Shown here piece by piece: positions 1-64,000 of a stretch of 64,000 nucleotides of DNA. Location of the stretch: assembly GCA_016183985.1 (NCBI GenBank), contig JACPDN010000013.1, positions 62,001 through 126,000 on the forward strand, written 5' to 3'. The position numbers and the translations under genes were made by a program. This DNA comes from Pseudomonadota bacterium. Lineage in GTDB: Bacteria; Pseudomonadota; Alphaproteobacteria; Dongiales; Dongiaceae. The notes beneath the pieces are model-generated. The model searched no databases, was not told the DNA's origin, and saw only the letters and a program-made list of their open reading frames with translations. Every line of letters begins with the position of its first letter. The first letter of the stretch is position 1.

Positions 1-432
1 GACATTCCGGGGAGGCGCACCGCGATTCTGCGCAACGAGACCTATTTCCCGCTTTGCAGCGCCGAGCTGTTCTATCGATCACCGGTGAAGACGATCCACG
101 ATCTGCAGGATCACGTTCTTATTCATGGCGACAGCGAGGAGGATTGGCCGAGGCTCCTGCGCGCCAGTGGTCGCGGGCAGATCGTGCCGCGCCAGCATGT
201 CTATATGCCGAATTCGCATTTAGCGCTGGAAGCAGCCAAGGAGGGCTGCGGCATCGCGGTGGGCAGCACCATTCTTTGTGCCGACGATCTGCGGCGCGGC
301 ACGCTGGTAAAAGTACTGGACCTCGAGATCCCAGCACCACACCCCTATTTTGTCATCCGCCCTGGCGACACCGCTAGCCCGCTCGCCGACGCCTTTGCCG
401 ATCTGTTGATCGAGCAGTTGGAAAGGGCTTAG
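1..432 (+). CDS. LysR-family transcriptional regulator, C-terminal substrate-binding part (5' truncated by window edge)
   Basis: Open frame 1 from base 1; ...LHLALEAA-type end 'SHLALEAAKEGCGIAVGSTILCADDLRRGTLVKVLDLEIP' resembles GcvA-like LysR effector domains. Confidence 0.8.
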   Translation, partial: DIPGRRTAILRNETYFPLCSAELFYRSPVKTIHDLQDHVLIHGDSEEDWPRLLRASGRGQIVPRQHVYMPNSHLALEAAKEGCGIAVGSTILCADDLRRGTLVKVLDLEIPAPHPYFVIRPGDTASPLADAFADLLIEQLERA

Positions 433-438
433 CAAGCA

Positions 439-1650
439 TCAAGCCGCGCGTTGCAGCCATGCCGCCGCACCTTTGCCGGCAATGCGGCCGCTGGCAAAGC
501 AGGCCGTCAGCAAATAGCCCCCCGTAGGCGCTTCCCAATCGAGCATTTCGCCGGCGCAAAAGAGGCCGGGGAAGGTCTTCACCATCAGATGTTCGTCGAG
601 CGACGTGAAGCTGACACCGCCGGCCGAGCTGATGGCCTCGGCGATCGGCCGCGGCCGCATGAGGTGCAATGGCAGGGCCTTGAGCTTCTCCGCGAGGATA
701 GCCGGATCAGCGCGGTCCGAAGGGCTCGTGCATTCATGCAGTAAGGCAATCTTGGCACCATCCAGGTTGAGGCTGGATTTGAGATGCGAAGAGAGCGAGC
801 GCGTGCCGCGTTTGGCCAGCGCGTTGGCGATCTCGACAGGGGCATGGTTGGGCAGAAGGTCGAGCAGCAGTATCGCCGCGCCCGTTGTGCCAATTGCATC
901 GCGCAAAGATGCGGAAAGCGCATAGATCAGGCCGCCTTCGATGCCGCTCTCGGTGACGATCGCTTCGCCCAGGCGACGCTCGCCGTTGAAACTGGCGCCG
1001 ATATTCTTCAATGCGGCCCCGGCGAAGCGCTCGCGCAGATGATCGCTCCAATCGATGTCGAAACCGCAATTGGCGGGCTCCAGCGGTGCGAGCGCCACCT
1101 TCTTCTTCGCCAGCAGTTTATGCCAGGCGCCATCGGAACCCAATGCCGGCCATGAGGCGCCGCCCAAGCTCAAGATGACAGCGTCTGCTGCGGCTTCGAC
1201 CTCGCCAGTGGGGGCCATGAACAACAGGCGCCGTTCAGCGCCCCAGCCCAGCCAGCGATGCCGGACATGGATCCGCAATCCCTGTTGCCGCAAGCGATGC
1301 AGCCACGCACGCAACAGAGGAGCAGCCTTCATTTCAGCCGGAAAGACGCGGCCAGAGGTGCCGACAAATGTGTCGACGCCGAGCGCGTGAACCCAGTCAC
1401 ACAGTTCTTTCGGCCCAAACGCCCTGAGCCAGTCTGCGACATGGCCTTGCGCGCTGCCGTAGCGGGTTAGAAAACGATCCAGCGGCTCCGAATGCGTGAT
1501 GTTGAGCCCACCGCGGCCAGCCATCAGGAGTTTGCGGCCGACAGATGGCATCGCGTCATAGAGATCGACGCCGATACCGGCCTGTAGCAGTGCTTCCGCC
1601 GCCATCAATCCGGCAGGCCCGCCACCAATGACAATGGCCTGCTTAGTCAT
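439..1650 (-). CDS. NAD(P)/FAD-dependent oxidoreductase, HI0933/YhiN-like flavoprotein (TIGR03862 type)
   Basis: N-terminal Rossmann 'AIVIGGGPAGLMAAEALLQAG' and C-terminal 'PGLFCAGEMLDWEAPTGGYLLTACFASGRIAG'. Confidence 0.85.
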   Translation of the reverse strand: MTKQAIVIGGGPAGLMAAEALLQAGIGVDLYDAMPSVGRKLLMAGRGGLNITHSEPLDRFLTRYGSAQGHVADWLRAFGPKELCDWVHALGVDTFVGTSGRVFPAEMKAAPLLRAWLHRLRQQGLRIHVRHRWLGWGAERRLLFMAPTGEVEAAADAVILSLGGASWPALGSDGAWHKLLAKKKVALAPLEPANCGFDIDWSDHLRERFAGAALKNIGASFNGERRLGEAIVTESGIEGGLIYALSASLRDAIGTTGAAILLLDLLPNHAPVEIANALAKRGTRSLSSHLKSSLNLDGAKIALLHECTSPSDRADPAILAEKLKALPLHLMRPRPIAEAISSAGGVSFTSLDEHLMVKTFPGLFCAGEMLDWEAPTGGYLLTACFASGRIAGKGAAAWLQRAA

Positions 1651-2800
1651 TTGCCTGGCGGAAGGGTGAAAGCGTCATAAGTCCAGCTATCTCGTTCTGC
1701 ACCAAGCGGCGTTCGCGTTCGAGATAGTCGGAAACGGCCTCGCTGAAACGAGGATCGGCAATCCAATGTGCCGAATGGGTTTCGACCGGCAGATAGCCGC
1801 GCTGGATCTTGTGTTCACCTTGCGCGCCGGCCTCGACGCGGGAAAGCTTGTGCCGGATGGCGTAATCGATTGCCTGATAGTAACAGCATTCAAAATGAAG
1901 AAAGGGGAGATCCTCGGTACAGCCCCAGTTCCGGCCGAACAGCGCATCGCGACCGCGCAGGTTGAGGGCGCCGGCTATGGGTTGGCCATCGCGAAACGCC
2001 ATCACCAGCACAACACGGTCGCGCAATGCGTCATGCAACGCCGCGAAGAAGGCGCGGGTGAGATAGGGGCGTCCCCATTTGCGGCCGCCTGTGTCCATGT
2101 AAAAGGCGAAGAACGCGTCCCAATGCGCCGATGTCAGGTCGTCGCCGGAAAGGGCGCGGATGTCGAGGCCATGGCCGGCAACGGCAGCGCGTTCCTTGCG
2201 GATCGCCTTGCGCTTGCGCGACGCCAAATCTTCGAGGAAGTCGTCAAAGCTGCCATAGCCCTTGTTGTGCCAGTGATATTGCGTGCCCAGCCGGTGCAGA
2301 TAGCCATGACCCGCCATCTCTGCCGCCTCTTGCGCCTCGCAGAAAGTGACATGCAGGGAAGAGAGGCCGCTCTTTTCAGCCGTCTGGGTCAGGGCATCGA
2401 TGAGCGCGCTGCGCATGACGGCATCGTCGGCACATGGCCTTACCAGCAAGCGCGGACCCGGCACGGGTGAGAAGGGGACAGCGACCTGGAGTTTGGGGTA
2501 ATACTTTCCGCCGGCCCGCTCATAAGCTTCAGCCCAACCGTGGTCGAAGACATATTCGCCCTGGCTATGCCCCTTCACATAGAGCGGGGTCGCCGCATGG
2601 ACGGTGCCGTTGTCGTCTTCCAGCACAATATGCTGCGGCAGCCATCCGGTCCCGCGCCCGACGGAACCGGATGTCTCAAGTGCGTTCAGGAACGCATGGC
2701 TGACGAAGGGATTGTCATCGCCGGCGCAGGCATCCCAGGCTGCTGCCGGAATGTCTGCGATCCGATCGAGAACCCTGGCGGTGAGGGCGAGTTCCGGCAA
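1643..2800 (-). CDS. GNAT/FemAB-like N-acetyltransferase (DUF482 / PF04339 type)
   Basis: 'YVFDHGWAEAYERAGGKYYPKLQVAVPFSPVPGPRLL' and 'FYMDTGGRKWGRPYLTRAFF'; the ORF-track start at 3064 runs into ridA, in-frame TTG at 2800 is more plausible; overlaps upstream flavoprotein by 8 bp. Confidence 0.75.
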   Translation of the reverse strand: MPELALTARVLDRIADIPAAAWDACAGDDNPFVSHAFLNALETSGSVGRGTGWLPQHIVLEDDNGTVHAATPLYVKGHSQGEYVFDHGWAEAYERAGGKYYPKLQVAVPFSPVPGPRLLVRPCADDAVMRSALIDALTQTAEKSGLSSLHVTFCEAQEAAEMAGHGYLHRLGTQYHWHNKGYGSFDDFLEDLASRKRKAIRKERAAVAGHGLDIRALSGDDLTSAHWDAFFAFYMDTGGRKWGRPYLTRAFFAALHDALRDRVVLVMAFRDGQPIAGALNLRGRDALFGRNWGCTEDLPFLHFECCYYQAIDYAIRHKLSRVEAGAQGEHKIQRGYLPVETHSAHWIADPRFSEAVSDYLERERRLVQNEIAGLMTLSPFRQAND

Positions 2801-2808
2801 TGCGGGCT

Positions 2809-3273
2809 TTAGGCGAGCTCGACGATCGCATCGACCTCGACGGCGACATTGAGCGGCAGCACATTGACGCCGACGGCCGAGCGCGCGTGCTTGCCGGCCT
2901 CGCCGAAGACCTCGACCATCAGATCCGAGACGCCGTTGGCGACCTTGGGTTGTTCGGTAAAGCCATCGACGCAATTCACGAAGACACCCAGCTTGGCAAT
3001 GCGCTTCACCCGATCGAGATCGCCCAGGGCGTTCTTCAATTGCGCAATGACGTTGAGGCCGCAAATGCGGGCCGCTTGTGCCGCCTGATCGGTCGCGAAT
3101 TCCTGGCCAACCTTGCCGATGAACTTGAACTCACCGTTCCAGACCGTGACCTGGCCCGAGACATAGGCGGTGTTGCCGGCAATGACGACCGGCACGTAAT
3201 TGGCGACGGGCACCGCAGCTTGCGGCAGGTCGATCTTCAGCTCAGCCAAGCGGGCGTCAATTTTGCCGGCCAT
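2809..3273 (-). CDS. RidA family protein
   Basis: 'MAGKIDARLAELKIDLPQAAVPVANYVPVVIAGNTAYVSGQVTVWNGE' typical RidA/YjgF N-terminus; ATG at 3273. Confidence 0.85.
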   Translation of the reverse strand: MAGKIDARLAELKIDLPQAAVPVANYVPVVIAGNTAYVSGQVTVWNGEFKFIGKVGQEFATDQAAQAARICGLNVIAQLKNALGDLDRVKRIAKLGVFVNCVDGFTEQPKVANGVSDLMVEVFGEAGKHARSAVGVNVLPLNVAVEVDAIVELA

Positions 3274-3424
3274 GGTGTGTTCTCCTTGAAAGTCATGCGT
3301 CAAAGGGTTCGGCGGCGATCCTAGCGGGTCGCTGGCGGGCAATCCAGCGTGAAGCGGTAGTTGGCGATCGCCCATTTTCCCGGCTATAAGTGGCGCCCGT
3401 CAGGGTCTTTTTTCGGCATCTATC

Positions 3425-4498
3425 TTGGACAACAACCTATCTCGCGGCCAATCGGCCACCGAAAGTTCAGGCGACGGCCAACTCGCAGCACCACCTCCGG
3501 TCTTCTCGATCGGGGAGGCGGAGGCGCTGGCACGCGATTATTTCGGGCTGATCGGCACAGCCAGTCCGCTCACCAGCGAGCGCGACGCCAATTTTCGCAT
3601 AATGCATGGGGCGGGCAGCCACGTCCTCAAGGTCGCCAATCCGGCAGAGGCTCCTGAGGTTACCAACCTGCAGACCATGGCACTGCTGCATATCGAGCGT
3701 GTTGATCCCGGCATGCCGGTGCAGCGCGTTCTTCGCAGTGTCCATGGCCGCCATGAGGAGATTCTGAAAGACGCCCAGGGCCGCCCCATGGTTCTGCGGC
3801 TCTTCAGCTATCTCGAAGGCGAGCCGCTCAGTCAGATGCCGAGGTCCACGGCGCAGCGGCGCGCGATCGGCAGTGCCCTGGCCCGGCTCGGTTTGGCCTT
3901 GCGCGATCTCTCGCATCCGGCTGCCGGCCACGAACTGGTTTGGGATATCAAGCATGCCGGTCGCCTTCGCCAGTATCTTCCCTATATCGAGGGTGACGAT
4001 CGGCGAGCGCTGGTTGAGCGCGTCCTGACGGCTTTCGATAGGCATGTGCAGCCGGTCATGTCGTCTTTGCGCTGGCAGTTTGTGCATAGCGATCTCAACC
4101 CCTCCAATGTGCTGGTGACAAAGGAGCGCCCGGATGAGGTGGCCGGCGTTCTCGATTTCGGCGACATGGTGCACACGCCCCTCATCAACGATCTGGCCGT
4201 CGCCGCCTCCTATCAGCTGGGCCAGGAGGGGAACCCGCTTATCGAAGCCGGGGATTTCATCCGCGCCTATCACGAAACCAATCCGCTGACCGCCCTTGAG
4301 CTCGAACTGCTCTACGATCTCATCGGTGCGCGGATGGCGACCACGGCCTGCATCACCAGCTGGCGCGCCGCGCGCTATCCGGAGAACCGCGACTATATCC
4401 TGCGCAACGCGCCCCGAGCCTGGGCGGGATTGAAGGCCTTTGCCGACATGCCGCGCGCGACAGCGCAAGATTATCTGCACCGCCTTTGCGGTGCCTGA
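3425..4498 (+). CDS. Phosphotransferase (APH/homoserine kinase-like; hydroxylysine kinase-like)
   Basis: 'WQFVHSDLNPSNVLV...GVLDFGDMVHTPLINDLAVAASYQL' kinase catalytic and DFG-like motifs; followed immediately by class III aminotransferase. Confidence 0.75.
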   Translation: MDNNLSRGQSATESSGDGQLAAPPPVFSIGEAEALARDYFGLIGTASPLTSERDANFRIMHGAGSHVLKVANPAEAPEVTNLQTMALLHIERVDPGMPVQRVLRSVHGRHEEILKDAQGRPMVLRLFSYLEGEPLSQMPRSTAQRRAIGSALARLGLALRDLSHPAAGHELVWDIKHAGRLRQYLPYIEGDDRRALVERVLTAFDRHVQPVMSSLRWQFVHSDLNPSNVLVTKERPDEVAGVLDFGDMVHTPLINDLAVAASYQLGQEGNPLIEAGDFIRAYHETNPLTALELELLYDLIGARMATTACITSWRAARYPENRDYILRNAPRAWAGLKAFADMPRATAQDYLHRLCGA

Positions 4499-4512
4499 AG
4501 GAGACAACGATC

Positions 4513-5826
4513 ATGGCGATGGTGAACCAATACGTCCCAGGCCGCGAAGGCGATATCAGCGCTGCCGACGCAGCCCTCATCAAGCGCCGTGGCGAACTCC
4601 TGGGGCCGGCCTATCGCCTGTTCTACGAAAAGCCGCTGCATATCGTGCGAGGGCAGGGGGTCTGGCTTTATGACCCGGAAGGCAACGCCTATCTCGACGT
4701 CTACAACAACGTCGCTTCCGTCGGGCATTGCCACCCGCATGTCGTGGAGGCGCTGACCCGCCAGGCCGGGATTCTCAATACCCACACGCGCTATCTGCAC
4801 GAGACCATCGTCGATTACGCCGCCAAGCTGCTCACTAAATTTCCAGCCGCGCTGAAACATGTGATGTTCACCTGCACCGGCAGCGAAGCCAACGACCTCG
4901 CTTTGCGCGTTGCCAAGTCCTATACCAAAGGGACCGGCGTCATCATCACCAAGCTTGCCTATCACGGCCTCACGGTCGCCATTGCCGAGCTTTCGCCGTC
5001 CCTCGGCGACTATGTCGAGCGTGGCCCGCAGGTAAAGCTGGTTCCGGCACCCGATACCTATCGCATCGACGGCAATGTCGGTGCTGTGTTCGCGGCCGGA
5101 ATCCGCCACGCTCTGGCCGAGATGCGGGCGCAAGGGATCAAACCCTGTGCGCTCCTCGTTGACGGCATCTTCTCCAGCGACGGCGTCTTTCCTGGCGAGC
5201 CCGGTTTCCTGAAGGAAGCGGTCGAGGCCGTACGCGCGGCCGGTGCCATTTATATCGCCGACGAAGTGCAGCCTGGCTTCGGTCGGGTCGGCCCCGAATT
5301 CTGGGGCTTCGCCCGCCACGGCCTGGTGCCGGATATCGTCACTGTCGGCAAGCCGATGGGCAATGGGCATCCGATGGCCGGTGCCATCATGCAGCCGCAA
5401 GTAGTCGAAGAATTCGGCCGCCGTTCACGCTATTTCAACACGTTCGGCGGCAATCCGGTTTCCTGTGCCGTGGGGCGTGCGGTGCTGGAGGTGATCGACA
5501 ACGAAGGCCTTGCCGTCAATGCCGGCAAGGTCGGCGCCTATATGAAGGTGGGCCTCGAAAAGCTCGCGCAGCGCTACGAGGTCATCGGCGATGTGCGCGG
5601 CGCAGGCCTCTTCCTCGGCCTCGAATTCGTCACGGACCGCAAGACCAAGGAGCCGAACGCCGTTGCAGCCACGCATGTGGTCAACGACCTGCGCCGCCGC
5701 AAGGTTCTCATCAGTGCCACGGGGCCCGGCGCCAATATCCTGAAGATCAGACCGCCACTGGTCTTCACCCAGGAACACGCCGATATTTTCCTCGACGCCA
5801 CCGAAAAGGCGCTGGCCTCGCTCTAG
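4513..5826 (+). CDS. Class III aminotransferase-family protein (phospho-lyase-like: ethanolamine-P/5-phosphohydroxylysine lyase type)
   Basis: 'YLDVYNNVASVGHCHPHVVEALTRQAGILNTHTRYLHE', 'YIADEVQPGFGRVG', 'VGKPMGNGHPMAG'; ATG at 4513. Confidence 0.8.
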   Translation: MAMVNQYVPGREGDISAADAALIKRRGELLGPAYRLFYEKPLHIVRGQGVWLYDPEGNAYLDVYNNVASVGHCHPHVVEALTRQAGILNTHTRYLHETIVDYAAKLLTKFPAALKHVMFTCTGSEANDLALRVAKSYTKGTGVIITKLAYHGLTVAIAELSPSLGDYVERGPQVKLVPAPDTYRIDGNVGAVFAAGIRHALAEMRAQGIKPCALLVDGIFSSDGVFPGEPGFLKEAVEAVRAAGAIYIADEVQPGFGRVGPEFWGFARHGLVPDIVTVGKPMGNGHPMAGAIMQPQVVEEFGRRSRYFNTFGGNPVSCAVGRAVLEVIDNEGLAVNAGKVGAYMKVGLEKLAQRYEVIGDVRGAGLFLGLEFVTDRKTKEPNAVAATHVVNDLRRRKVLISATGPGANILKIRPPLVFTQEHADIFLDATEKALASL

Positions 5827-5830
5827 CGCG

Positions 5831-6172
5831 TCAGCTCTCGCCGCCCTTGGGGCCCCAGAAGACGACCCAGGTGACGAAGTCGTCGCTCATGTCGTGGAAG
5901 CGATGCTTGGCATAGGCCGGCACGAACAAGACGTCGCCCGTGTTGGCCGCCACTTCATGCCCGTTGCAGGTGAAGCGCGCCTTGCCGGAGACGACAAAAT
6001 AGAGTTCGTCCTGGTCGTGAGGGCTTTGTGTGTCTTTGCCTCGTGGCGCGAAGACTTCAACAGACATGGTGCCATGGCGCATGACGTCGGAGAATGGCTC
6101 GCCGTCGGGCCAGGAGTCTGTCTTGGGTCCAGGGATGCGTTTCAGGATATCCGCGAGCGACGCTTGCAACAT
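5831..6172 (-). CDS. Cupin domain-containing protein
   Basis: 'HDQDELYFVVSGKARFTCNGHEVAANTGDVLFVPAYAKHRF' cupin motif. Confidence 0.8.
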   Translation of the reverse strand: MLQASLADILKRIPGPKTDSWPDGEPFSDVMRHGTMSVEVFAPRGKDTQSPHDQDELYFVVSGKARFTCNGHEVAANTGDVLFVPAYAKHRFHDMSDDFVTWVVFWGPKGGES

Positions 6173-6344
6173 GGCTGGCCTCCGTTGAGCAGATGATCTG
6201 TTGTAATGGGCAAGGCCCCATCAGAGCAACCGTGCCTGACCGAATTCTGCCTCTTAACCGACCAGTGGCCGGTGCTATCATCCCGCGGATTGCGGCCAAG
6301 CGGGCCTAAGCAATATCGATTGTCGCGTAAATTGGGAGAGAAGA

Positions 6345-7049
6345 ATGGCTGGAGAGAAAGTTGCGGTCGTCGCCGGTGGCGGTAGCGGCATGGGTGCGGC
6401 AGCGGCGAAGCGCCTGGCTGCGGATGGATTCAAGATCGCTATCTTATCCTCGTCCGGCAAGGGTGAGGCGCTGGCAAAGGAATTGGGCGGTGTTGGTGTC
6501 ACCGGATCGAACCAATCCAATGAGGATCTCGCGAAGCTGGTTGATCTTGCGGTATCCACCTGGGGCCGGATCGACGTCCTTGTAAACAGCGCGGGACACG
6601 GACCGCGCGCGCCGATCCTCGAGATCAGCGACGAGGATTGGCACAAAGGCATGGACGTCTATTTCATGAATGTCGTTCGCGCCGCTCGGCTGGTGACGCC
6701 GGTGATGCAGAAACAAAAATCCGGCGTCATCATCAACATCTCAACCGCCTGGGTCTTCGAGCCGAGTTCCATGTTCCCGACCTCGGCCGTGTTTCGTGCC
6801 GGGCTCGCGGCCTATACCAAGATCTTCGTCGATACCTTCGCTGCCGACAACGTGCGGATGAACAACGTATTGCCGGGCTGGATCGACAGCCTGCCGGCAA
6901 CGGAAGAGCGCCGGGCCAGCGTGCCGCTGAAGCGCTACGGCACCACGGAAGAGATCGCAGCCACGATCGCGTTCCTCGCCTCGCCCGGGGCCGCCTATAT
7001 CACCGGCCAAAACCTCCGCGTCGATGGCGGCCTGATGCGCTCGGTCTGA
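6345..7049 (+). CDS. SDR family oxidoreductase
   Basis: 'VAVVAGGGSGMGAAAAKRLAADG' and C-terminal 'AYITGQNLRVDGGLMRSV'; catalytic Tyr region is degenerate ('FPTSAVFRAGLAAYTK'). Confidence 0.8.
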   Translation: MAGEKVAVVAGGGSGMGAAAAKRLAADGFKIAILSSSGKGEALAKELGGVGVTGSNQSNEDLAKLVDLAVSTWGRIDVLVNSAGHGPRAPILEISDEDWHKGMDVYFMNVVRAARLVTPVMQKQKSGVIINISTAWVFEPSSMFPTSAVFRAGLAAYTKIFVDTFAADNVRMNNVLPGWIDSLPATEERRASVPLKRYGTTEEIAATIAFLASPGAAYITGQNLRVDGGLMRSV

Positions 7050-7052
7050 TGG

Positions 7053-7093
7053 CGCCAAAAGAAAACCGGGTCCGTCACATGTACGGACCCGGT
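7053..7093 (-). terminator. Rho-independent terminator of nrdJ
   Basis: Perfect 11-bp stem ACCGGGTCCGT (7065-7075) / ACGGACCCGGT (7083-7093), 7-nt loop; AAAAGAAAA on the + strand becomes a U-rich tract after the stem on the minus strand. Confidence 0.8.
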
Positions 7094-7178
7094 GGTCTTC
7101 AACTTAAGGCCAGTTCCAGGAGGTCGGAGGAGTGGGCGGTCTGGCTGGCCGCCCTTATATGACCTCGTGAACCGTCTC

Positions 7179-10100
7179 TTAGGAGCAGCCGCTGGTCGAG
7201 CCGCAGGTGGTGCACTTCATGCAGGTGCCGTTGCGCACCAGGGTGAAGTTGCCGCACTCGCCGCAGGCATCGCCTTCGTAACCCTTCATCTTGGCTTCGC
7301 GGATCTTGTCGAGCCGCTTGTCGACTGACTGCACCACGGCAGCGCCCACGGACATGGTGCTGGTGACGCTGGCCGTTACGGCCGCGAGCGTCGGGCCTTC
7401 GCCGCCGCCAGTTTGCACGGCCGTCGTCGCATGCAGATCCTGGGCGAGGGCGGTGTTGCCGACCATCATGCTGGCATTCTTCAGCACGATGAGGTTCGAA
7501 CGCACAAAGCCGGTGGAGGCGATCTTCTTCACAGCGTCGACGCCGTGCTGGAGCTTCTCCGGGATCGCCTGCTCGTCGGCACCGGTGCCCATCGCATCCG
7601 GATAGAGATCCGACGGCTGCACATGGGCGAGGTCGTTGCGGCCGAGATAGGAGACAGCAAGCTCGCGGAAGGTGTAGTCGAGGATCGACGTCGCCATCTT
7701 GATGGCGTCGTTGCCTTCGACCATGCCGTTCGGCTCGAAGCGGGTGAAGGTGAAGGCCTCGACGAATTCCTCCAGCGGCACGCCGTATTGCAGGCCGATC
7801 GAGATGGCGATGGCGAAGTTGTTCATCAAGCTACGGAAGGCAGCGCCTTCCTTGTGCATGTCGATGAAGATTTCACCGAGCTGGCCGTCTTCGTATTCAC
7901 CCGTGCGCAGATAGACCTTGTGGCCACCGACGATCGCCTTCTGGGTGTAGCCCTTGCGACGTTCCGGCAGGCGCGAGCGGCCCTTCTCGACGATGCGCTC
8001 GACGATCCGTTCCACGATGCGCTCGGCAACGATGGGTGCCCGGGCCGCGGCCGGTGCTTCGATGACATCGTCAACCGTGTCGTCATCACCCAGCACCGAA
8101 GCCGAGAGCGGCTGCGACAGCTTCGAGCCGTCACGATAGAGCGCGTTGGCCTTGATGCCGAGCTGCCACGAGAGCAGGTAGGCCGATTTGCAATCCTCGA
8201 CCGAGGAGCTGTTCGGCATGTTGATGGTCTTCGAGATCGCGCCGGAGATGAAGCTCTGCGCCGCGGCCATCATGCGGATATGGCTCTCGACCGACAGGTA
8301 CCGCTTGCCGATGCGGCCGCACGGATTGGCGCAATCGAACACCGAGAGATGCTCGTCTTTCAGGAACGGTGCCCCTTCCAGGGTCATCGCGCCGCAGACG
8401 AAGGTGTTGGCAGCTTCGTATTCGGCCTTGCTGAAGCCCAAGGCCGTCAGCATGTCGAAGGCCGGGTTGTTCAGTTCCTCGGGCGAGAAGCCCAGGGCCG
8501 CCTGGCAGAAGGCATCGCCGAGATTCCACTTGTTGAACACGAAGCGGATGTCGAAGGCGGCTTCCAGCGAGGTCTCGAGCTTGGCCAGGGTCTCGTCATC
8601 GAAACCGCGGGCCTTCAGGCTCTGGTGGTTGATGTAGGGCGCGTCCTTCAAGGTCGCGTGACCCACGGCATAGCGCACCATCTCGTCGATCTGCGCGGCG
8701 CTGTAGCCCAGCGTCGTCAACGCATCGGGCACCATGCGGTTGATGATCTTGAAATAGCCGCCGCCGGCGAGCTTCTTGAACTTCACCAAAGCGAAGTCGG
8801 GCTCGATACCGGTCGTATCGCAATCCATGACCAGGCCGATCGTGCCGGTGGGCGCGATCACGGTCGACTGGGCGTTGCGATAGCCATGCTTTTCGCCCAG
8901 CGCCAGGGCTTCGTCCCAGGCGCGGCGGGCTGCCTCGACCAGACGGATGTCCTTGCAGTTCTTCGCATCGAGCGTCACCGGCAGGACCGAGAGGCCTTCA
9001 TAGCCTTTGGTCTCGCTATAGGCCGCGCGGCGATGGTTGCGGATGACGCGCAGCATATGGTCGGCATTCTTGGCATAGCCCGGGAAGGCGCCGAGCTCGC
9101 CCGCCATCTCGGCCGAGGTCGCGTAGGCGACACCGGTCATGATCGCGGTGAGGGCCGCCGTGATGGCGCGACCTTCTTCGCTGTCATAGGAGAGGCCCAT
9201 CGACATCAAGAGGCCGCCGATATTGGCATAGCCGAGACCCAACGTGCGGAACTCGTAGGACAGCTGGGCGATTTCCTTCGACGGGAACTGCGCCATCAGC
9301 ACCGAGATTTCGAGGACGACAGTCCACAGGCGGACGGCGTGCTCGTATGACTCGATGTCGATCTGGCCGTCTTCGCCTTTGAACGTCATCAGGTTCAGCG
9401 AGGCAAGGTTGCAGGCCGTATCGTCGAGGAACATGTATTCCGAGCACGGATTGGACGCATTGATGCGGCCGGATTCCGGGCAGGTATGCCATTCATTGAT
9501 GGTGGTGTCGTACTGCACGCCCGGATCAGCGCTCGCCCAGGCCGCCTGGCCGATCTTTTCCCACAGGTCACGGGCCTTGATCGTCTTGTGCAGCTTGCCG
9601 TCGGTGCGGCGGATCAGATCCCAGTCACCGTCCTTCTCGACGCGCTCGATGAAGTCGTTCGAGATGCGCACCGAGTTGTTCGAGTTCTGGCCCGAGACGG
9701 TGAGATAGGCTTCCGAATCCCAGTCGGTGTCGTAGGTCTTGAAGTCGATCTTCGCATAGCCCTGGCCAGCGAAATGGAGGACGCGCTGGACGTAGTTGTC
9801 CGGCACGCCGGCCTTGCGCGCGGCGCGGATCGCGGCTTTCAAAGCCGGGTTCGCCTTCGGGTCGAGCTTGTCGGCGCCGATGCCTTCATTGGCGGCTTTG
9901 ATGACCTTGTTGAGGTGATCGTTGCAGGCCTTGGAGCCGGCGACGAGGGCCGCGACCTTCTGCTCTTCGACGACTTTCCAGTCGATATAGGCTTCGATAT
10001 CCGGATGATCGAGGTCGACCGTCACCATCTTCGCGGCACGGCGCGTGGTGCCGCCCGATTTGATGGCGCCGGCAGCGCGATCACCGATCTTGAGGAAGCT

Positions 10101-10865
10101 CATCAGGCCCGACGAACGGCCACCACCCGACAGCTTCTCGCCATCGCCACGCAGCCGTGAGAAGTTCGAGCCGGTGCCGGAGCCGTATTTGAAGAGGCGC
10201 GCCTCGCGGACCCAAAGGTCCATGATGCCGCCTTCGGAGACGAGATCGTCGGCCACCGATTGGATGAAGCAGGCGTGGGGCTGCGGATGCTCATAGGCCG
10301 AGGCCGAAACGGTGAGCTCGCCAGTCTTGAAGTCGACATAGTGATGGCCCTGCGCCGGACCATCGATGCCATAGGCCCAATGCAGGCCGGTGTTGAACCA
10401 TTGCGGGCTGTTGGGCGCACCCATCTGGCGGGCGAGCATGAAGCGCATTTCGTCATAGAAGGCGAGGGCGTCTTCTTCCGTGTCGAAATAGCCGCCCTTC
10501 CAGCCCCAATAGGTCCAGGTGCCGACCATGCGGTCGAAAACCTGCTTGGCGCTGGTTTCACCGCCGAAGCGCTTCTCGGCGGCGAGCTTCACCAGGGCTT
10601 CCCGGTCAGCCTCGCGGCGCCACAGGAAATCCGGCACATCGCCTTCGACGACGGGACGCATGGCGGCGGGCACGCCGGCTTTGCGGAAATACTTCTGCGC
10701 CAGCACGTCGCTCGCCACCTGCGACCAATCCGCCGGCACCTCGATGTCCTTCAACTGGAAGACGATCGAGCCATCCGGATTCTTGATCTCGCTCGTGGTG
10801 CGGCGAAACACGATTTCCGAATATGGCGACTGGCCGGCCTTGGTGAAACGACGAGCAATGCGCAT
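7179..10865 (-). CDS. nrdJ: Vitamin B12-dependent (class II) ribonucleoside-diphosphate reductase
   Basis: ~1230 aa; '[21 protein letters not shown]', '[40 protein letters not shown]', C-terminal Cys cluster '[31 protein letters not shown]'; ATG at 10865. Confidence 0.95.
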
Positions 10866-10968
10866 CTGGTGCCCCCGAAATTGATCTTTATCTGCCTTGA
10901 CGAACCGAATCCTCACCCCTTCGCAGAATCTGGTTCAGCAAAAAGGGATAAAGGATTGGTTCGGCGCG

Positions 10969-11011
10969 CCTATATCTAGTCGGCTAGACCGGCGCCGTGA
11001 CCAGATATTGA
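10969..11011. promoter_or_regulatory. Candidate tandem NrdR boxes upstream of nrdJ
   Basis: CTATATCTAG (10970-10979) matches the CWATATMTWG core; second weaker copy CCAGATATTG (11001-11010, 8/10) exactly 31 bp away. Confidence 0.5.
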
Positions 11012-11070
11012 TCCCTGGGAAGCCTCAGCAGCAACAGGAAAATGTCTATATTTGGTGATTAATAATCTTG

Positions 11071-11110
11071 ACGCCCATAGATGTTGAGGAACCTCCCGGT
11101 TTATGGGCGT
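11071..11110. repeat. Inverted repeat ACGCCCATA...TATGGGCGT with nested GAGG-AA-CCTC hairpin
   Basis: 9-bp perfect arms (11071-11079, 11102-11110) between nrdJ and the EamA transporter; no clear U-tract on either strand. Confidence 0.6.
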
Positions 11111-11154
11111 TTCTCACGCATGTCGCACCGCAAAATGCCCAAATTAATCGATTC

Positions 11155-12138
11155 TCATTTTTTGTGACGGCCGATCAGGCTCGAAAATATTATTGATAAC
11201 AATAAGATAGTGGTACCGATCCATTGCTGGGTCGATGTTGCCTCGCCCAGGATAACTGTCGCAGCCACCAGGCTGATCGCCGGTTCGAGGTTCAAAGTCG
11301 TGGCCGTTTCCGTAGGGGACAGGGTCTTCATGGAGGCGAACCAGCAGATCATGGCGGTCACATAGCAGGCTGTGGCGCCCAGATAGCCGACCCAACCCGT
11401 AGGGCTGCCTGGCAGCGAGACGCCACCGACGACCGCCACATAAAGGGTGGCAAGGCCGATCATCCAGAGATTGGCCCAGAAGTTCATGACCCGGGAATCG
11501 ACGCGATCGAGATAGGCGCCACCCCAAGTGACGAATCCGGCGACTCCCAGCGAAGCGATGAGGGCGAGGGCGGCACCCCGCCAATCGAGGGAGATCTGCG
11601 ACGGGTCGAAGGCGATCCCGCCAAGATCGACGGTGAGACCAATATCGCGGCCCAGCGCGACGACGAGGCCGGCAAAGGCTGTCACCAGCAGCAGCGCGCG
11701 CAAGGGTCTGATGCGCTCCCGGCCCGAAAGCGCGGCGAAAACCGCCACCAGCAGCGGGTAGGTATAGAGAAGGATGACGGCGAGGCTGACCTTGATGAAC
11801 GCGACCGAGCTCAGATAGCCGACCGACATCATCATCAGGCAGATGGCGATCCAGAAGGTCGCCCGGAAGTTCCGCTTGGGCAGCCGGAAGGTGCCACCGC
11901 CGGCCTTCAGGACTAGGAACAGCGTCAGTGCCAGCGCGGTGAAACGCGACCAGACCAGCAACATCGGCGTCGCCCCGCCGCCATAGGCAAGGCTGGCAAA
12001 AGTGGTGATGAGGCTGACGAAGACGGTGCCGATAAGCAGCAGGCCCAAGGCGGCCCAGTGGCCGCGTGGGGTCGACAAGGACGAGGTACTCAGGATATCC
12101 CCCAGAAACTGACTTATTTGATCTTTGCCGTAGAACAT
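11155..12138 (-). CDS. DMT/EamA family transporter
   Basis: ~10 hydrophobic segments, EamA-like end 'LNLEPAISLVAATVILGEATSTQQWIGTTILLLSIIF'. Confidence 0.85.
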   Translation of the reverse strand: MFYGKDQISQFLGDILSTSSLSTPRGHWAALGLLLIGTVFVSLITTFASLAYGGGATPMLLVWSRFTALALTLFLVLKAGGGTFRLPKRNFRATFWIAICLMMMSVGYLSSVAFIKVSLAVILLYTYPLLVAVFAALSGRERIRPLRALLLVTAFAGLVVALGRDIGLTVDLGGIAFDPSQISLDWRGAALALIASLGVAGFVTWGGAYLDRVDSRVMNFWANLWMIGLATLYVAVVGGVSLPGSPTGWVGYLGATACYVTAMICWFASMKTLSPTETATTLNLEPAISLVAATVILGEATSTQQWIGTTILLLSIIFSSLIGRHKK

Positions 12139-12166
12139 CGTCGAAAGGGGTAAGGGGCGTCAAATC

Positions 12167-12658
12167 ATGGCCGTTATGACTTCTGCCCACACCTCCTGTC
12201 GTTTCGAACGAGCCGGTCCCGCCGATCTTGTGGGCTTGGTCGACCTCATCCATCTTTGCTTTGCCGAGTTGGCTGTCCTAACGCCGCCATCGGGTGCGGC
12301 GGGCGAAACGGCGGCGAGTTTGGGCACAATTTTGGAGACGGGCGCGCTGATAAAGGCGCTGACCGGATCGGAACTGGCGGGCTGCATCGCGGCCGAGCGC
12401 CGGGGCAGAGAAGTCTATGTCGGCCGCCTGTCCGTCCGGCCCGATCGGCGGCGCCAAGGCATCGCCCAGGGGCTTCTGGCGGCTGCAGAAGCCTTTGCCC
12501 GGGAGGTCGGCGCCGAGGCGCTCACCCTCAACGTCCGGCTGGTACTGACCGGCAATATCCGGCTGTTCGAGGGGGCAGGGTATCGGATCACCGCCCAGGG
12601 CAGCCATCCGGGGTTTACGGTGCCTACCTACCACATCATGCAGAAATTCCTGACCTGA
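12167..12658 (+). CDS. GNAT family N-acetyltransferase
   Basis: 'VYVGRLSVRPDRRRQGIAQGLLAAAEAFAREVGAEALTLNVR' acetyl-CoA binding motif A. Confidence 0.85.
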   Translation: MAVMTSAHTSCRFERAGPADLVGLVDLIHLCFAELAVLTPPSGAAGETAASLGTILETGALIKALTGSELAGCIAAERRGREVYVGRLSVRPDRRRQGIAQGLLAAAEAFAREVGAEALTLNVRLVLTGNIRLFEGAGYRITAQGSHPGFTVPTYHIMQKFLT

Positions 12659-12783
12659 CCCCTGCGGCACCCCATTTCTTGCTAGCCGGGCGCCCGCCTA
12701 GTATATTCCGGCGCGACTTCTTAACCTGTTGCTCGCATTGGCTTCCGGCCCATGGGCAACCCTTAAATACGGCGAATCACGCG

Positions 12784-13137
12784 ATGAGCATCGGCACACG
12801 CCTTTTCACCTGGCTGAACGGCGAACTGGTCGGGACGGACGAGTTCGGCAACAAATACTACGTTCACCGGCGCATGAAGGGCCAGAAGCGCGAGAAGCGC
12901 TGGGTTCTTTACAAAGGTGAAGCCGAGGCGAGCCGCGTGCCGCCGGAATGGCATGCCTGGCTGCACGCAACGACGGCTACCGTGCCGACGAACCGTGCCA
13001 AGCCCATGGACTGGCAAAAGCCGCACGAGCCGAACCGCACCGGGACCGGCCTTGCCTATCGCCCGCCGGGCCATACCTTGATGGGGGGCCAGCGCGCCAA
13101 AGCTTCGGCCGATTACGAGCCCTGGTCGCCAGCCTGA
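12784..13137 (+). CDS. NADH:ubiquinone oxidoreductase subunit NDUFA12 family
   Basis: 'MSIGTRLFTWLNGELVGTDEFGNKYYVHRR...KRWVLYKGEAEASRVPPEWHAWLH'; ATG at 12784. Confidence 0.9.
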   Translation: MSIGTRLFTWLNGELVGTDEFGNKYYVHRRMKGQKREKRWVLYKGEAEASRVPPEWHAWLHATTATVPTNRAKPMDWQKPHEPNRTGTGLAYRPPGHTLMGGQRAKASADYEPWSPA

Positions 13138-13189
13138 TCGGCCCCGCGCGCATTCCCGCCGTCCGTCCCACTCGCCCAAGGTCCGATCC

Positions 13190-13663
13190 ATGCAGCGCAA
13201 TGTCCTCGAAACCATTATGGGTGCCGTCGTCCTGATTGCGGCGGCAGCGTTCCTCTACGTCATCTATAGCGGCAGCGGCATCAAGGAAGACCGTGGCGGT
13301 TATTCCCTGGTGGTGCGCTTCGACCGCGGCGGCTCGGTTCTGCCCGGCACTGACGTGCGGATCAGCGGCGTCAAGGTGGGCGCCGTGACAGCACAGGATT
13401 TCGACCCGAAAATGTTCCAGGCCGTGGTGAAGCTCAACATCCGCAGCGATGTCGAATTGCCGAAGGACAGCTCCGCGATCATCACCAGTGACGGATTGCT
13501 CGGCAATTACTACATCAAGCTCGAACCGGGTGCCGAAGACGATTTGCTGAAGGATGGCGACCAGATCGCCCACGCCCAAGGCGCCCTGGATCTGGTCGAG
13601 TTGATCAACAAATTCGTGGTCGGCGGCTCCGATCCCAAGAAGGAAGAGTCTGCCACGCCGTGA
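13190..13663 (+). CDS. mlaD: Outer membrane lipid asymmetry maintenance protein MlaD (MCE domain)
   Basis: N-terminal TM then 'YSLVVRFDRGGSVLPGTDVRISGVKVGAVTAQDFDPKMFQAVVKLNI', 'LLGNYYIKLEPGAEDDLLKDGDQI'. Confidence 0.9.
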   Translation: MQRNVLETIMGAVVLIAAAAFLYVIYSGSGIKEDRGGYSLVVRFDRGGSVLPGTDVRISGVKVGAVTAQDFDPKMFQAVVKLNIRSDVELPKDSSAIITSDGLLGNYYIKLEPGAEDDLLKDGDQIAHAQGALDLVELINKFVVGGSDPKKEESATP

Positions 13664-13681
13664 AAAGGCGGAAAGGCGCGT

Positions 13682-13921
13682 ATGAGCAAGGACAAGACGA
13701 ATACCGGTTTCGACGTGCCGGTCTGGAAGCAGCCGGATGGGCAGCCCGTTTCCTGCCTCGAAAAGGTCAAAGTCCTCAATCAGAATCTCATTGAGATCAG
13801 GCAGCTGGCGCAGGACGCGCTGGAGGATGCGGTGCTGATGGGTTGCGATGAAACGCAGATCCGGGCCGTGTTCTACGATCTCGTGGCGAAACTCGAGAAT
13901 CCCTACGGAAAGAAGTCATGA
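13682..13921 (+). CDS. Small uncharacterised protein (79 aa)
   Basis: Start preceded by purine-rich SD-like sequence; stop overlaps start of DUF2155 gene (ATGA); in a tightly packed operon. Confidence 0.7.
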   Translation: MSKDKTNTGFDVPVWKQPDGQPVSCLEKVKVLNQNLIEIRQLAQDALEDAVLMGCDETQIRAVFYDLVAKLENPYGKKS

Positions 13922-14379
13922 ATTTGCGTTTAGCCAAAGCGGTGTCGGCGGGCATCTGTTTCGGTCTCGCCGGCCTCTCTGGCATGCCGGTGGCATCGGC
14001 GGTTCCGGGTGATTTCGTCGTCCTGCGCGCGATGGACAAGATCACGGCGCGGGTTTCCACCATCACCGTGCCCGTGGGGGGCAGCGTGAAGTTCGGTTCC
14101 CTGCAGATCACCGCCAAGGCTTGCGACAAGCATCCGCCGGAAGAAACGCCGGAAGCATCCGCCTTCCTCGATGTGGTCGAAGAAAAGCCGGGTGAGGCAC
14201 CGCAATCGCGTTTCGATGGTTGGATGTTCGCCTCGAGCCCAGCGCTCTCGGCGCTCGAACATCCGGTCTATGATCTCTGGGTGCTCGATTGCACCAACGA
14301 AGCGCCGAAGGATGCCGTTCAGCCTTCCGATGCGGCGCCCAGCGATTCCAACACCACCGAATCCGGCACCACGCCATAA
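13918..14379 (+). CDS. DUF2155 domain-containing secreted protein
   Basis: Signal peptide-like N-terminus; '[44 protein letters not shown]...[27 protein letters not shown]'. Confidence 0.9.
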
Positions 14380-15008
14380 AACGTGGCTGGCCTGGCGAGC
14401 GCTGCACTGAGTTGCTGGCGGTAGTCGTCGCGCGGAATCTCGATGGCGCCGAAGCGGCCGAGATGCCGCGTCACGAATTGCGTGTCCAATAGGCTATAGC
14501 CGCCATATTTGAGCCGCGCCACCAGATGCACCAGCGCCACTTTGCTGGCATCCGTCGCGCGGCTGAACATGCTCTCGCCGAAGAAGGCACCGCCCAGGCT
14601 GATCCCGTAGAGGCCGCCCACCAACGCCTCGCCATTCCAGACCTCGACGCTGTGGGCGTGACCCATCAGGAAGAGCTGGCGGCACAATTCGAAGATCGTA
14701 TCGTTGATCCAGGTCTGGCCACGTCCCGGCGCCGGTGCGGCACAACCGGTGATCACGGCCTCAAAGGCGCGATCGCAGGTGACCTTGAATGCGGGCCCCT
14801 CGCCGGTCAGTCCGTGGCGCACCGTCTTCTTCAGGCTGCGCGGGATATGGAAGCTCTCAAGCGGCAGGATGCCGCGCTGCTCGGGGTCGATCCAATAGAG
14901 CTCGGGGTCATTGCGTGCTTCCGCCATCGGGAAGATGCCGATCGCATAAGCGCGCAACAGCATCTCTGGCGTGATCTTCGATGGCTTGACCCTGTTGGAC
15001 ATCGACAC
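14319..15008 (-). CDS. aat: Leucyl/phenylalanyl-tRNA--protein transferase
   Basis: '[43 protein letters not shown]', '[35 protein letters not shown]'. Confidence 0.95.
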
Positions 15009-15033
15009 ATCCCTTCGAGCCGGACCGAGAACT

Positions 15034-15073
15034 GCCCCTCGCCCCTCTGGGGAGAGGGGTTGAGGTGAGGGGA
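15034..15073. repeat. GC-rich palindromic intergenic repeat, family 2 (CCCCTCGCCCCTCTGGGGAGAGGGGTTGAGGTGAGGGG)
   Basis: Similar to copy at 25829-25869; inverted CCCCTC/GAGGGG arms. Confidence 0.7.
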
Positions 15074-15114
15074 CTGTGTCTCTGATGGAAGAGTGCCGCA
15101 GGTCCGGACCAGCG

Positions 15115-16449
15115 TCAAATGCCGACGAACTTCTCCAGCCAGCGGATGTCGTAATCGCCGTTGATGAAGTCCGGCGCGGCGACCAGGCGCTGGTGCAGCG
15201 GAATATTGGTTTTGACGCCCAGAATCACCATTTCCTCAAGCGCGCGGCGGGCGCGCATCAGGGCTTCGTTGCGGCTCTTGCCGTGCACCACCAGCTTGGC
15301 AATAAGGCTGTCATAGTTCGACGGCACCTTGTAGCCGGCATAGAGCGCCGAATCGACTCGGACGCCCAGGCCGCCGGCGGCATGGAAATCGGTAATGAGG
15401 CCGGGCGACGGCATGAAGGTCACTGGATCTTCCGCGTTGATGCGGCACTCGAAGGCATGACCGGTGAAGGTGATGTCCGACTGGCTGAAGCCGAGCGGCG
15501 CGCCGGAAGCGACGCGGATCTGCTCGCGCACCAGATCGATGCCCGTGATCATTTCCGAGATCGGATGCTCGATCTGCAGGCGGGTGTTCATCTCGATGAA
15601 ATAGAATTTCCCGTCCTGGAACAGGAACTCGATCGTACCGACCGAGCGATAGCCCATTGCTTTCACCGCCTTGACGGCGATTTCACCTATTTCGCGGCGC
15701 TGGTCGGCGTTGAGTGCGGGCGAGGGCGCTTCTTCCAGCACCTTCTGGTGCCGGCGCTGCAGCGAACAATCGCGCTCGCCCAGATGCACCGCATTGCCGT
15801 GATTGTCGGCGAGAATCTGGATCTCGATATGACGCGGATGACCCAGGTACTTTTCCATGTACATCTGGTCGTTGCCGAAGGCGGCCTTCGCCTCGGCCTT
15901 GGCCATGGCGAGCGCTTCCTTCAGCTCGCCGGCATTGTTGGCGACCTTCATGCCCTTGCCGCCGCCACCGGCCGCCGCCTTCAAGAGGACCGGGTAGCCG
16001 GTTTCCTCGGCAATGCGCGGTGCGTCGGCATCCGAGATGGCGCCGTCCGAGCCGGGCACGCAGGGAATGCCGAATTTCCTGGCGGTGGCCTTCGCCTCAA
16101 CCTTGTCGCCCATCTGCGACAGATGCTCGGGCGATGGGCCGATGAAGGTGAAGCCATGCTCTTCGACCATCGAGGCGAACTTGGCGTTCTCAGAGAGGAA
16201 GCCGATGCCGGGATGAATGGCGTCGGCGCCGGTGATCGTCGCCGCCGAAATGATCGCCGCCATGTTGAGATAGGAATCGCGCGACGGCGCCGGGCCGATA
16301 CAGACGCTTTCATCGGCCAAGCGCACATGCATGGCATCGGCATCGGCGGTCGAATGGACGGCGACCGTGCGGATGCCCATCTCGCGGCAGGCGCGGTGGA
16401 TGCGGAGCGCGATCTCGCCGCGATTGGCGATGAGGACTTTTTCAAACAT
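15115..16449 (-). CDS. accC: Acetyl-CoA carboxylase, biotin carboxylase subunit
   Basis: '[47 protein letters not shown]', '[10 protein letters not shown]', '[22 protein letters not shown]'. Confidence 0.95.
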
Positions 16450-16468
16450 CGTCGCGGCTGACCCTTAT

Positions 16469-16912
16469 CTACTCGATGACCAGGAGCGGCTCGCCGAACT
16501 CGACCGGCTGCGCGTCGTGGACCAGGACTTCCTTCACCACGCCGTTGGCGGGCGCCGAGATCGGATTCATGACCTTCATCGCCTCGATGATGAGCACGGT
16601 CTGGCCCTTGGAGACGCGGTCGCCGACTTTCACGAAGGGCGTGCCGCCGGGCTCGGACGACAGATACGCCGTGCCGACCATGGGCGAGGTGAGGGCGTTC
16701 TTTGAAACTTCCTTGGGCGCTGCAGCGGCAGCGGGCGCCACCGGCCCAGCGTTCACGACCGGCGAGGCATGGACCACGGTGGCGGGGGCCGCCTGCGAGG
16801 TAACGCGGATGCGCTGACCGTCTTTTTCCAGCTCAAGCTCCGTGAGCCCCGTTTCCTTCAGCAGGCTCCCGAGCTTGCGGATCAGGGCTTCATCGATATC
16901 GAACTTGCTCAT
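16469..16912 (-). CDS. accB: Acetyl-CoA carboxylase biotin carboxyl carrier protein
   Basis: C-terminal biotinyl domain 'VLIIEAMKVMNPISAPANGVVKEVLVHDAQPVEFGEPLLVIE'; ATG at 16912. Confidence 0.95.
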   Translation of the reverse strand: MSKFDIDEALIRKLGSLLKETGLTELELEKDGQRIRVTSQAAPATVVHASPVVNAGPVAPAAAAAPKEVSKNALTSPMVGTAYLSSEPGGTPFVKVGDRVSKGQTVLIIEAMKVMNPISAPANGVVKEVLVHDAQPVEFGEPLLVIE

Positions 16913-17370
16913 GCGCGTGCCTTTTTCGTCTTGATCAGATTGGCCATCGCTTCCAGGGCCATGAGATAGCCCTGGGAACCCAGCCCGCAAATGACACCGG
17001 TAGCGGCCTGCGAGGTGTAGGTATGATGGCGGAACGGCTCTCGCCGGTGGATATTGGAAAGATGCACTTCGATGACCGGAAGCTCCGTCACCAGCAGCGC
17101 ATCGAGGAGGGCGACGGAAGTATGGCCGTAGCCTGCTGGGTTGATGACAATCCCGGCTTTGGTGCCACGGGCTTCCTGTGCCCAGGTGATCAACTCGCCC
17201 TCGTGGTTGGTCTGGCGGAAATCGAGGCCGAGCCCCAGCGCCTTTGCCTTGGCGGCGCAAGCCGTCGCGATGTCCTTCAAGGATTCGCGCCCATAGATCT
17301 CCGGCTGGCGAAGTCCCAGCATATTCAGGTTCGGTCCATTGAGGACCAAAATGGTCGGATTCTTGGCCAA
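16909..17370 (-). CDS. aroQ: 3-dehydroquinate dehydratase, type II
   Basis: 'ILVLNGPNLNMLGLRQPEIYG', 'GIVINPAGYGHTSVALLDAL', 'EVHLSNIHRREPFRHHTYTS'. Confidence 0.95.
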   Translation of the reverse strand: MAKNPTILVLNGPNLNMLGLRQPEIYGRESLKDIATACAAKAKALGLGLDFRQTNHEGELITWAQEARGTKAGIVINPAGYGHTSVALLDALLVTELPVIEVHLSNIHRREPFRHHTYTSQAATGVICGLGSQGYLMALEAMANLIKTKKARA

Positions 17371-17500
17371 GTCGATGTTTCCTAACGAGGATCGCGCGCG
17401 GAAGCCCGCGATTTCAGGCCCTTATACCGGGGCCTGCCAGCCGGGGCAACCAGCGGCAGGCTGGGGATTTTAAGAACTTATTCGGAACTCGTTTAATGAG

Positions 17501-17534
17501 GTGCACATTTTTTTAATATAGTGCACAATTGTAC
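17501..17534 (+). promoter_or_regulatory. Candidate promoter/operator of the MCP-SBP fusion gene
   Basis: Direct repeats GTGCACATTT (17501) and GTGCACAATT (17521) 20 bp apart flank a TAATAT -10-like box (17514-17519); second copy continues into palindrome ACAATTGT. Confidence 0.4.
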
Positions 17535-17584
17535 GACTTTAATCCGGTCATCAGAACCGGAACGATGACTGGCAGGGGGCAACA

Positions 17585-19270
17585 TTGGCGAATTCCGATG
17601 GGGCGGATGCCCCGGACCACCTTGATTCTTGGGCGATCGAACTGGGCCTTGGGGGTCTCGAAAGCCTGCAGCACGGCATCGCCCGGGTGCTCGACGCCCA
17701 ATCGCTCTCCTTGGGCGAGATCGCTGAACGCAGCCAGCGCATGAGTGCCGCCCTTAACCAGTCGAGTGACGAAGTGCTGGCCAGTGGCCGCATTGCTGGC
17801 GATCTGCAGCAGGCATTGGCAGCCGAAATGGCCGCGGTGCTCGCCAACATCAAGGCCGAGCTCGATGCGGTCGTCATCGCGATCGAGAGCAAGGCCGGCG
17901 ACGCGCTCACCGTATTGCGCGAGATCGAAAGCATCGCCAAATCGGTGAACCTCCTCGCCCTCAATGCCACGATCGAGGCCGTACATGCCGGCGAGCAGGG
18001 CAAGGGTTTTGCTGTCGTGGCAAGCGAAGTGCGCCAGCTTGCCCAGCGCACCATGCAGAGCGCCAAGGAAGCCGGCCGCAGCATCGATTTGACCGAGGTG
18101 CAGAAGCGCGTTGCTGGGACGGCCGCGAAATCCGACCAGATGCTGGGCGAGATCGCCAGCCACTTGGCGCGGGAACTGGATCGCCTCAATGCCAATTTCG
18201 ATTCCATCAACCAGCGCATCGACGAACTCAAGGACAATAACCGCGTCATCTCGGTAGCCGTACCCCAGGCGACGGCCCGCAATGACGGCGTCGTCGGCAA
18301 GTCGCGCTGGTCGATGCAACTGGCCGAGGAATTGGCCGCCGCCCTCGATGATGGCACCGACGCCGTGCGCAACGTCCTCAAGCGCCATCATTTGCCGAGC
18401 AGCGCCGATTTCGATCGCTTGGCCGATATCCAGCGGCGCGGCACGATCCGCATCGCGGTGGAACCGGCCTTCGTCGGTCTCTCCTTCCGCTTGCGCCCAG
18501 GCGGTCCGCTCATGGGCCTCGACATCGACTACGCCACCGCCTTTGCCAAATGGCTCGGCGTGAAGACGGAGTTCGTCGAATATCCTTGGGACCAATGCAC
18601 CGAATTGCTGCAATTGGGGCCGAAGCCTGGCGAGGCGCCGGCCGATCTGGTCTGGAGCGCGCTCCCACCCAATGCCGCCTATCGCGGCACGGCCTTCTCC
18701 GAAAGCTATACCTATCTCAACTATTGCCTGGCGCGCCGTGCGGGCGACCAGCAGATTCGCGGCGTTGCCGATCTCGCCGGCAAGGTTCTGGGCTGCATCA
18801 ATGATCCCGGTGCCTTTGCGACGCTTGAGGCCGCCGGCATCCGCTGGGCGGCCAATGCCGGCAAGCCGGGCGGTACCGTGCGCCTTGCCAATCTCATTGC
18901 CTATTCGGATCAGAGCCAGATCCACGACTGCCTCGTGGATCGCGCGGTGGATGCCTTTGCCGTCGACCAACCGATCTACTTCTGGGCGGCGACGGGCGCT
19001 GAAAGCCGCTGGAAGGACAAGATCGAATTGCTGCCGGGCAATCTTGCGGCCGCCCCCTGGTATTATGCCGTTGGCGTCGCGGCGACTGGTGCCAGCTATG
19101 CGCTCCTTGCCAAGGTCAACGCGTTCATTCGCTGGTTCCGCGATCAGCCGGAGCGCGCGGTGCTAGAGAAGAAATGGCAGGGCCAGCCGCTCGCCGGCAC
19201 CAGCACTTATCGTGACGAACCCGGCAACCTCATGGGCGAGGATGACCTGGCCCGGCTCGCTGCTGGCTGA
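17585..19270 (+). CDS. Predicted cytoplasmic methyl-accepting chemotaxis signalling domain fused to C-terminal SBP_bac_3-like domain
   Basis: MCP hairpin tip '[40 protein letters not shown]'; then '[53 protein letters not shown]' typical of family 3 solute-binding proteins; no signal peptide or TM visible; TTG start with AGGGGG upstream. Confidence 0.85.
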
Positions 19271-19275
19271 TTGCG

Positions 19276-20067
19276 TCAGGAGCCCTTGCGGGTGTCGGCT
19301 ATGAGGCCCTTCAGTTCCTCAATGGAGAGAGCACCCGGCATCACCTTGTCACCGACGATGAAGGTGGGCGTTGAGCGGATGCCGAGCGCCAGGGCGAGTT
19401 CGTGATTGGCCGTAAGCTGCTTCTCAATTTCCTCCGACTTCATGTCGGTGACGAGTTGCTCGCCATTGAGGCCGACACTGGCGGCAACACCGGCGATGGA
19501 GTTGAGGTCGAGCTGGCCGCGATGGGCCATTAGCGCCTGATGGAAGGCGAGATACTTGCCCTGCTTCTGTGCCGCCAGGGCCGCCCGTGCGGCCAGGACC
19601 GATGGGTCGCCCAGGATCGGGAACTCCTTGAACACGATCTTCAACTTGGGATCGTCCTTCAGCAGGCCTTCCAGCGCCGGCGAGACCTGTTTGCAATAGG
19701 GGCATTTGTAATCGAAGAACTCGACCAGCGTGACATCGCCCTGCGGGTTGCCGGCGACCGGCGCATCCGCGTCGGCAAAGAGCTGGTCCTTGTACTGCGT
19801 CACCGCTTCCGACTGCCGATCGGCTTTTGCCGCTTCTTCTTTGGCCTGCAGGGCCTGGATGGCATCGCGAATGGTTTCGGGATTCTGCAGCAAGTAGTCG
19901 CGCGACAGCTTGCCAATCTCCTCCGCCTGCGCCGTCGTAAAGACGTCGCTGGAAATCGCCTGTTGCGGCGCCGGCTTCGGCTGGAAGACGCCCAGACTGA
20001 CGGCCAGGGCAGCAGCGCTGAGAGCAAGGGCCGTAAGACCGGGGAGGTGGCGCAGGAAACCAGACAT
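19276..20067 (-). CDS. DsbA family thioredoxin-fold protein
   Basis: 'VTLVEFFDYKCPYCKQVSPAL' CPYC motif; 'LGIRSTPTFIVGDKVMPGA'; signal peptide. Confidence 0.9.
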   Translation of the reverse strand: MSGFLRHLPGLTALALSAAALAVSLGVFQPKPAPQQAISSDVFTTAQAEEIGKLSRDYLLQNPETIRDAIQALQAKEEAAKADRQSEAVTQYKDQLFADADAPVAGNPQGDVTLVEFFDYKCPYCKQVSPALEGLLKDDPKLKIVFKEFPILGDPSVLAARAALAAQKQGKYLAFHQALMAHRGQLDLNSIAGVAASVGLNGEQLVTDMKSEEIEKQLTANHELALALGIRSTPTFIVGDKVMPGALSIEELKGLIADTRKGS

Positions 20068-20131
20068 AAAGTTGCAGTCCTTAAATGCAGAAATGGGTAT
20101 CGATCGCTTTACGCCGCGCTGATCCTGAACG

Positions 20132-21541
20132 TTACTTGTTGTCCTTGATCATCTGCGCCTCGCCGATGATGTCGTTGGCCTTGATCCAGCCAGGCGATCC
20201 GGTCGGCAGGCCTTCCAGCGCGCGTTTGGCCTGGGCCCAAGCCTCGTCTGAATTGCCTTGTGCCATCGCCTGTTCCGCCTGCGCCAGTGCCGACATTGGC
20301 AGATTGCCGTCGCGACCATAGGCGACAGAGAGGAAATACCAGGCCCGCGAGTTCCGGGGCTCGATCGTCGTCACGGCTTCCAAATGACGGATGGCGCTTT
20401 TTGTCAGTTCCGGCTGCTCCAATTCGATCTCGACCTGGGCGACTTCCAGCCCCAGCAATGGCTCGGTCGGCAACTGGTTGAAGGCCGCCGTGTAAAGCGG
20501 CAGCGCTTCCTGCAGTTTGCCATTTTCGAACAAGATCTGCCCTTTTTGCTCCAGGAAATAGGGATCGTTGGGAACGTCGGTGAGCAGGCTGTCCATCAGT
20601 TGGAGGGCTTCCGGCATGCGGCTTACCCGGTAGAGCGCAATCGCGCGGGCATAGCGGGCGCCGATCGAATTGTCGGTCTTCGGGAATTCTTGCTCGACCC
20701 GCGATAGGGGCCAGATATAGCCCTTGAGCTTGGCGACCATGCGCACATGTCGCGCCATGTCTTCGGGTGAATCCTTGGCGTCGCTGAAGGGTGACTCGCT
20801 CACATGCTGCTCGACGGCAGAAACGCGGTCGGTCGTAAGCGGGTGGGTGAGAAGATAGGGATCCTGGTTCTGCGGCAGCAGGAATTCCTGCTCTTCGAGC
20901 TTTTCGAAGAATTCCGCCATGCCGCGGGAGGACTGATGTGTTGCATCGAGGAAGCCCATGCCGGCCTGGTCGGCAGCCGCTTCCTGCGTGCGCGAATATT
21001 TGAGCAAGCTCCGTTTGGCGATCTCGTTGCCGAGCAGGGCGCCGGCCGGCACGCCTTCGGCTTTGCCGCTGGCGACGGCGGCACCGGCGCCAAGCAGCAT
21101 GCCGATGATCTGCTCGATGGTGGCGTTCTTCAATTCATCCTGGATCCGTGACAGATGCGCACCGGCGATATGGCCGGTTTCGTGAGCGATGACGCCCTTC
21201 ACCTGGTTGGGCGTGTCGGCCCGCATCAGGAGACCGGTATTGATGAAGAGCCGCTGCCCGCCGGCTACAAAGGCGTTGATGGAATCGTCGTTGACCAGCA
21301 GAACCCGGATCGCCAGCGGGTCGAGCCCCGCGGCGCGGAAGAGAGGGTCGGCATAGGCGCGGATCGTGGACTCGATCTCGGCATCGCGAATGAGGCTCAA
21401 GGGCCGCTGCTGCGCCAGTGCGGGGCCGGCGGGGGCCGCCAGGCCCAAGGCCAGGCTTGCGGCCAACAACAGGGCGCAGACCTGCGTCCCGATTCGCCGC
21501 CAAAACCGCGTCGCATTGGCTCGGTTGATCAATCCGGGCAT
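20132..21541 (-). CDS. M48 family metalloprotease with C-terminal TPR-like region (BepA-like)
   Basis: Signal peptide; 'GVIAHETGHIAGAHLSR' HExxH motif; 'EAAADQAGMGFL'. Confidence 0.9.
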   Translation of the reverse strand: MPGLINRANATRFWRRIGTQVCALLLAASLALGLAAPAGPALAQQRPLSLIRDAEIESTIRAYADPLFRAAGLDPLAIRVLLVNDDSINAFVAGGQRLFINTGLLMRADTPNQVKGVIAHETGHIAGAHLSRIQDELKNATIEQIIGMLLGAGAAVASGKAEGVPAGALLGNEIAKRSLLKYSRTQEAAADQAGMGFLDATHQSSRGMAEFFEKLEEQEFLLPQNQDPYLLTHPLTTDRVSAVEQHVSESPFSDAKDSPEDMARHVRMVAKLKGYIWPLSRVEQEFPKTDNSIGARYARAIALYRVSRMPEALQLMDSLLTDVPNDPYFLEQKGQILFENGKLQEALPLYTAAFNQLPTEPLLGLEVAQVEIELEQPELTKSAIRHLEAVTTIEPRNSRAWYFLSVAYGRDGNLPMSALAQAEQAMAQGNSDEAWAQAKRALEGLPTGSPGWIKANDIIGEAQMIKDNK

Positions 21542-21609
21542 CCTTCTTTATGCTCCCCCCGAAATCGGGGTCTCGACCCAACAATTGGAAACAGGGCGGA
21601 GTTCACTAA

Positions 21610-23190
21610 ATGTCTGCAGCCTATCATAACGGCCAAGCCGTGACCGGCAAGCACGGCCCGGAACTGGGTTCCGGCGACCGGCGAATCGCCGGCCAACCGT
21701 CATTTGGGCGGCGGATGAGCGCTCTGAGCCTTGCGGCGGTCGCCCTGCTGCCAACTCTGGCCGGCTGCGGTGGCAGCACCCGCTCCGTCGCTTCCGACGC
21801 GACCCAGATCGAAGGCTTCCGTGCCGGTGTCATCGCCGACGAGCCGCGTGCTGCGTTGATCGGCCGCACGGCGATCGCTGCCGGCGGCAATGCGGCCGAT
21901 GGCGTGGTCGCTGCCTATTTCGCGATGTCGGTGACGCTCCCCAGCGCTGCGGGTCTTGGCGGTGGCGGTATCTGCATCGCCCATAACGCCGAGGAGAAGA
22001 CGACCGACGTTATCGACTTCCTGCCGCGCGCCGCGGCTGGAGGCGCCGTTGCGGTACCGGGCAATGTGCGCGGTATGGCGGCGCTCAATGCGCGCTATGG
22101 CAAGCTTCCCTTGGCGCAGCTGGTGGGCCCCGCCGAAGGTCTCGCCACCCAGGGCGTTCCCATCAGCAAGGCGCTGGCGCGGGATCTGTCGCAATATGGT
22201 CACCTGCTCAATGACGACCCCAGCCTGCAGGCGACGTTCAACAAACTCGACGGCACGCAACTCGCCGAGGGCGACAACATGCGCCCGGTTGACCTTGCCG
22301 CGACCCTCGGCCAGATCCGCGCCCAGGGTGTCAACATTTTCTACAGCGGCCTGCTCGGCCAGAAGATGGTCGAAGGCGCCCAGGCGATCGGCGCGCCGCT
22401 GACCATCGATGACCTGCGCAATTTCAAGGTCCAGATCTACGCGCCGGTCGATGTGCCGTTCACCGATATCAGCCTTTATGTGGCGCCACCGCCCGCTTCG
22501 GGCGGTGTCATGACAGCCCAGGCCGTGTCGCTTCTTACAGGGGGCGATAATTCACCTTCCGGCCAGCAGGCGATCGCGCGGGAAATCATGTCGGCCCGTA
22601 GTGCCTGGATGCAGCCCGATGGCCTGTCGCAACAAGCGCCGCTGGATCTCATTGGTGCCGACAAGGTGAAAGCGCTCGCAAGCCAAAGCAGCATTGCCCT
22701 GCCGCAAGAGAACACCAGTGCTGCCAGCATTGTCGCCGTGGATTCCGATGGCGTTGCGGTGGCCTGCACCTTCACCATGAATGCCCCCTTCGGTGCCGCC
22801 CGCGTCGCGCAAGGGACGGGCATCCTTCTGGCGCCGGCCCCCAATGATCAAGGTGTCGGCTTCTCGACCCTGTCGCCGGTCATGGTGGCGTCGAAGTTCA
22901 ATGGCCAGGTCTATTTCATGAGTGGCGCCTCTGGTGGCGCGCCAGGGGCGCTGGCCGAAGGGCTGATCCTCGACGCCGTCATGCGCCGCGCCATGCCGCT
23001 AGACCAGGCGATGCAGTTGCCGCGCGCCTATGCCGATGGGACGCAGCAGATTGACGAAGGGCAGGGTGTTCGCCTTGGCCGCGTCAATGCGATCTTCTGC
23101 AGCGAGGCGGCGCCCTCCGACCCCGACTCCTGCCAGCTGCGCAACGATTATCGCGGCTATGGCCTGGCCTCGATCCTCGGCCAAGAATAA
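21610..23190 (+). CDS. Gamma-glutamyltransferase-like (Ntn hydrolase fold) lipoprotein-type protein
   Basis: 'IAAGGNAADGVVAAYFAMSVTLPSAAGLGGGGICIAHN', 'VAVPGNVRGMAALNARYGKLPLAQLV'; possible lipobox 'PTLAGCGG'. Confidence 0.8.
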   Translation: MSAAYHNGQAVTGKHGPELGSGDRRIAGQPSFGRRMSALSLAAVALLPTLAGCGGSTRSVASDATQIEGFRAGVIADEPRAALIGRTAIAAGGNAADGVVAAYFAMSVTLPSAAGLGGGGICIAHNAEEKTTDVIDFLPRAAAGGAVAVPGNVRGMAALNARYGKLPLAQLVGPAEGLATQGVPISKALARDLSQYGHLLNDDPSLQATFNKLDGTQLAEGDNMRPVDLAATLGQIRAQGVNIFYSGLLGQKMVEGAQAIGAPLTIDDLRNFKVQIYAPVDVPFTDISLYVAPPPASGGVMTAQAVSLLTGGDNSPSGQQAIAREIMSARSAWMQPDGLSQQAPLDLIGADKVKALASQSSIALPQENTSAASIVAVDSDGVAVACTFTMNAPFGAARVAQGTGILLAPAPNDQGVGFSTLSPVMVASKFNGQVYFMSGASGGAPGALAEGLILDAVMRRAMPLDQAMQLPRAYADGTQQIDEGQGVRLGRVNAIFCSEAAPSDPDSCQLRNDYRGYGLASILGQE

Positions 23191-24335
23191 TGGCGCTCAA
23201 GACCTCGCGGCGCGCAGCCATCGATCCATTCATCGTGATGGAGGTGATGCGCGCCGCCAATGAGCGGGCGGCCGAAGGCGGCGACATCCTTCATATGGAG
23301 GTGGGCCAGCCCTCGACGCCGGCACCGCGCAAGGTGTTGGAAGCTGCCAAGCTGGCGCTCGACAGCCACCTCATCGGCTATACCGACGCCTTGGGGCTAC
23401 CGGCTCTGCGCCAGCGCATCGCCCAGCATTACCGCGATTTCTATGGCGAGGACGTGCCGGCATCGCGCATCGCGGTGACGACAGGTTCCTCCGGTGGCTT
23501 TCTGTTGAGCTTCCTCGCGGCGTTCGATCCCGGTGACCGCGTGGCGCTCGCGATGCCAGGTTACCCATGCTACCGCCATATCCTGACGGCACTGGGGCTC
23601 GAGCCCGTGCTGATCGAAACGCATGCCGCCACCAAGTTCCAGCCGACCATCGCCGATCTTGAAAAGGTCGCAGGCCGGCTCGACGGCCTCATCGTCGCCT
23701 CGCCTTCAAACCCGGTCGGCGCGGTTCTGCCGGCGGCCGAACTCACGGCCATCGCCGCCTGGTGCACAAAGAATGGCGTGCGTCTCATCTCCGACGAAAT
23801 CTATCACGGCATTACTTTCGGCACGCCCGCAGCGACGGCGGCGCGGCTCGACGGTGCCATCGTCATCAACAGCTTCTCGAAATATTTCAGCATGACCGGC
23901 TGGCGCTTGGGCTGGATGGTCCTGCCCGAGGATCTGGTGAAGCCGGTCGAGCGCCTGACGCAGAACTTCTTCATCTCCGCCCCGGCGCTATCGCAGCTCG
24001 CCGGCATCGCCGCCTTCGACGCGCATGAGGAATTGCAGGGCAATGTCGCGCGTTATGCCAAGAACCGCGAGATCCTGTTGAACGATCTCCCGCAGGCCGG
24101 CTTCGACGATCTCACCACCACGGACGGCGCCTTCTACATCTACGCCAACGTGGCGCGCCTCACTAATGACAGCTTGGATTTCTGCCGCCGCATGCTGAGC
24201 GAAACGGGGGTCGCCGCCACTCCCGGCATCGATTTCGACCCCGCCCGCGGCCGCCACTTCATGCGCTTCTGCTTCAGCGGTGCCACCGCCGACATGGTCG
24301 AAGCCGCGCGGCGATTGAAGGAATGGCGGAAATAG
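23190..24335 (+). CDS. Class I/II pyridoxal phosphate-dependent aminotransferase
   Basis: 'MEVGQPSTPAPRKVLEAAK', 'SFSKYFSMTGWRLGWMVLP'; start overlaps previous stop (TAATG). Confidence 0.9.
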   Translation: MALKTSRRAAIDPFIVMEVMRAANERAAEGGDILHMEVGQPSTPAPRKVLEAAKLALDSHLIGYTDALGLPALRQRIAQHYRDFYGEDVPASRIAVTTGSSGGFLLSFLAAFDPGDRVALAMPGYPCYRHILTALGLEPVLIETHAATKFQPTIADLEKVAGRLDGLIVASPSNPVGAVLPAAELTAIAAWCTKNGVRLISDEIYHGITFGTPAATAARLDGAIVINSFSKYFSMTGWRLGWMVLPEDLVKPVERLTQNFFISAPALSQLAGIAAFDAHEELQGNVARYAKNREILLNDLPQAGFDDLTTTDGAFYIYANVARLTNDSLDFCRRMLSETGVAATPGIDFDPARGRHFMRFCFSGATADMVEAARRLKEWRK

Positions 24336-24351
24336 CGCGCCATAAGGCACA

Positions 24352-24375
24352 TCATCCCCAGGCTTGACGGGGACC
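24352..24375. repeat. Partial copy of hairpin repeat family 1 (CATCCCCAGGCTTGACGGGGACC)
   Basis: Resembles one hairpin arm of the 30824, 44741 and 52106 copies; between convergent genes. Confidence 0.4.
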
Positions 24376-24385
24376 AAGAGGGTGA

Positions 24386-25651
24386 TTAGCCGACCTTCAC
24401 CACCACATGCTTCTTCTTGCCGGCCGACAGCTTGATGACGCCCTCGGCGTTGATGTCGCCGACCGTCACCTTCAGCGTATCGTCGCTGATCGCCTGGTCA
24501 TTCATCTTGGCGCCGTTGCCTTTGATAAGGCGGCGGGCTTCGCTCTTCGACGTGGCGAGTCCGGCCTGCACCAAGAGATCCAGCACCGGCAATCCGGCAT
24601 CGAGTGTTGCGCGGGCAACGTCGATCGTCGGCAGCTCACCACCGAGCCCGCCTTCGACAAAGACCTTGCGCGCCGTCTCCTTGGCATCGGCCGCAGCTTC
24701 GGCACCGCGGCACATCTTCGTTGCCTCGTCAGCCAGGATGATCTTCGCTTCGTTGATCTCGGCACCCTGCAGCTTCTCGAGCCGCGCGATGTCGTCGAGC
24801 GGCATATCGGTGAAGAGGCGCAGGAAGCGGCCGACATCGGCATCCTCGGTGTTGCGCCAGAACTGCCAGTAATCGTAGGAGGATAGGCGCTCCTCATTCA
24901 GCCATACCGCACCGCTTGCGGTCTTGCCCATCTTGGCACCCGATGCCAGCGTGATCAGCGGCGAGGTCAGGCCATAGAGCGCCTTGTCGTCGCAGCGACG
25001 CCCCAGTTCTACGCCATTCACGATGTTGCCCCACTGGTCCGACCCACCGAGCTGCAGCACGCAATTCTGCCGCCGCGCCAGTTCCAGGAAATCATAGGCC
25101 TGCAGGATCATATAGTTGAATTCGAGGAAGGTGAGGGCCTGCTCACGCTCGAGGCGCAACTTCACCGAGTCAAACGCCAGCATGCGGTTGACCGAGAAAT
25201 GCCGGCCGTAATCGCGCAGGAAGTCGAGATAGTTGAGCCTATCGAGCCAATCGGCATTGTTGACCATCACCGCATCGGTGGGTCCATCGCCGAATTTCAG
25301 AAACTTCGCGAAGATCTGCTTGATGCCGGCAATGTTGTTCGCAATGTCGGCGTCGGTCAGAACCTTGCGCATGTCGTCACGGCCCGTGGGGTCGCCGACC
25401 TTGGTCGTCCCGCCGCCCATAAGCACGATCGGCTTGCCGCCCGATTTCTGCAGCAGGCGCAGCATCATGATCTGCACCATGGAGCCGACATGGAGCGAAT
25501 CCGCCGTGGCATCGAAACCGATATAGGCGATGAGCGGCTTGGGGCCGAGGGCCGCCTGGTCCAGCTCCTCCATATTGGTGCACTGATGCAGGTACCCGCG
25601 CGCCACGAAATCGCGCAGGAACGGGGATTTGGGCTGGTATGTGGCGCTCAT
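24386..25651 (-). CDS. tyrS: Tyrosine--tRNA ligase
   Basis: '[52 protein letters not shown]', '[18 protein letters not shown]', KMSKS-like '[14 protein letters not shown]'. Confidence 0.95.
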
Positions 25652-25774
25652 GATCGGTTTCCGACTGTCTGGCTTCTTGTCTTGCGGCCGGTCATGTAAC
25701 ACATTCGCCGGAGCGGGGCCAAGCCAGCTCCGCGGCGACGACTTTTCTTCGATTTGACAGCGTGTTACCCATCG

Positions 25775-25869
25775 CCTCGTCCCACTCGCCGGAGGGACGA
25801 GGGGCTCGAAACGAACTCGATGGAAACTCCCTCGCCCCGCCCTTGCGGGGAGAGGGTCGGGGTGAGGGG
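25775..25869. repeat. GC-rich palindromic intergenic repeats, family 2
   Basis: Hairpin CCTCGTCCC...GGGACGAGG (25775-25783/25794-25802) followed by CCCTCGCCCCGCCCTTGCGGGGAGAGGGTCGGGGTGAGGGG (25829-25869), cf. 15034-15073. Confidence 0.7.
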
Positions 25870-25890
25870 CTCTTTGCACAAGGAATGATG

Positions 25891-27000
25891 ATGCCGGGAA
25901 AATGGGCGATTGGATTGATGAGCGGGACCAGCGCCGATGGGGTAGACGCCGCCCTCATCGAGGCTGATGCGGAAGCAATCTACCGTTTCGGCCCGGCCAT
26001 CTCCGAACCCTATGATCCCGCCTTCCGCCAGCGCCTCGTTGCCACCTATGGCGGCAAGGCGCCGGCCGCGGAGGTTGCTGCGGTCGAGAGGGATCTCACC
26101 GAACGCCATGCGCTGGCCGTCCGGCATCTCCTCGATCGCGCGGGCCTCGCGCCGGCCGATATCCATGTCATCGGCTTCCACGGCCAGACCATCTTTCACG
26201 CGCCGGCAAAGCGCCGCACCTGGCAGATCGGCGACGGCGCCTTGCTGGCAAGGCTCACCGGTATCGATGTGGTGAATGACTTCCGCACGGCGGACGTGGC
26301 GGCGGGCGGGCAGGGGGCGCCCCTTGTGCCGATCTTCCACAAGGCGCTGGTCGAAGCACTCCCCAAGGACACGCCGCGCCCCATCGCCGTGCTCAATATC
26401 GGCGGCGTTGCCAATGTCACCTGGGTCGGGCGCGATGGGTCGCTGCTCGCTTTCGATACCGGGCCGGGGAATGCCCTCATCGACGATTGGGCGCAGCGCC
26501 ACAAAGGCCGCCCGGTCGATCTCGGCGGTGCCCTCGCCAAAAAGGGCCGCATCGATGACGATGTGCTGGCCAGGCTCCTCAGCCATCCGTTCTTCGATGC
26601 CAAGGCGCCCAAATCCCTCGACCGCAACGCCTTCCATTCGACGCTCGCCGACCACCTGTCGGTCGAGGATGGCGCGGCGACCCTGACGGCTTTCACTGCG
26701 GCCAGCATCGCCCGCGCCGTCTATCTCTTCCCGGAACCGGCACAAGCCTGGCTCATCTGCGGCGGTGGGCGCCACAACCCGGTGCTGATGGAAGCGCTGG
26801 AAGAGCGCCTCGACGCGCCGGTCAAGGGTGTCGACCAGGTCGGCTGGGACGGCGACGCGCTGGAGGCCCAGGCATTCGCCTATCTCGCCCTGCGCAGCTT
26901 GGCCGGCCTGCCGCTGAGCTTTCCCACCACCACCGCGGTCCCGGAAGCAATGACCGGCGGGCGCCTGCACCGTGCCCCGGTGCCACACGAGCAGGCCTGA
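25891..27000 (+). CDS. anmK: Anhydro-N-acetylmuramic acid kinase
   Basis: '[19 protein letters not shown]', '[13 protein letters not shown]', '[13 protein letters not shown]', '[13 protein letters not shown]'; start chosen after AAGGA SD, upstream part of ORF is repeat sequence. Confidence 0.93.
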
Positions 27001-27069
27001 CAACCGTTTGCCCGTGTTGGCCGAGCCGTAAGCTTCGTATCAGGAACTTGTGTTCGATATAGGCCCCAG

Positions 27070-27126
27070 CGCCGCAAGGCGTGGTCTGCTGTCATGCGCG
27101 CCGTAAGGCGCGGGCTGCTGTCATGC
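27070..27126 (+). repeat. Imperfect tandem duplication of a 28-bp unit (period 29)
   Basis: CGCCGCAAGGCGTGGTCTGCTGTCATGC / CGCCGTAAGGCGCGGGCTGCTGTCATGC. Confidence 0.85.
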
Positions 27127-27137
27127 GTGAGGATGCC

Positions 27138-28469
27138 ATGCCTTTCCAGTCTTATCCGAGGATTCACCGCGGCGAGCCTGCGCTGCCCGGTACGCGGGCC
27201 CTGCGCCTCTTTGCTGGAATCGTCTGCGTCATGGCGGCGATCGAGGCGGTGGCTGTGCGTCAGCCGCTGGTGGTGCTGGTGGGGCTTCTTCTCGGTCTTG
27301 GCTTTGCACTGACCGCGCATCTCTTCGTCGAGCGCAACCGCTCGGTCGGTACCGTCGGCCTGCCTGCCGGCGGTACTTGGCAAGGTGGCGCTGCTCGTTG
27401 GCTGCTATTGGCGATCGGGCTTGCCGGGCTGCTTGCCGCCTTGCTCGATCTCGGCGACCTGACTGAGGAAGACGAGCTTCTCAGCTACCCGATCGCCCAG
27501 ATGGGGCTGCCCGTCATGGCTTTCGTTGCCGCCCTTGCCGTGGGGATGGCCGCCATGAAGTTGCATCGCCGCGTGCCGGAAATGCAATCCCTCCAAGAGC
27601 GATCTCTCCAAGAACGATCTCTCTGGCGCGCTTATCTCGCCCTTGTCGCCTGCGGCGTCGCGGCGCTGGGTCTTGCCGAACTGGCCGAGCACGGCCTTCC
27701 CGATACCGATATGCTTTACCTTCTCATTGCCAGCGCCCTCAGCCTGATTCTGATGGCGACGTTGTGGCGCCAGAATGCCGTGGCTGCGCCGCCGCAAACC
27801 TCGCCGGCGGGGCCGCAAACTCTAGGTATCCGCGTCGACGGCCGGGCGCGCTGGGTCGATTTCCTTGAGGATTGCATGAGCTTCGGCCAGCGGCGGCATA
27901 TCGTGGCGGCAACGCTCACAGCCGCAAGGATAGCGCCGGGACAGAATCTGCTCGATATCGGCTGCGGCACCGGCGAGCTCGTGGTCGCCGCCGCCCGGAT
28001 CATCGCTGATGGCGGGCGCGTGCTCGACGGCTATGCCTTGGGCGTCGATGCGACGCCCGGCATGATTGACCTCGCGCGCCAGCGCGCCGCGCAGGAGGGT
28101 ATCGTCGCGCGTTTCGAGGTGGCGGTGGCGGAAAGCCTGCCCTTGCCCGATGCGGTGATCGACGGCGTCACCAGTTCCTTCTTCCTTCATCATTTGCCGA
28201 GCGCGGTGAAGGCCGAGGCCTTGCGCGAAATGTGGCGCGTGTTGCGGCCCGGTGGTCGCCTCGTCGTCACCGATTACGGTCGGCCGCAGAATCTCTTAGG
28301 CCTGCTGGCCTCGTTCCCCATGCGCTTCAATTTCCACGAATACGTCCGCGGCCAGCTCGCTGGCGAGATCGAAGCCCTGATCGCTGCCGCAGAGATCGGC
28401 CGCCCGGCGGTCGTGCGTTCCTTCCTCGGCTACATCAACGTCCTGGTCCTGGAAAAGCCACGCGGCTAG
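27138..28469 (+). CDS. Class I SAM-dependent methyltransferase with N-terminal multi-TM region
   Basis: ~6 hydrophobic segments in first ~200 aa; 'NLLDIGCGTGELVVAAARII', 'GVTSSFFLHHLP', 'REMWRVLRPGGRLVVTDYG'. Confidence 0.8.
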   Translation: MPFQSYPRIHRGEPALPGTRALRLFAGIVCVMAAIEAVAVRQPLVVLVGLLLGLGFALTAHLFVERNRSVGTVGLPAGGTWQGGAARWLLLAIGLAGLLAALLDLGDLTEEDELLSYPIAQMGLPVMAFVAALAVGMAAMKLHRRVPEMQSLQERSLQERSLWRAYLALVACGVAALGLAELAEHGLPDTDMLYLLIASALSLILMATLWRQNAVAAPPQTSPAGPQTLGIRVDGRARWVDFLEDCMSFGQRRHIVAATLTAARIAPGQNLLDIGCGTGELVVAAARIIADGGRVLDGYALGVDATPGMIDLARQRAAQEGIVARFEVAVAESLPLPDAVIDGVTSSFFLHHLPSAVKAEALREMWRVLRPGGRLVVTDYGRPQNLLGLLASFPMRFNFHEYVRGQLAGEIEALIAAAEIGRPAVVRSFLGYINVLVLEKPRG

Positions 28470-28481
28470 CCTCTCGGTGCC

Positions 28482-29444
28482 TCAGCCCGCTTTCGGCGGC
28501 TCCTTCAGCGTCCGCGAGCGGCGGCCGTCAACGCTTATCGGCACTTCGCCCGCGATGGTGACGCGGCGCATGGTGCGGTTGGCCCTGCCGTAATCGTTGA
28601 GCGCGTAATGCTGTGTCGCCTGGTTGTCCCAGATGGCGACGTCTGCCGCGCGCCAGTTCCAGCGCACGATGTTCTCCATGCGGATCACATGGTTCTGCAG
28701 CAGAGTGAAGAGCAAATTGCTGTCGACGTGATTGTGCCCGACGAAGCGCTGGATGAAATAGCCGAGCACCAGCGACTTCTCGCCCGTCTCCGGGTGGATG
28801 CGCACCACCGGATGCTCCGCCTCATAGATCTGGGAGGAGAACACCTTCTCGTAATGCGCCGCTTCCTCCGGCGTCGCCGCCGTATGCTGGGCGGCGTAAT
28901 CGTATTTGTTGGAATGCACCGCCCACAAAGTCTCGGCCAGCACCTTCAATTGCGGCGACAGATCGTCATAGGCCGCGACCGTGTTGGCCCAGAGGGTATC
29001 GCCACCCACGTCCGGAATGCGCATGGCGCGCAGCACCGAATAGCGCGGATAGGCATCGACGAAGGTGACGTCCGTGTGCCACACATCGGCCTTGCCGTTG
29101 CCGGCTGCGGCATCCAGTTCCAGGATGCCCTTCGATCCCATCAGCGCCTTCTCGGTCGGGTGCGGCACCAGCCCGCCCAGCATATTGGCAAAGCGCTCCT
29201 GGTCGGTGTCAGAGAACTGCTCCTGGTCACGGAAGAAGATGACGCGGTGGGCGAGCAGCGCCTGCCGGATCTCCTCGACCTGTTCCTTGGTGATATTGCC
29301 GTCGAGCTTGATATTGGAAAGCTCGGCCCCGATACGCCCGGCCAGGCGCCGGATCCGAAGGCCGCCACTCTCCATATTCGCCGCCATGCTCGCCGCCCCA
29401 CTCATCACCAAGCCCCCACATTCTCGATTTTTATGGTCCATCAT
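28482..29444 (-). CDS. TauD/TfdA family Fe(II)/2-oxoglutarate dioxygenase
   Basis: 'WHTDVTFVDAYPRYSVLRA', 'IRWNWRAADVAIWDNQATQHYALNDYGRANRTMRRVTIAG'. Confidence 0.9.
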   Translation of the reverse strand: MMDHKNRECGGLVMSGAASMAANMESGGLRIRRLAGRIGAELSNIKLDGNITKEQVEEIRQALLAHRVIFFRDQEQFSDTDQERFANMLGGLVPHPTEKALMGSKGILELDAAAGNGKADVWHTDVTFVDAYPRYSVLRAMRIPDVGGDTLWANTVAAYDDLSPQLKVLAETLWAVHSNKYDYAAQHTAATPEEAAHYEKVFSSQIYEAEHPVVRIHPETGEKSLVLGYFIQRFVGHNHVDSNLLFTLLQNHVIRMENIVRWNWRAADVAIWDNQATQHYALNDYGRANRTMRRVTIAGEVPISVDGRRSRTLKEPPKAG

Positions 29445-29568
29445 GGGATCATCGAAAGATACCTGGATTTTGATGCATCGGGTCGTTGGGTCGTCCCGTT
29501 TCGTCAAGCCCAGGAGAATCGGGCGGCGCCAAGCTGGCCCGGGCGGGCGAAAGGGTGGGGGCAAGGGC

Positions 29569-30321
29569 ATGCGGTTTGTGGGCAAGCGGGTTCTGGTAAC
29601 GGGTGGAGCGCGTGGAATCGGTGCCGCGACCGCCTCGGCTTTCCTGAAGGAAGGCGCCCGTGTCGCCATCGGTGCCCGCCGGCAAAGTTCATTCGACGCC
29701 TTCGCGGCGGCTCATCCCGGCGCCGATATCCATCCGGCCTTGGGTGAAGTCGGATCACAGGCCAAATCCACCGCCGTCGTAAAGGCCGCCATTGCAGCAC
29801 TTGGCGGCCTCGACATCCTGGTGAATTCTGCCGGCTACTTCGCCGAGGTTGCGGTCGAGGACATCGACCAGGCGCATTGGGACCGCATCATGGAAACCAA
29901 TGTCGCCGGCACCTTCTTCTGCGCACAGGCGGCCTTGCCGGAGTTGAAGAAGAACAAGGGCAATATCGTCAACCTCGCCTCGGACGCCGGCCTCATCGGC
30001 TATCCCCTGGGCGCCGCCTACTCGGCCTCCAAGGCCGCCGTCATCAACCTCTCCCGCGCCATGGTGCTCGAACTCGCGGGGCGTATCCGCATCAACTGCG
30101 TGGCGCCGGGCAATGTCGACACCGATATGATCCGCGAGGCCGCCGACGCCAGCGGGAACGCAAGTGCCTACCTCACCAGAGCCAACGCCCGCTCCCCGAC
30201 GAAGCGCATGGCAACGCCGCAAGAAGTCGCCGACACCATCCTCTACCTCGCCTCCGACCAAGCCAGCTTCGTCAACGGCGCCATCCTCTCGGTCGACGGC
30301 GGCGGTGTGTGTGGGTTTTGA
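29569..30321 (+). CDS. SDR family oxidoreductase
   Basis: 'VLVTGGARGIGAATASAF', 'YSASKAAVINLSRAMVLELAG', 'GAILSVDGGG'. Confidence 0.9.
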   Translation: MRFVGKRVLVTGGARGIGAATASAFLKEGARVAIGARRQSSFDAFAAAHPGADIHPALGEVGSQAKSTAVVKAAIAALGGLDILVNSAGYFAEVAVEDIDQAHWDRIMETNVAGTFFCAQAALPELKKNKGNIVNLASDAGLIGYPLGAAYSASKAAVINLSRAMVLELAGRIRINCVAPGNVDTDMIREAADASGNASAYLTRANARSPTKRMATPQEVADTILYLASDQASFVNGAILSVDGGGVCGF

Positions 30322-30330
30322 ATCCAAAGC

Positions 30331-30352
30331 CTCTCCCTTCAGGGGGAGGGAG
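30331..30352. repeat. Short intergenic hairpin CTCTCCCTTCAGGGGGAGGGAG (family 2-like)
   Basis: TCTCCCT/GGGAGGGAG palindrome between SDR and GFA genes. Confidence 0.4.
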
Positions 30353-30376
30353 ACTCTCTCCACGAGGAGACCGACC

Positions 30377-30808
30377 ATGACCGATACCCATGAAGGTGGC
30401 TGCGTCTGCGGCGCCGTGCGCTATGTAACGAAGGGCGACCCGCTGCGCGTCAGCCTCTGCCATTGCACCTGGTGCCAGCGCCGCACCGGCACGGCCTTCG
30501 GGACTGAGGCCGTGTTCGCAGCCGAGAACATCGCCTTCACCGGCACCGCCCCCAGCGTCTACCGCCATATCTCCGATCTCTCCGGCCGCTGGCTCGACCA
30601 GTTCTTCTGTCCGCGCTGTGGCAGCAATCTCGGCCTGACCCTCGAAGCCGTCCCCGGCATCCGCAGCATCGCCGCCGGCACCTTCGACGACCCCACCTGG
30701 CTCAACGCGACCGGCGTTCCCTTCCGCCACATTTTCATGCGCTCGGACCACGGCTGGGCGGACGTGCCGGAGAGCATGGAGCAATACGAAATGCATTTCA
30801 GGAAGTAG
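30377..30808 (+). CDS. GFA family protein (glutathione-dependent formaldehyde-activating enzyme-like fold)
   Basis: 'GGCVCGAVRYVTKGDPLRVSLCHCTWCQRRTGTAFG', 'FFCPRCGSNLGL' Cys motifs. Confidence 0.9.
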   Translation: MTDTHEGGCVCGAVRYVTKGDPLRVSLCHCTWCQRRTGTAFGTEAVFAAENIAFTGTAPSVYRHISDLSGRWLDQFFCPRCGSNLGLTLEAVPGIRSIAAGTFDDPTWLNATGVPFRHIFMRSDHGWADVPESMEQYEMHFRK

Positions 30809-30823
30809 GGCGTGCTCTCAACC

Positions 30824-30887
30824 GTCATGCCCGGGCTTGGCCCGGGCATCCACGAGTTTCTATCTTCGACCACATGCAAACTCGTGG
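30824..30887. repeat. Hairpin repeat family 1, copy A
   Basis: GTCATGCCCGGGCTTGGCCCGGGCATCCACGAGTTT...AAACTCGTGG. Confidence 0.75.
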
Positions 30888-30983
30888 CTGGTCGGAGGAG
30901 GCAGCTTCCCAGCGCCAATTGCCATAGTCACCGCCCCGCCGACAGGCTAATAAGGCCGGACCTCGCCCAACCCAGATCGTGTC

Positions 30984-31868
30984 ATGACCCCCCAATCCCG
31001 CGGCATTCTCCTTTACCTCTCCGGCGTCGCGCTGTTCGCGGCGAATGATGCGCTGGGCAAGTGGCTCGTCACCGACTACTCGGTGGCCGAGTTGATGCTG
31101 ATCCGCTCGTTGGGGTCGATCGTGCTCATCGTGGGGCTGATGCGCGCGACGGGGGCGACGCTCCGATTGCCGCCGGGGCAGGGGTGGCTGCATGTGGTGC
31201 GCATCCTGCTGCTCTCGGGCGACAGCTTCTCGTTTTATTTCGCGACCAAGGCGCTGCCCTTGGCCGACGTCATGACCTTCTACATGTCGGCGCCGCTCAT
31301 CATCACGGCGGGGTCGGCTTTGCTGCTGCATGAGAAAGTGGGCGTCAAACGCTGGGGCGCCATCATCGTCGGCTTCGGTGGTGTCGTCATCGCCTTGCAG
31401 CCGACCAGCGCCGCCTTCTCGCCCTCGGCCTTGGTGGCGCTCTTTGGCGCGGCGTGTTTTGCGCTGGCGCTCGTCATCACGCGGCGCCTGCGCGATTGCC
31501 ATTGGCTGACGCTCGTCGCCTGGCAGTTCATCGGCTGCGGCATCGTCGGCGTGGTGGCGACGCCGTTTGATTGGGCGATACCGACACCGCTCGATTTCTT
31601 CCTCATGGCGGTAGTGGGGCTGGTCGCCTGCGGCTGCTTCATGCTGGTGACGAAGGCACTCAGCCTTGCCCCCGCATCCCTGCTGGCACCGTTCCAATAC
31701 ACCGCCATCGTCTGGGCGACGATCCTCGGCTGGATCTTCTTCGGTGACACGCCGACACCGCCCATCATCATCGGCAGCCTCATCATCATTGCTTCCGGCC
31801 TCTTCGTGCTCTATCGCGAGCGCACGCTGAAGGTGGCGGTCAATGAGCGGGTCGAGCCCATCCCCTGA
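30984..31868 (+). CDS. DMT/EamA family transporter
   Basis: ~10 TM; 'GVALFAANDALGKWLVTDYSVAELMLIRSLGSIVLI'. Confidence 0.9.
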   Translation: MTPQSRGILLYLSGVALFAANDALGKWLVTDYSVAELMLIRSLGSIVLIVGLMRATGATLRLPPGQGWLHVVRILLLSGDSFSFYFATKALPLADVMTFYMSAPLIITAGSALLLHEKVGVKRWGAIIVGFGGVVIALQPTSAAFSPSALVALFGAACFALALVITRRLRDCHWLTLVAWQFIGCGIVGVVATPFDWAIPTPLDFFLMAVVGLVACGCFMLVTKALSLAPASLLAPFQYTAIVWATILGWIFFGDTPTPPIIIGSLIIIASGLFVLYRERTLKVAVNERVEPIP

Positions 31869-31888
31869 ATTGGCTTTCCCCCGGCGCT

Positions 31889-32368
31889 TCAGCGGTTTGG
31901 AAAGTCGAAGCCCATCATGATCATGTCGACGGTGTTTCCGTCGGACGCCAATGGCAGCAGGAGCATGCCATAGCGAAAGTACTGGCCTTCAATGACGACG
32001 GAGCGACGCACCATCAATGGTACGCGCTCCAAGGCAACCTTGCTCATGATGTCTTTTATGAAGGCTCGCGATGGAACGCGCGGGAAGTCCTCTACGAAGG
32101 TGTTGGTTGGATCAAGGCCAAACCGCGTCACCCATTCGGTGCCGACCAGCCGAAAACGAAAGCGCAGCGGACCTGAGAGAACGTCGAGTATCACAATCCG
32201 GCCGAGAAGCTTGCGCATATCCAGCGGGTCGAAGGCGGCACGGGCGGGGAGCCGGCCTGCCTCGCGCCGGTCGAGCCACAGCGACAGAAGCTGCGAAAGG
32301 TCGCCGAGCGCCGCGACGTCATCAACAGTCGGGTCGGTGATACTTGTGTAATCGTCGAGTTCGCTCAT
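31889..32368 (-). CDS. PAS domain-containing protein (PAS_5/PF07310-like)
   Basis: 'LPARAAFDPLDMRKLLGRIVILDVLSGPLRFRFRLVGTEWVTRFGLDPTNTFVEDF'. Confidence 0.8.
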   Translation of the reverse strand: MSELDDYTSITDPTVDDVAALGDLSQLLSLWLDRREAGRLPARAAFDPLDMRKLLGRIVILDVLSGPLRFRFRLVGTEWVTRFGLDPTNTFVEDFPRVPSRAFIKDIMSKVALERVPLMVRRSVVIEGQYFRYGMLLLPLASDGNTVDMIMMGFDFPNR

Positions 32369-32424
32369 CGTGTCTTCCCCCGAACGTACGATGGTCGATC
32401 AAGACGATATTACATGTCGGCGCT

Positions 32425-32455
32425 CAATTTTGCGGATCACCAATTTTGCGGATCA
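32425..32455 (+). repeat. Perfect 15-bp direct repeat CAATTTTGCGGATCA x2 (period 16)
   Basis: 32425-32439 and 32441-32455, identical. Confidence 0.85.
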
Positions 32456-32511
32456 TCTGTCGCTGTCGGCCCTCCGCCATCATCGCAACCAATGTTGTTC
32501 CTGAATTGTTC

Positions 32512-32542
32512 TTGACAAGTTATATAGGAATGTGTTACTAAT
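32512..32542 (+). promoter_or_regulatory. Candidate sigma70-like promoter (TTGACA ... TTACTAAT)
   Basis: TTGACA at 32512-32517; weak -10-like TTACTAAT ~17 bp downstream, in an AT-rich island. Confidence 0.4.
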
Positions 32543-32639
32543 TGCCTTGCGCGCCCATTGAGTATTGAAACGACCTGGAACGGCTCGGCTGTCCCCGGCA
32601 CAGGCTTGCTTTGCCGCTCTCTCATGAAGGGTGGTCTTT

Positions 32640-32905
32640 GGCGGGCGCAGGCCGGATCTACCCGGGTTGGTGGCGAATGCTGCCGGCCCCCCTTGGATGC
32701 GGCGGGGTTACGCCTCGCATCTCCCCTGGACCTGCAATGGGATAGAGCGGGTCTCCGCAGGGCCGCACCGGATATGCGGCCTCCCCGATCGGGCTGGGTG
32801 AGCCGATCCCCCCGGATCCAAGGGACAGCGGATCCCCCCAGAATCGCGGGGACAGGCGATCTCCTGGCGGCGCCGACAGGTGATGCGGCGCCAACGGGCG
32901 CGTGA
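32640..32905. repeat. Degenerate tandem repeat, ~24-32 bp period, C-rich core (GATCYCCCC-like)
   Basis: Cores at about 32719 (ATCTCCCC), 32751 (GTCTCC), 32779 (GCCTCCCC), 32805 (GATCCCCCC), 32831 (GATCCCCCC), 32858 (GATCTCC), 32882 (GATG); no convincing ORF. Confidence 0.55.
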
Positions 32906-33101
32906 ACTGCCCGAGCCTGTTTCAGGGATTTTATTGCCAGTTGCTTTACCGGTGCCGGCGCTTTGGGAGATTGATCACAGCAACCAATGCTCGATGAATG
33001 TCGGCCGCGAGACTTCGACCGACGGTTGATCTGGCTCAAAGATTCGCGGCTCCGTTCAGGCATCCTCTTTCGAATGATTCTTGATCGAGGGAAAAGCGCG
33101 C

Positions 33102-33536
33102 ATGGGTTCACTCGCCGACAATGACATCACGCCGATCTGGTCCGAGGCTTTTGAAACCGGGGATCCGGAGATCGACCGCCAGCACCAATGTTTGTTGGTG
33201 GACAGTGTACGCCTCAAGGCACTCGTCGAAAGGGGTGCTCCGCGGGATGAGGTCATAGCGGCCCTTACCGCGTTGATCGCAGATTGCTCCGCTCATTTTC
33301 GCTTTGAAGAGGCGATGCTGCGCAACACCAACTTCCCGCGTGCCGAGGTGCATGCCGGTCAGCATCAGGCGATCGAAGCCATGTTGCAGCAACTCGCCAA
33401 CATGATCGCCGATCCGAGTGGCACGGCGCCGGAGAGCGACCAGCTTACTATAACCATGGAACAGAAGATCATCGAAATCATCGTGCGTCACGATCTCGAT
33501 TTCAAATCGCATCTGCTCGCCGTTCATGGGCGCTAG
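33102..33536 (+). CDS. Bacteriohemerythrin / hemerythrin-domain protein
   Basis: '[11 protein letters not shown]', '[31 protein letters not shown]' hemerythrin ligand pattern. Confidence 0.9.
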
Positions 33537-33564
33537 CTCGGCATCAGGTCATCGGAGACGGACT

Positions 33565-36054
33565 ATGCTCAAGACATTCCACAATTTGCGCATCGGCAAA
33601 CGCATCTTCATTGCCCTCCTGATTCCGATGCTTGGCCTGCTGGCTGTTTCTCTCCTCGCCGTCGCCGATAAATACCGGCTGTGGTCCGAGATGCGGCAGC
33701 TGCAATCCATGGCCGAACTGGCGCCGGAGATCAGCGCCTTGGCGCATGAGCTGCAGCGCGAGCGTGGCGCCACCGCCATCTATCTGGGCAGCAAGGGGAC
33801 ATTGTACAAAGCCGAACTCGCCGATCAGCGCCAGGCGACCGATGCGCAGATCTCCACGCTGCAATCAGGCCTTGGGGCGGATGAAATACGGATACTCGGC
33901 GCGGTGGCAGGGCCAGCCGGAGATGCGATCGAAGCGCTCGCCAAGCTGCCGGAGACGCGCCAGTCGGCGGACGCGCTGGGGATCGGCGTTGCCGACATGG
34001 CCGGTTATTACACGCCGATCATTCGTCAGCTTATCGCCAGTGTCGAAAAAATGGCGCCGCTCAGCCAAAACGCGGACATGACGCGCGCCATCCTTGCCTA
34101 TGCCGCCTTCCTCCAGGGCAAGGAGCGGATGGGCGTCGAACGCGCCATGGGCGGTGCCGGCTTCGGTGCCGGCAAGTTCGATGGCGAACTCTACCGCAAA
34201 TTCGTCGGTCTGATGGCGGAGCAATCCGCCTATTTCGATCGGTTCAATTCGATGGGTGAGGAGCGACTGACCGGGGCCCTTGCCGAACTGGCCGGCGTGC
34301 CGGCATCGGTTGAGGTCGACCGGTTGCGCAGCGTCGCCCTCTCCAGCCTCCAGTCGGGCGATACCCAGGGGATCAAAGCCGGCGACTGGTTTGTCGCTGT
34401 CACCAGCAAAATCGACGCGTATGAGAAGGTCGAAGCCGATATCGCCGCCGATCTCGTCGGCCGTGCGCAAGCGTTGGGCAATGTGGCCCGCAACGTCCTG
34501 CTTTACGTGCTGGCCGCTGCCAGTCTGCTGCTCGCCGTTACCGTCCTTCTCGGCATGTCGATCGCGCGCGGCATCACGCGACCGATCGCGCGGATGACGT
34601 CGGTCATGACGCAGCTTGCCGCCGGCGACCATTCCGCGACCGTTGAGGGGCTTGGTCGCGGCGATGAAGTGGGTGACATGGCCAAGTCTGTCGAGGTGTT
34701 CCGCGAAAGCATGATCCGGGCCGATCAATTGGCGGAGGAACAGAACGTGGCGCAGCGCGAGCGGGACAGCCGGCAGGCCAAAGTGAATTCCTATATCGGC
34801 CAGTTTGAACTGACCATCCGCAGCGTTCTCGATGGTCTCAGCCATGCTGAAGAGGTGATGGGCACCACCGCCGTGGGCGTGGACAAGGGTGCCGCCGACA
34901 CGCGCAATGAATCGGCCTCCGTCGCTGCAGCCGCCGAAGAATCGAGCACCAATATTCAATCTGTCGCAAGCGCCACGGAAGAACTCGCTGCCTCGATCGA
35001 CGAGATCAGTCGGCAGATCAACCAGTCGGCGGAGCTGACCAACACCGCCGCCGGCATCGCCGACAGCACGGGGCAGAAGATGACGGACCTGGTCGGTACC
35101 GTGGGCAAGATCGGCGATATCGTTCGCCTGATCACCGACATTGCCGAGCAAACAAATCTGCTGGCTCTCAACGCGACGATCGAGGCTGCCCGTGCGGGTG
35201 AAGCCGGCCGTGGTTTTGCGGTCGTCGCCAATGAAGTGAAATCGCTCGCCAATCAAACCGCCAAGGCGACCGAGGATATCGGCCGCCAGATCAATGAGGT
35301 CCAGGCCGCGACTGGGGATACGGCGCAGTCAATTCATCAGATCATGGAATCGGTTAAGCAGATCAACGAGGTCTCTTCCTCCATCTCGGCAGCGGTCGAA
35401 GAGCAGGGCGCCGCCACGGCCGAGATCGCGCGCAATGTCGAACAGGCCTCGGTCGGCAGCGCCATGGTGACGACCAGCATCCACCGCGTTCTCTCCTCCG
35501 CCGAAAGATCCGCCGGCCTTGCCGCAGATATTTCGGTTTCCTCGGGCGATCTCTCGACGCAGACCGCCACGCTGAAACAAAATGTCGCCAGTTTCCTCGA
35601 TAAGGTGCGCAAAGCCGACGGTGGCGATGCGGGCGACCTGGTCGAATGGAACGACAGCCTGACCATCGGTCAGAAGGAGATTGACGACGAACATGGTCAG
35701 ATCGTGGCGACCATCAACGATCTGCACCGCGTCATTTCATCCGGTGCCGGTGCTGCCCGGGTCGAGGCCAGCTTCCGGCGGATGATGGAATACACGCATA
35801 CCCATTTCTCGCACGAGGAAGCGCTGATGGATGCGCGGCATTTTCCCGAATTGGCGGAACACAAGCGCGCCCATGACAACTTCGTGCGCCGCCTCAATCA
35901 GCTACATGATCGCTTCCAACAGGGCCATCGGGCAGCCGGGACGGACCTGCTCAATCTGCTCAGCAGCTGGTGGATGACGCATATTTCTACCGCGGACACC
36001 CAGCTCGCGCAGTTCTTACGCGGTGCGACAGCCCGGGCGGCTAGCGCCAGATAG
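33565..36054 (+). CDS. Methyl-accepting chemotaxis protein with nitrate/nitrite-sensing (NIT) domain, HAMP, MCP signal domain and C-terminal hemerythrin domain
   Basis: NIT-like '[16 protein letters not shown]'; TM + HAMP '[24 protein letters not shown]'; tip '[50 protein letters not shown]'; hemerythrin 'IDDEHGQ...[11 protein letters not shown]...HKRAHDNF...[13 protein letters not shown]'. Confidence 0.93.
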
Positions 36055-36069
36055 AATCGTTTATTGCGA

Positions 36070-36738
36070 TTATTTTCCTGCACGCGCCTTGGCGCTGGCT
36101 TCCGGAATCGCGGTGTCGAGATAGGTGTTGCAGAGGCCGGTCAGCTGATCGAGATGCTCGGTGAAGAAATGCGAGGCACCCGGCACGATCTGGAAGTCGA
36201 TCTTGATGCCGCGCTGATGGCTGAGCTTGGTCACAAGCTTCTGCACCGATTCCTGCGGCACTACCGAATCCTGGTCGCCCTGGATGACGAGGCCGGAGGA
36301 GGGACAGGGGGCGAGGAAGGAAAAGTCATAGATGTTGGCGGGCGGCGCCACCGAGATGAATCCGGAGATTTCGGGTCGGCGCATCAGCAACTGCATGCCG
36401 ATCCAGGCGCCGAAGGAGAAGCCGGCGATCCAGCATTGTGGGGCGTTGGGGTTCCAGGTCTGCAGCCAGTCGAGGGCCGCCGCGGCGTCCGAAAGCTCGC
36501 CTTCACCCCGGTCGAACTTGCCCTGGGAGCGGCCGACACCGCGGAAATTGAAGCGCAGGACCGAAAATCCCCGCTGCTGGAAGGTCTGGTACAGGCTGTA
36601 GACGACCTTGTTGTTCATCGTCCCGCCATGCTGCGGGTGCGGATGTAACATCAGCGCTATAGGGGAATTAGGGGTACTCGCCTGCTGATAGCGGCCCTCA
36701 AGCCGGCCTTCCGGCCCGTTCATAATGATTTCAGGCAT
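36070..36738 (-). CDS. Alpha/beta hydrolase (dienelactone hydrolase-like)
   Basis: 'VLRFNFRGVGRSQGKFDRG', 'CWIAGFSFGAWIGMQLL', 'VIQGDQDSVVP'. Confidence 0.9.
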   Translation of the reverse strand: MPEIIMNGPEGRLEGRYQQASTPNSPIALMLHPHPQHGGTMNNKVVYSLYQTFQQRGFSVLRFNFRGVGRSQGKFDRGEGELSDAAAALDWLQTWNPNAPQCWIAGFSFGAWIGMQLLMRRPEISGFISVAPPANIYDFSFLAPCPSSGLVIQGDQDSVVPQESVQKLVTKLSHQRGIKIDFQIVPGASHFFTEHLDQLTGLCNTYLDTAIPEASAKARAGK

Positions 36739-36853
36739 CTTCTGTCCAATAAGCGCTATATGTCAGCAGGTTACGGGTTGGCAGGCAAGGCTCGCGAGAA
36801 GCCTTAGTTGACATAAGTATATGGAAAACAACCGGCCAAACCCTTTTGTCAGA

Positions 36854-36892
36854 CGATCAATACTTGATCGGCGTAGTCAGGCATATTATATC
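36854..36892 (+). promoter_or_regulatory. Candidate isc/cysE promoter with operator palindrome
   Basis: CGATCAA-TAC-TTGATCG perfect 7-bp arms (36854-36870) overlapping TTGATC (-35 like), TATATC 17 bp downstream (36887-36892). Confidence 0.4.
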
Positions 36893-36940
36893 ACCTGCGA
36901 ACGGTGACCTCCGTCATCTTCCGGGCCCATAGTTGAGTTC

Positions 36941-37759
36941 ATGGATCAGCTATTGGCCGAAACCGACGGCGCGCTAATAAACACGATGGCGATGATGTTT
37001 TTCAAGAACATTGCGGTTGAGCTCGACGCAATCAAGGCCCGGGATCCGGCTGCCCGGTCCCGCCTGATGGTGGCGCTCACCTATCCGTGTTTCCATGCCA
37101 TCCTGCTGCATCGGGTCGCCCGGCCGGTCTATCTGGCCGGTTTTCCGACCCTTGCCAGAATAATTTCCCAATTCTCCCGCTTCATCACGGGTATCGAGAT
37201 TCACCCCGGCGCCCAGATCGGCAAACGCTTCTTCATCGACCACGGCATGGGTGTCGTGATCGGCGAGACGGCGATCGTCGGCGACGATGTGACGCTCTAT
37301 CACGATGTGACCCTGGGCGGTATTTCGCCGGCCATCAATTCCGCGGCCCAGGTCAATGTGAAGCGCCACCCGACCCTCGAAGACGGCGTCATCATCGGTG
37401 CCGGCGCCCAGGTGCTGGGTGACATCATCGTCGGCAAGGGCGCCCGCGTCGGCGGCAATGCCGTTGTCATCAAATCGGTCCCGGCCAATTCGGTGGCGGT
37501 CGGCGTGCCGGCGCGCATCGTCATGCCCAAGGAATGTGGCAACGAGTTCGCGGCCTATGGCCTGCCGACCCAGGATCTGCCCGATCCGGTGGCGCGCGCG
37601 ATCGAAGGCCTGCTCGACCAAATCTCGCGCCTGCAATCGCGCATCGATGCGCTGGAAAGTGATCACCAGGGATTTGCTGCCGGCACCGCCGGTCAGCCGA
37701 CGGATGGTAACGGTCACGAAGCGGCGGGCGGCGATGTGCGCCGCTTCGGCCGAAACTGA
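36941..37759 (+). CDS. cysE: Serine O-acetyltransferase (short EpsC/CysE type)
   Basis: 'DPAARSRLMVALTYPCFHAILLHRVAR', 'IHPGAQIGKRFFIDHGMGVVIGETAIVGDDVTLYHDVTLGG' hexapeptide repeats; exact start uncertain. Confidence 0.92.
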   Translation: MDQLLAETDGALINTMAMMFFKNIAVELDAIKARDPAARSRLMVALTYPCFHAILLHRVARPVYLAGFPTLARIISQFSRFITGIEIHPGAQIGKRFFIDHGMGVVIGETAIVGDDVTLYHDVTLGGISPAINSAAQVNVKRHPTLEDGVIIGAGAQVLGDIIVGKGARVGGNAVVIKSVPANSVAVGVPARIVMPKECGNEFAAYGLPTQDLPDPVARAIEGLLDQISRLQSRIDALESDHQGFAAGTAGQPTDGNGHEAAGGDVRRFGRN

Positions 37760-37780
37760 TAAAGCTTTAGGAGACGTGTC

Positions 37781-38278
37781 ATGAGATTGAGCACCAAGGG
37801 CCGCTACGCCGTCATGGCGCTTGTCGACCTTGCGACCAACAGCCAGGGCCGGCCCGTGTCGTTGGCCGACATCTCCGGCCGGCAGGAGATTTCGCTCTCC
37901 TATCTCGAGCAGCTTTTCGCCAAGCTCCGTCGCGCCGGTCTGGTGAAGTCGGTGCGTGGTCCGGGCGGCGGCTATCTGCTGGCCCGTTCGGCCGACGACA
38001 CCCGCATCGCCGACGCGATCCTCGCTGTCGATGAGCCGATCCGTGCCACGCGTTGTAAGCCGAACACGGCGACCGGCTGTCATTCTGACAAATCGCGCTG
38101 CTTGACCCACGATCTTTGGGAGGAGCTGTCGCGTCAGATCCATCTGTTCCTGAGTTCGGTTTCCTTGGCCGATGTCGTCGAGCGGCGTGTGCTCGGCACC
38201 GCGCATAAGGTCGAGGGGGCCGTCGCCACAAATGGTGCGGCGCTACCGGCCGAATCCTCGGCGGCAGCTGCGGAGTAG
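37781..38278 (+). CDS. iscR: Rrf2 family Fe-S regulator IscR
   Basis: 'MRLSTKGRYAVMALVDLA', 'SLSYLEQLFAKLRRAGLVKSVRGPGGGYLLAR', ligand cysteines 'RCKPNTATGCHSDKSRCLTHDLW'. Confidence 0.92.
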   Translation: MRLSTKGRYAVMALVDLATNSQGRPVSLADISGRQEISLSYLEQLFAKLRRAGLVKSVRGPGGGYLLARSADDTRIADAILAVDEPIRATRCKPNTATGCHSDKSRCLTHDLWEELSRQIHLFLSSVSLADVVERRVLGTAHKVEGAVATNGAALPAESSAAAAE

Positions 38279-38290
38279 ACAGGCATCACC

Positions 38291-39436
38291 ATGACCCGCG
38301 GCATCTACATGGACTGGAATGCGACCGCTCCGCTGCGCTCCTCTGCGCTGGCGGCGATGTCGGCCGCGTTGCAGGAGGTCGGCAATCCGTCCTCCGTCCA
38401 TGCCTTTGGTCGCCGCGCCCGCGCCTGGGTCGATCATGCCCGCGATGCGGTGGCAAATCTCGTCAATGCGCGTTCGCCGCTGGTGACCTTCACCTCCGGC
38501 GGGACAGAGGCCAATAACCTGGCGCTCCATGCACGCCAGGGCCGCCCGCTTATCGTCAGCGCTATCGAGCATGAATCCGTGTTGCGTCCGGCACGCCTTG
38601 CCGGTGCGCAGATCGCGCGGGTGAGCCGCAATGGCGAGATCGATGTGGCGCATCTTGCCTATCTCATCGACAAGGCCGAGCGGCCGGCTTTCGTTTCGGT
38701 GATGCTCGCCAATAACGAGACTGGCGTCATTCAGCCGGTGGCCGAGATCGCACGTGTTGCGAAGTCGAAGGGCGCGCTGGTGCATTGCGATGCCATACAG
38801 GCGGCGGGCCGTGTGGCCGTCGATATCAACGAACTCGGCGTCGATTACCTGACGCTCTCCGCCCACAAGATCGGCGGACCGCAGGGTGTCGGCGCGCTGA
38901 TCCTCGGCGGTGATCTGCCGGTCGAGCCCTTCGTGCAGGGTGGTGGGCAGGAACGCAATCGTCGCGGTGGCACCGAGAATGTTGCAGCCATCGCCGGCTT
39001 CGGCGCGGCGGCGGAAGAAGCGGCAACGCTTGCCGATGCGGATCGGATCGCAGCCTTGCGCGATCATCTGGAGGAACGGGTCGCGGGCTTCGGGCTGCCG
39101 GTGACGATTTTCGGCCGCGCAGCACGGCGCCTGCCCAACACGACCTGCTTTGCCAGCGGCACCAAGACGGCGGAAACGCTTGTCATGGCGATGGATTTGG
39201 CCGGTATCGCCATCTCGGCGGGCTCGGCCTGTTCGTCGGGCAAGGTGCGGCCCAGCCATGTCATCTCGGCTATGGGCTTCGATGCTGCGACATCGGGCTC
39301 GGCCATTCGGGTGAGCTTGGGCTGGCAGAATGGCCTGGAAGACATAAATCAGTTTGTAGCGGCCTGGACGCGCGTGCAGCGCGGGAATGCTGCTCGTAGT
39401 AGCGACGCTGCGGATGCGCGCATCTCGGCAGCTTGA
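38291..39436 (+). CDS. Cysteine desulfurase family protein (first copy, NifS-like)
   Basis: 'YMDWNATAPLRSSALAAM', 'LSAHKIGGPQGVGALIL', 'AISAGSACSSGKVRPSHVI'. Confidence 0.92.
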   Translation: MTRGIYMDWNATAPLRSSALAAMSAALQEVGNPSSVHAFGRRARAWVDHARDAVANLVNARSPLVTFTSGGTEANNLALHARQGRPLIVSAIEHESVLRPARLAGAQIARVSRNGEIDVAHLAYLIDKAERPAFVSVMLANNETGVIQPVAEIARVAKSKGALVHCDAIQAAGRVAVDINELGVDYLTLSAHKIGGPQGVGALILGGDLPVEPFVQGGGQERNRRGGTENVAAIAGFGAAAEEAATLADADRIAALRDHLEERVAGFGLPVTIFGRAARRLPNTTCFASGTKTAETLVMAMDLAGIAISAGSACSSGKVRPSHVISAMGFDAATSGSAIRVSLGWQNGLEDINQFVAAWTRVQRGNAARSSDAADARISAA

Positions 39437-39461
39437 GTGAATGGAAGGGTGAGTAGGTAAG

Positions 39462-40733
39462 ATGAATATCGCGAACCAGAACATAAAGTCGGCGAACCAG
39501 GACAATGCGGGCGTGAATCTCCCGAAGATGCCGATCTATCTGGATTACCAGGCGACGACGCCCTGCGATCCGCGCGTGGTCGAGGCGATGCTGCCTTACT
39601 TCACCGAGCATTTCGGCAACCCGCATTCCAGGAATCACAAATACGGCTGGGATGCCGAGGCCGCCGTCGAAAAGGCGCGGGCCCAGATCGCCAGCATCAT
39701 CAAGGCCGATGAGAAGGAAATCATCTTCACCTCGGGCGCCACGGAATCGAACAACCTCGCCATCAAGGGTGTGGCGCATTTCTACAAGGACAAGAAGAAC
39801 CACATCATCACCACGAATACCGAGCACAAGTGCGTGCTGGATTCCTGCCGTCATCTCGAGCTCGAAGGTTTCAAGATCACCTATCTGCCGGTGCAGCAGA
39901 ACGGCCTGATCAATCTCGACGAACTCAAGGCCGCCATCACGCCGCAGACCATGCTGGTCTCAATCATGGCCGTGAACAACGAGATCGGTGTCATCCAGCC
40001 GCTCGCTGAAATCGGCAAGATCTGTCGCGAGAAGGGTGTGTTCTTCCACACAGATGCCGCGCAGGCCGTGGGCAAGATCCCGCTTGATGTCGACGCGATG
40101 AAGATCGATATGCTCTCGATCTCCGGCCACAAGATTTACGGGCCGAAGGGCATCGGTGCGCTCTATATCCGCCGCAAGCCGCGTGTGCGCTTGGAGGCGT
40201 TGATCCATGGCGGTGGCCAGGAGCGTGGTTTCCGTTCCGGCACGCTGCCAACCCCGCTTTGCGTAGGGTTGGGCGAAGCCTGCGCCATTGCCGAGAAGGA
40301 AATGGGCGCCGAGGCCGATCGCCTGAAGAAGCTGCAGCAACGCTTCCTCGACGGCGTTCGCGCCAAGCTTGATGAGGTCTATCTCAACGGCGATGCCGAA
40401 CACCGCATCCCGGGCAACCTCAACCTTTCCTTTGCCCATGTCGAGGGCGAGGGCCTGATGATGGGGATCAAGGATCTCTGCGTTTCGTCGGGTTCTGCCT
40501 GCACCTCGGCTTCGCTGGAGCCCTCCTATGTGCTCCGCGCACTGGGTGTCGAAATCGAGATGGCGCATACTTCGCTCAGGATCGGCATCGGCCGATTCAC
40601 GACGGAGCAGGAAGTTGACTATGCCGTCGAACATATCGTTCAGGCGGTGCAGCGTTTGCGTGAGATGAGCCCGTTGTGGGAAATGGCGCAAGCGGGCATC
40701 GATATCAAATCGATCCAGTGGGCCGAACACTAA
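39462..40733 (+). CDS. iscS: Cysteine desulfurase IscS
   Basis: '[36 protein letters not shown]', '[20 protein letters not shown]', '[23 protein letters not shown]'. Confidence 0.97.
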
Positions 40734-40770
40734 TCAGTCGGGCACTGCGAAGAGTTCAAAGGAGCACATC

Positions 40771-41169
40771 ATGTACAGCGATAAAGTCGTCGATCACTAC
40801 GAGAACCCCCGCAATGTCGGCGGTTTTGCGAAGGAAGAAGCGGGCATCGGCACGGGCCTCGTTGGCGCACCGGCTTGCGGCGACGTCATGAAGCTGCAGA
40901 TCAAAGTCGGTGCCGACGGTCGCATCGAGGATGCGAAATTCAAGACCTTCGGCTGCGGCTCGGCCATCGCCTCGTCCTCGCTCGCCACCGAATGGGTGAA
41001 GGGCAAGACGCTTGACGAAGCGGCGAGCATCAAGAATACCGAGATCGCTCAGCATCTCGCTCTGCCGCCGGTGAAGATCCATTGCTCGGTCCTTGCCGAG
41101 GATGCGATCAAGGCCGCGATCAAGGACTACCGCGAGAAGTCGGGCGCTGGTGAGAAGGCTGCAGAATGA
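40771..41169 (+). CDS. iscU: Fe-S cluster assembly scaffold IscU
   Basis: 'MYSDKVVDHYENPRNVGGF', 'VGAPACGDVMKLQIKV', 'LPPVKIHCSVLAEDAIKAAI'. Confidence 0.97.
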   Translation: MYSDKVVDHYENPRNVGGFAKEEAGIGTGLVGAPACGDVMKLQIKVGADGRIEDAKFKTFGCGSAIASSSLATEWVKGKTLDEAASIKNTEIAQHLALPPVKIHCSVLAEDAIKAAIKDYREKSGAGEKAAE

Positions 41170-41567
41170 CCGAAGTCACCACTGCAACGCCGGCAGCGAC
41201 GCCGGTAGCATCGGGGGCCAAGCCGCGACGTCCGAAACCGGCCGCCATGACCGTGACGCCGGCTGCGGCCGCACGTGTACAGGAGCTGCTCGCCAAGCGC
41301 GGTAAGCCGTCGGTTGGCATCCGCATCGGCGTGCGCTCGAAAGGTTGCTCGGGTCTCTCTTATACGATCGAATATGCCGACGAACGTGGCCCGGCCGATG
41401 AGTCGGTCGAGCAGGAGGGTGTCACCATCCTGATCGACCCCAAGGCCTCGCTGTTCATCTTCGGCACGGAGATGGATTTCGTAGAAGAGAAGCTGCAATC
41501 CGGTTTTGTCTTCCGCAATCCGAACGAGAAGGGACGCTGCGGCTGCGGCGAATCCTTCCACGTCTGA
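41166..41567 (+). CDS. iscA: Iron-sulfur cluster assembly protein IscA (HesB/IscA family)
   Basis: 'VGIRIGVRSKGCSGLSYTIEYADE', C-terminal 'NEKGRCGCGESFHV'. Confidence 0.95.
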   Translation: MTEVTTATPAATPVASGAKPRRPKPAAMTVTPAAAARVQELLAKRGKPSVGIRIGVRSKGCSGLSYTIEYADERGPADESVEQEGVTILIDPKASLFIFGTEMDFVEEKLQSGFVFRNPNEKGRCGCGESFHV

Positions 41568-41576
41568 GCGAACACT

Positions 41577-42221
41577 ATGTCTGTGGTCCAGAACATCGGC
41601 GGGACCGGAACGCCGGGCGGTGCTGAATTCGTGCCATGCTGGTCCTGCAAGGGACCGGTAGCGAGCCGCGCGCTCTTTTGCCATACCTGCGGCGCCATCC
41701 AGGCGCCCGGTTCCACGGATCACTTCACGCGTCTGGGGATCGAACGCAGCTTCGACGTCGATGATGACAAGCTGGAAAAGCAGTATCTCGGCTTCCAGCG
41801 CGTCCTGCATCCCGACCGCTTCGCCGGCAAGCCGGCCAAGGAACGCGCCATGGCCGAGGCACAGGCGGTGGCCCTCAACGAGGCTTATGCGACGCTGGAC
41901 GACCCGCTGAAGCGCGCCACCTATCTGCTGCGCTTGAAGGGCGTCCTTTCGGAAGCTGCCGCCGACAAGACGGTCAACGATCCGGCGCTGCTCATGGAGG
42001 CGATGGAAAAGCGCGAGGCGCTGGCCGAAGCGGAAAGCGCCGACGCCATCGAAAAGCTCACCGTCGAGGCGGCGGGTGATGCGATCCAATTGCTGAGCGA
42101 CATCTCGAAAGCATTTGCCAGCGACGATCTGACAGCTGCCAATCGCGCGACGCTTCGCCTCAAATATCTGCGCAAATTCCTGGAGGAAGCGCGCCTTCGC
42201 CGCGCCGCGTTGGAAGACTGA
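41577..42221 (+). CDS. hscB: Fe-S protein assembly co-chaperone HscB
   Basis: N-terminal zinc-binding Cys pairs; '[47 protein letters not shown]' J-domain. Confidence 0.95.
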
Positions 42222-44113
42222 TGCTACTGCAGATTCACGAACCCGGCGAGACGCCGGAACCCCATGCCCTGGAGCGCAAACAGGCGATCGGCATCGATCT
42301 CGGCACGACCAACTCCGTCGTCGCCATGGTGACAGGCGAGCACCCGGAAGTGCTGCGCGACGCGACCGGTGACGGCCTGGTGCCCTCGGTTGTCTCCTAC
42401 GCCTATGATGAGCCGGCCGTGGGCCGCCAGGCGCTCAGCGACCTCGCCGAATATCCTGATTTTGTCATATCTTCGATCAAGCGGCTGATGGGTCGTGGCG
42501 CTCAGGATGTGAAGCGCCTTGCCGGTGCACTGCCTTACGAGATCGCACCGCAGGAAGAGGGCAAGAGCGGCATGGTACGCCTTAAGGTGGGCGACCAGAT
42601 CCTGACGCCCGTCGAGATTTCCGCTGACATCCTGAAAGCTCTCAAGACCCGCGCCGAGATCAGTCTCGGTCATAAGGTGGAGAAGGCGGTCATCACCGTG
42701 CCGGCTTACTTCGACGATGCCGCGCGCACCGCGACGAAGGATGCTGCACGTCTCGCTGGGCTTGAAGTGCTGCGCCTCGTCAACGAACCGACGGCCGCGG
42801 CACTGGCCTATGGTCTCGACAGTGCTGCCGAGGGAATCTACGCCGTCTACGATCTGGGCGGTGGCACCTTCGACATCTCGCTCTTGAAATTGCAGAAGGG
42901 CGTGTTCCAGGTTCTCGCCACCGGCGGCGATGCGCAGCTTGGCGGCGATGATTTCGATCATGCCCTGGCCGATTGGGCGATGCGCCGCACCGGCATTCAA
43001 GGCTTGACCTCGGGCGAAGCGAAAATCCTGCTCCAGGCGGCGCGTGCTGCAAAGGAACGCCTGACCACCGCATCGGGCGCGGAACTCAAAGCCAAGGTCG
43101 CGGGCCATGACGTGCGCCAGTCGATCGATCGCGGCACCTTCGAGGTTCTCATCGAACCGCTGATCGGCCGCACCTTGCGCGCCTGCCGTCAGGTGCTGGA
43201 AGACGCCAAACTCACCGCCGCCGATGTGAAGGGCGTGGTGCTGGTGGGCGGTTCGACCCGCGTGCCGCTGGTTCGTGCGTTCGTTGCCGATTTCTTCAAA
43301 CAGCAACCTTTGGCGGATATCAACCCCGATGAAGTGGTGGCGGTTGGCGCAGCCCTTCAGGCGAAGGCGCTGACGCAAGGGTCGGACACGTTGCTGCTCG
43401 ACGTCATTCCCCTCTCGCTCGGGATCGAGACGATGGGCGGCATCGTCGAGAAGGTGATCGATCGCAACACGGCGATCCCGGTCACCAAGGCGCAGGATTT
43501 CACCACCTATCAGGACGGCCAGACCGGCATGCTGATTCATGTGGTGCAGGGCGAGCGCGAGACCGTCGATGCCTGCCGCTCGCTCGGGCGCTTTGAGCTC
43601 AAAGGCATTCCGCCGATGGTGGCGGGCGCGGCGCGCATCCGCGTCACCTATGCGGTCGATGCGGATGGGTTGCTCACGGTGAGTGCCGAGGAAAAGACGA
43701 CCGGCGTCAAATCCGAGATCGCGGTGAAGCCCAGTTACGGCCTCAGCGATGACGAGATGGCCGACATGCTGCGCGACAGCCTCACCTTTGCCCGCGAGGA
43801 TATGGAAAAGCGGCTGCTGCTCGAAGCCCGGGTGGAGGCGGAGCGGGTGCTTCTCGCCCTCAATGCGGCCTTGAAGGCCGACGGCGCCCTGCTGACCCTC
43901 GCGGAACGGAATGAGATCGAGCGGGTGGCGCAGAAGGTCAGGGATGCCATCGCCGGTGAGGATCGCGACCGGGTCCATAACGCCATGGAAGAATTGGACC
44001 GGGCGACCCATGCTTTCGCCCAAAAGCGCATGGACCGGGCCATTCAGGGGGCCTTGAAGGGCCAGCGGCTTGACGAAGTTGAAGCCGGTATGGCACCTGA
44101 CACCCCGAATTGA
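42221..44113 (+). CDS. hscA: Fe-S protein assembly chaperone HscA (Hsp70 family)
   Basis: '[24 protein letters not shown]', '[15 protein letters not shown]', '[15 protein letters not shown]'. Confidence 0.96.
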
Positions 44114-44173
44114 TGGTCAAATTGATGGATTTCGGGCCCGGAAGACCGGGTTCCTGTTGGAGATAAAGACAAA

Positions 44174-44506
44174 ATGGCGAAGATGACGTTCGTGAAGCAG
44201 GATGGAACCCGGGTCGAGTGCGAGGCCCCGCTGGGTCTTTCCGTGCTGGAAATCGCCCATCGCAACAATATCGACCTCGAGGGTGCGTGCGAGGGATCGC
44301 TCGCCTGCTCGACTTGCCACGTGATTATCGATCCGGAATGGTATGACGTCCTCAAGGAAGCGAGCGAGGATGAGGAAGACATGCTCGACCTCGCCTTTGG
44401 CCTGACGCATACCTCGCGCCTCGGTTGCCAGATCAAGATGACGGAAGAGCTCGACGGCCTGGTCGTCAGCCTGCCGGCGGCGACCCGTAACATGCAGGTC
44501 GGCTGA
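44174..44506 (+). CDS. fdx: ISC-type [2Fe-2S] ferredoxin
   Basis: '[14 protein letters not shown]...[33 protein letters not shown]'. Confidence 0.95.
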
Positions 44507-44520
44507 AGGGTTCTCTCATC

Positions 44521-44727
44521 ATGGCGAAGAAGCTGCGCTGGACCGACGTGCACGACATCGCCATCGAGCTCGAAGACCTGCATCCCGATGTTGACGTGGT
44601 CAATCTGCGCTTCACGGATCTCTGGAAGTGGGTGCAGGAGATTCCCGATTTCGAGGATGATCCCAATAAGAGCAACGAGAAGATCCTCGAAGCCATCCAG
44701 ATGGCCTGGCTCGAGGAACGTGAGTAA
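44521..44727 (+). CDS. iscX: Fe-S cluster assembly protein IscX
   Basis: 'LRWTDVHDIAIELEDLHPDVDVVNLRFTDLWKWVQEIPDFEDDPNKSNEKILEAIQMAWLEER'. Confidence 0.96.
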   Translation: MAKKLRWTDVHDIAIELEDLHPDVDVVNLRFTDLWKWVQEIPDFEDDPNKSNEKILEAIQMAWLEERE

Positions 44728-44740
44728 CAAAGGTCTCATT

Positions 44741-44829
44741 GTCATCCCCTGCGAAGGCGGGGGATCCACGAGTTCGTTTCTTTGTGATATTGGCAAACTC
44801 GTGGATGGCCCGCCTGCGCGGGCCATGAC
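44741..44829. repeat. Hairpin repeat family 1, copy B (two terminal hairpins plus inner inverted repeat)
   Basis: GTCATCCCCTGCGAAGGCGGGGGATCCACGAGTT ... AAACTCGTGGATGGCCCGCCTGCGCGGGCCATGAC. Confidence 0.85.
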
Positions 44830-44855
44830 AGTTTTGGGGATTGAGGCTGTGCCGC

Positions 44856-46169
44856 ATGAGCAACAATAGCGGTCTTGCCCGGCTCCTCGCCAAACCCTGG
44901 ATCGATCCCCTGTGCCTGTGGGGCATGGGTTGGCTGCTGCCGGCGGCGCGCTGCTGGGCGGCGGCGGGTACCGGCGATGTCGATGAATTCGCCAAGACGC
45001 TGAAGCTGCATGCGGTGCCGAGCGGTATTGCGGCGCGCGTGCAACAGACCGCGGAACTGGGGCGCATCTCGGCAACCGCGCAGGCGCGCTGGATCGAGGC
45101 GGCTTTCGGTCACGGGCGCGACCTCTTAAGTGCCGAACGCGCGCGACGCGAGGCGGCGCATAATTATCTCGGGCATCGCTTCAACTATATCTGGTTCGCG
45201 CGCCGCGCCGGCGTGCCGGCAGTGCAGGTCGACATGCCCGTGCCGGCGGAGCTCGACAAGGTGACGGGAGCCCAAACGCCGGATTCGTTTTTCGCGCTGC
45301 CCAACGCTCTGCCCACGGTCGAGATGAGTCATGTGATCGAGCATGATGACGTGCGCGAATACTGGCTGCGTTTCCCGTCGCCGGACGCCGCCGCCGACAC
45401 CTGCTGGGTGCATGTTTATGAAGGCAGGCAGAAGAACCTGCCGAGCCTGATCTTCGGCCATGGCTTTGCCATGGAGATGGAAATGATGCGCGGCGATCTT
45501 CGTGGCTATCGCGGCCTTGCAGCACTCGGTTGCCGCATCCTACTGCCCGACGCACCGGGGCATAACCGCCGCACCCGTGCCGGGCTTTATGGTGGTGAGA
45601 GTTTCATGCGTCGGCCACCGCTTTCCGGCCTCATGCATTTCCGCCAGACGGCGCGGGAGCTCGGGGTCATCGTGGATTGGTGCCGAAGCAATGGCAGTCC
45701 GCATGTGGCGCTGGGCGGCACCAGCCTTGGGGCGCTCACGGCGCAGGTGCTGGCCGAGCGCATGGGGACTTGGGCCGCGAACAGCCGGCCCGACACGCTG
45801 ATGCTGCTCACCACCACGGACAAGGTGAGCGCGCTCACCTTCAACTCGTCGCTGGCCACGATCACCCGGATCGACGAGGCCGCCAAGCTTGCGGGCTGGG
45901 GCGAAGCGGAAGTGGCCGCCATGGCACGCTTCACCGATAGCGGGGCAAGGCCACCCATCGACCCTGCCCGGATCGTGCTGCTGATCGGCACCAGGGACGA
46001 CGTCACCCCCTATGACGGCGGCCGGCGCATGGCGGAAAACTGGCGAATCCCTGCGGAAAACCTGTTCGTGCGTGAGCAGGGTCATTTCTCCGCCGCGATA
46101 GGATTGGAGGCCGATCCCGCCCCCTTTCAGCGCACGATAGCCTTGCTGAAGGGGCATTTGGGCGCTTGA
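44856..46169 (+). CDS. Alpha/beta hydrolase family protein
   Basis: 'LIFGHGFAMEMEMM', 'VALGGTSLGALTAQVLAERMG', 'VLLIGTRDDVTP'. Confidence 0.8.
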   Translation: MSNNSGLARLLAKPWIDPLCLWGMGWLLPAARCWAAAGTGDVDEFAKTLKLHAVPSGIAARVQQTAELGRISATAQARWIEAAFGHGRDLLSAERARREAAHNYLGHRFNYIWFARRAGVPAVQVDMPVPAELDKVTGAQTPDSFFALPNALPTVEMSHVIEHDDVREYWLRFPSPDAAADTCWVHVYEGRQKNLPSLIFGHGFAMEMEMMRGDLRGYRGLAALGCRILLPDAPGHNRRTRAGLYGGESFMRRPPLSGLMHFRQTARELGVIVDWCRSNGSPHVALGGTSLGALTAQVLAERMGTWAANSRPDTLMLLTTTDKVSALTFNSSLATITRIDEAAKLAGWGEAEVAAMARFTDSGARPPIDPARIVLLIGTRDDVTPYDGGRRMAENWRIPAENLFVREQGHFSAAIGLEADPAPFQRTIALLKGHLGA

Positions 46170-46195
46170 GCAGCCCGGTGGTATAAGCTCGACCC

Positions 46196-47341
46196 ATGAA
46201 CTCGCTCGGTTTTCATAAGGCACCCGCCGATACCCGCGTCGTCGTCGCCATGTCCGGCGGTGTCGACAGCTCCGTTGTGGCCGCCCTCCTCAAGGAGCAG
46301 GGCTATGACGTGGTCGGCGTGACGCTGCAGCTTTACGACCACGGTGTGGCGTTGGCGCGCAAAGGTGCCTGCTGCGCCGGCCAGGATATCTATGACGCGC
46401 GGATGGTGGCCGAGCGGCTGGACTTCCCGCATTACGTCCTCGATTACGAGAGCAAATTCTCCGATGCGGTGATGCAGGAATTCGCGGATTCCTACCTCAA
46501 GGGTGAGACGCCGATCCCCTGCGTGCGCTGCAATCAGCGGGTGAAGTTCCGCGACCTCCTCGAACAGGCCCGCGATCTGGGCGGTGATTGCCTGGCGACT
46601 GGGCATTACGTGCAGCGCGTGATGACCGAGCATGGCGCCGAGCTGCATCGCGGCGCCGACCCGACGCGCGATCAGAGCTATTTCCTGTTCGCCACCACGC
46701 AGGCGCAGCTCGACTATTTGCGCTTTCCCCTGGGCGACATCCCCAAGACCGAGACGCGCGCCTTGGCTCAGCGCTTCGGTCTCGAGGTCGCCACCAAGCC
46801 GGACAGCCAGGACATCTGTTTCGTGCCCAACGGCAATTACGTCAGCGTCGTCGAACGTCTGCGCCCCGGTGCCGCCGAGCCTGGCGAGATCGTGCATGTC
46901 GATGGCCGCGTCATGGGGCAACATCAGGGCATCGTGCATTACACGATCGGCCAACGCCGCGGCATCGGCGTCAATGAGAAGAGTACGAATAACGAGCCAC
47001 TCTATGTCGTGCGCATCGATGCGGCGACGCGGCGTGTGATCGTCGGCCCGAAGGCGAGCCTTGCGCGCGATGTCGTCACCTTGCGCGAGATGAATTGGCT
47101 GGGCCGTGCCGATGAGGCGATGCAGAGCGTCGCGGTCGATGTGAAGCTGCGCTCGATGAGTGCTGCTGCACCCGGGCACCTTACCATCGGTGCCGATGGT
47201 GCGGCCGAGATCGTGCTCGAGAGCCCTCAATTCGGTATCGCGCCGGGCCAGGCAGCCGTCGCCTATCAGGGTGACCGGGTCATCGGCGGCGGGTGGATTG
47301 CGGCGACGGCCAAGCTCGGGCAGGATATTGCCGCTGAATAA
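46196..47341 (+). CDS. mnmA: tRNA 2-thiouridine(34) synthase MnmA
   Basis: '[34 protein letters not shown]', '[14 protein letters not shown]'-like '[18 protein letters not shown]', 'DSQDICFVP'. Confidence 0.96.
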
Positions 47342-47359
47342 ACGGGCAGGGGATTCCGG

Positions 47360-47665
47360 ATGAACGTCGAGGAACTGGTCGAGGAAATGCGTCGCCGGGC
47401 CGGGCAGAATCTGAAACTCGGCTACAAGGTGAAGTTCGTGCTGGGCGATGAGGGCATCATCTCCTGGGACGGCACCGAGCATCCCCCGGTGATCGAGGAA
47501 GGGGATAAGGGCGATGCCAACACGACCATCACCATCACCCCGGAAAACCTCGAAAAGCTGATGGCCGGGAAGCTCGACCCGACGCTCGGCTACATGACCG
47601 GCAAGCTCAAGGTCGAGGGCAGCATGGGGGTCGCCCTGAAGCTCACCTCGATGTTCTCGGATTGA
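47360..47665 (+). CDS. SCP2 sterol-binding domain-containing protein
   Basis: 'DANTTITITPENLEKLMAGKLDPTLGYMTGKLKVEGSMGVALKLTSMF'. Confidence 0.88.
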   Translation: MNVEELVEEMRRRAGQNLKLGYKVKFVLGDEGIISWDGTEHPPVIEEGDKGDANTTITITPENLEKLMAGKLDPTLGYMTGKLKVEGSMGVALKLTSMFSD

Positions 47666-47703
47666 GGCGAATCCCGCTTTAATCCCAAGGGTTTGCGTAA
47701 TCC

Positions 47704-47731
47704 TTGACAGTGGCCCCAAGGCCCCTATATA
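47704..47731 (+). promoter_or_regulatory. Sigma70-like promoter of tRNA-Met
   Basis: Consensus TTGACA (47704-47709), TATATA (47726-47731), 16-bp spacer. Confidence 0.65.
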
Positions 47732-47775
47732 CGCTTCCCCGACCGGCCGGGCGCAATACCCCGGCGCAGGCGTGT

Positions 47776-47850
47776 GGCACCGTAGCTCAGCGGTAGAGCA
47801 GGGGAATCATAATCCCTTGGTCGGCGGTTCAAATCCGTCCGGTGCTACCA
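47776..47850 (+). tRNA. tRNA-Met (CAT), elongator-type
   Basis: 75-nt cloverleaf: GGCACCG/CGGTGCT acceptor, GCTC/GAGC D-stem, GGGGA-ATCATAA-TCCCT anticodon arm, GGCGG-TTCAAAT-CCGTC T-arm, encoded CCA; lacks the initiator G29-31/C39-41 triplet. Confidence 0.93.
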
Positions 47851-47922
47851 TTTCCTTCTTTCAAGCCATGCTCTGATCAGGGTGCCGTCCGGCCCCTTCC
47901 TTGCACGCCGGTTGGGGTTGCC

Positions 47923-49176
47923 ATGCGGAAAGACTTTTGCGGTCTCGATTTCGGGACGTCGAATTCGACCCTGGGCCTTGCCGCCGGCAATGGCGTCGCC
48001 CTCTGCCCGCTGGAGGGGGAGAGTGTGACGCTGCCCAGTGCGATCTTCTTCGATTACGAAGACCACAAGGTGCGCTTCGGGCGCGAGGGGATCGGCGCCT
48101 ATATCGAGGGGACCGAGGGGCGCCTGATGCGGGCGCTGAAAAGCGTGCTGGGGTCGAGCCTCATCGACGAGACGACCCTGGTGCAGCGCAAGCGCGTCGC
48201 CATGCGCGATGTCATCGGCATGTTCATGCGGCACCTCAAGGCACAGGCCGAGCGCCATCTGGGCCATGCGATCGAGCATGTGGTGCTGGGCCGGCCCGTG
48301 CGCTTCGTCGACGAGGATGACGCGGCCGACGCCCGTGCCGAGGCAGAGTTGATCAGCATCGCCAAGGCGCAGGGCTTTCATCATGTCGAGATGCAGTTCG
48401 AGCCGGTGGCGGCGGCCCTTGCCTATGAACAGTCATTGGAGCGCGAGGAGCTGGCGCTGATCGTCGATCTGGGCGGCGGTACCTCGGACTTTGCCGTGGC
48501 GCGCCTGTCGCCGGAGCGGGCGCGGGCGCCTGACCGCGCCGGCGACATCCTGGGGCGCAGCGGCGTCCATATCGGCGGTACCGATTTCGACCGGCGCCTC
48601 AGCCTCCGCCACGTCATGCCGCATCTGGGCTATGATGCGCTGATCGGCGCGAAGAAGCTGCCGATGCCGAGCCATCTCTATCATGATCTCGCGACCTGGC
48701 ATCGCATCCCGACGCTCTACACCCCGCAGAATATCAATTACCTGCGTTCGATCCTGTTCCAGGTCGACCGGCCCGACCTCATCGAGCAGTTGATCGAGGT
48801 GTTTGTCGAGCGCAAGGGCCACCGCATCGCGGCTTCCGTCGAAGCGGCGAAGATCGCGTTGTCGGAACAGACGGAAGTGACGCTGCCCATTCCGCTGGAC
48901 CCCGTGGTTGAGACGGTTCTGCATCAGGGCGATCTCGATCATGCGGTCTATGAGGACGCCTTGCGGATCGTGCAGGCGATCGACGCGTGTTTGCACGCGG
49001 CCGGTATTGCTGCCGCAGACATCCAATCGGTCTTCCTGACCGGTGGCTCGACCGCCGTGCCGGAGATCCGGCGCCAGGTGCTGGGGCATCTGCCCAACGC
49101 GCAGCCGGTGACAGGCGATCTGTTCGGCAGCGTCGGCCTGGGCCTCGCCGTCGATGCCGCGCGGAAGTTCGCGTGA
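47923..49176 (+). CDS. Hsp70 family protein (YegD-like)
   Basis: 'CGLDFGTSNSTLGLAAGNGVALCPLEGESVTLPSAIFFD', 'LALIVDLGGGTSDFAVARLSPERA', 'VFLTGGSTAVPEIR'; ATG at 47923. Confidence 0.92.
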   Translation: MRKDFCGLDFGTSNSTLGLAAGNGVALCPLEGESVTLPSAIFFDYEDHKVRFGREGIGAYIEGTEGRLMRALKSVLGSSLIDETTLVQRKRVAMRDVIGMFMRHLKAQAERHLGHAIEHVVLGRPVRFVDEDDAADARAEAELISIAKAQGFHHVEMQFEPVAAALAYEQSLEREELALIVDLGGGTSDFAVARLSPERARAPDRAGDILGRSGVHIGGTDFDRRLSLRHVMPHLGYDALIGAKKLPMPSHLYHDLATWHRIPTLYTPQNINYLRSILFQVDRPDLIEQLIEVFVERKGHRIAASVEAAKIALSEQTEVTLPIPLDPVVETVLHQGDLDHAVYEDALRIVQAIDACLHAAGIAAADIQSVFLTGGSTAVPEIRRQVLGHLPNAQPVTGDLFGSVGLGLAVDAARKFA

Positions 49177-49232
49177 AAAGCCTGTCCCCCCATGTCGATT
49201 GGTCGTAGGTTGAGCGTTCGTCGAAACTGTCT

Positions 49233-50561
49233 TTGCCGCGTTTTCATCACGTTCGGCAGCAATTGGGTGCCCGCTTGAGAAAACCGACCCGGCCGCAAGG
49301 TCGCCCGCAACCCGCCGCACCCGCGCGACCGCCCCAGGGCGGGAAGCCGTCGCAAGTTGGAAAGCCGGACACCCGTCCAAGCAATAAGGCGGCCGGCGGC
49401 AAGCCGAAGCCGGCGCCCCAGGTCGAGCGCGAGGATGTGCCGCGCCTCGGCAATGTGTTCGAGATCTTCCTGGTGGCGATCCCAGGTTTTGAAGAGACGC
49501 TGGCCGATGAGGCGCGGGAGCTGGGCTTCAAGGAGGTCGCCGTCGCGTCGGGCGGTGTCACGGTGAAGGGCGGCTGGCCGGAAGTCTGGCGGGCCAACCT
49601 GATGCTGCGCGGGGCAAGTGCGGTGTTCGCGCGCATCATCTCCTATCCCGTCTTTCACTTGGCGCAGCTCGACAAACGGTCGCGGAAAGTGCCGTGGGAC
49701 CAAGTGCTGCGCAAGGACGTGCCGGTGCGGGTCGAGGCATCGTGCAAGCACTCGAAGATCTATCATTCGGGGGCCGCGAAGCAGCGCATCGAGACGGCGA
49801 TTGCGGAAGAACTGGGGGCGGCGATTTCGGACGAGGCCGAGCTCTGTGTGAAGGCGCGGATCGAGGATGATATCTGCACCATCAGTATCGATACATCCGG
49901 CGAGAGTCTGCATAAGCGCGGCCACAAGGAAACGGTGAACAAGGCGCCCATGCGTGAGACCCTGGCTTCGCTCTTCCTGCGCCGGGCCGGTTATACAGGT
50001 GACGTGCCAGTGCTCGACCCCATGTGCGGGTCCGGAACCTTCGTCATCGAGGCCGCCGAGATAGCACTCGACCTGGCACCCGGCCGCTCACGCAGTTTTG
50101 CGTTCGAAAAGCTCAAGGGGTTCAATGCACAGGCCTGGGCCAAATTGCGGGACAGTGTCGCGACGGCTGATGCCAAACCGGATTTCCGCTTCTATGGCTG
50201 TGACCGAGATGCGGGTGCCATCGAGATGAGCCGCGCCAATGCCGGACGTGCCGGTGTCGGCGAGATCACGGCCTTCCGGCAATGTGCGGTGAGTGCCGCG
50301 ACCGCGCCGGGCGGTGCGGCCGGGCTGGTCATTGCCAACCCACCTTACGGACAGCGCATCGGCGACAAGAAGCGGCTCTTTGCACTCTACAAGTCCTTCG
50401 GCCAGACGATGCTGGGACGGTTCGGCGGTTGGCGTGTGGCCTTGATTGCCAGCGATGCCGGATTGGCCAAGGCGACAGGCCTGCCCTTTGGTCCGCCGCA
50501 GGGGCCGTTCTCCCATGGCGGAACACGGGTCTATCTGTTCCTGACCGAGGCCCTGGCGTAA
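49233..50561 (+). CDS. THUMP domain-containing class I RNA methyltransferase (RlmL/YcbY-like)
   Basis: 'DVPVRVEASCKHSKIYHSGAAKQRIETAIAEELG', 'PVLDPMCGSGTFVIEAAEIA', 'GLVIANPPYGQRIGD'; start uncertain (TTG). Confidence 0.88.
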   Translation: MPRFHHVRQQLGARLRKPTRPQGRPQPAAPARPPQGGKPSQVGKPDTRPSNKAAGGKPKPAPQVEREDVPRLGNVFEIFLVAIPGFEETLADEARELGFKEVAVASGGVTVKGGWPEVWRANLMLRGASAVFARIISYPVFHLAQLDKRSRKVPWDQVLRKDVPVRVEASCKHSKIYHSGAAKQRIETAIAEELGAAISDEAELCVKARIEDDICTISIDTSGESLHKRGHKETVNKAPMRETLASLFLRRAGYTGDVPVLDPMCGSGTFVIEAAEIALDLAPGRSRSFAFEKLKGFNAQAWAKLRDSVATADAKPDFRFYGCDRDAGAIEMSRANAGRAGVGEITAFRQCAVSAATAPGGAAGLVIANPPYGQRIGDKKRLFALYKSFGQTMLGRFGGWRVALIASDAGLAKATGLPFGPPQGPFSHGGTRVYLFLTEALA

Positions 50562-50690
50562 CGTCTTTCGCCTGTAAACGGCCGTTTTTCTCCTGGCAGC
50601 GACTCTGTGCGTGCTGGCTGGTTTTGCGCTAGCATGGTGGCAAAGGGGACGGTTGCGGTTTGCGGCCGATATAAGAACAGAGATCACCAG

Positions 50691-52088
50691 ATGTTTTTGA
50701 GCGTTTTCGATATTTTCAAGATCGGCATCGGGCCGTCTTCATCGCATACGATGGGGCCGATGACGGCGGCGGTGCGATTTCTCGACCAGCTGCGGGCCCG
50801 CGTGGCTAGCCAGGGGGGCGGGAAGCCCGCGAGGCTGCGCGCGACATTGCATGGGTCGCTGGCCTTCACCGGCAAGGGCCATGCGACCGACCGCGCCGTG
50901 GCGCTGGGCCTTATCGGCTATACGCCGGCCGGCATCGTGCCGGGCGAGGCTGATGAAAAGCTCGCTAGATTGCAGATGGAGAAAGCCGTGCATCCGGCAG
51001 GTTTGCCGGCACTTGGTTTCGATCCCGCCCTCGATATCGTCTTCAATTATGGTCCGCCGCTACCCGGTCATTCCAATGGGCTGATCTTCGAGGCCTTCGA
51101 TGTCGCCGGCAACACGGTGCTGCGCGAGGTCTATTATTCGATCGGCGGCGGCTTTGTTGTGACGGAAGGCGAGCTCGCCAATCCGGTGAAAGCAGAAGCG
51201 GCGGCCCAAGCTGTCGTGCGGCCCTATCCTTTCGATAACGCGGCCGAGATGCTGGAAATGGCAAAAGCCAGCGGCAAGTCGATTGCCACGATGAAGCGCG
51301 AGAACGAGCTGCAATCCCAGTCGGGATCCGAGCTAGAGGCTGGGCTGGATCAATTGTGGGCGACGATGAATGGCTGCATCGAACGCGGCCTGTCGCAACA
51401 GGGAGAATTGCCGGGCGGGCTACATGTGAAGCGGCGCGCTGCCGTGATCCGCGGGCAACTGGAAAAGGAAAAGGGCACCAATCTGGCGCAACCGCATGTC
51501 ACCTCCGACTGGCTCAGCGTCTACGCCATGGCCGTCAATGAGGAGAACGCGGCCGGCGGCAAGGTGGTGACGGCGCCGACCAATGGTGCGGCCGGCGTCG
51601 TGCCGGCGGTCATTCGCTATTACCTCGACCACTGCGTCGGGGCGGAGCGGGCGCGGGTACCGGAATTTCTGCTGACCGCCGCGGCAATCGGCGGCCTCAT
51701 CAAGCACAACGCCTCGATCTCCGGCGCTGAGGCCGGCTGCCAGGGCGAGGTCGGCTCGGCATCGGCGATGGCCGCGGCGGGGCTTTGTGCGGTGCTGGGC
51801 GGTACGCCGGCGCAGGTTGAGAATGCGGCCGAGATCGCGCTGGAGCATCATCTTGGCATGACCTGCGACCCGGCGGCTGGACTGGTTCAGGTGCCGTGCA
51901 TCGAACGCAATGGCATCGGCGCCATCAAGGCGGTGGCAGCGGCGTCACTCGCGCTACGTGGCGACGGCTCGCATTTCATGCCACTCGACAATTGCATCGA
52001 GGCGATGCGCCAGACCGGCGAAGAGATGAGCACCAAGTTCAAGGAAACCAGCCTCGGCGGCCTCGCGGTCAATCTGCCGGAGTGCTAA
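50691..52088 (+). CDS. sdaA: L-serine ammonia-lyase (iron-sulfur type)
   Basis: '[31 protein letters not shown]', '[21 protein letters not shown]', '[23 protein letters not shown]'. Confidence 0.95.
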
Positions 52089-52105
52089 GGGCATTCAGAA
52101 CTCAT

Positions 52106-52201
52106 CTTGTCATGGCCCGCTTTAGGCGGGCCATCCACGAGTGTGTAGGTGGCTGATGAAAGCAACTCGGGGATGCCCCGGCCAAGCCGGGGCATGACAA
52201 G
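52106..52201. repeat. Hairpin repeat family 1, copy C
   Basis: CTTGTCATGGCCCGCTTTAGGCGGGCCATCCACGAGT ... ACTCGGGGATGCCCCGGCCAAGCCGGGGCATGACAAG; between convergent genes. Confidence 0.85.
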
Positions 52202-52212
52202 AGTTGAACGTT

Positions 52213-53274
52213 CTATCCCCGCGCGTGGACCGGCCGCAGCTTTGCCAAGGCCGGTGGCAGGTTGGTGTTGAGCCAGTTGCGGATGGCGGCGCGCTTTCTG
52301 AAATAGAAGATGCCGGCGCCGATGACGCCGAGGCCGATGCCTGAGAGCGCGATCGGGAAGAGCAGCGAATCCGCAAAGACCTCGTCCGCCAAATGGCCGA
52401 GATAGGCGGCGATGCCGAATGCGCCGAAGACCGCATAGACGCGGCGCATGAGGAACACGGAGAGGAAGACGAGACCGATATTGATCAGGCAATAGACGGC
52501 CTTGGCAATCTCGCTGTCGCTGTCCTGCATCGTCATCCCGCCCCAGAAGGCGACGATGCCGCAGAGATGCAGCCAGAAGGGAAAATCGCCGGCCGCCCAT
52601 TTCTTGAGATCGAGGCCGATGGCGACGACCATGAGCGCGAGGCCGAACCACATCGAGACCATCTCGCGCGCATGCCAGTCCCAGTCATCGCCGCGGAAGA
52701 TCCAAGGCGTCAGATCCATCGACATGAACCAGAGCGAGAGCGCCATGATGGCGGCGATGAAGGGGAAGGGATAGGTGCGCAGCGCCAGAGCACCAACGGC
52801 AATCGTTCCGATTTCCATGAAGAGCCAGCTGCCTTTGACCCAGACATAGAAATCGCCATAAGTGTCCGGCGTCTCGAAGCCGCTGGGCCATAGGTCATAG
52901 GCAGCCTGGATGCCGAAAATGGCCAGCGGCGTCATGCTGACAGCCACAGCAACGAGAAGCCCCGCCGGTACGCGAAGGCCTGGGCGGTGCCAGAGTTTAT
53001 GCGCGATGGCCATGGCAATCACGGCGTAGATGATGGCTGTGAAGGTGAGCGCTTTGCCGCCCATCTGCTCGAAAGCGAGTGTCGTGAACAAGCCCATGGC
53101 GCCGATGATGATGAGGGCGCCCGCGTACCAGAGTATATGCGAGAAATCGAATTTGGCGGGTTTGGCCGGGTCGACATGGGTGGCGGCGAAAGCCAACAGC
53201 TTATCAGCCAAGCCGCGTTCGATGATGCCGGCGGCAATTGCCGCTTCCAGATCGCGTTCGTCGATGCTGCGCAT
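52213..53274 (-). CDS. DUF2157-like multi-TM membrane protein
   Basis: N-terminal 'AIAAGIIERGLADKLLAFA' then 'FSHILWYAGALIIIGAMGLF' and ~8-10 TM; ATG at 53274. Confidence 0.7.
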   Translation of the reverse strand: MRSIDERDLEAAIAAGIIERGLADKLLAFAATHVDPAKPAKFDFSHILWYAGALIIIGAMGLFTTLAFEQMGGKALTFTAIIYAVIAMAIAHKLWHRPGLRVPAGLLVAVAVSMTPLAIFGIQAAYDLWPSGFETPDTYGDFYVWVKGSWLFMEIGTIAVGALALRTYPFPFIAAIMALSLWFMSMDLTPWIFRGDDWDWHAREMVSMWFGLALMVVAIGLDLKKWAAGDFPFWLHLCGIVAFWGGMTMQDSDSEIAKAVYCLINIGLVFLSVFLMRRVYAVFGAFGIAAYLGHLADEVFADSLLFPIALSGIGLGVIGAGIFYFRKRAAIRNWLNTNLPPALAKLRPVHARG

Positions 53275-53395
53275 AATGGCAAGCCTCCCCATTCCGACTC
53301 GATACGCGTCCCCCAACCCCACTATCGGACAGAAAAATGACCGGACAAAGGGAATTGTCCGGCCGATGTTCCCGGACTATGCCGGGTGAGGGAGG

Positions 53396-54409
53396 TCAGA
53401 TGAAACGCAGGTTCTGGCCGAGGCCCTGGCGCTTGGCTTTCTCGAGCAGGGCGTGACCCAGCGCAATGTCGCTGAGGCTCAAACCCCGGTGCCAGAAGAG
53501 GTTGGTCTCGCTCTCACTCTGACGGCCGGGCTTTAGGCCGGCGACGATCTGGCCGAGTTCGGCATGCAATGTCTCCTCGGTGAGCTTGTCGCTGTCGACA
53601 TGCTGGCGGAGTGCCCCGAAGGGCAGGCCCTTGCGGCACTGGCCCCAATCGTCGACCACGATCTTGTCCATGATGTCGGTGAGCGACAGCTCGACGGCAC
53701 TCATCGTGCCGTAGGGAACGACCAGCGCGCCTTGTCTGATCCAGGCGGTCTTGAGCATCGGTTGGGGTGCCGGAAGGCGCGAGGCCTCGACGACGATGTC
53801 GGCATCGACAACACAGGATTCCCAATCGCTGGTGGCGACAACCTTCTTGCCGAGATCCTTGGAGAGGCGTGCCGCAAAGGCATCGCGGCTTTCCGGGCGA
53901 CGCGAATGCACGCGGATCTCGTCGAAATCGAACAGGCGGTCGAGCAGGCGGACATTCCAATAAGCGGTGCCGCGGGCGCCGACATGGCCCAGCACCTTTG
54001 AATTCTTCCGCGCGAGATGCTTGGCGCCCAGCGCCGTGATGGCGCCGGTGCGCATGTCGGTGATGGCGGTCGCATCAAGGATCGCCTTGGGCATGCCGGT
54101 CTCGGGATCGAACAGGTTGAGGACCGCCATCTCGGACGGCAGGCCGCGTTCGAAATTTTGGACGAAATCGCCGACGACCTTGACGCCGGCGAGCCCCAGC
54201 GGCTTCACCACGCCGCGCAGCACATTGAAATGGCCCTTTGATGAATCCTCCGGCACCAGATGCACGCGCGGCTCGATCACCGTCTGCCGGTTGCCCTGCG
54301 CCCGCAAGGCATCCTCGACCGCTGACAATATCTCGTCATCGGTGAGGGCCAGCTTCTCGACATCCGAGCCGTTGAGGAAGGTGATGTGGACCGGCTGCGC
54401 GGATGTCAT
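53396..54409 (-). CDS. Ornithine cyclodeaminase/mu-crystallin family protein
   Basis: 'GLAGVKVVGDFVQNFERGLPSEMAVLNLFDPETGMPKAILDATAITDMRTGAITALGAKHLARKNSKVLGHVGARGTAYWNVRLLDRLF'. Confidence 0.92.
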   Translation of the reverse strand: MTSAQPVHITFLNGSDVEKLALTDDEILSAVEDALRAQGNRQTVIEPRVHLVPEDSSKGHFNVLRGVVKPLGLAGVKVVGDFVQNFERGLPSEMAVLNLFDPETGMPKAILDATAITDMRTGAITALGAKHLARKNSKVLGHVGARGTAYWNVRLLDRLFDFDEIRVHSRRPESRDAFAARLSKDLGKKVVATSDWESCVVDADIVVEASRLPAPQPMLKTAWIRQGALVVPYGTMSAVELSLTDIMDKIVVDDWGQCRKGLPFGALRQHVDSDKLTEETLHAELGQIVAGLKPGRQSESETNLFWHRGLSLSDIALGHALLEKAKRQGLGQNLRFI

Positions 54410-54424
54410 CGGGCTTTCTCCGTT

Positions 54425-56764
54425 TTACTTCGCTTTGGCGATGAGCAGGTCGGCGCCGACCGTGTAGACGTCCGGTTCCTGCACATCCGCACCGTACACG
54501 GTGCGGAAGGCCTTGGGGTTCTTTTCGCGCTGGGCCAGGAACAGTTCAGGCAGAGCCTGGGCGGTGAATTTCGCCACTTCCTGCGAGGAGATCCAGCCAT
54601 CCTTTGGATCGACGTCGCCTTTGCCTTTCAAGGCCTGGTCGACGAGATAGGTGAGGAAGCCGGCACCCAGTTCAGCGCTCTCCGGTGCCAGCTGATCGCG
54701 ACGCGTGGCGGTAAGAACCTGGATGCCCGAACTGCGCAATCCGTTGGTGAGGAAGCGCTTCTGGAACGACGACACCGCATAGAAATTCTCGACCGTGCCG
54801 CCGGAATAGCAGGCGTCGATGATGACGAAGACGCGCTGGGCGCCGGACTTTTCGAGCGCGCTGCGGATTTCAGTGGCGGATATCCAGCTGTCGGAATCAT
54901 CGGCTGTGGCGTCGCTGGGCAGGAAGTACCAGTCGCTGTCATCGGTGAGGCCGTGACCGGAGAGGAAGAGGATGACCGAATCCTCCGGTTTCGCCGATTT
55001 GAGCTTGCCGAGTGTCCCCAGGATTTGCGCCTTGGTGGCGCGGGCGTCGGTGAGGTCGCTGGCGGCGATATTGGTGAAGACGCTCTGCGAATAGGTCGAG
55101 ATCGCGGTTTTCACGCGCTCGGCATCGTTGGCCGCGACCTTCAACTGGTATTCCTTGGGCAGCTTGCTATAGACGGAGATGCCGACGGTGATGAGGTTGA
55201 GCTGACCCTTGCGGGGCTCGCCGCTGAAGGTCTGGCGCATTTCGGCCTGGTCGCCGGGATTGTCATAGACACCGGTTGAAACTGCCTGGAAGACATTCGG
55301 GCCCGGCACCGGCCAGACATTGTAGCCGATGACACGCACATGCTTGCCGTCGATCTCGGCATCCTTCTGCTCGAGGATGGCGCCGACATCGACGATCTTG
55401 CCATTATGATAGAGGCGTACATCCTTGATGCCGCCGCCCTGATCGCTGGCGATGACCATCAGCTGATAGGGCTTGTCGCCGGCAAGCTCGGTCGAGATCG
55501 GCTCGATCTCGGTCTTGGGCGGCATCGGGAATTTGTCGGTGGGATTGCCGGGGATCTGGCGCAGTTCGCGCTTATCCTTGTCGAGCACGGCGGAAAGCAT
55601 GCCGGGATCGGAAAAGGCTTGTGTCAGCGAGGTGATGGGGAAGTTCGACTTCTTCACCGCCCAGGCGATACCGCGCAGGCCGCTGGTCGATCCATCGAAG
55701 CGGCCCTGTCGGTCAACCAGCGCCCAGCCTTGGCTCGAGATGAAGATCGAGAGTACGAGTTCCTTGGTTTCGGTATCGAAGATCTTGAGCGCGCCGCCGG
55801 CATCGACGACGATGACCTTGGCCGCCGCCTCGTCATAAACCAGGCCGATGGCCGGTGTTTCTAGATCGGTAATCTCGTGGCGCTTCTTGCCGGTGGTGGC
55901 ATCCACGAGCGTGAGTTCTTTGCCGTCGAGGATGACGGCGCTGTTGCCGGTCAGGCCGATGCTGGCGGCGCCGAGCTTGCCGAGATCGCCGCTGCCGCTC
56001 TTGGTGCCGAGGCGCGCGAGCTTGCCGTTGCTGCCGATGGCGCCGAGGCTGCCGTCATCGCCGATATGCAGGGCTGCGGGTGCGGCACCGAGATTGCCTT
56101 TGGCGGCGGTCGGCTTGCCGGCGGCGTCGAAGGCCGCGAGCGCACCGCTGCTCTCGGCTGCGGCGATGAATTTGCCGTTGGGCGAGACGCTGAGCGCCGC
56201 GACGGCGCCGCCGGCCGCTGCCTGCCAAACAGGTTGGCGTGTGTCGAGTTGCCAGGCGGTGAGCTTGCCCGATGCATGGCCGACATAGAGCAGAGCATCG
56301 TCGGGTGATCCGGCCAGCGCCGTGACGGCCCCGTTCTTGCCAGGCAAGGTCGCAAAGGCCTTGCCGCTGTGCGGATCAATGAGCTGTACGCTGCCATCGG
56401 CCTTGCCGAGGAAGAAGGTGGTGCCGCTGGCGGAGGGAGCGAAAGCGGAGGCACCGGCGGCCTTGATGACGGCCTGCTGGCTGCCGGCCTGGAGGTTCCA
56501 CAGGCGATAGGCGCCGTCGCTGCCCTGGAGGGCGAAGGTGTTGCTGCCGGTGCCGGTGGCGATGCCGGTCTGCTTCAGGAGCGGCGTCGTGACCTTGAGT
56601 TGCGCCTGGGCATAGAGCACGTTTTCAAAGAGATGATCGCCGATGGCGTCGAAGACGTCTTGAGCGCGCGCCGGCGTTTCGAGAACGACCAAGGGCAGCA
56701 GGCAGAGCGGCAGAAGCCGTGCAGTGCGCTTGAGAAGTTGGGGCAAAGGGGCGAGGGCGATCAT
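54425..56764 (-). CDS. Exported beta-propeller (WD40-like) plus caspase-family (C14-like) protein
   Basis: Signal peptide 'LLPLCLLPLVVLETPARAQ'; WD40-like repeats; catalytic His 'SVILFLSGHGLTDDSDWYFLPSD' and Cys 'RVFVIIDACYSGGTVENF'. Confidence 0.9.
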   Translation of the reverse strand: MIALAPLPQLLKRTARLLPLCLLPLVVLETPARAQDVFDAIGDHLFENVLYAQAQLKVTTPLLKQTGIATGTGSNTFALQGSDGAYRLWNLQAGSQQAVIKAAGASAFAPSASGTTFFLGKADGSVQLIDPHSGKAFATLPGKNGAVTALAGSPDDALLYVGHASGKLTAWQLDTRQPVWQAAAGGAVAALSVSPNGKFIAAAESSGALAAFDAAGKPTAAKGNLGAAPAALHIGDDGSLGAIGSNGKLARLGTKSGSGDLGKLGAASIGLTGNSAVILDGKELTLVDATTGKKRHEITDLETPAIGLVYDEAAAKVIVVDAGGALKIFDTETKELVLSIFISSQGWALVDRQGRFDGSTSGLRGIAWAVKKSNFPITSLTQAFSDPGMLSAVLDKDKRELRQIPGNPTDKFPMPPKTEIEPISTELAGDKPYQLMVIASDQGGGIKDVRLYHNGKIVDVGAILEQKDAEIDGKHVRVIGYNVWPVPGPNVFQAVSTGVYDNPGDQAEMRQTFSGEPRKGQLNLITVGISVYSKLPKEYQLKVAANDAERVKTAISTYSQSVFTNIAASDLTDARATKAQILGTLGKLKSAKPEDSVILFLSGHGLTDDSDWYFLPSDATADDSDSWISATEIRSALEKSGAQRVFVIIDACYSGGTVENFYAVSSFQKRFLTNGLRSSGIQVLTATRRDQLAPESAELGAGFLTYLVDQALKGKGDVDPKDGWISSQEVAKFTAQALPELFLAQREKNPKAFRTVYGADVQEPDVYTVGADLLIAKAK

Positions 56765-56799
56765 GTGGGTGTTTCCCGTTCCGCTAATACCGTCCCAAT

Positions 56800-56835
56800 A
56801 AAAAGGGGCGCGCCCGCCGCAGCGGAACGCGCCCC
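56800..56835 (-). terminator. Rho-independent terminator of the OM beta-barrel gene
   Basis: GGGGCGCG (56805-56812)/CGCGCCCC (56828-56835) stem, followed on minus strand by UUUUUAUU. Confidence 0.8.
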
Positions 56836-56881
56836 CATCTTATGCCATCCCAGTCCTAAGCCAACGTGGGCTTCGCGTGGA

Positions 56882-57835
56882 TCAGAAGCGGGCCTTGAAC
56901 TCGACCTGGCCGCCGATCTGATTCGTCTCCTGGTTCACGACTTCGGCGCGGACGCCGGCGCCGAGCGAGAGCCAATCGTTCACACGACCGCGCACGCCGC
57001 CCGAGAGATAGAGGAAATCCTGGTCGCCTTCATCGACTTCCGGGACGTTTTCCGGGAAGACGTGCTCGTACTGGACGCCGAGGTAAGGAACGAAGGGATC
57101 GAGATTGTAGCCGACTTCGAATGAACCGACGGCGGTATGCGCGTCGCTGTCGTCATCGCCTTCGGCCTCGAAATCGAGGAGTTCGGTGTAGGAGTAGCGC
57201 CAGCCGGCCTTGCCCTTCAGGATGAAGTCGCCGACCGGGGCTGCGGCGTTCAATGCCAATTCGCCCGAGAAGGTCTGGCTGTCGGCATCGACGTCGTCCG
57301 TATCATCAGCCGTCGACTTGCCGTCGGTATAGGCGTAGGAGAACATGCCGGTTGCGAAGAAGTAGTTCGCGAAGCGATAGGCGATATAAGGCGAAACCGT
57401 GAAGGTATCGGCATAGAAATCCGAATCCGGACCACCGTCCTTGATGTCAATATCGGTCGCCGAGTTAGCATAGGCGCCGGAGATGCCCAGGAAGAAGTTG
57501 TCGCCGAAGCGATGGTCGATGCCGAAGGGGATCGTCCAGAGATCGGTGCTGAACTCGCTGCCGGCCTTCTCGATGAGGCTGCCATTGTCGCTGGTGATGT
57601 TGGTGTAGGACGGGGTCAACCAGACGCTGTTGGTGTAGCCAGTATCCGGCATGCCCTCGATATCGGAAGTGACGTCATCGCCGATGCGCTTCGAGATCGC
57701 ATCCGTCACGCGGCAGCTGACCTCGTCACGAATCTTCTTTTCGATTTCGTCATCCGCCCGGGCCAAAGTGGCCGTAACGCCGGAAAGAACGGTGGCGGCG
57801 AGCACCAGCCGGAATGATTTTGCCAACAGAGCCAT
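56882..57835 (-). CDS. Outer-membrane beta-barrel protein (autotransporter beta-domain-like)
   Basis: Signal peptide ending 'TLARADD'; alternating aromatic beta-strands 'SPYIAYRFANYFFATGMFSYAYTDG'; C-terminal 'QVEFKARF' terminal Phe. Confidence 0.8.
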   Translation of the reverse strand: MALLAKSFRLVLAATVLSGVTATLARADDEIEKKIRDEVSCRVTDAISKRIGDDVTSDIEGMPDTGYTNSVWLTPSYTNITSDNGSLIEKAGSEFSTDLWTIPFGIDHRFGDNFFLGISGAYANSATDIDIKDGGPDSDFYADTFTVSPYIAYRFANYFFATGMFSYAYTDGKSTADDTDDVDADSQTFSGELALNAAAPVGDFILKGKAGWRYSYTELLDFEAEGDDDSDAHTAVGSFEVGYNLDPFVPYLGVQYEHVFPENVPEVDEGDQDFLYLSGGVRGRVNDWLSLGAGVRAEVVNQETNQIGGQVEFKARF

Positions 57836-57962
57836 TATCGTCCCTCACGAAAATTATCGTTTAACCGGAATGACTTAGCGTTCACTTCCGGGATTGTGTC
57901 TTTTTGTACAGGTGGTCGAATACCGCTTCTAGCGGTCAGTGCCAAGAGCGTCAACACTGGGT

Positions 57963-57978
57963 TGTGACGTCAGTCACA
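57963..57978. promoter_or_regulatory. CRP-type palindrome TGTGA-CGTCAG-TCACA
   Basis: Exact TGTGA-N6-TCACA match between divergent genes; extended TTGTGAC...GTCACAA (57962-57979). Confidence 0.65.
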
Positions 57979-58019
57979 AACCAATCGACGCTCCGTAGCG
58001 CCTAACACGCCCGTGTGGC

Positions 58020-58025
58020 TATATA
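58020..58025 (+). promoter_or_regulatory. Candidate -10 box TATATA of the 58059 gene
   Basis: CTATATACG context identical to that of the tRNA-Met promoter; no good -35, consistent with activator dependence. Confidence 0.4.
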
Positions 58026-58058
58026 CGACCTGAGCCGGTCCTGCCGGAAGCTAAGAGA

Positions 58059-58736
58059 ATGCTAAACATGACGAGCAAGTTTAATAAAATCAGATGCTTG
58101 ATGGCCAGCGGCCTGGCCGTGGCGAGCCTGATTCTGCTCGCACCATTGGCTGTGGCGGCGCCGAAGCCGGTCGCGATCGTCGAGGATTCGCCGCTGACGA
58201 CCGGGCGCGGCCAGGCATTCGATCTGCTGAACGAGAGCGAAGTCGTGACCCTGGCGCCGGGTGAGACGCTGGTGCTCGGTTATCTCAAATCCTGCACGCG
58301 CGAGACCATTACTGGTGGCACGGTCACCATCGGCGCCAAGGAATCCGCCGTCGAGGGCGGCAAGGTGACGCGTGAGAAGACCGAGTGCACCCAGACCAAG
58401 TTGGCGCTGACGGCGGACGAATCCCAGCAGAGCGCAACGATTGCCTTCCGCGGGCAGATCAAGCACGTCTATACCCGCCAGCCGCTGATCGTCGCTGAGA
58501 AGAGTGAAAGCGTGAAGATCGAGCCGATCGAGGGTGGCGAAAGCTGGAATTTGAGGCCCGAGAACGGGCGCATCGACTTCCGCGCGGCCAAATTCGAAAT
58601 GCAGCCCGGTGCCCGCTACAAAGTGACCGGTGTCAAAGCCTCGCTCATCATCGAGGTTGACGCTGTGGCAACCACGGCAAAGACTGGAACGCTGGAGCGG
58701 GTTGTCGTCCTGGAATTGGCCGACCCGACGAACTGA
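58059..58736 (+). CDS. Secreted protein of unknown function (FecR-like features uncertain)
   Basis: Signal peptide 'ASGLAVASLILLAPLAVAAP'; 'LAPGETLVLGYLKSCTRETITGGTVTIGAKESAVEGGKVTREKTECT'; start may be 58068. Confidence 0.75.
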   Translation: MLNMTSKFNKIRCLMASGLAVASLILLAPLAVAAPKPVAIVEDSPLTTGRGQAFDLLNESEVVTLAPGETLVLGYLKSCTRETITGGTVTIGAKESAVEGGKVTREKTECTQTKLALTADESQQSATIAFRGQIKHVYTRQPLIVAEKSESVKIEPIEGGESWNLRPENGRIDFRAAKFEMQPGARYKVTGVKASLIIEVDAVATTAKTGTLERVVVLELADPTN

Positions 58737-58765
58737 CGCGTATCAATCAGACGGACGGGTGGGGC

Positions 58766-60829
58766 GTGCGGGGGCGGCGGAATGTCTTATTGGCTTTGGC
58801 CGTGGCTGCGCTCATCGGCGTGGCTTCCTTCACCACATACGGCATCGCCCTCGACCGCCTGTCGATCGATCTGCTGCATCTTGTTCACTTCCGCCTGTTC
58901 GGCCCGCCACCGCTGAGTGATGAGGTGGCGATCGTCGCCGTCGATGAGGCGACCTATCGCGACGAACATTTCAGTAATCTGCCCCAGGCCTTGTGGACGC
59001 CGGAACTCGGCAATGTCCTCGAGGCGGTGCTGGCGGCCGAGCCGAAGGCGGTGGGTGTCGATGTCATCATCGGGACGACGGCCGATTCCATCGTGCCCGG
59101 ATTCGACCGCCCTTGGCTGCGCGCGCTGCAGAAGGGCGCGAAGGTCGGGAAGGTCGTGCTGGGTTACACACAGCATCAGACGGAACCCGTCAGGCCGACC
59201 GTCCAGCAACGCTTTGCCGTCGGCGCACGGGACGCCAAGAGCCTGATCAACCAGAACCCCGCCAATATCCAGACGGATGAGGATGGCGTCGCGCGCAGCA
59301 TTCCGCTGTCGCTCGCGACCTCGTCGGGGCAAGGTGAATTGGGATTGGCGGCCGCCGTCTATCAACGCGCGACGGGCAAGGCGCCGATAGGCGCCGCCGA
59401 CGAATTGCTGCTGAACTTTGCAGACGCCAAGCGACCGCCGATCTTTTCCCTGGCGGATCTGCGCGCCTGTGCCGAGGCGGGCGACACGGACTTCTTCGCC
59501 CGCCATTTCGCCGACCGCATCGTGCTGCTGGGCGGTGTCCTCGATGTGGAGGATCGCATCCTGACCTCCGGCCGGTTTGCGACCCTGCCGGATGGCGCGG
59601 ACCTTGGGCCAAGCTGCCGTATCAAGCCCGATATGAGCATGTTCTCAGGCGTCGCGCGCAATTCGATACCAGGGGTGCAGATTCATGGCGTGGCGCTCGA
59701 CAACCTGCTCCATGACCAGGGATTGCGGCGTATCGGATCGCCTGTACGCTTCTTGTTGCTGACGCTGGGGGCGTTCCTGTCGGCGCTGATTTGCTTGCGC
59801 ATCCGGCCAAAGCGGGCGTTGCCCACGCTGGTGCTGTTGCTTCTGGCCTGGAGCGTCATCGCGGTAGTGGCCTTCAACCAGCTGACCGTGCTGCCGCTCA
59901 TCACCGGCCTCATCGCCATGGCGCTGGCGGGACCGGCCGGCCTTGCTCTGCGCATGGGCAGCATGGATCGTTCGCGCCGGCAGCTGCGGCAGGCGTTTTC
60001 GCTTTATCTGCCGAAGAGCGAAGTCGACCGGCTGGTGAAGGAGGAGAAGCTGCCGGCTCTGGGTGGCGAGCTGCGCGATGTCACCATTCTCTTCTCCGAT
60101 ATCGCCTCTTATTCGACGCTGTCGGAGCGCGTGGCGCCGGGGCCGCTGGTCGACGAGCTCAACCGCTATTTCGGTCGGATGACGGATATCGTGCAGGCCC
60201 ATGGCGGGTTCGTCGACAAGTTCATCGGCGATGGCGTGCTGGCGATCTTCGGGGCACCCTTGGCACGCGAGAACGCGGCGGCGGATGCTGTGCGCGCGAG
60301 CCTTGCCATGATCCAGTCACTGAAGGACGAACCGCTTTTCATCGGCGGGGATGGGCGCATCGCTATCCGTATCGGCTTGCATCGGGGCGAGGCGATCGTC
60401 GGCAATATCGGCTCGGCGCAGCGCTTCAACTACACGGTGATGGGCGATGCGGTGAATGTCGCCTCGCGCCTGGAAGGTGTAGGCAAGCATTACCATGTTC
60501 CCATTGTGGTGAGCGAGCAGGTGCAGGAGGCTGCGGCAAAGGAATTCGCCTTCCGTGAGCTTGATTTCATTCGTGTCGTCGGGCGTGACCAGCCGGTGCG
60601 GCTGTTCCAGCCATTGTCAGCCGAGAGTGCCGCAGCGATTGATCTGCCGGGCTTTGCCGCGGCGCTGCAATTGTGGCGCAAAGGTCAGTTCGCAGAAGCC
60701 GGAAAGGCGTTCGCTGCACTCGCTGACAAAGGCGATGAGTTGGCAGCCCGCTATGTCGGTTGGGCACAAACCTATGCAGAGACACCGATGACGAATTGGG
60801 AAGGCATCATTCAACAGGGATCGAAATGA
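58766..60829 (+). CDS. CHASE2 domain-containing class III adenylate cyclase
   Basis: N-terminal TM, CHASE2 'DEVAIVAVDEATYRDE...PKAVGVDVII', 3 TM, cyclase 'DVTILFSDIASYSTLSERV', 'GGFVDKFIGDGVLAIFGAP', 'FNYTVMGDAVNVASRLE'; GTG start. Confidence 0.92.
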   Translation: MRGRRNVLLALAVAALIGVASFTTYGIALDRLSIDLLHLVHFRLFGPPPLSDEVAIVAVDEATYRDEHFSNLPQALWTPELGNVLEAVLAAEPKAVGVDVIIGTTADSIVPGFDRPWLRALQKGAKVGKVVLGYTQHQTEPVRPTVQQRFAVGARDAKSLINQNPANIQTDEDGVARSIPLSLATSSGQGELGLAAAVYQRATGKAPIGAADELLLNFADAKRPPIFSLADLRACAEAGDTDFFARHFADRIVLLGGVLDVEDRILTSGRFATLPDGADLGPSCRIKPDMSMFSGVARNSIPGVQIHGVALDNLLHDQGLRRIGSPVRFLLLTLGAFLSALICLRIRPKRALPTLVLLLLAWSVIAVVAFNQLTVLPLITGLIAMALAGPAGLALRMGSMDRSRRQLRQAFSLYLPKSEVDRLVKEEKLPALGGELRDVTILFSDIASYSTLSERVAPGPLVDELNRYFGRMTDIVQAHGGFVDKFIGDGVLAIFGAPLARENAAADAVRASLAMIQSLKDEPLFIGGDGRIAIRIGLHRGEAIVGNIGSAQRFNYTVMGDAVNVASRLEGVGKHYHVPIVVSEQVQEAAAKEFAFRELDFIRVVGRDQPVRLFQPLSAESAAAIDLPGFAAALQLWRKGQFAEAGKAFAALADKGDELAARYVGWAQTYAETPMTNWEGIIQQGSK

Positions 60830-61578
60830 CGGGTGATCTGAAGGGGAAACGCGTTCTGGTGACAGGCGGCGCGACGGGGATTGGCGCTGCCATCTCGCGC
60901 GCTTTGGCAGAGGCCGGGGCGGCTGTCGCCGTGCATTACCATGCCGGCAAGGCAGCGGCGGACAAACTGGTTGCGGAGAAGAAATCCGTGGCCGCTTTTG
61001 GTGCCGATCTGGCCAAGGCCGATTCCTGTGTCGCACTCGTCGCGTCGGTCGTCGAGAAGCTGGGCGGGCTCGATATCCTCGTCAACAATGCCGGCGGCAT
61101 GGTGGGGCGCAAGCCTCTGAGCGAGATTGACGATGCGTTCATCGACGAGGTCTTCGATCTTAACGTGCGCTCGACGGTGCATTGCTGCCGCGCGGCGCTG
61201 GTGCCTTTCAAGGCACGGAAGAGCGGAATCATCATCAATGTCAGCTCCGTCTCGGCCATCACCGGCGGCAGCCCGGGATCGAGCATCTATAGCGGCGCCA
61301 AGGGTTTCATCTCGACCTTCACGCGCTCGCTGGCGCGGGAATTGGCGCCCGACGGCATTCGTGTCAATGCGGTGTCACCGGGCACCATCCACACCGATTT
61401 TCATGTGCGCCATTCGACGCCCGAGAAACTGGAAGCGACGCGCAAGACCATCCCACAGCAACGCCTCGGCACGGCCGAGGATTGCGCCGGGACCGTGCTC
61501 TATCTCGCCTCCGATAGCCTGTCCGGCTATGTCACCGGACAGGTCATTGAGGTCAATGGCGGGCAGTTGATGGTCTAG
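60826..61578 (+). CDS. SDR family oxidoreductase
   Basis: 'VLVTGGATGIGAAISRALAEAG', 'YSGAKGFISTFTRSLARELAPDGIRVNAVSPGTI'; ATGA overlap with cyclase gene. Confidence 0.92.
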   Translation: MTGDLKGKRVLVTGGATGIGAAISRALAEAGAAVAVHYHAGKAAADKLVAEKKSVAAFGADLAKADSCVALVASVVEKLGGLDILVNNAGGMVGRKPLSEIDDAFIDEVFDLNVRSTVHCCRAALVPFKARKSGIIINVSSVSAITGGSPGSSIYSGAKGFISTFTRSLARELAPDGIRVNAVSPGTIHTDFHVRHSTPEKLEATRKTIPQQRLGTAEDCAGTVLYLASDSLSGYVTGQVIEVNGGQLMV

Positions 61579-62756
61579 ATCTTCGGCAGCTTCACCCAGG
61601 CGGCGTTTCGCGCTGACGACTTCACCGCCGCTTCAACAAAGGCGACACCGCGGGCGCCGTCGACGACGGTGGGATAAAGGACGGCCGGATCGGCGCGGCG
61701 GCGATGGCGCGAAGCGCGGATTGCGGCGGCGACCTCCGTATAGATGTTGGCAAAGCCCTCGAGATAGCCCTCCGGATGTCCCGGCGGGACGCGGGTCATG
61801 CGAGCTGCAGCCGCATTCGCGGCACCGGTACCACGTGCGATGACGCGGGTCGGCTCGCCATAGGGCGACCAGAGCAACTGGTTGGGATGCTCCTGATGCC
61901 ATTCCAGCCCGCCTTTCGGGCCATAGAGGCGCAGGCGCAGATTGTTTTCATTGCCGGGGCTGACCTGGCTGGTCCACAGCATGCCCTTGGCGCCACCCTT
62001 GAAGCGCAGCAGCACATGGGCGTTATCATCGAGCTTTCGTCCTGGCACGAAACGCGAGAGATCGGCCGCGAGCGAATCCAAGGTGAGGCCGCTGACGAAA
62101 CAGGCGAGGTTGTAGGCATGCGTGCCGACATCGCCCAGCGATCCGCCGACGCCGGATTGCTTGGGATCGGCGCGCCATGCGGCCTGCTTCTGGCCGGTCG
62201 CTTCCAACTTCTCAGTCAGCCAATCTTGCGGATACTCCACCTGCACGACGCGCAATGGCCCAAGGGCACCATCAGCCACCATCTGCCGCGCATGCCGCAC
62301 CATGGGATAGCCGGTGTAGTTATAGGTGACGGCCAGTAGCTTGCGGGCCTTCTTGGCGCGGCGCTGCAGGTCGAGCGCATCCTTTAGCGTCGTCGTCATC
62401 GGCTTGTCGCAGATGACATGAATGCCGGCATCGAGGAAAGCACGGGCTGCGGGTGCATGAAGGTGGTTCGGTGTCACGATGGCAACTGCCTCGATGCCGT
62501 CTTCGCGCGCCGCTTCCTTCAGCGCCATGGTTTCGAAATCGCTGTAAATGCGATCGCGCGCGAGGCCGAGGGCGGCGCCGGAGCGTTTGGCCTTGGCTGG
62601 TGTCGAGGAGAGGGCGCCGGCCACGAAGTCGAACTGGTCGTCCATGCGGGCGGCGAGCCGGTGCACGGCACCGATGAAGGCGCCTTCGCCGCCGCCGATC
62701 ATACCGAGACGGATGCGATCTTTCCCGCCTTTTTCCTTGCTGCCTTCGATGGGCAT
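61575..62756 (-). CDS. Gfo/Idh/MocA family oxidoreductase
   Basis: 'IRLGMIGGGEGAFIGAVHRLAARMD', 'AVAIVTPNHLHAPAARAFLDAGIHVICDKPMTTTL'. Confidence 0.93.
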   Translation of the reverse strand: MPIEGSKEKGGKDRIRLGMIGGGEGAFIGAVHRLAARMDDQFDFVAGALSSTPAKAKRSGAALGLARDRIYSDFETMALKEAAREDGIEAVAIVTPNHLHAPAARAFLDAGIHVICDKPMTTTLKDALDLQRRAKKARKLLAVTYNYTGYPMVRHARQMVADGALGPLRVVQVEYPQDWLTEKLEATGQKQAAWRADPKQSGVGGSLGDVGTHAYNLACFVSGLTLDSLAADLSRFVPGRKLDDNAHVLLRFKGGAKGMLWTSQVSPGNENNLRLRLYGPKGGLEWHQEHPNQLLWSPYGEPTRVIARGTGAANAAAARMTRVPPGHPEGYLEGFANIYTEVAAAIRASRHRRRADPAVLYPTVVDGARGVAFVEAAVKSSARNAAWVKLPKI

Positions 62757-62770
62757 TGCCGTTCTCCCCT

Positions 62771-63826
62771 TTAGATGCCGAGCATGCGGCGATTGGCGGC
62801 CTTGTCGGTACCGCCGCCGGCGAAGTCGTCGAAGGCCTTTTCGGTCACGCGGATGATGTGGTCGCGGATGAAGAGGGCGCCTTCGCGTGCGCCGTCCTCA
62901 GGATGCTTCAGGCAGCATTCCCATTCGAGGACAGCCCAGCCTTTGAAATCATAGGCGGCGAATTTCGAGAAGATCGCGCTGAAATCGACCTGGCCATCGC
63001 CTAGCGAGCGGAAGCGGCCGGCACGATTGACCCAGCTTTGATAGCCGCCATAGACGCCCTGACGACCGGTCGGGTTGAACTCGGCATCCTTCACGTGAAA
63101 CATCTTGATGCGCTCGTGGTAGATGTCGATGTAGTCGAGATAATCGAGGCATTGCAGGATGAAATGCGACGGGTCGTAGAGGATGTTGCAGCGAGGATGG
63201 TTGTTCACGCGCTCGAGAAACATCTCGAAGGTGACGCCGTCATGGAGATCCTCACCGGGATGGATCTCATAGCAGACGTCGACGCCGACCTTGTCAAAGG
63301 CGTTGAGGATTGGCAGCCAGCGCTTGGCGAGTTCCTCGAAGGCCGTATCGGTGAGGCCCTTGGGCCGTTGCGGCCAGGGATAAATGAAAGGCCATTCGAG
63401 CGCGCCGGAGAAGGTGACATGGGCGTTGAGGCCGAGATTGGCGGAGGCCTTCGCCGCCAGCATCATCTGGTCGACTGCCCATTTCTGCCGCGCCTTCGGA
63501 TTGCCGCGCACCTTAGGAGGCGCGAACCCGTCGAAGGCTTGATCGTATGCCGGATGCACGGCGACAAGCTGTCCCTGCAAATGCGTCGAAAGCTCGGTGA
63601 TGGTGATGCCGTGGCTCTTGGCGACGCCTTTCAGCTCGTCGCAATAGGTCTTCGACTTCGCGGCCTTTTCCAGATCGATCATGCGGCCGTCCCAGCTCGG
63701 CACCTGGACGCCCTTGAAACCGAGTGTCGCCGCCCATTTGCAGATAGAGTCAAAGGAATTGAACGGTGCCTTGTCGCCGGCAAACTGCGCCAGGAAAATG
63801 GCTGGTCCTTTGATGGTGGTGGCCAT
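62771..63826 (-). CDS. Sugar phosphate isomerase/epimerase (TIM barrel)
   Basis: 'WAATLGFKGVQVPSWDGRMIDL', 'CYEIHPGEDLHDGVTFEMFLERVNNHPRCNILYDPSHF'. Confidence 0.92.
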   Translation of the reverse strand: MATTIKGPAIFLAQFAGDKAPFNSFDSICKWAATLGFKGVQVPSWDGRMIDLEKAAKSKTYCDELKGVAKSHGITITELSTHLQGQLVAVHPAYDQAFDGFAPPKVRGNPKARQKWAVDQMMLAAKASANLGLNAHVTFSGALEWPFIYPWPQRPKGLTDTAFEELAKRWLPILNAFDKVGVDVCYEIHPGEDLHDGVTFEMFLERVNNHPRCNILYDPSHFILQCLDYLDYIDIYHERIKMFHVKDAEFNPTGRQGVYGGYQSWVNRAGRFRSLGDGQVDFSAIFSKFAAYDFKGWAVLEWECCLKHPEDGAREGALFIRDHIIRVTEKAFDDFAGGGTDKAANRRMLGI

Positions 63827-63879
63827 GATCGTCTCTCCCGTTTGGCGCCTTGTGGCCGGCGCGTTTTTCCCGATAGTGA

Positions 63880-64000
63880 TCAGAAGTAGCTGTTGACGAG
63901 ATTCTCCAGATATTCCTGCTGGCCCGAGCGCGGCTGCGGCTCTGTATTGCGCGCCTCAACGGCGGCTGCGATTTCGGCCAGCGATTTCTTGCCGGAGAGG
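63880..64000 (-). CDS. Probable xylose isomerase, C-terminal end (truncated by window edge)
   Basis: Reverse-strand end 'LSGKKSLAEIAAAVEARNTEPQPRSGQQEYLENLVNSYF*' resembles the XylA C-terminus (SGRQEQLENLVNHYL). Confidence 0.6.
   Translation of the reverse strand, partial: LSGKKSLAEIAAAVEARNTEPQPRSGQQEYLENLVNSYF

Follow-up and report, generated by a model that had tools for sequence, protein, structure and literature searches.

What does a solute-binding domain do at the C-terminal end of a chemoreceptor, and on which side of the membrane does it do it? The question is raised by a gene in a 64,000-nucleotide stretch of Dongia DNA (all of which is called the window here). Solute-binding proteins (SBPs) are described as extracytosolic presenters of ligands, and the Pfam SBP profiles also pick up certain cytosolic proteins and sensor domains (PMC9602780). 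The earlier note, made from the sequence, had described a single open reading frame containing an MCP hairpin and then a complete family-3 SBP domain. The coordinates and the strand that it gave are correct, as are the tip of the hairpin and the order of the domains, and the reading frame is intact over its 561 codons. The features of the locus are as follows.

17501..17526, + strand: candidate operator GTGCAC-N14-GTGCAC, intergenic, in the promoter region upstream of the MCP-SBP gene
17540..17542, + strand: in-frame stop codon TAA, 45 nt upstream of the start, bounding the N-terminus of the MCP-SBP reading frame
17574..17579, + strand: ribosome-binding site AGGGGG, 5 nt before the TTG, seen in the sequence
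17585..19270, + strand: MCP-SBP fusion gene, 561 aa, TTG start
17873..18262, + strand: MCP signalling domain PF00015, residues 97-226 (Pfam E 2.4e-22, 80 bits, cut-off 34.6)
17933..18064, + strand: conserved hairpin tip, residues 117-160
18416..19183, + strand: family-3 solute-binding domain (periplasmic-binding-protein type II), residues 278-533, from Pfam, the AlphaFold2 model and Foldseek

A frameshift or an assembly join of two genes, which the earlier note had itself raised against its reading, is ruled out, with full-length homologues of 38-91% identity having the same domain order in independent genomes. The MCP-then-SBP order was found in more than 30 genomes, spread over Alpha-, Beta- and Gammaproteobacteria, and is kept by all of the homologues collected; it is therefore not the product of assembly. 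The fusion is present in Dongia and other Dongiaceae (10 of the 17 genomes of the order) and in 5/289 sampled Alphaproteobacteria, and also in MAGs assigned to Rhodospirillales, Rhodocyclaceae and Hyphomicrobium. It is found in Pokkaliibacter, Pseudomonas sp. WN033 and other gammaproteobacteria, being carried by 18 of 117 genomes in Pokkaliibacter's family as against 1 of 369 in a class-wide sample. No plasmid-borne copies of the receptor were found. One genome (G910) has two diverged copies (L149 and L153), which fall in separate parts of the tree. In a Dongia MAG (genome G003, locus L018, 4131-5816) the receptor copy contains a TAG in frame shortly ahead of the hairpin tip, and is either a pseudogene or a MAG error.

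The candidate operator is the only exact match to its pattern within the whole window. It is conserved in a 91%-identical relative (L009) and degenerate in L018. Scans for sigma-70 promoters and for terminators found nothing.

No transmembrane segment or signal peptide was found in the 561-residue protein, using hydrophobicity windows and a check of the N-terminus. The hydrophobicity peaks at 1.68 over 19 residues, three of them charged, compared to 2.72 and no charged residues for a membrane MCP of the same genome. The in-frame TAA and the absence of any other start codon between it and the TTG at 17585 mean that no signal peptide or membrane helix has been missed upstream; the TTG start and a G-rich ribosome-binding site are moreover kept in two Dongia relatives (L009 and L018). 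A missed N-terminal export or membrane sequence is ruled out by the upstream stop, the hydrophobicity and the conserved start taken together. The signal peptide or lipoprotein export found in the SBPs of ABC transporters is likewise absent. Having neither a membrane segment nor a signal peptide, the protein is a soluble chemoreceptor, in agreement with the earlier claim that it has no hydrophobic stretch or export signal. The cytoplasmic location proposed at the same time is supported by the same bounded N-terminus and absence of membrane segments, and we infer that the receptor works in the cytoplasm.

Pfam matches were judged against gathering cut-offs. Both PF00015 and, after it, PF00497 (SBP_bac_3; residues 288-533, E 5.9e-12, 45.9 bits, cut-off 26.4) exceed theirs, which confirms the MCP output domain and the order of the two domains. 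The tip pattern N..IEA..AGE.G.GFAVV is present, and the tip residues N127, I130, E131, G136, G139, F142, V145, L152 and T156 are conserved across the homologues, E131 being retained in 34 of the 35 that have a residue there. Residue 134, the counterpart of Tsr R388, is a histidine here and is a mixture of arginine and histidine among the homologues. There is one match (residues 71-80) to the strict methylation-site pattern [ASTG]2-x2-[EQ]2-x2-[ASTG]2, and the C-terminus, DLARLAAG, lacks a Tar/Tsr-type pentapeptide. Coupling to CheA and CheW is presumed.

The AlphaFold2 model (built from a 15-row alignment, with a mean pLDDT of 80.8, rising to about 90 over most of the C-terminal domain) has hairpin helices at residues 15-134 and 136-165/170-256, giving about 120 residues per arm. 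The hairpin had been called short, and with arms of this length it is not notably so. After the second arm the model has a short helix and then a two-lobed alpha/beta domain, in keeping with the SBP-type fold expected there. Foldseek matches this domain to glutamine-, arginine- and ornithine-binding proteins, with AncCDT and AncQR also among the closest solved folds; the TM score normalised to the target is 0.82-0.84 against GlnBP. Pfam, the model, Foldseek and the absence of membrane segments thus all support the earlier suggestion that an SBP fold has been recruited as a C-terminal intracellular sensor. In the genomes tested, scores of the SBP part are about 500 bits against its own family, versus at most 58 bits to other SBPs.

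The earlier note had also suggested that the receptor senses amino acids, and here the pocket does not support it. The comparison is a sequence alignment to E. coli GlnBP at about 20% identity, the GlnBP sequence having been confirmed against 1GGG. In this alignment GlnBP R75, the arginine that binds the alpha-carboxylate, is replaced by A365 in the Dongia receptor and varies in the homologues (G, A, E, R, N and others), while T70 becomes P361 and K115 becomes I405. GlnBP D157, which contacts the alpha-amino group of the ligand, corresponds to D461, found in 35/35 homologues with a residue at that position; D10 corresponds to E293 and F50 to W335. An INDP loop (405-408), Q443, H447 and W467 are almost invariant among the homologues. 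With R75, T70 and K115 lost while D461, E293 and W335 are kept, the binding site is therefore, on the evidence of the alignment, conserved but different from the usual amino-acid site. Such a pattern would suit a cationic amine without an alpha-carboxylate.

Clues to the ligand come from the genes around the receptor. Nine of about 37 homologues, belonging to two separate clades in a tree of 37 homologues, lie inside methylated-amine gene clusters, either for the N-methylglutamate (NMG) pathway (gmaS-mgs-mgd) or for the trimethylamine (TMA) pathway (tmm-tdm-dmm). The GmaS-Mgs-Mgd pathway has been described for Methyloversatilis (PMC5023235) and Ruegeria (PMC13390433). The receptor is flanked by gmaS-mgsABC and by purU-mgd genes at two loci, L024 of Pseudomonas sp. 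WN033 and L025 of a gammaproteobacterial MAG. The mgd proteins there match sarcosine-oxidase-like models with scores below the soxA/soxB cut-offs, as expected for N-methylglutamate dehydrogenase. In four Dongiaceae genomes of one genus the receptor is divergent from mgdA; mgs genes are in the receptor region in two of these, the stretch examined being too short in the other two, and at locus L074, from this genus, gmaS is in the region as well. Two further gammaproteobacteria have the receptor in third place behind tmm and tdm, on the same strand and with a gap of about 65 nt. Both of these genes pass their curated cut-offs (tmm with 838 bits against 675, tdm with 1134 bits against 1100), and dimethylamine-monooxygenase-like (dmm) genes, purU and folD lie around them. 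In a third TMA-linked gammaproteobacterium (L148), tmm, tdm, dmm-like genes and amt surround the receptor.

It is worth adding that in both NMG clusters of L024 (5071-5802, PF03483) and L025 (5179-5847) a B3/4-domain gene lies 10 nt upstream of the receptor, and that a class-I glutamine-amidotransferase-like gene is near the receptor in two different gammaproteobacteria (L148, 6160-6843; L023, 2223-2915).

The Dongia receptor gene itself is outside a pathway cluster, its neighbours (by eye) being aroQ-accBC and dsbA-like genes, and the mgd-mgs-gmaS cluster of this genome is on a separate contig (C10). A functional link to aroQ or accBC was considered and rejected: the neighbourhood is common to Dongia mobilis (L020) and was not seen in homologues outside the genus. 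Cognate ABC permease genes are absent from the immediate neighbours of the receptor in the window, as read by eye. Elsewhere in the window, at 33081-36051, a bacteriohemerythrin-like reading frame (151 aa, by eye) overlaps the 5' end of a long gene for a membrane MCP (842 codons, counted from the first start), and the two may form an oxygen-sensing pair. At 38291-41166 there are two consecutive cysteine-desulfurase-like genes and then an IscU-like gene (by eye).

Co-occurrence across genomes points the same way as the clusters. In Pokkaliibacter's gammaproteobacterial family mgsA is present in 17 of the 18 genomes with the receptor versus 18 of the 99 without it (Fisher p 5.7e-10), and in the alphaproteobacterial sample in 5/5 versus 34/284 (Fisher p 3.5e-5), although these tests ignore the relatedness of the genomes and so overstate the certainty. 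The exceptions are G698 and the MAG G003, which lack mgsA at the threshold, and the MAG G302, which has only a 41% partial match. Together, the gene neighbourhoods and the co-occurrence narrow the sensing of a metabolite, as suggested earlier, to methylated-amine or NMG metabolism. We therefore consider that the protein is a soluble chemoreceptor whose C-terminal SBP-type sensor most likely responds to a methylated amine or a metabolite of the NMG pathway, a reading to which we give a probability of about 0.6. Its relatives lie within, or co-occur with, genes of methylated-amine catabolism, and the receptor therefore probably lets the bacteria adjust their course to the state of their methylamine metabolism.

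A mechanism can be proposed. Two receptor chains would form the usual antiparallel four-helix MCP bundle. From the topology of the model, the second arm should end at the base of the bundle, next to where the first begins, which would put the sensor at the same end as in ordinary receptors; the SBP-type clamp, joined to the end of the C-terminal arm, would act on the hairpin from its base, as N-terminal sensors do. Closure of the clamp on a cytoplasmic ligand would alter the packing of the bundle, and with it the activity of CheA at the tip. The likeliest ligands would be mono-, di- or trimethylamine, or an NMG intermediate (gamma-glutamylmethylamide or N-methylglutamate). The receptor would then report the supply and catabolism of methylamine, and not the concentration outside.

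The strongest competitor is a cytoplasmic sensor of amino acids or of general nitrogen status (glutamine, glutamate or ammonium), the tie to methylamine being indirect, in that these pathways feed nitrogen and glutamate. The closest solved folds, being Gln- and Arg-binding proteins and AncCDT/AncQR, speak for it, as does the position of the receptor next to amt in L022 and L148; a Rhodocyclaceae MAG is among the genomes with this arrangement. However, GlnBP's carboxylate-binding Arg is not conserved, nor are its Thr and Lys, and the co-occurrence is with mgsA, a gene missing from 82 of the 117 genomes of the gammaproteobacterial family. An amino-acid or general nitrogen receptor is on these grounds unlikely, and less likely than the methylated-amine or NMG reading.

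Somewhat more doubtful again is a cytoplasmic sensor of some unrelated metabolite, for which the linkage and co-occurrence would reflect relatedness and the shared ecology of motile, metabolically versatile proteobacteria. Many homologues belong to unlinked clades with diverse neighbourhoods (among the other gammaproteobacterial homologues, most lack methylamine genes to a distance of about 10 kb), and the statistics carry no phylogenetic correction. Against this, in two clades the receptor gene sits directly in NMG and TMA clusters, and the contrast in mgsA between 17/18 and 18/99 holds within one family. It is very improbable that the SBP domain has lost ligand binding altogether and become an oligomerisation or protein-interaction module: the canonical ligand residues are indeed lost, but few parts of the protein are as conserved as the predicted cleft side (E293, P294, F296, W335, INDP 405-408, Q443, H447, D461 and W467), which is unlike a degraded site.

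The proposed sensor of methylated amines or NMG metabolites has partial parallels among known systems. In TlpD of Helicobacter pylori, a soluble MCP with a C-terminal CZB sensor, a full-length structure shows that the layout works (PMC12871147); both proteins are soluble MCPs that carry the regulatory ligand domain after the signalling hairpin, although CZB is a small zinc-binding helical bundle and TlpD has an N-terminal PAS domain in addition, whereas the Dongia receptor has a type-II PBP fold. The reversed domain order pointed out in the earlier note is therefore unusual, as it said, but not unprecedented. With GlnBP/HisJ, AncQR and AncCDT the receptor shares the family-3 SBP fold and the amine-contacting aspartate, and it differs from GlnBP/HisJ-type SBPs in being fused to an MCP, in having no signal peptide or membrane segment, and in the three lost pocket residues. 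MtpA of Methylobacterium aquaticum 22A, a soluble MCP for methylotaxis (PMC10613068), similarly has no transmembrane region and ties taxis to one-carbon metabolism, but in it the MCP signalling domain alone was detected and an SBP domain is absent. Venus-flytrap (SBP-like) domains serve as sensors in BvgS-type sensor kinases (PMC5829827); the flytraps there are periplasmic and N-terminal to the kinase. The dCache_1AM chemoreceptors bind methylamine, dimethylamine or trimethylamine, and arose from an amino-acid sensor whose motif changed (PMC10104139). This parallels what is proposed for the MCP-SBP receptor, except that dCache is an extracytoplasmic fold, mostly in membrane receptors. A literature search found no MCP with a C-terminal SBP_bac_3 domain and no chemoreceptor in NMG or TMA clusters; its coverage of reviews on cytoplasmic chemoreceptors was incomplete, and an earlier mention is possible.

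The receptor represents a dedicated and conserved branch of the SBP fold that is not exported and serves a soluble chemoreceptor as its sensor, and its genomic linkage points to a concrete class of ligand. A broader proposal, which we make tentatively, is that these proteins may form a cytoplasmic chemoreceptor family whose SBP fold, once tuned to amino acids, has been adapted to methylated amines or NMG metabolites, so that it senses the cell interior and links swimming to methylated-amine catabolism. If true, this would be a second example, alongside dCache_1AM, of an amine sensor made from a fold that binds amino acids, and it would provide an intracellular sensor for methylated-amine taxis, bearing on nitrogen and one-carbon cycling in the sea and in soil.
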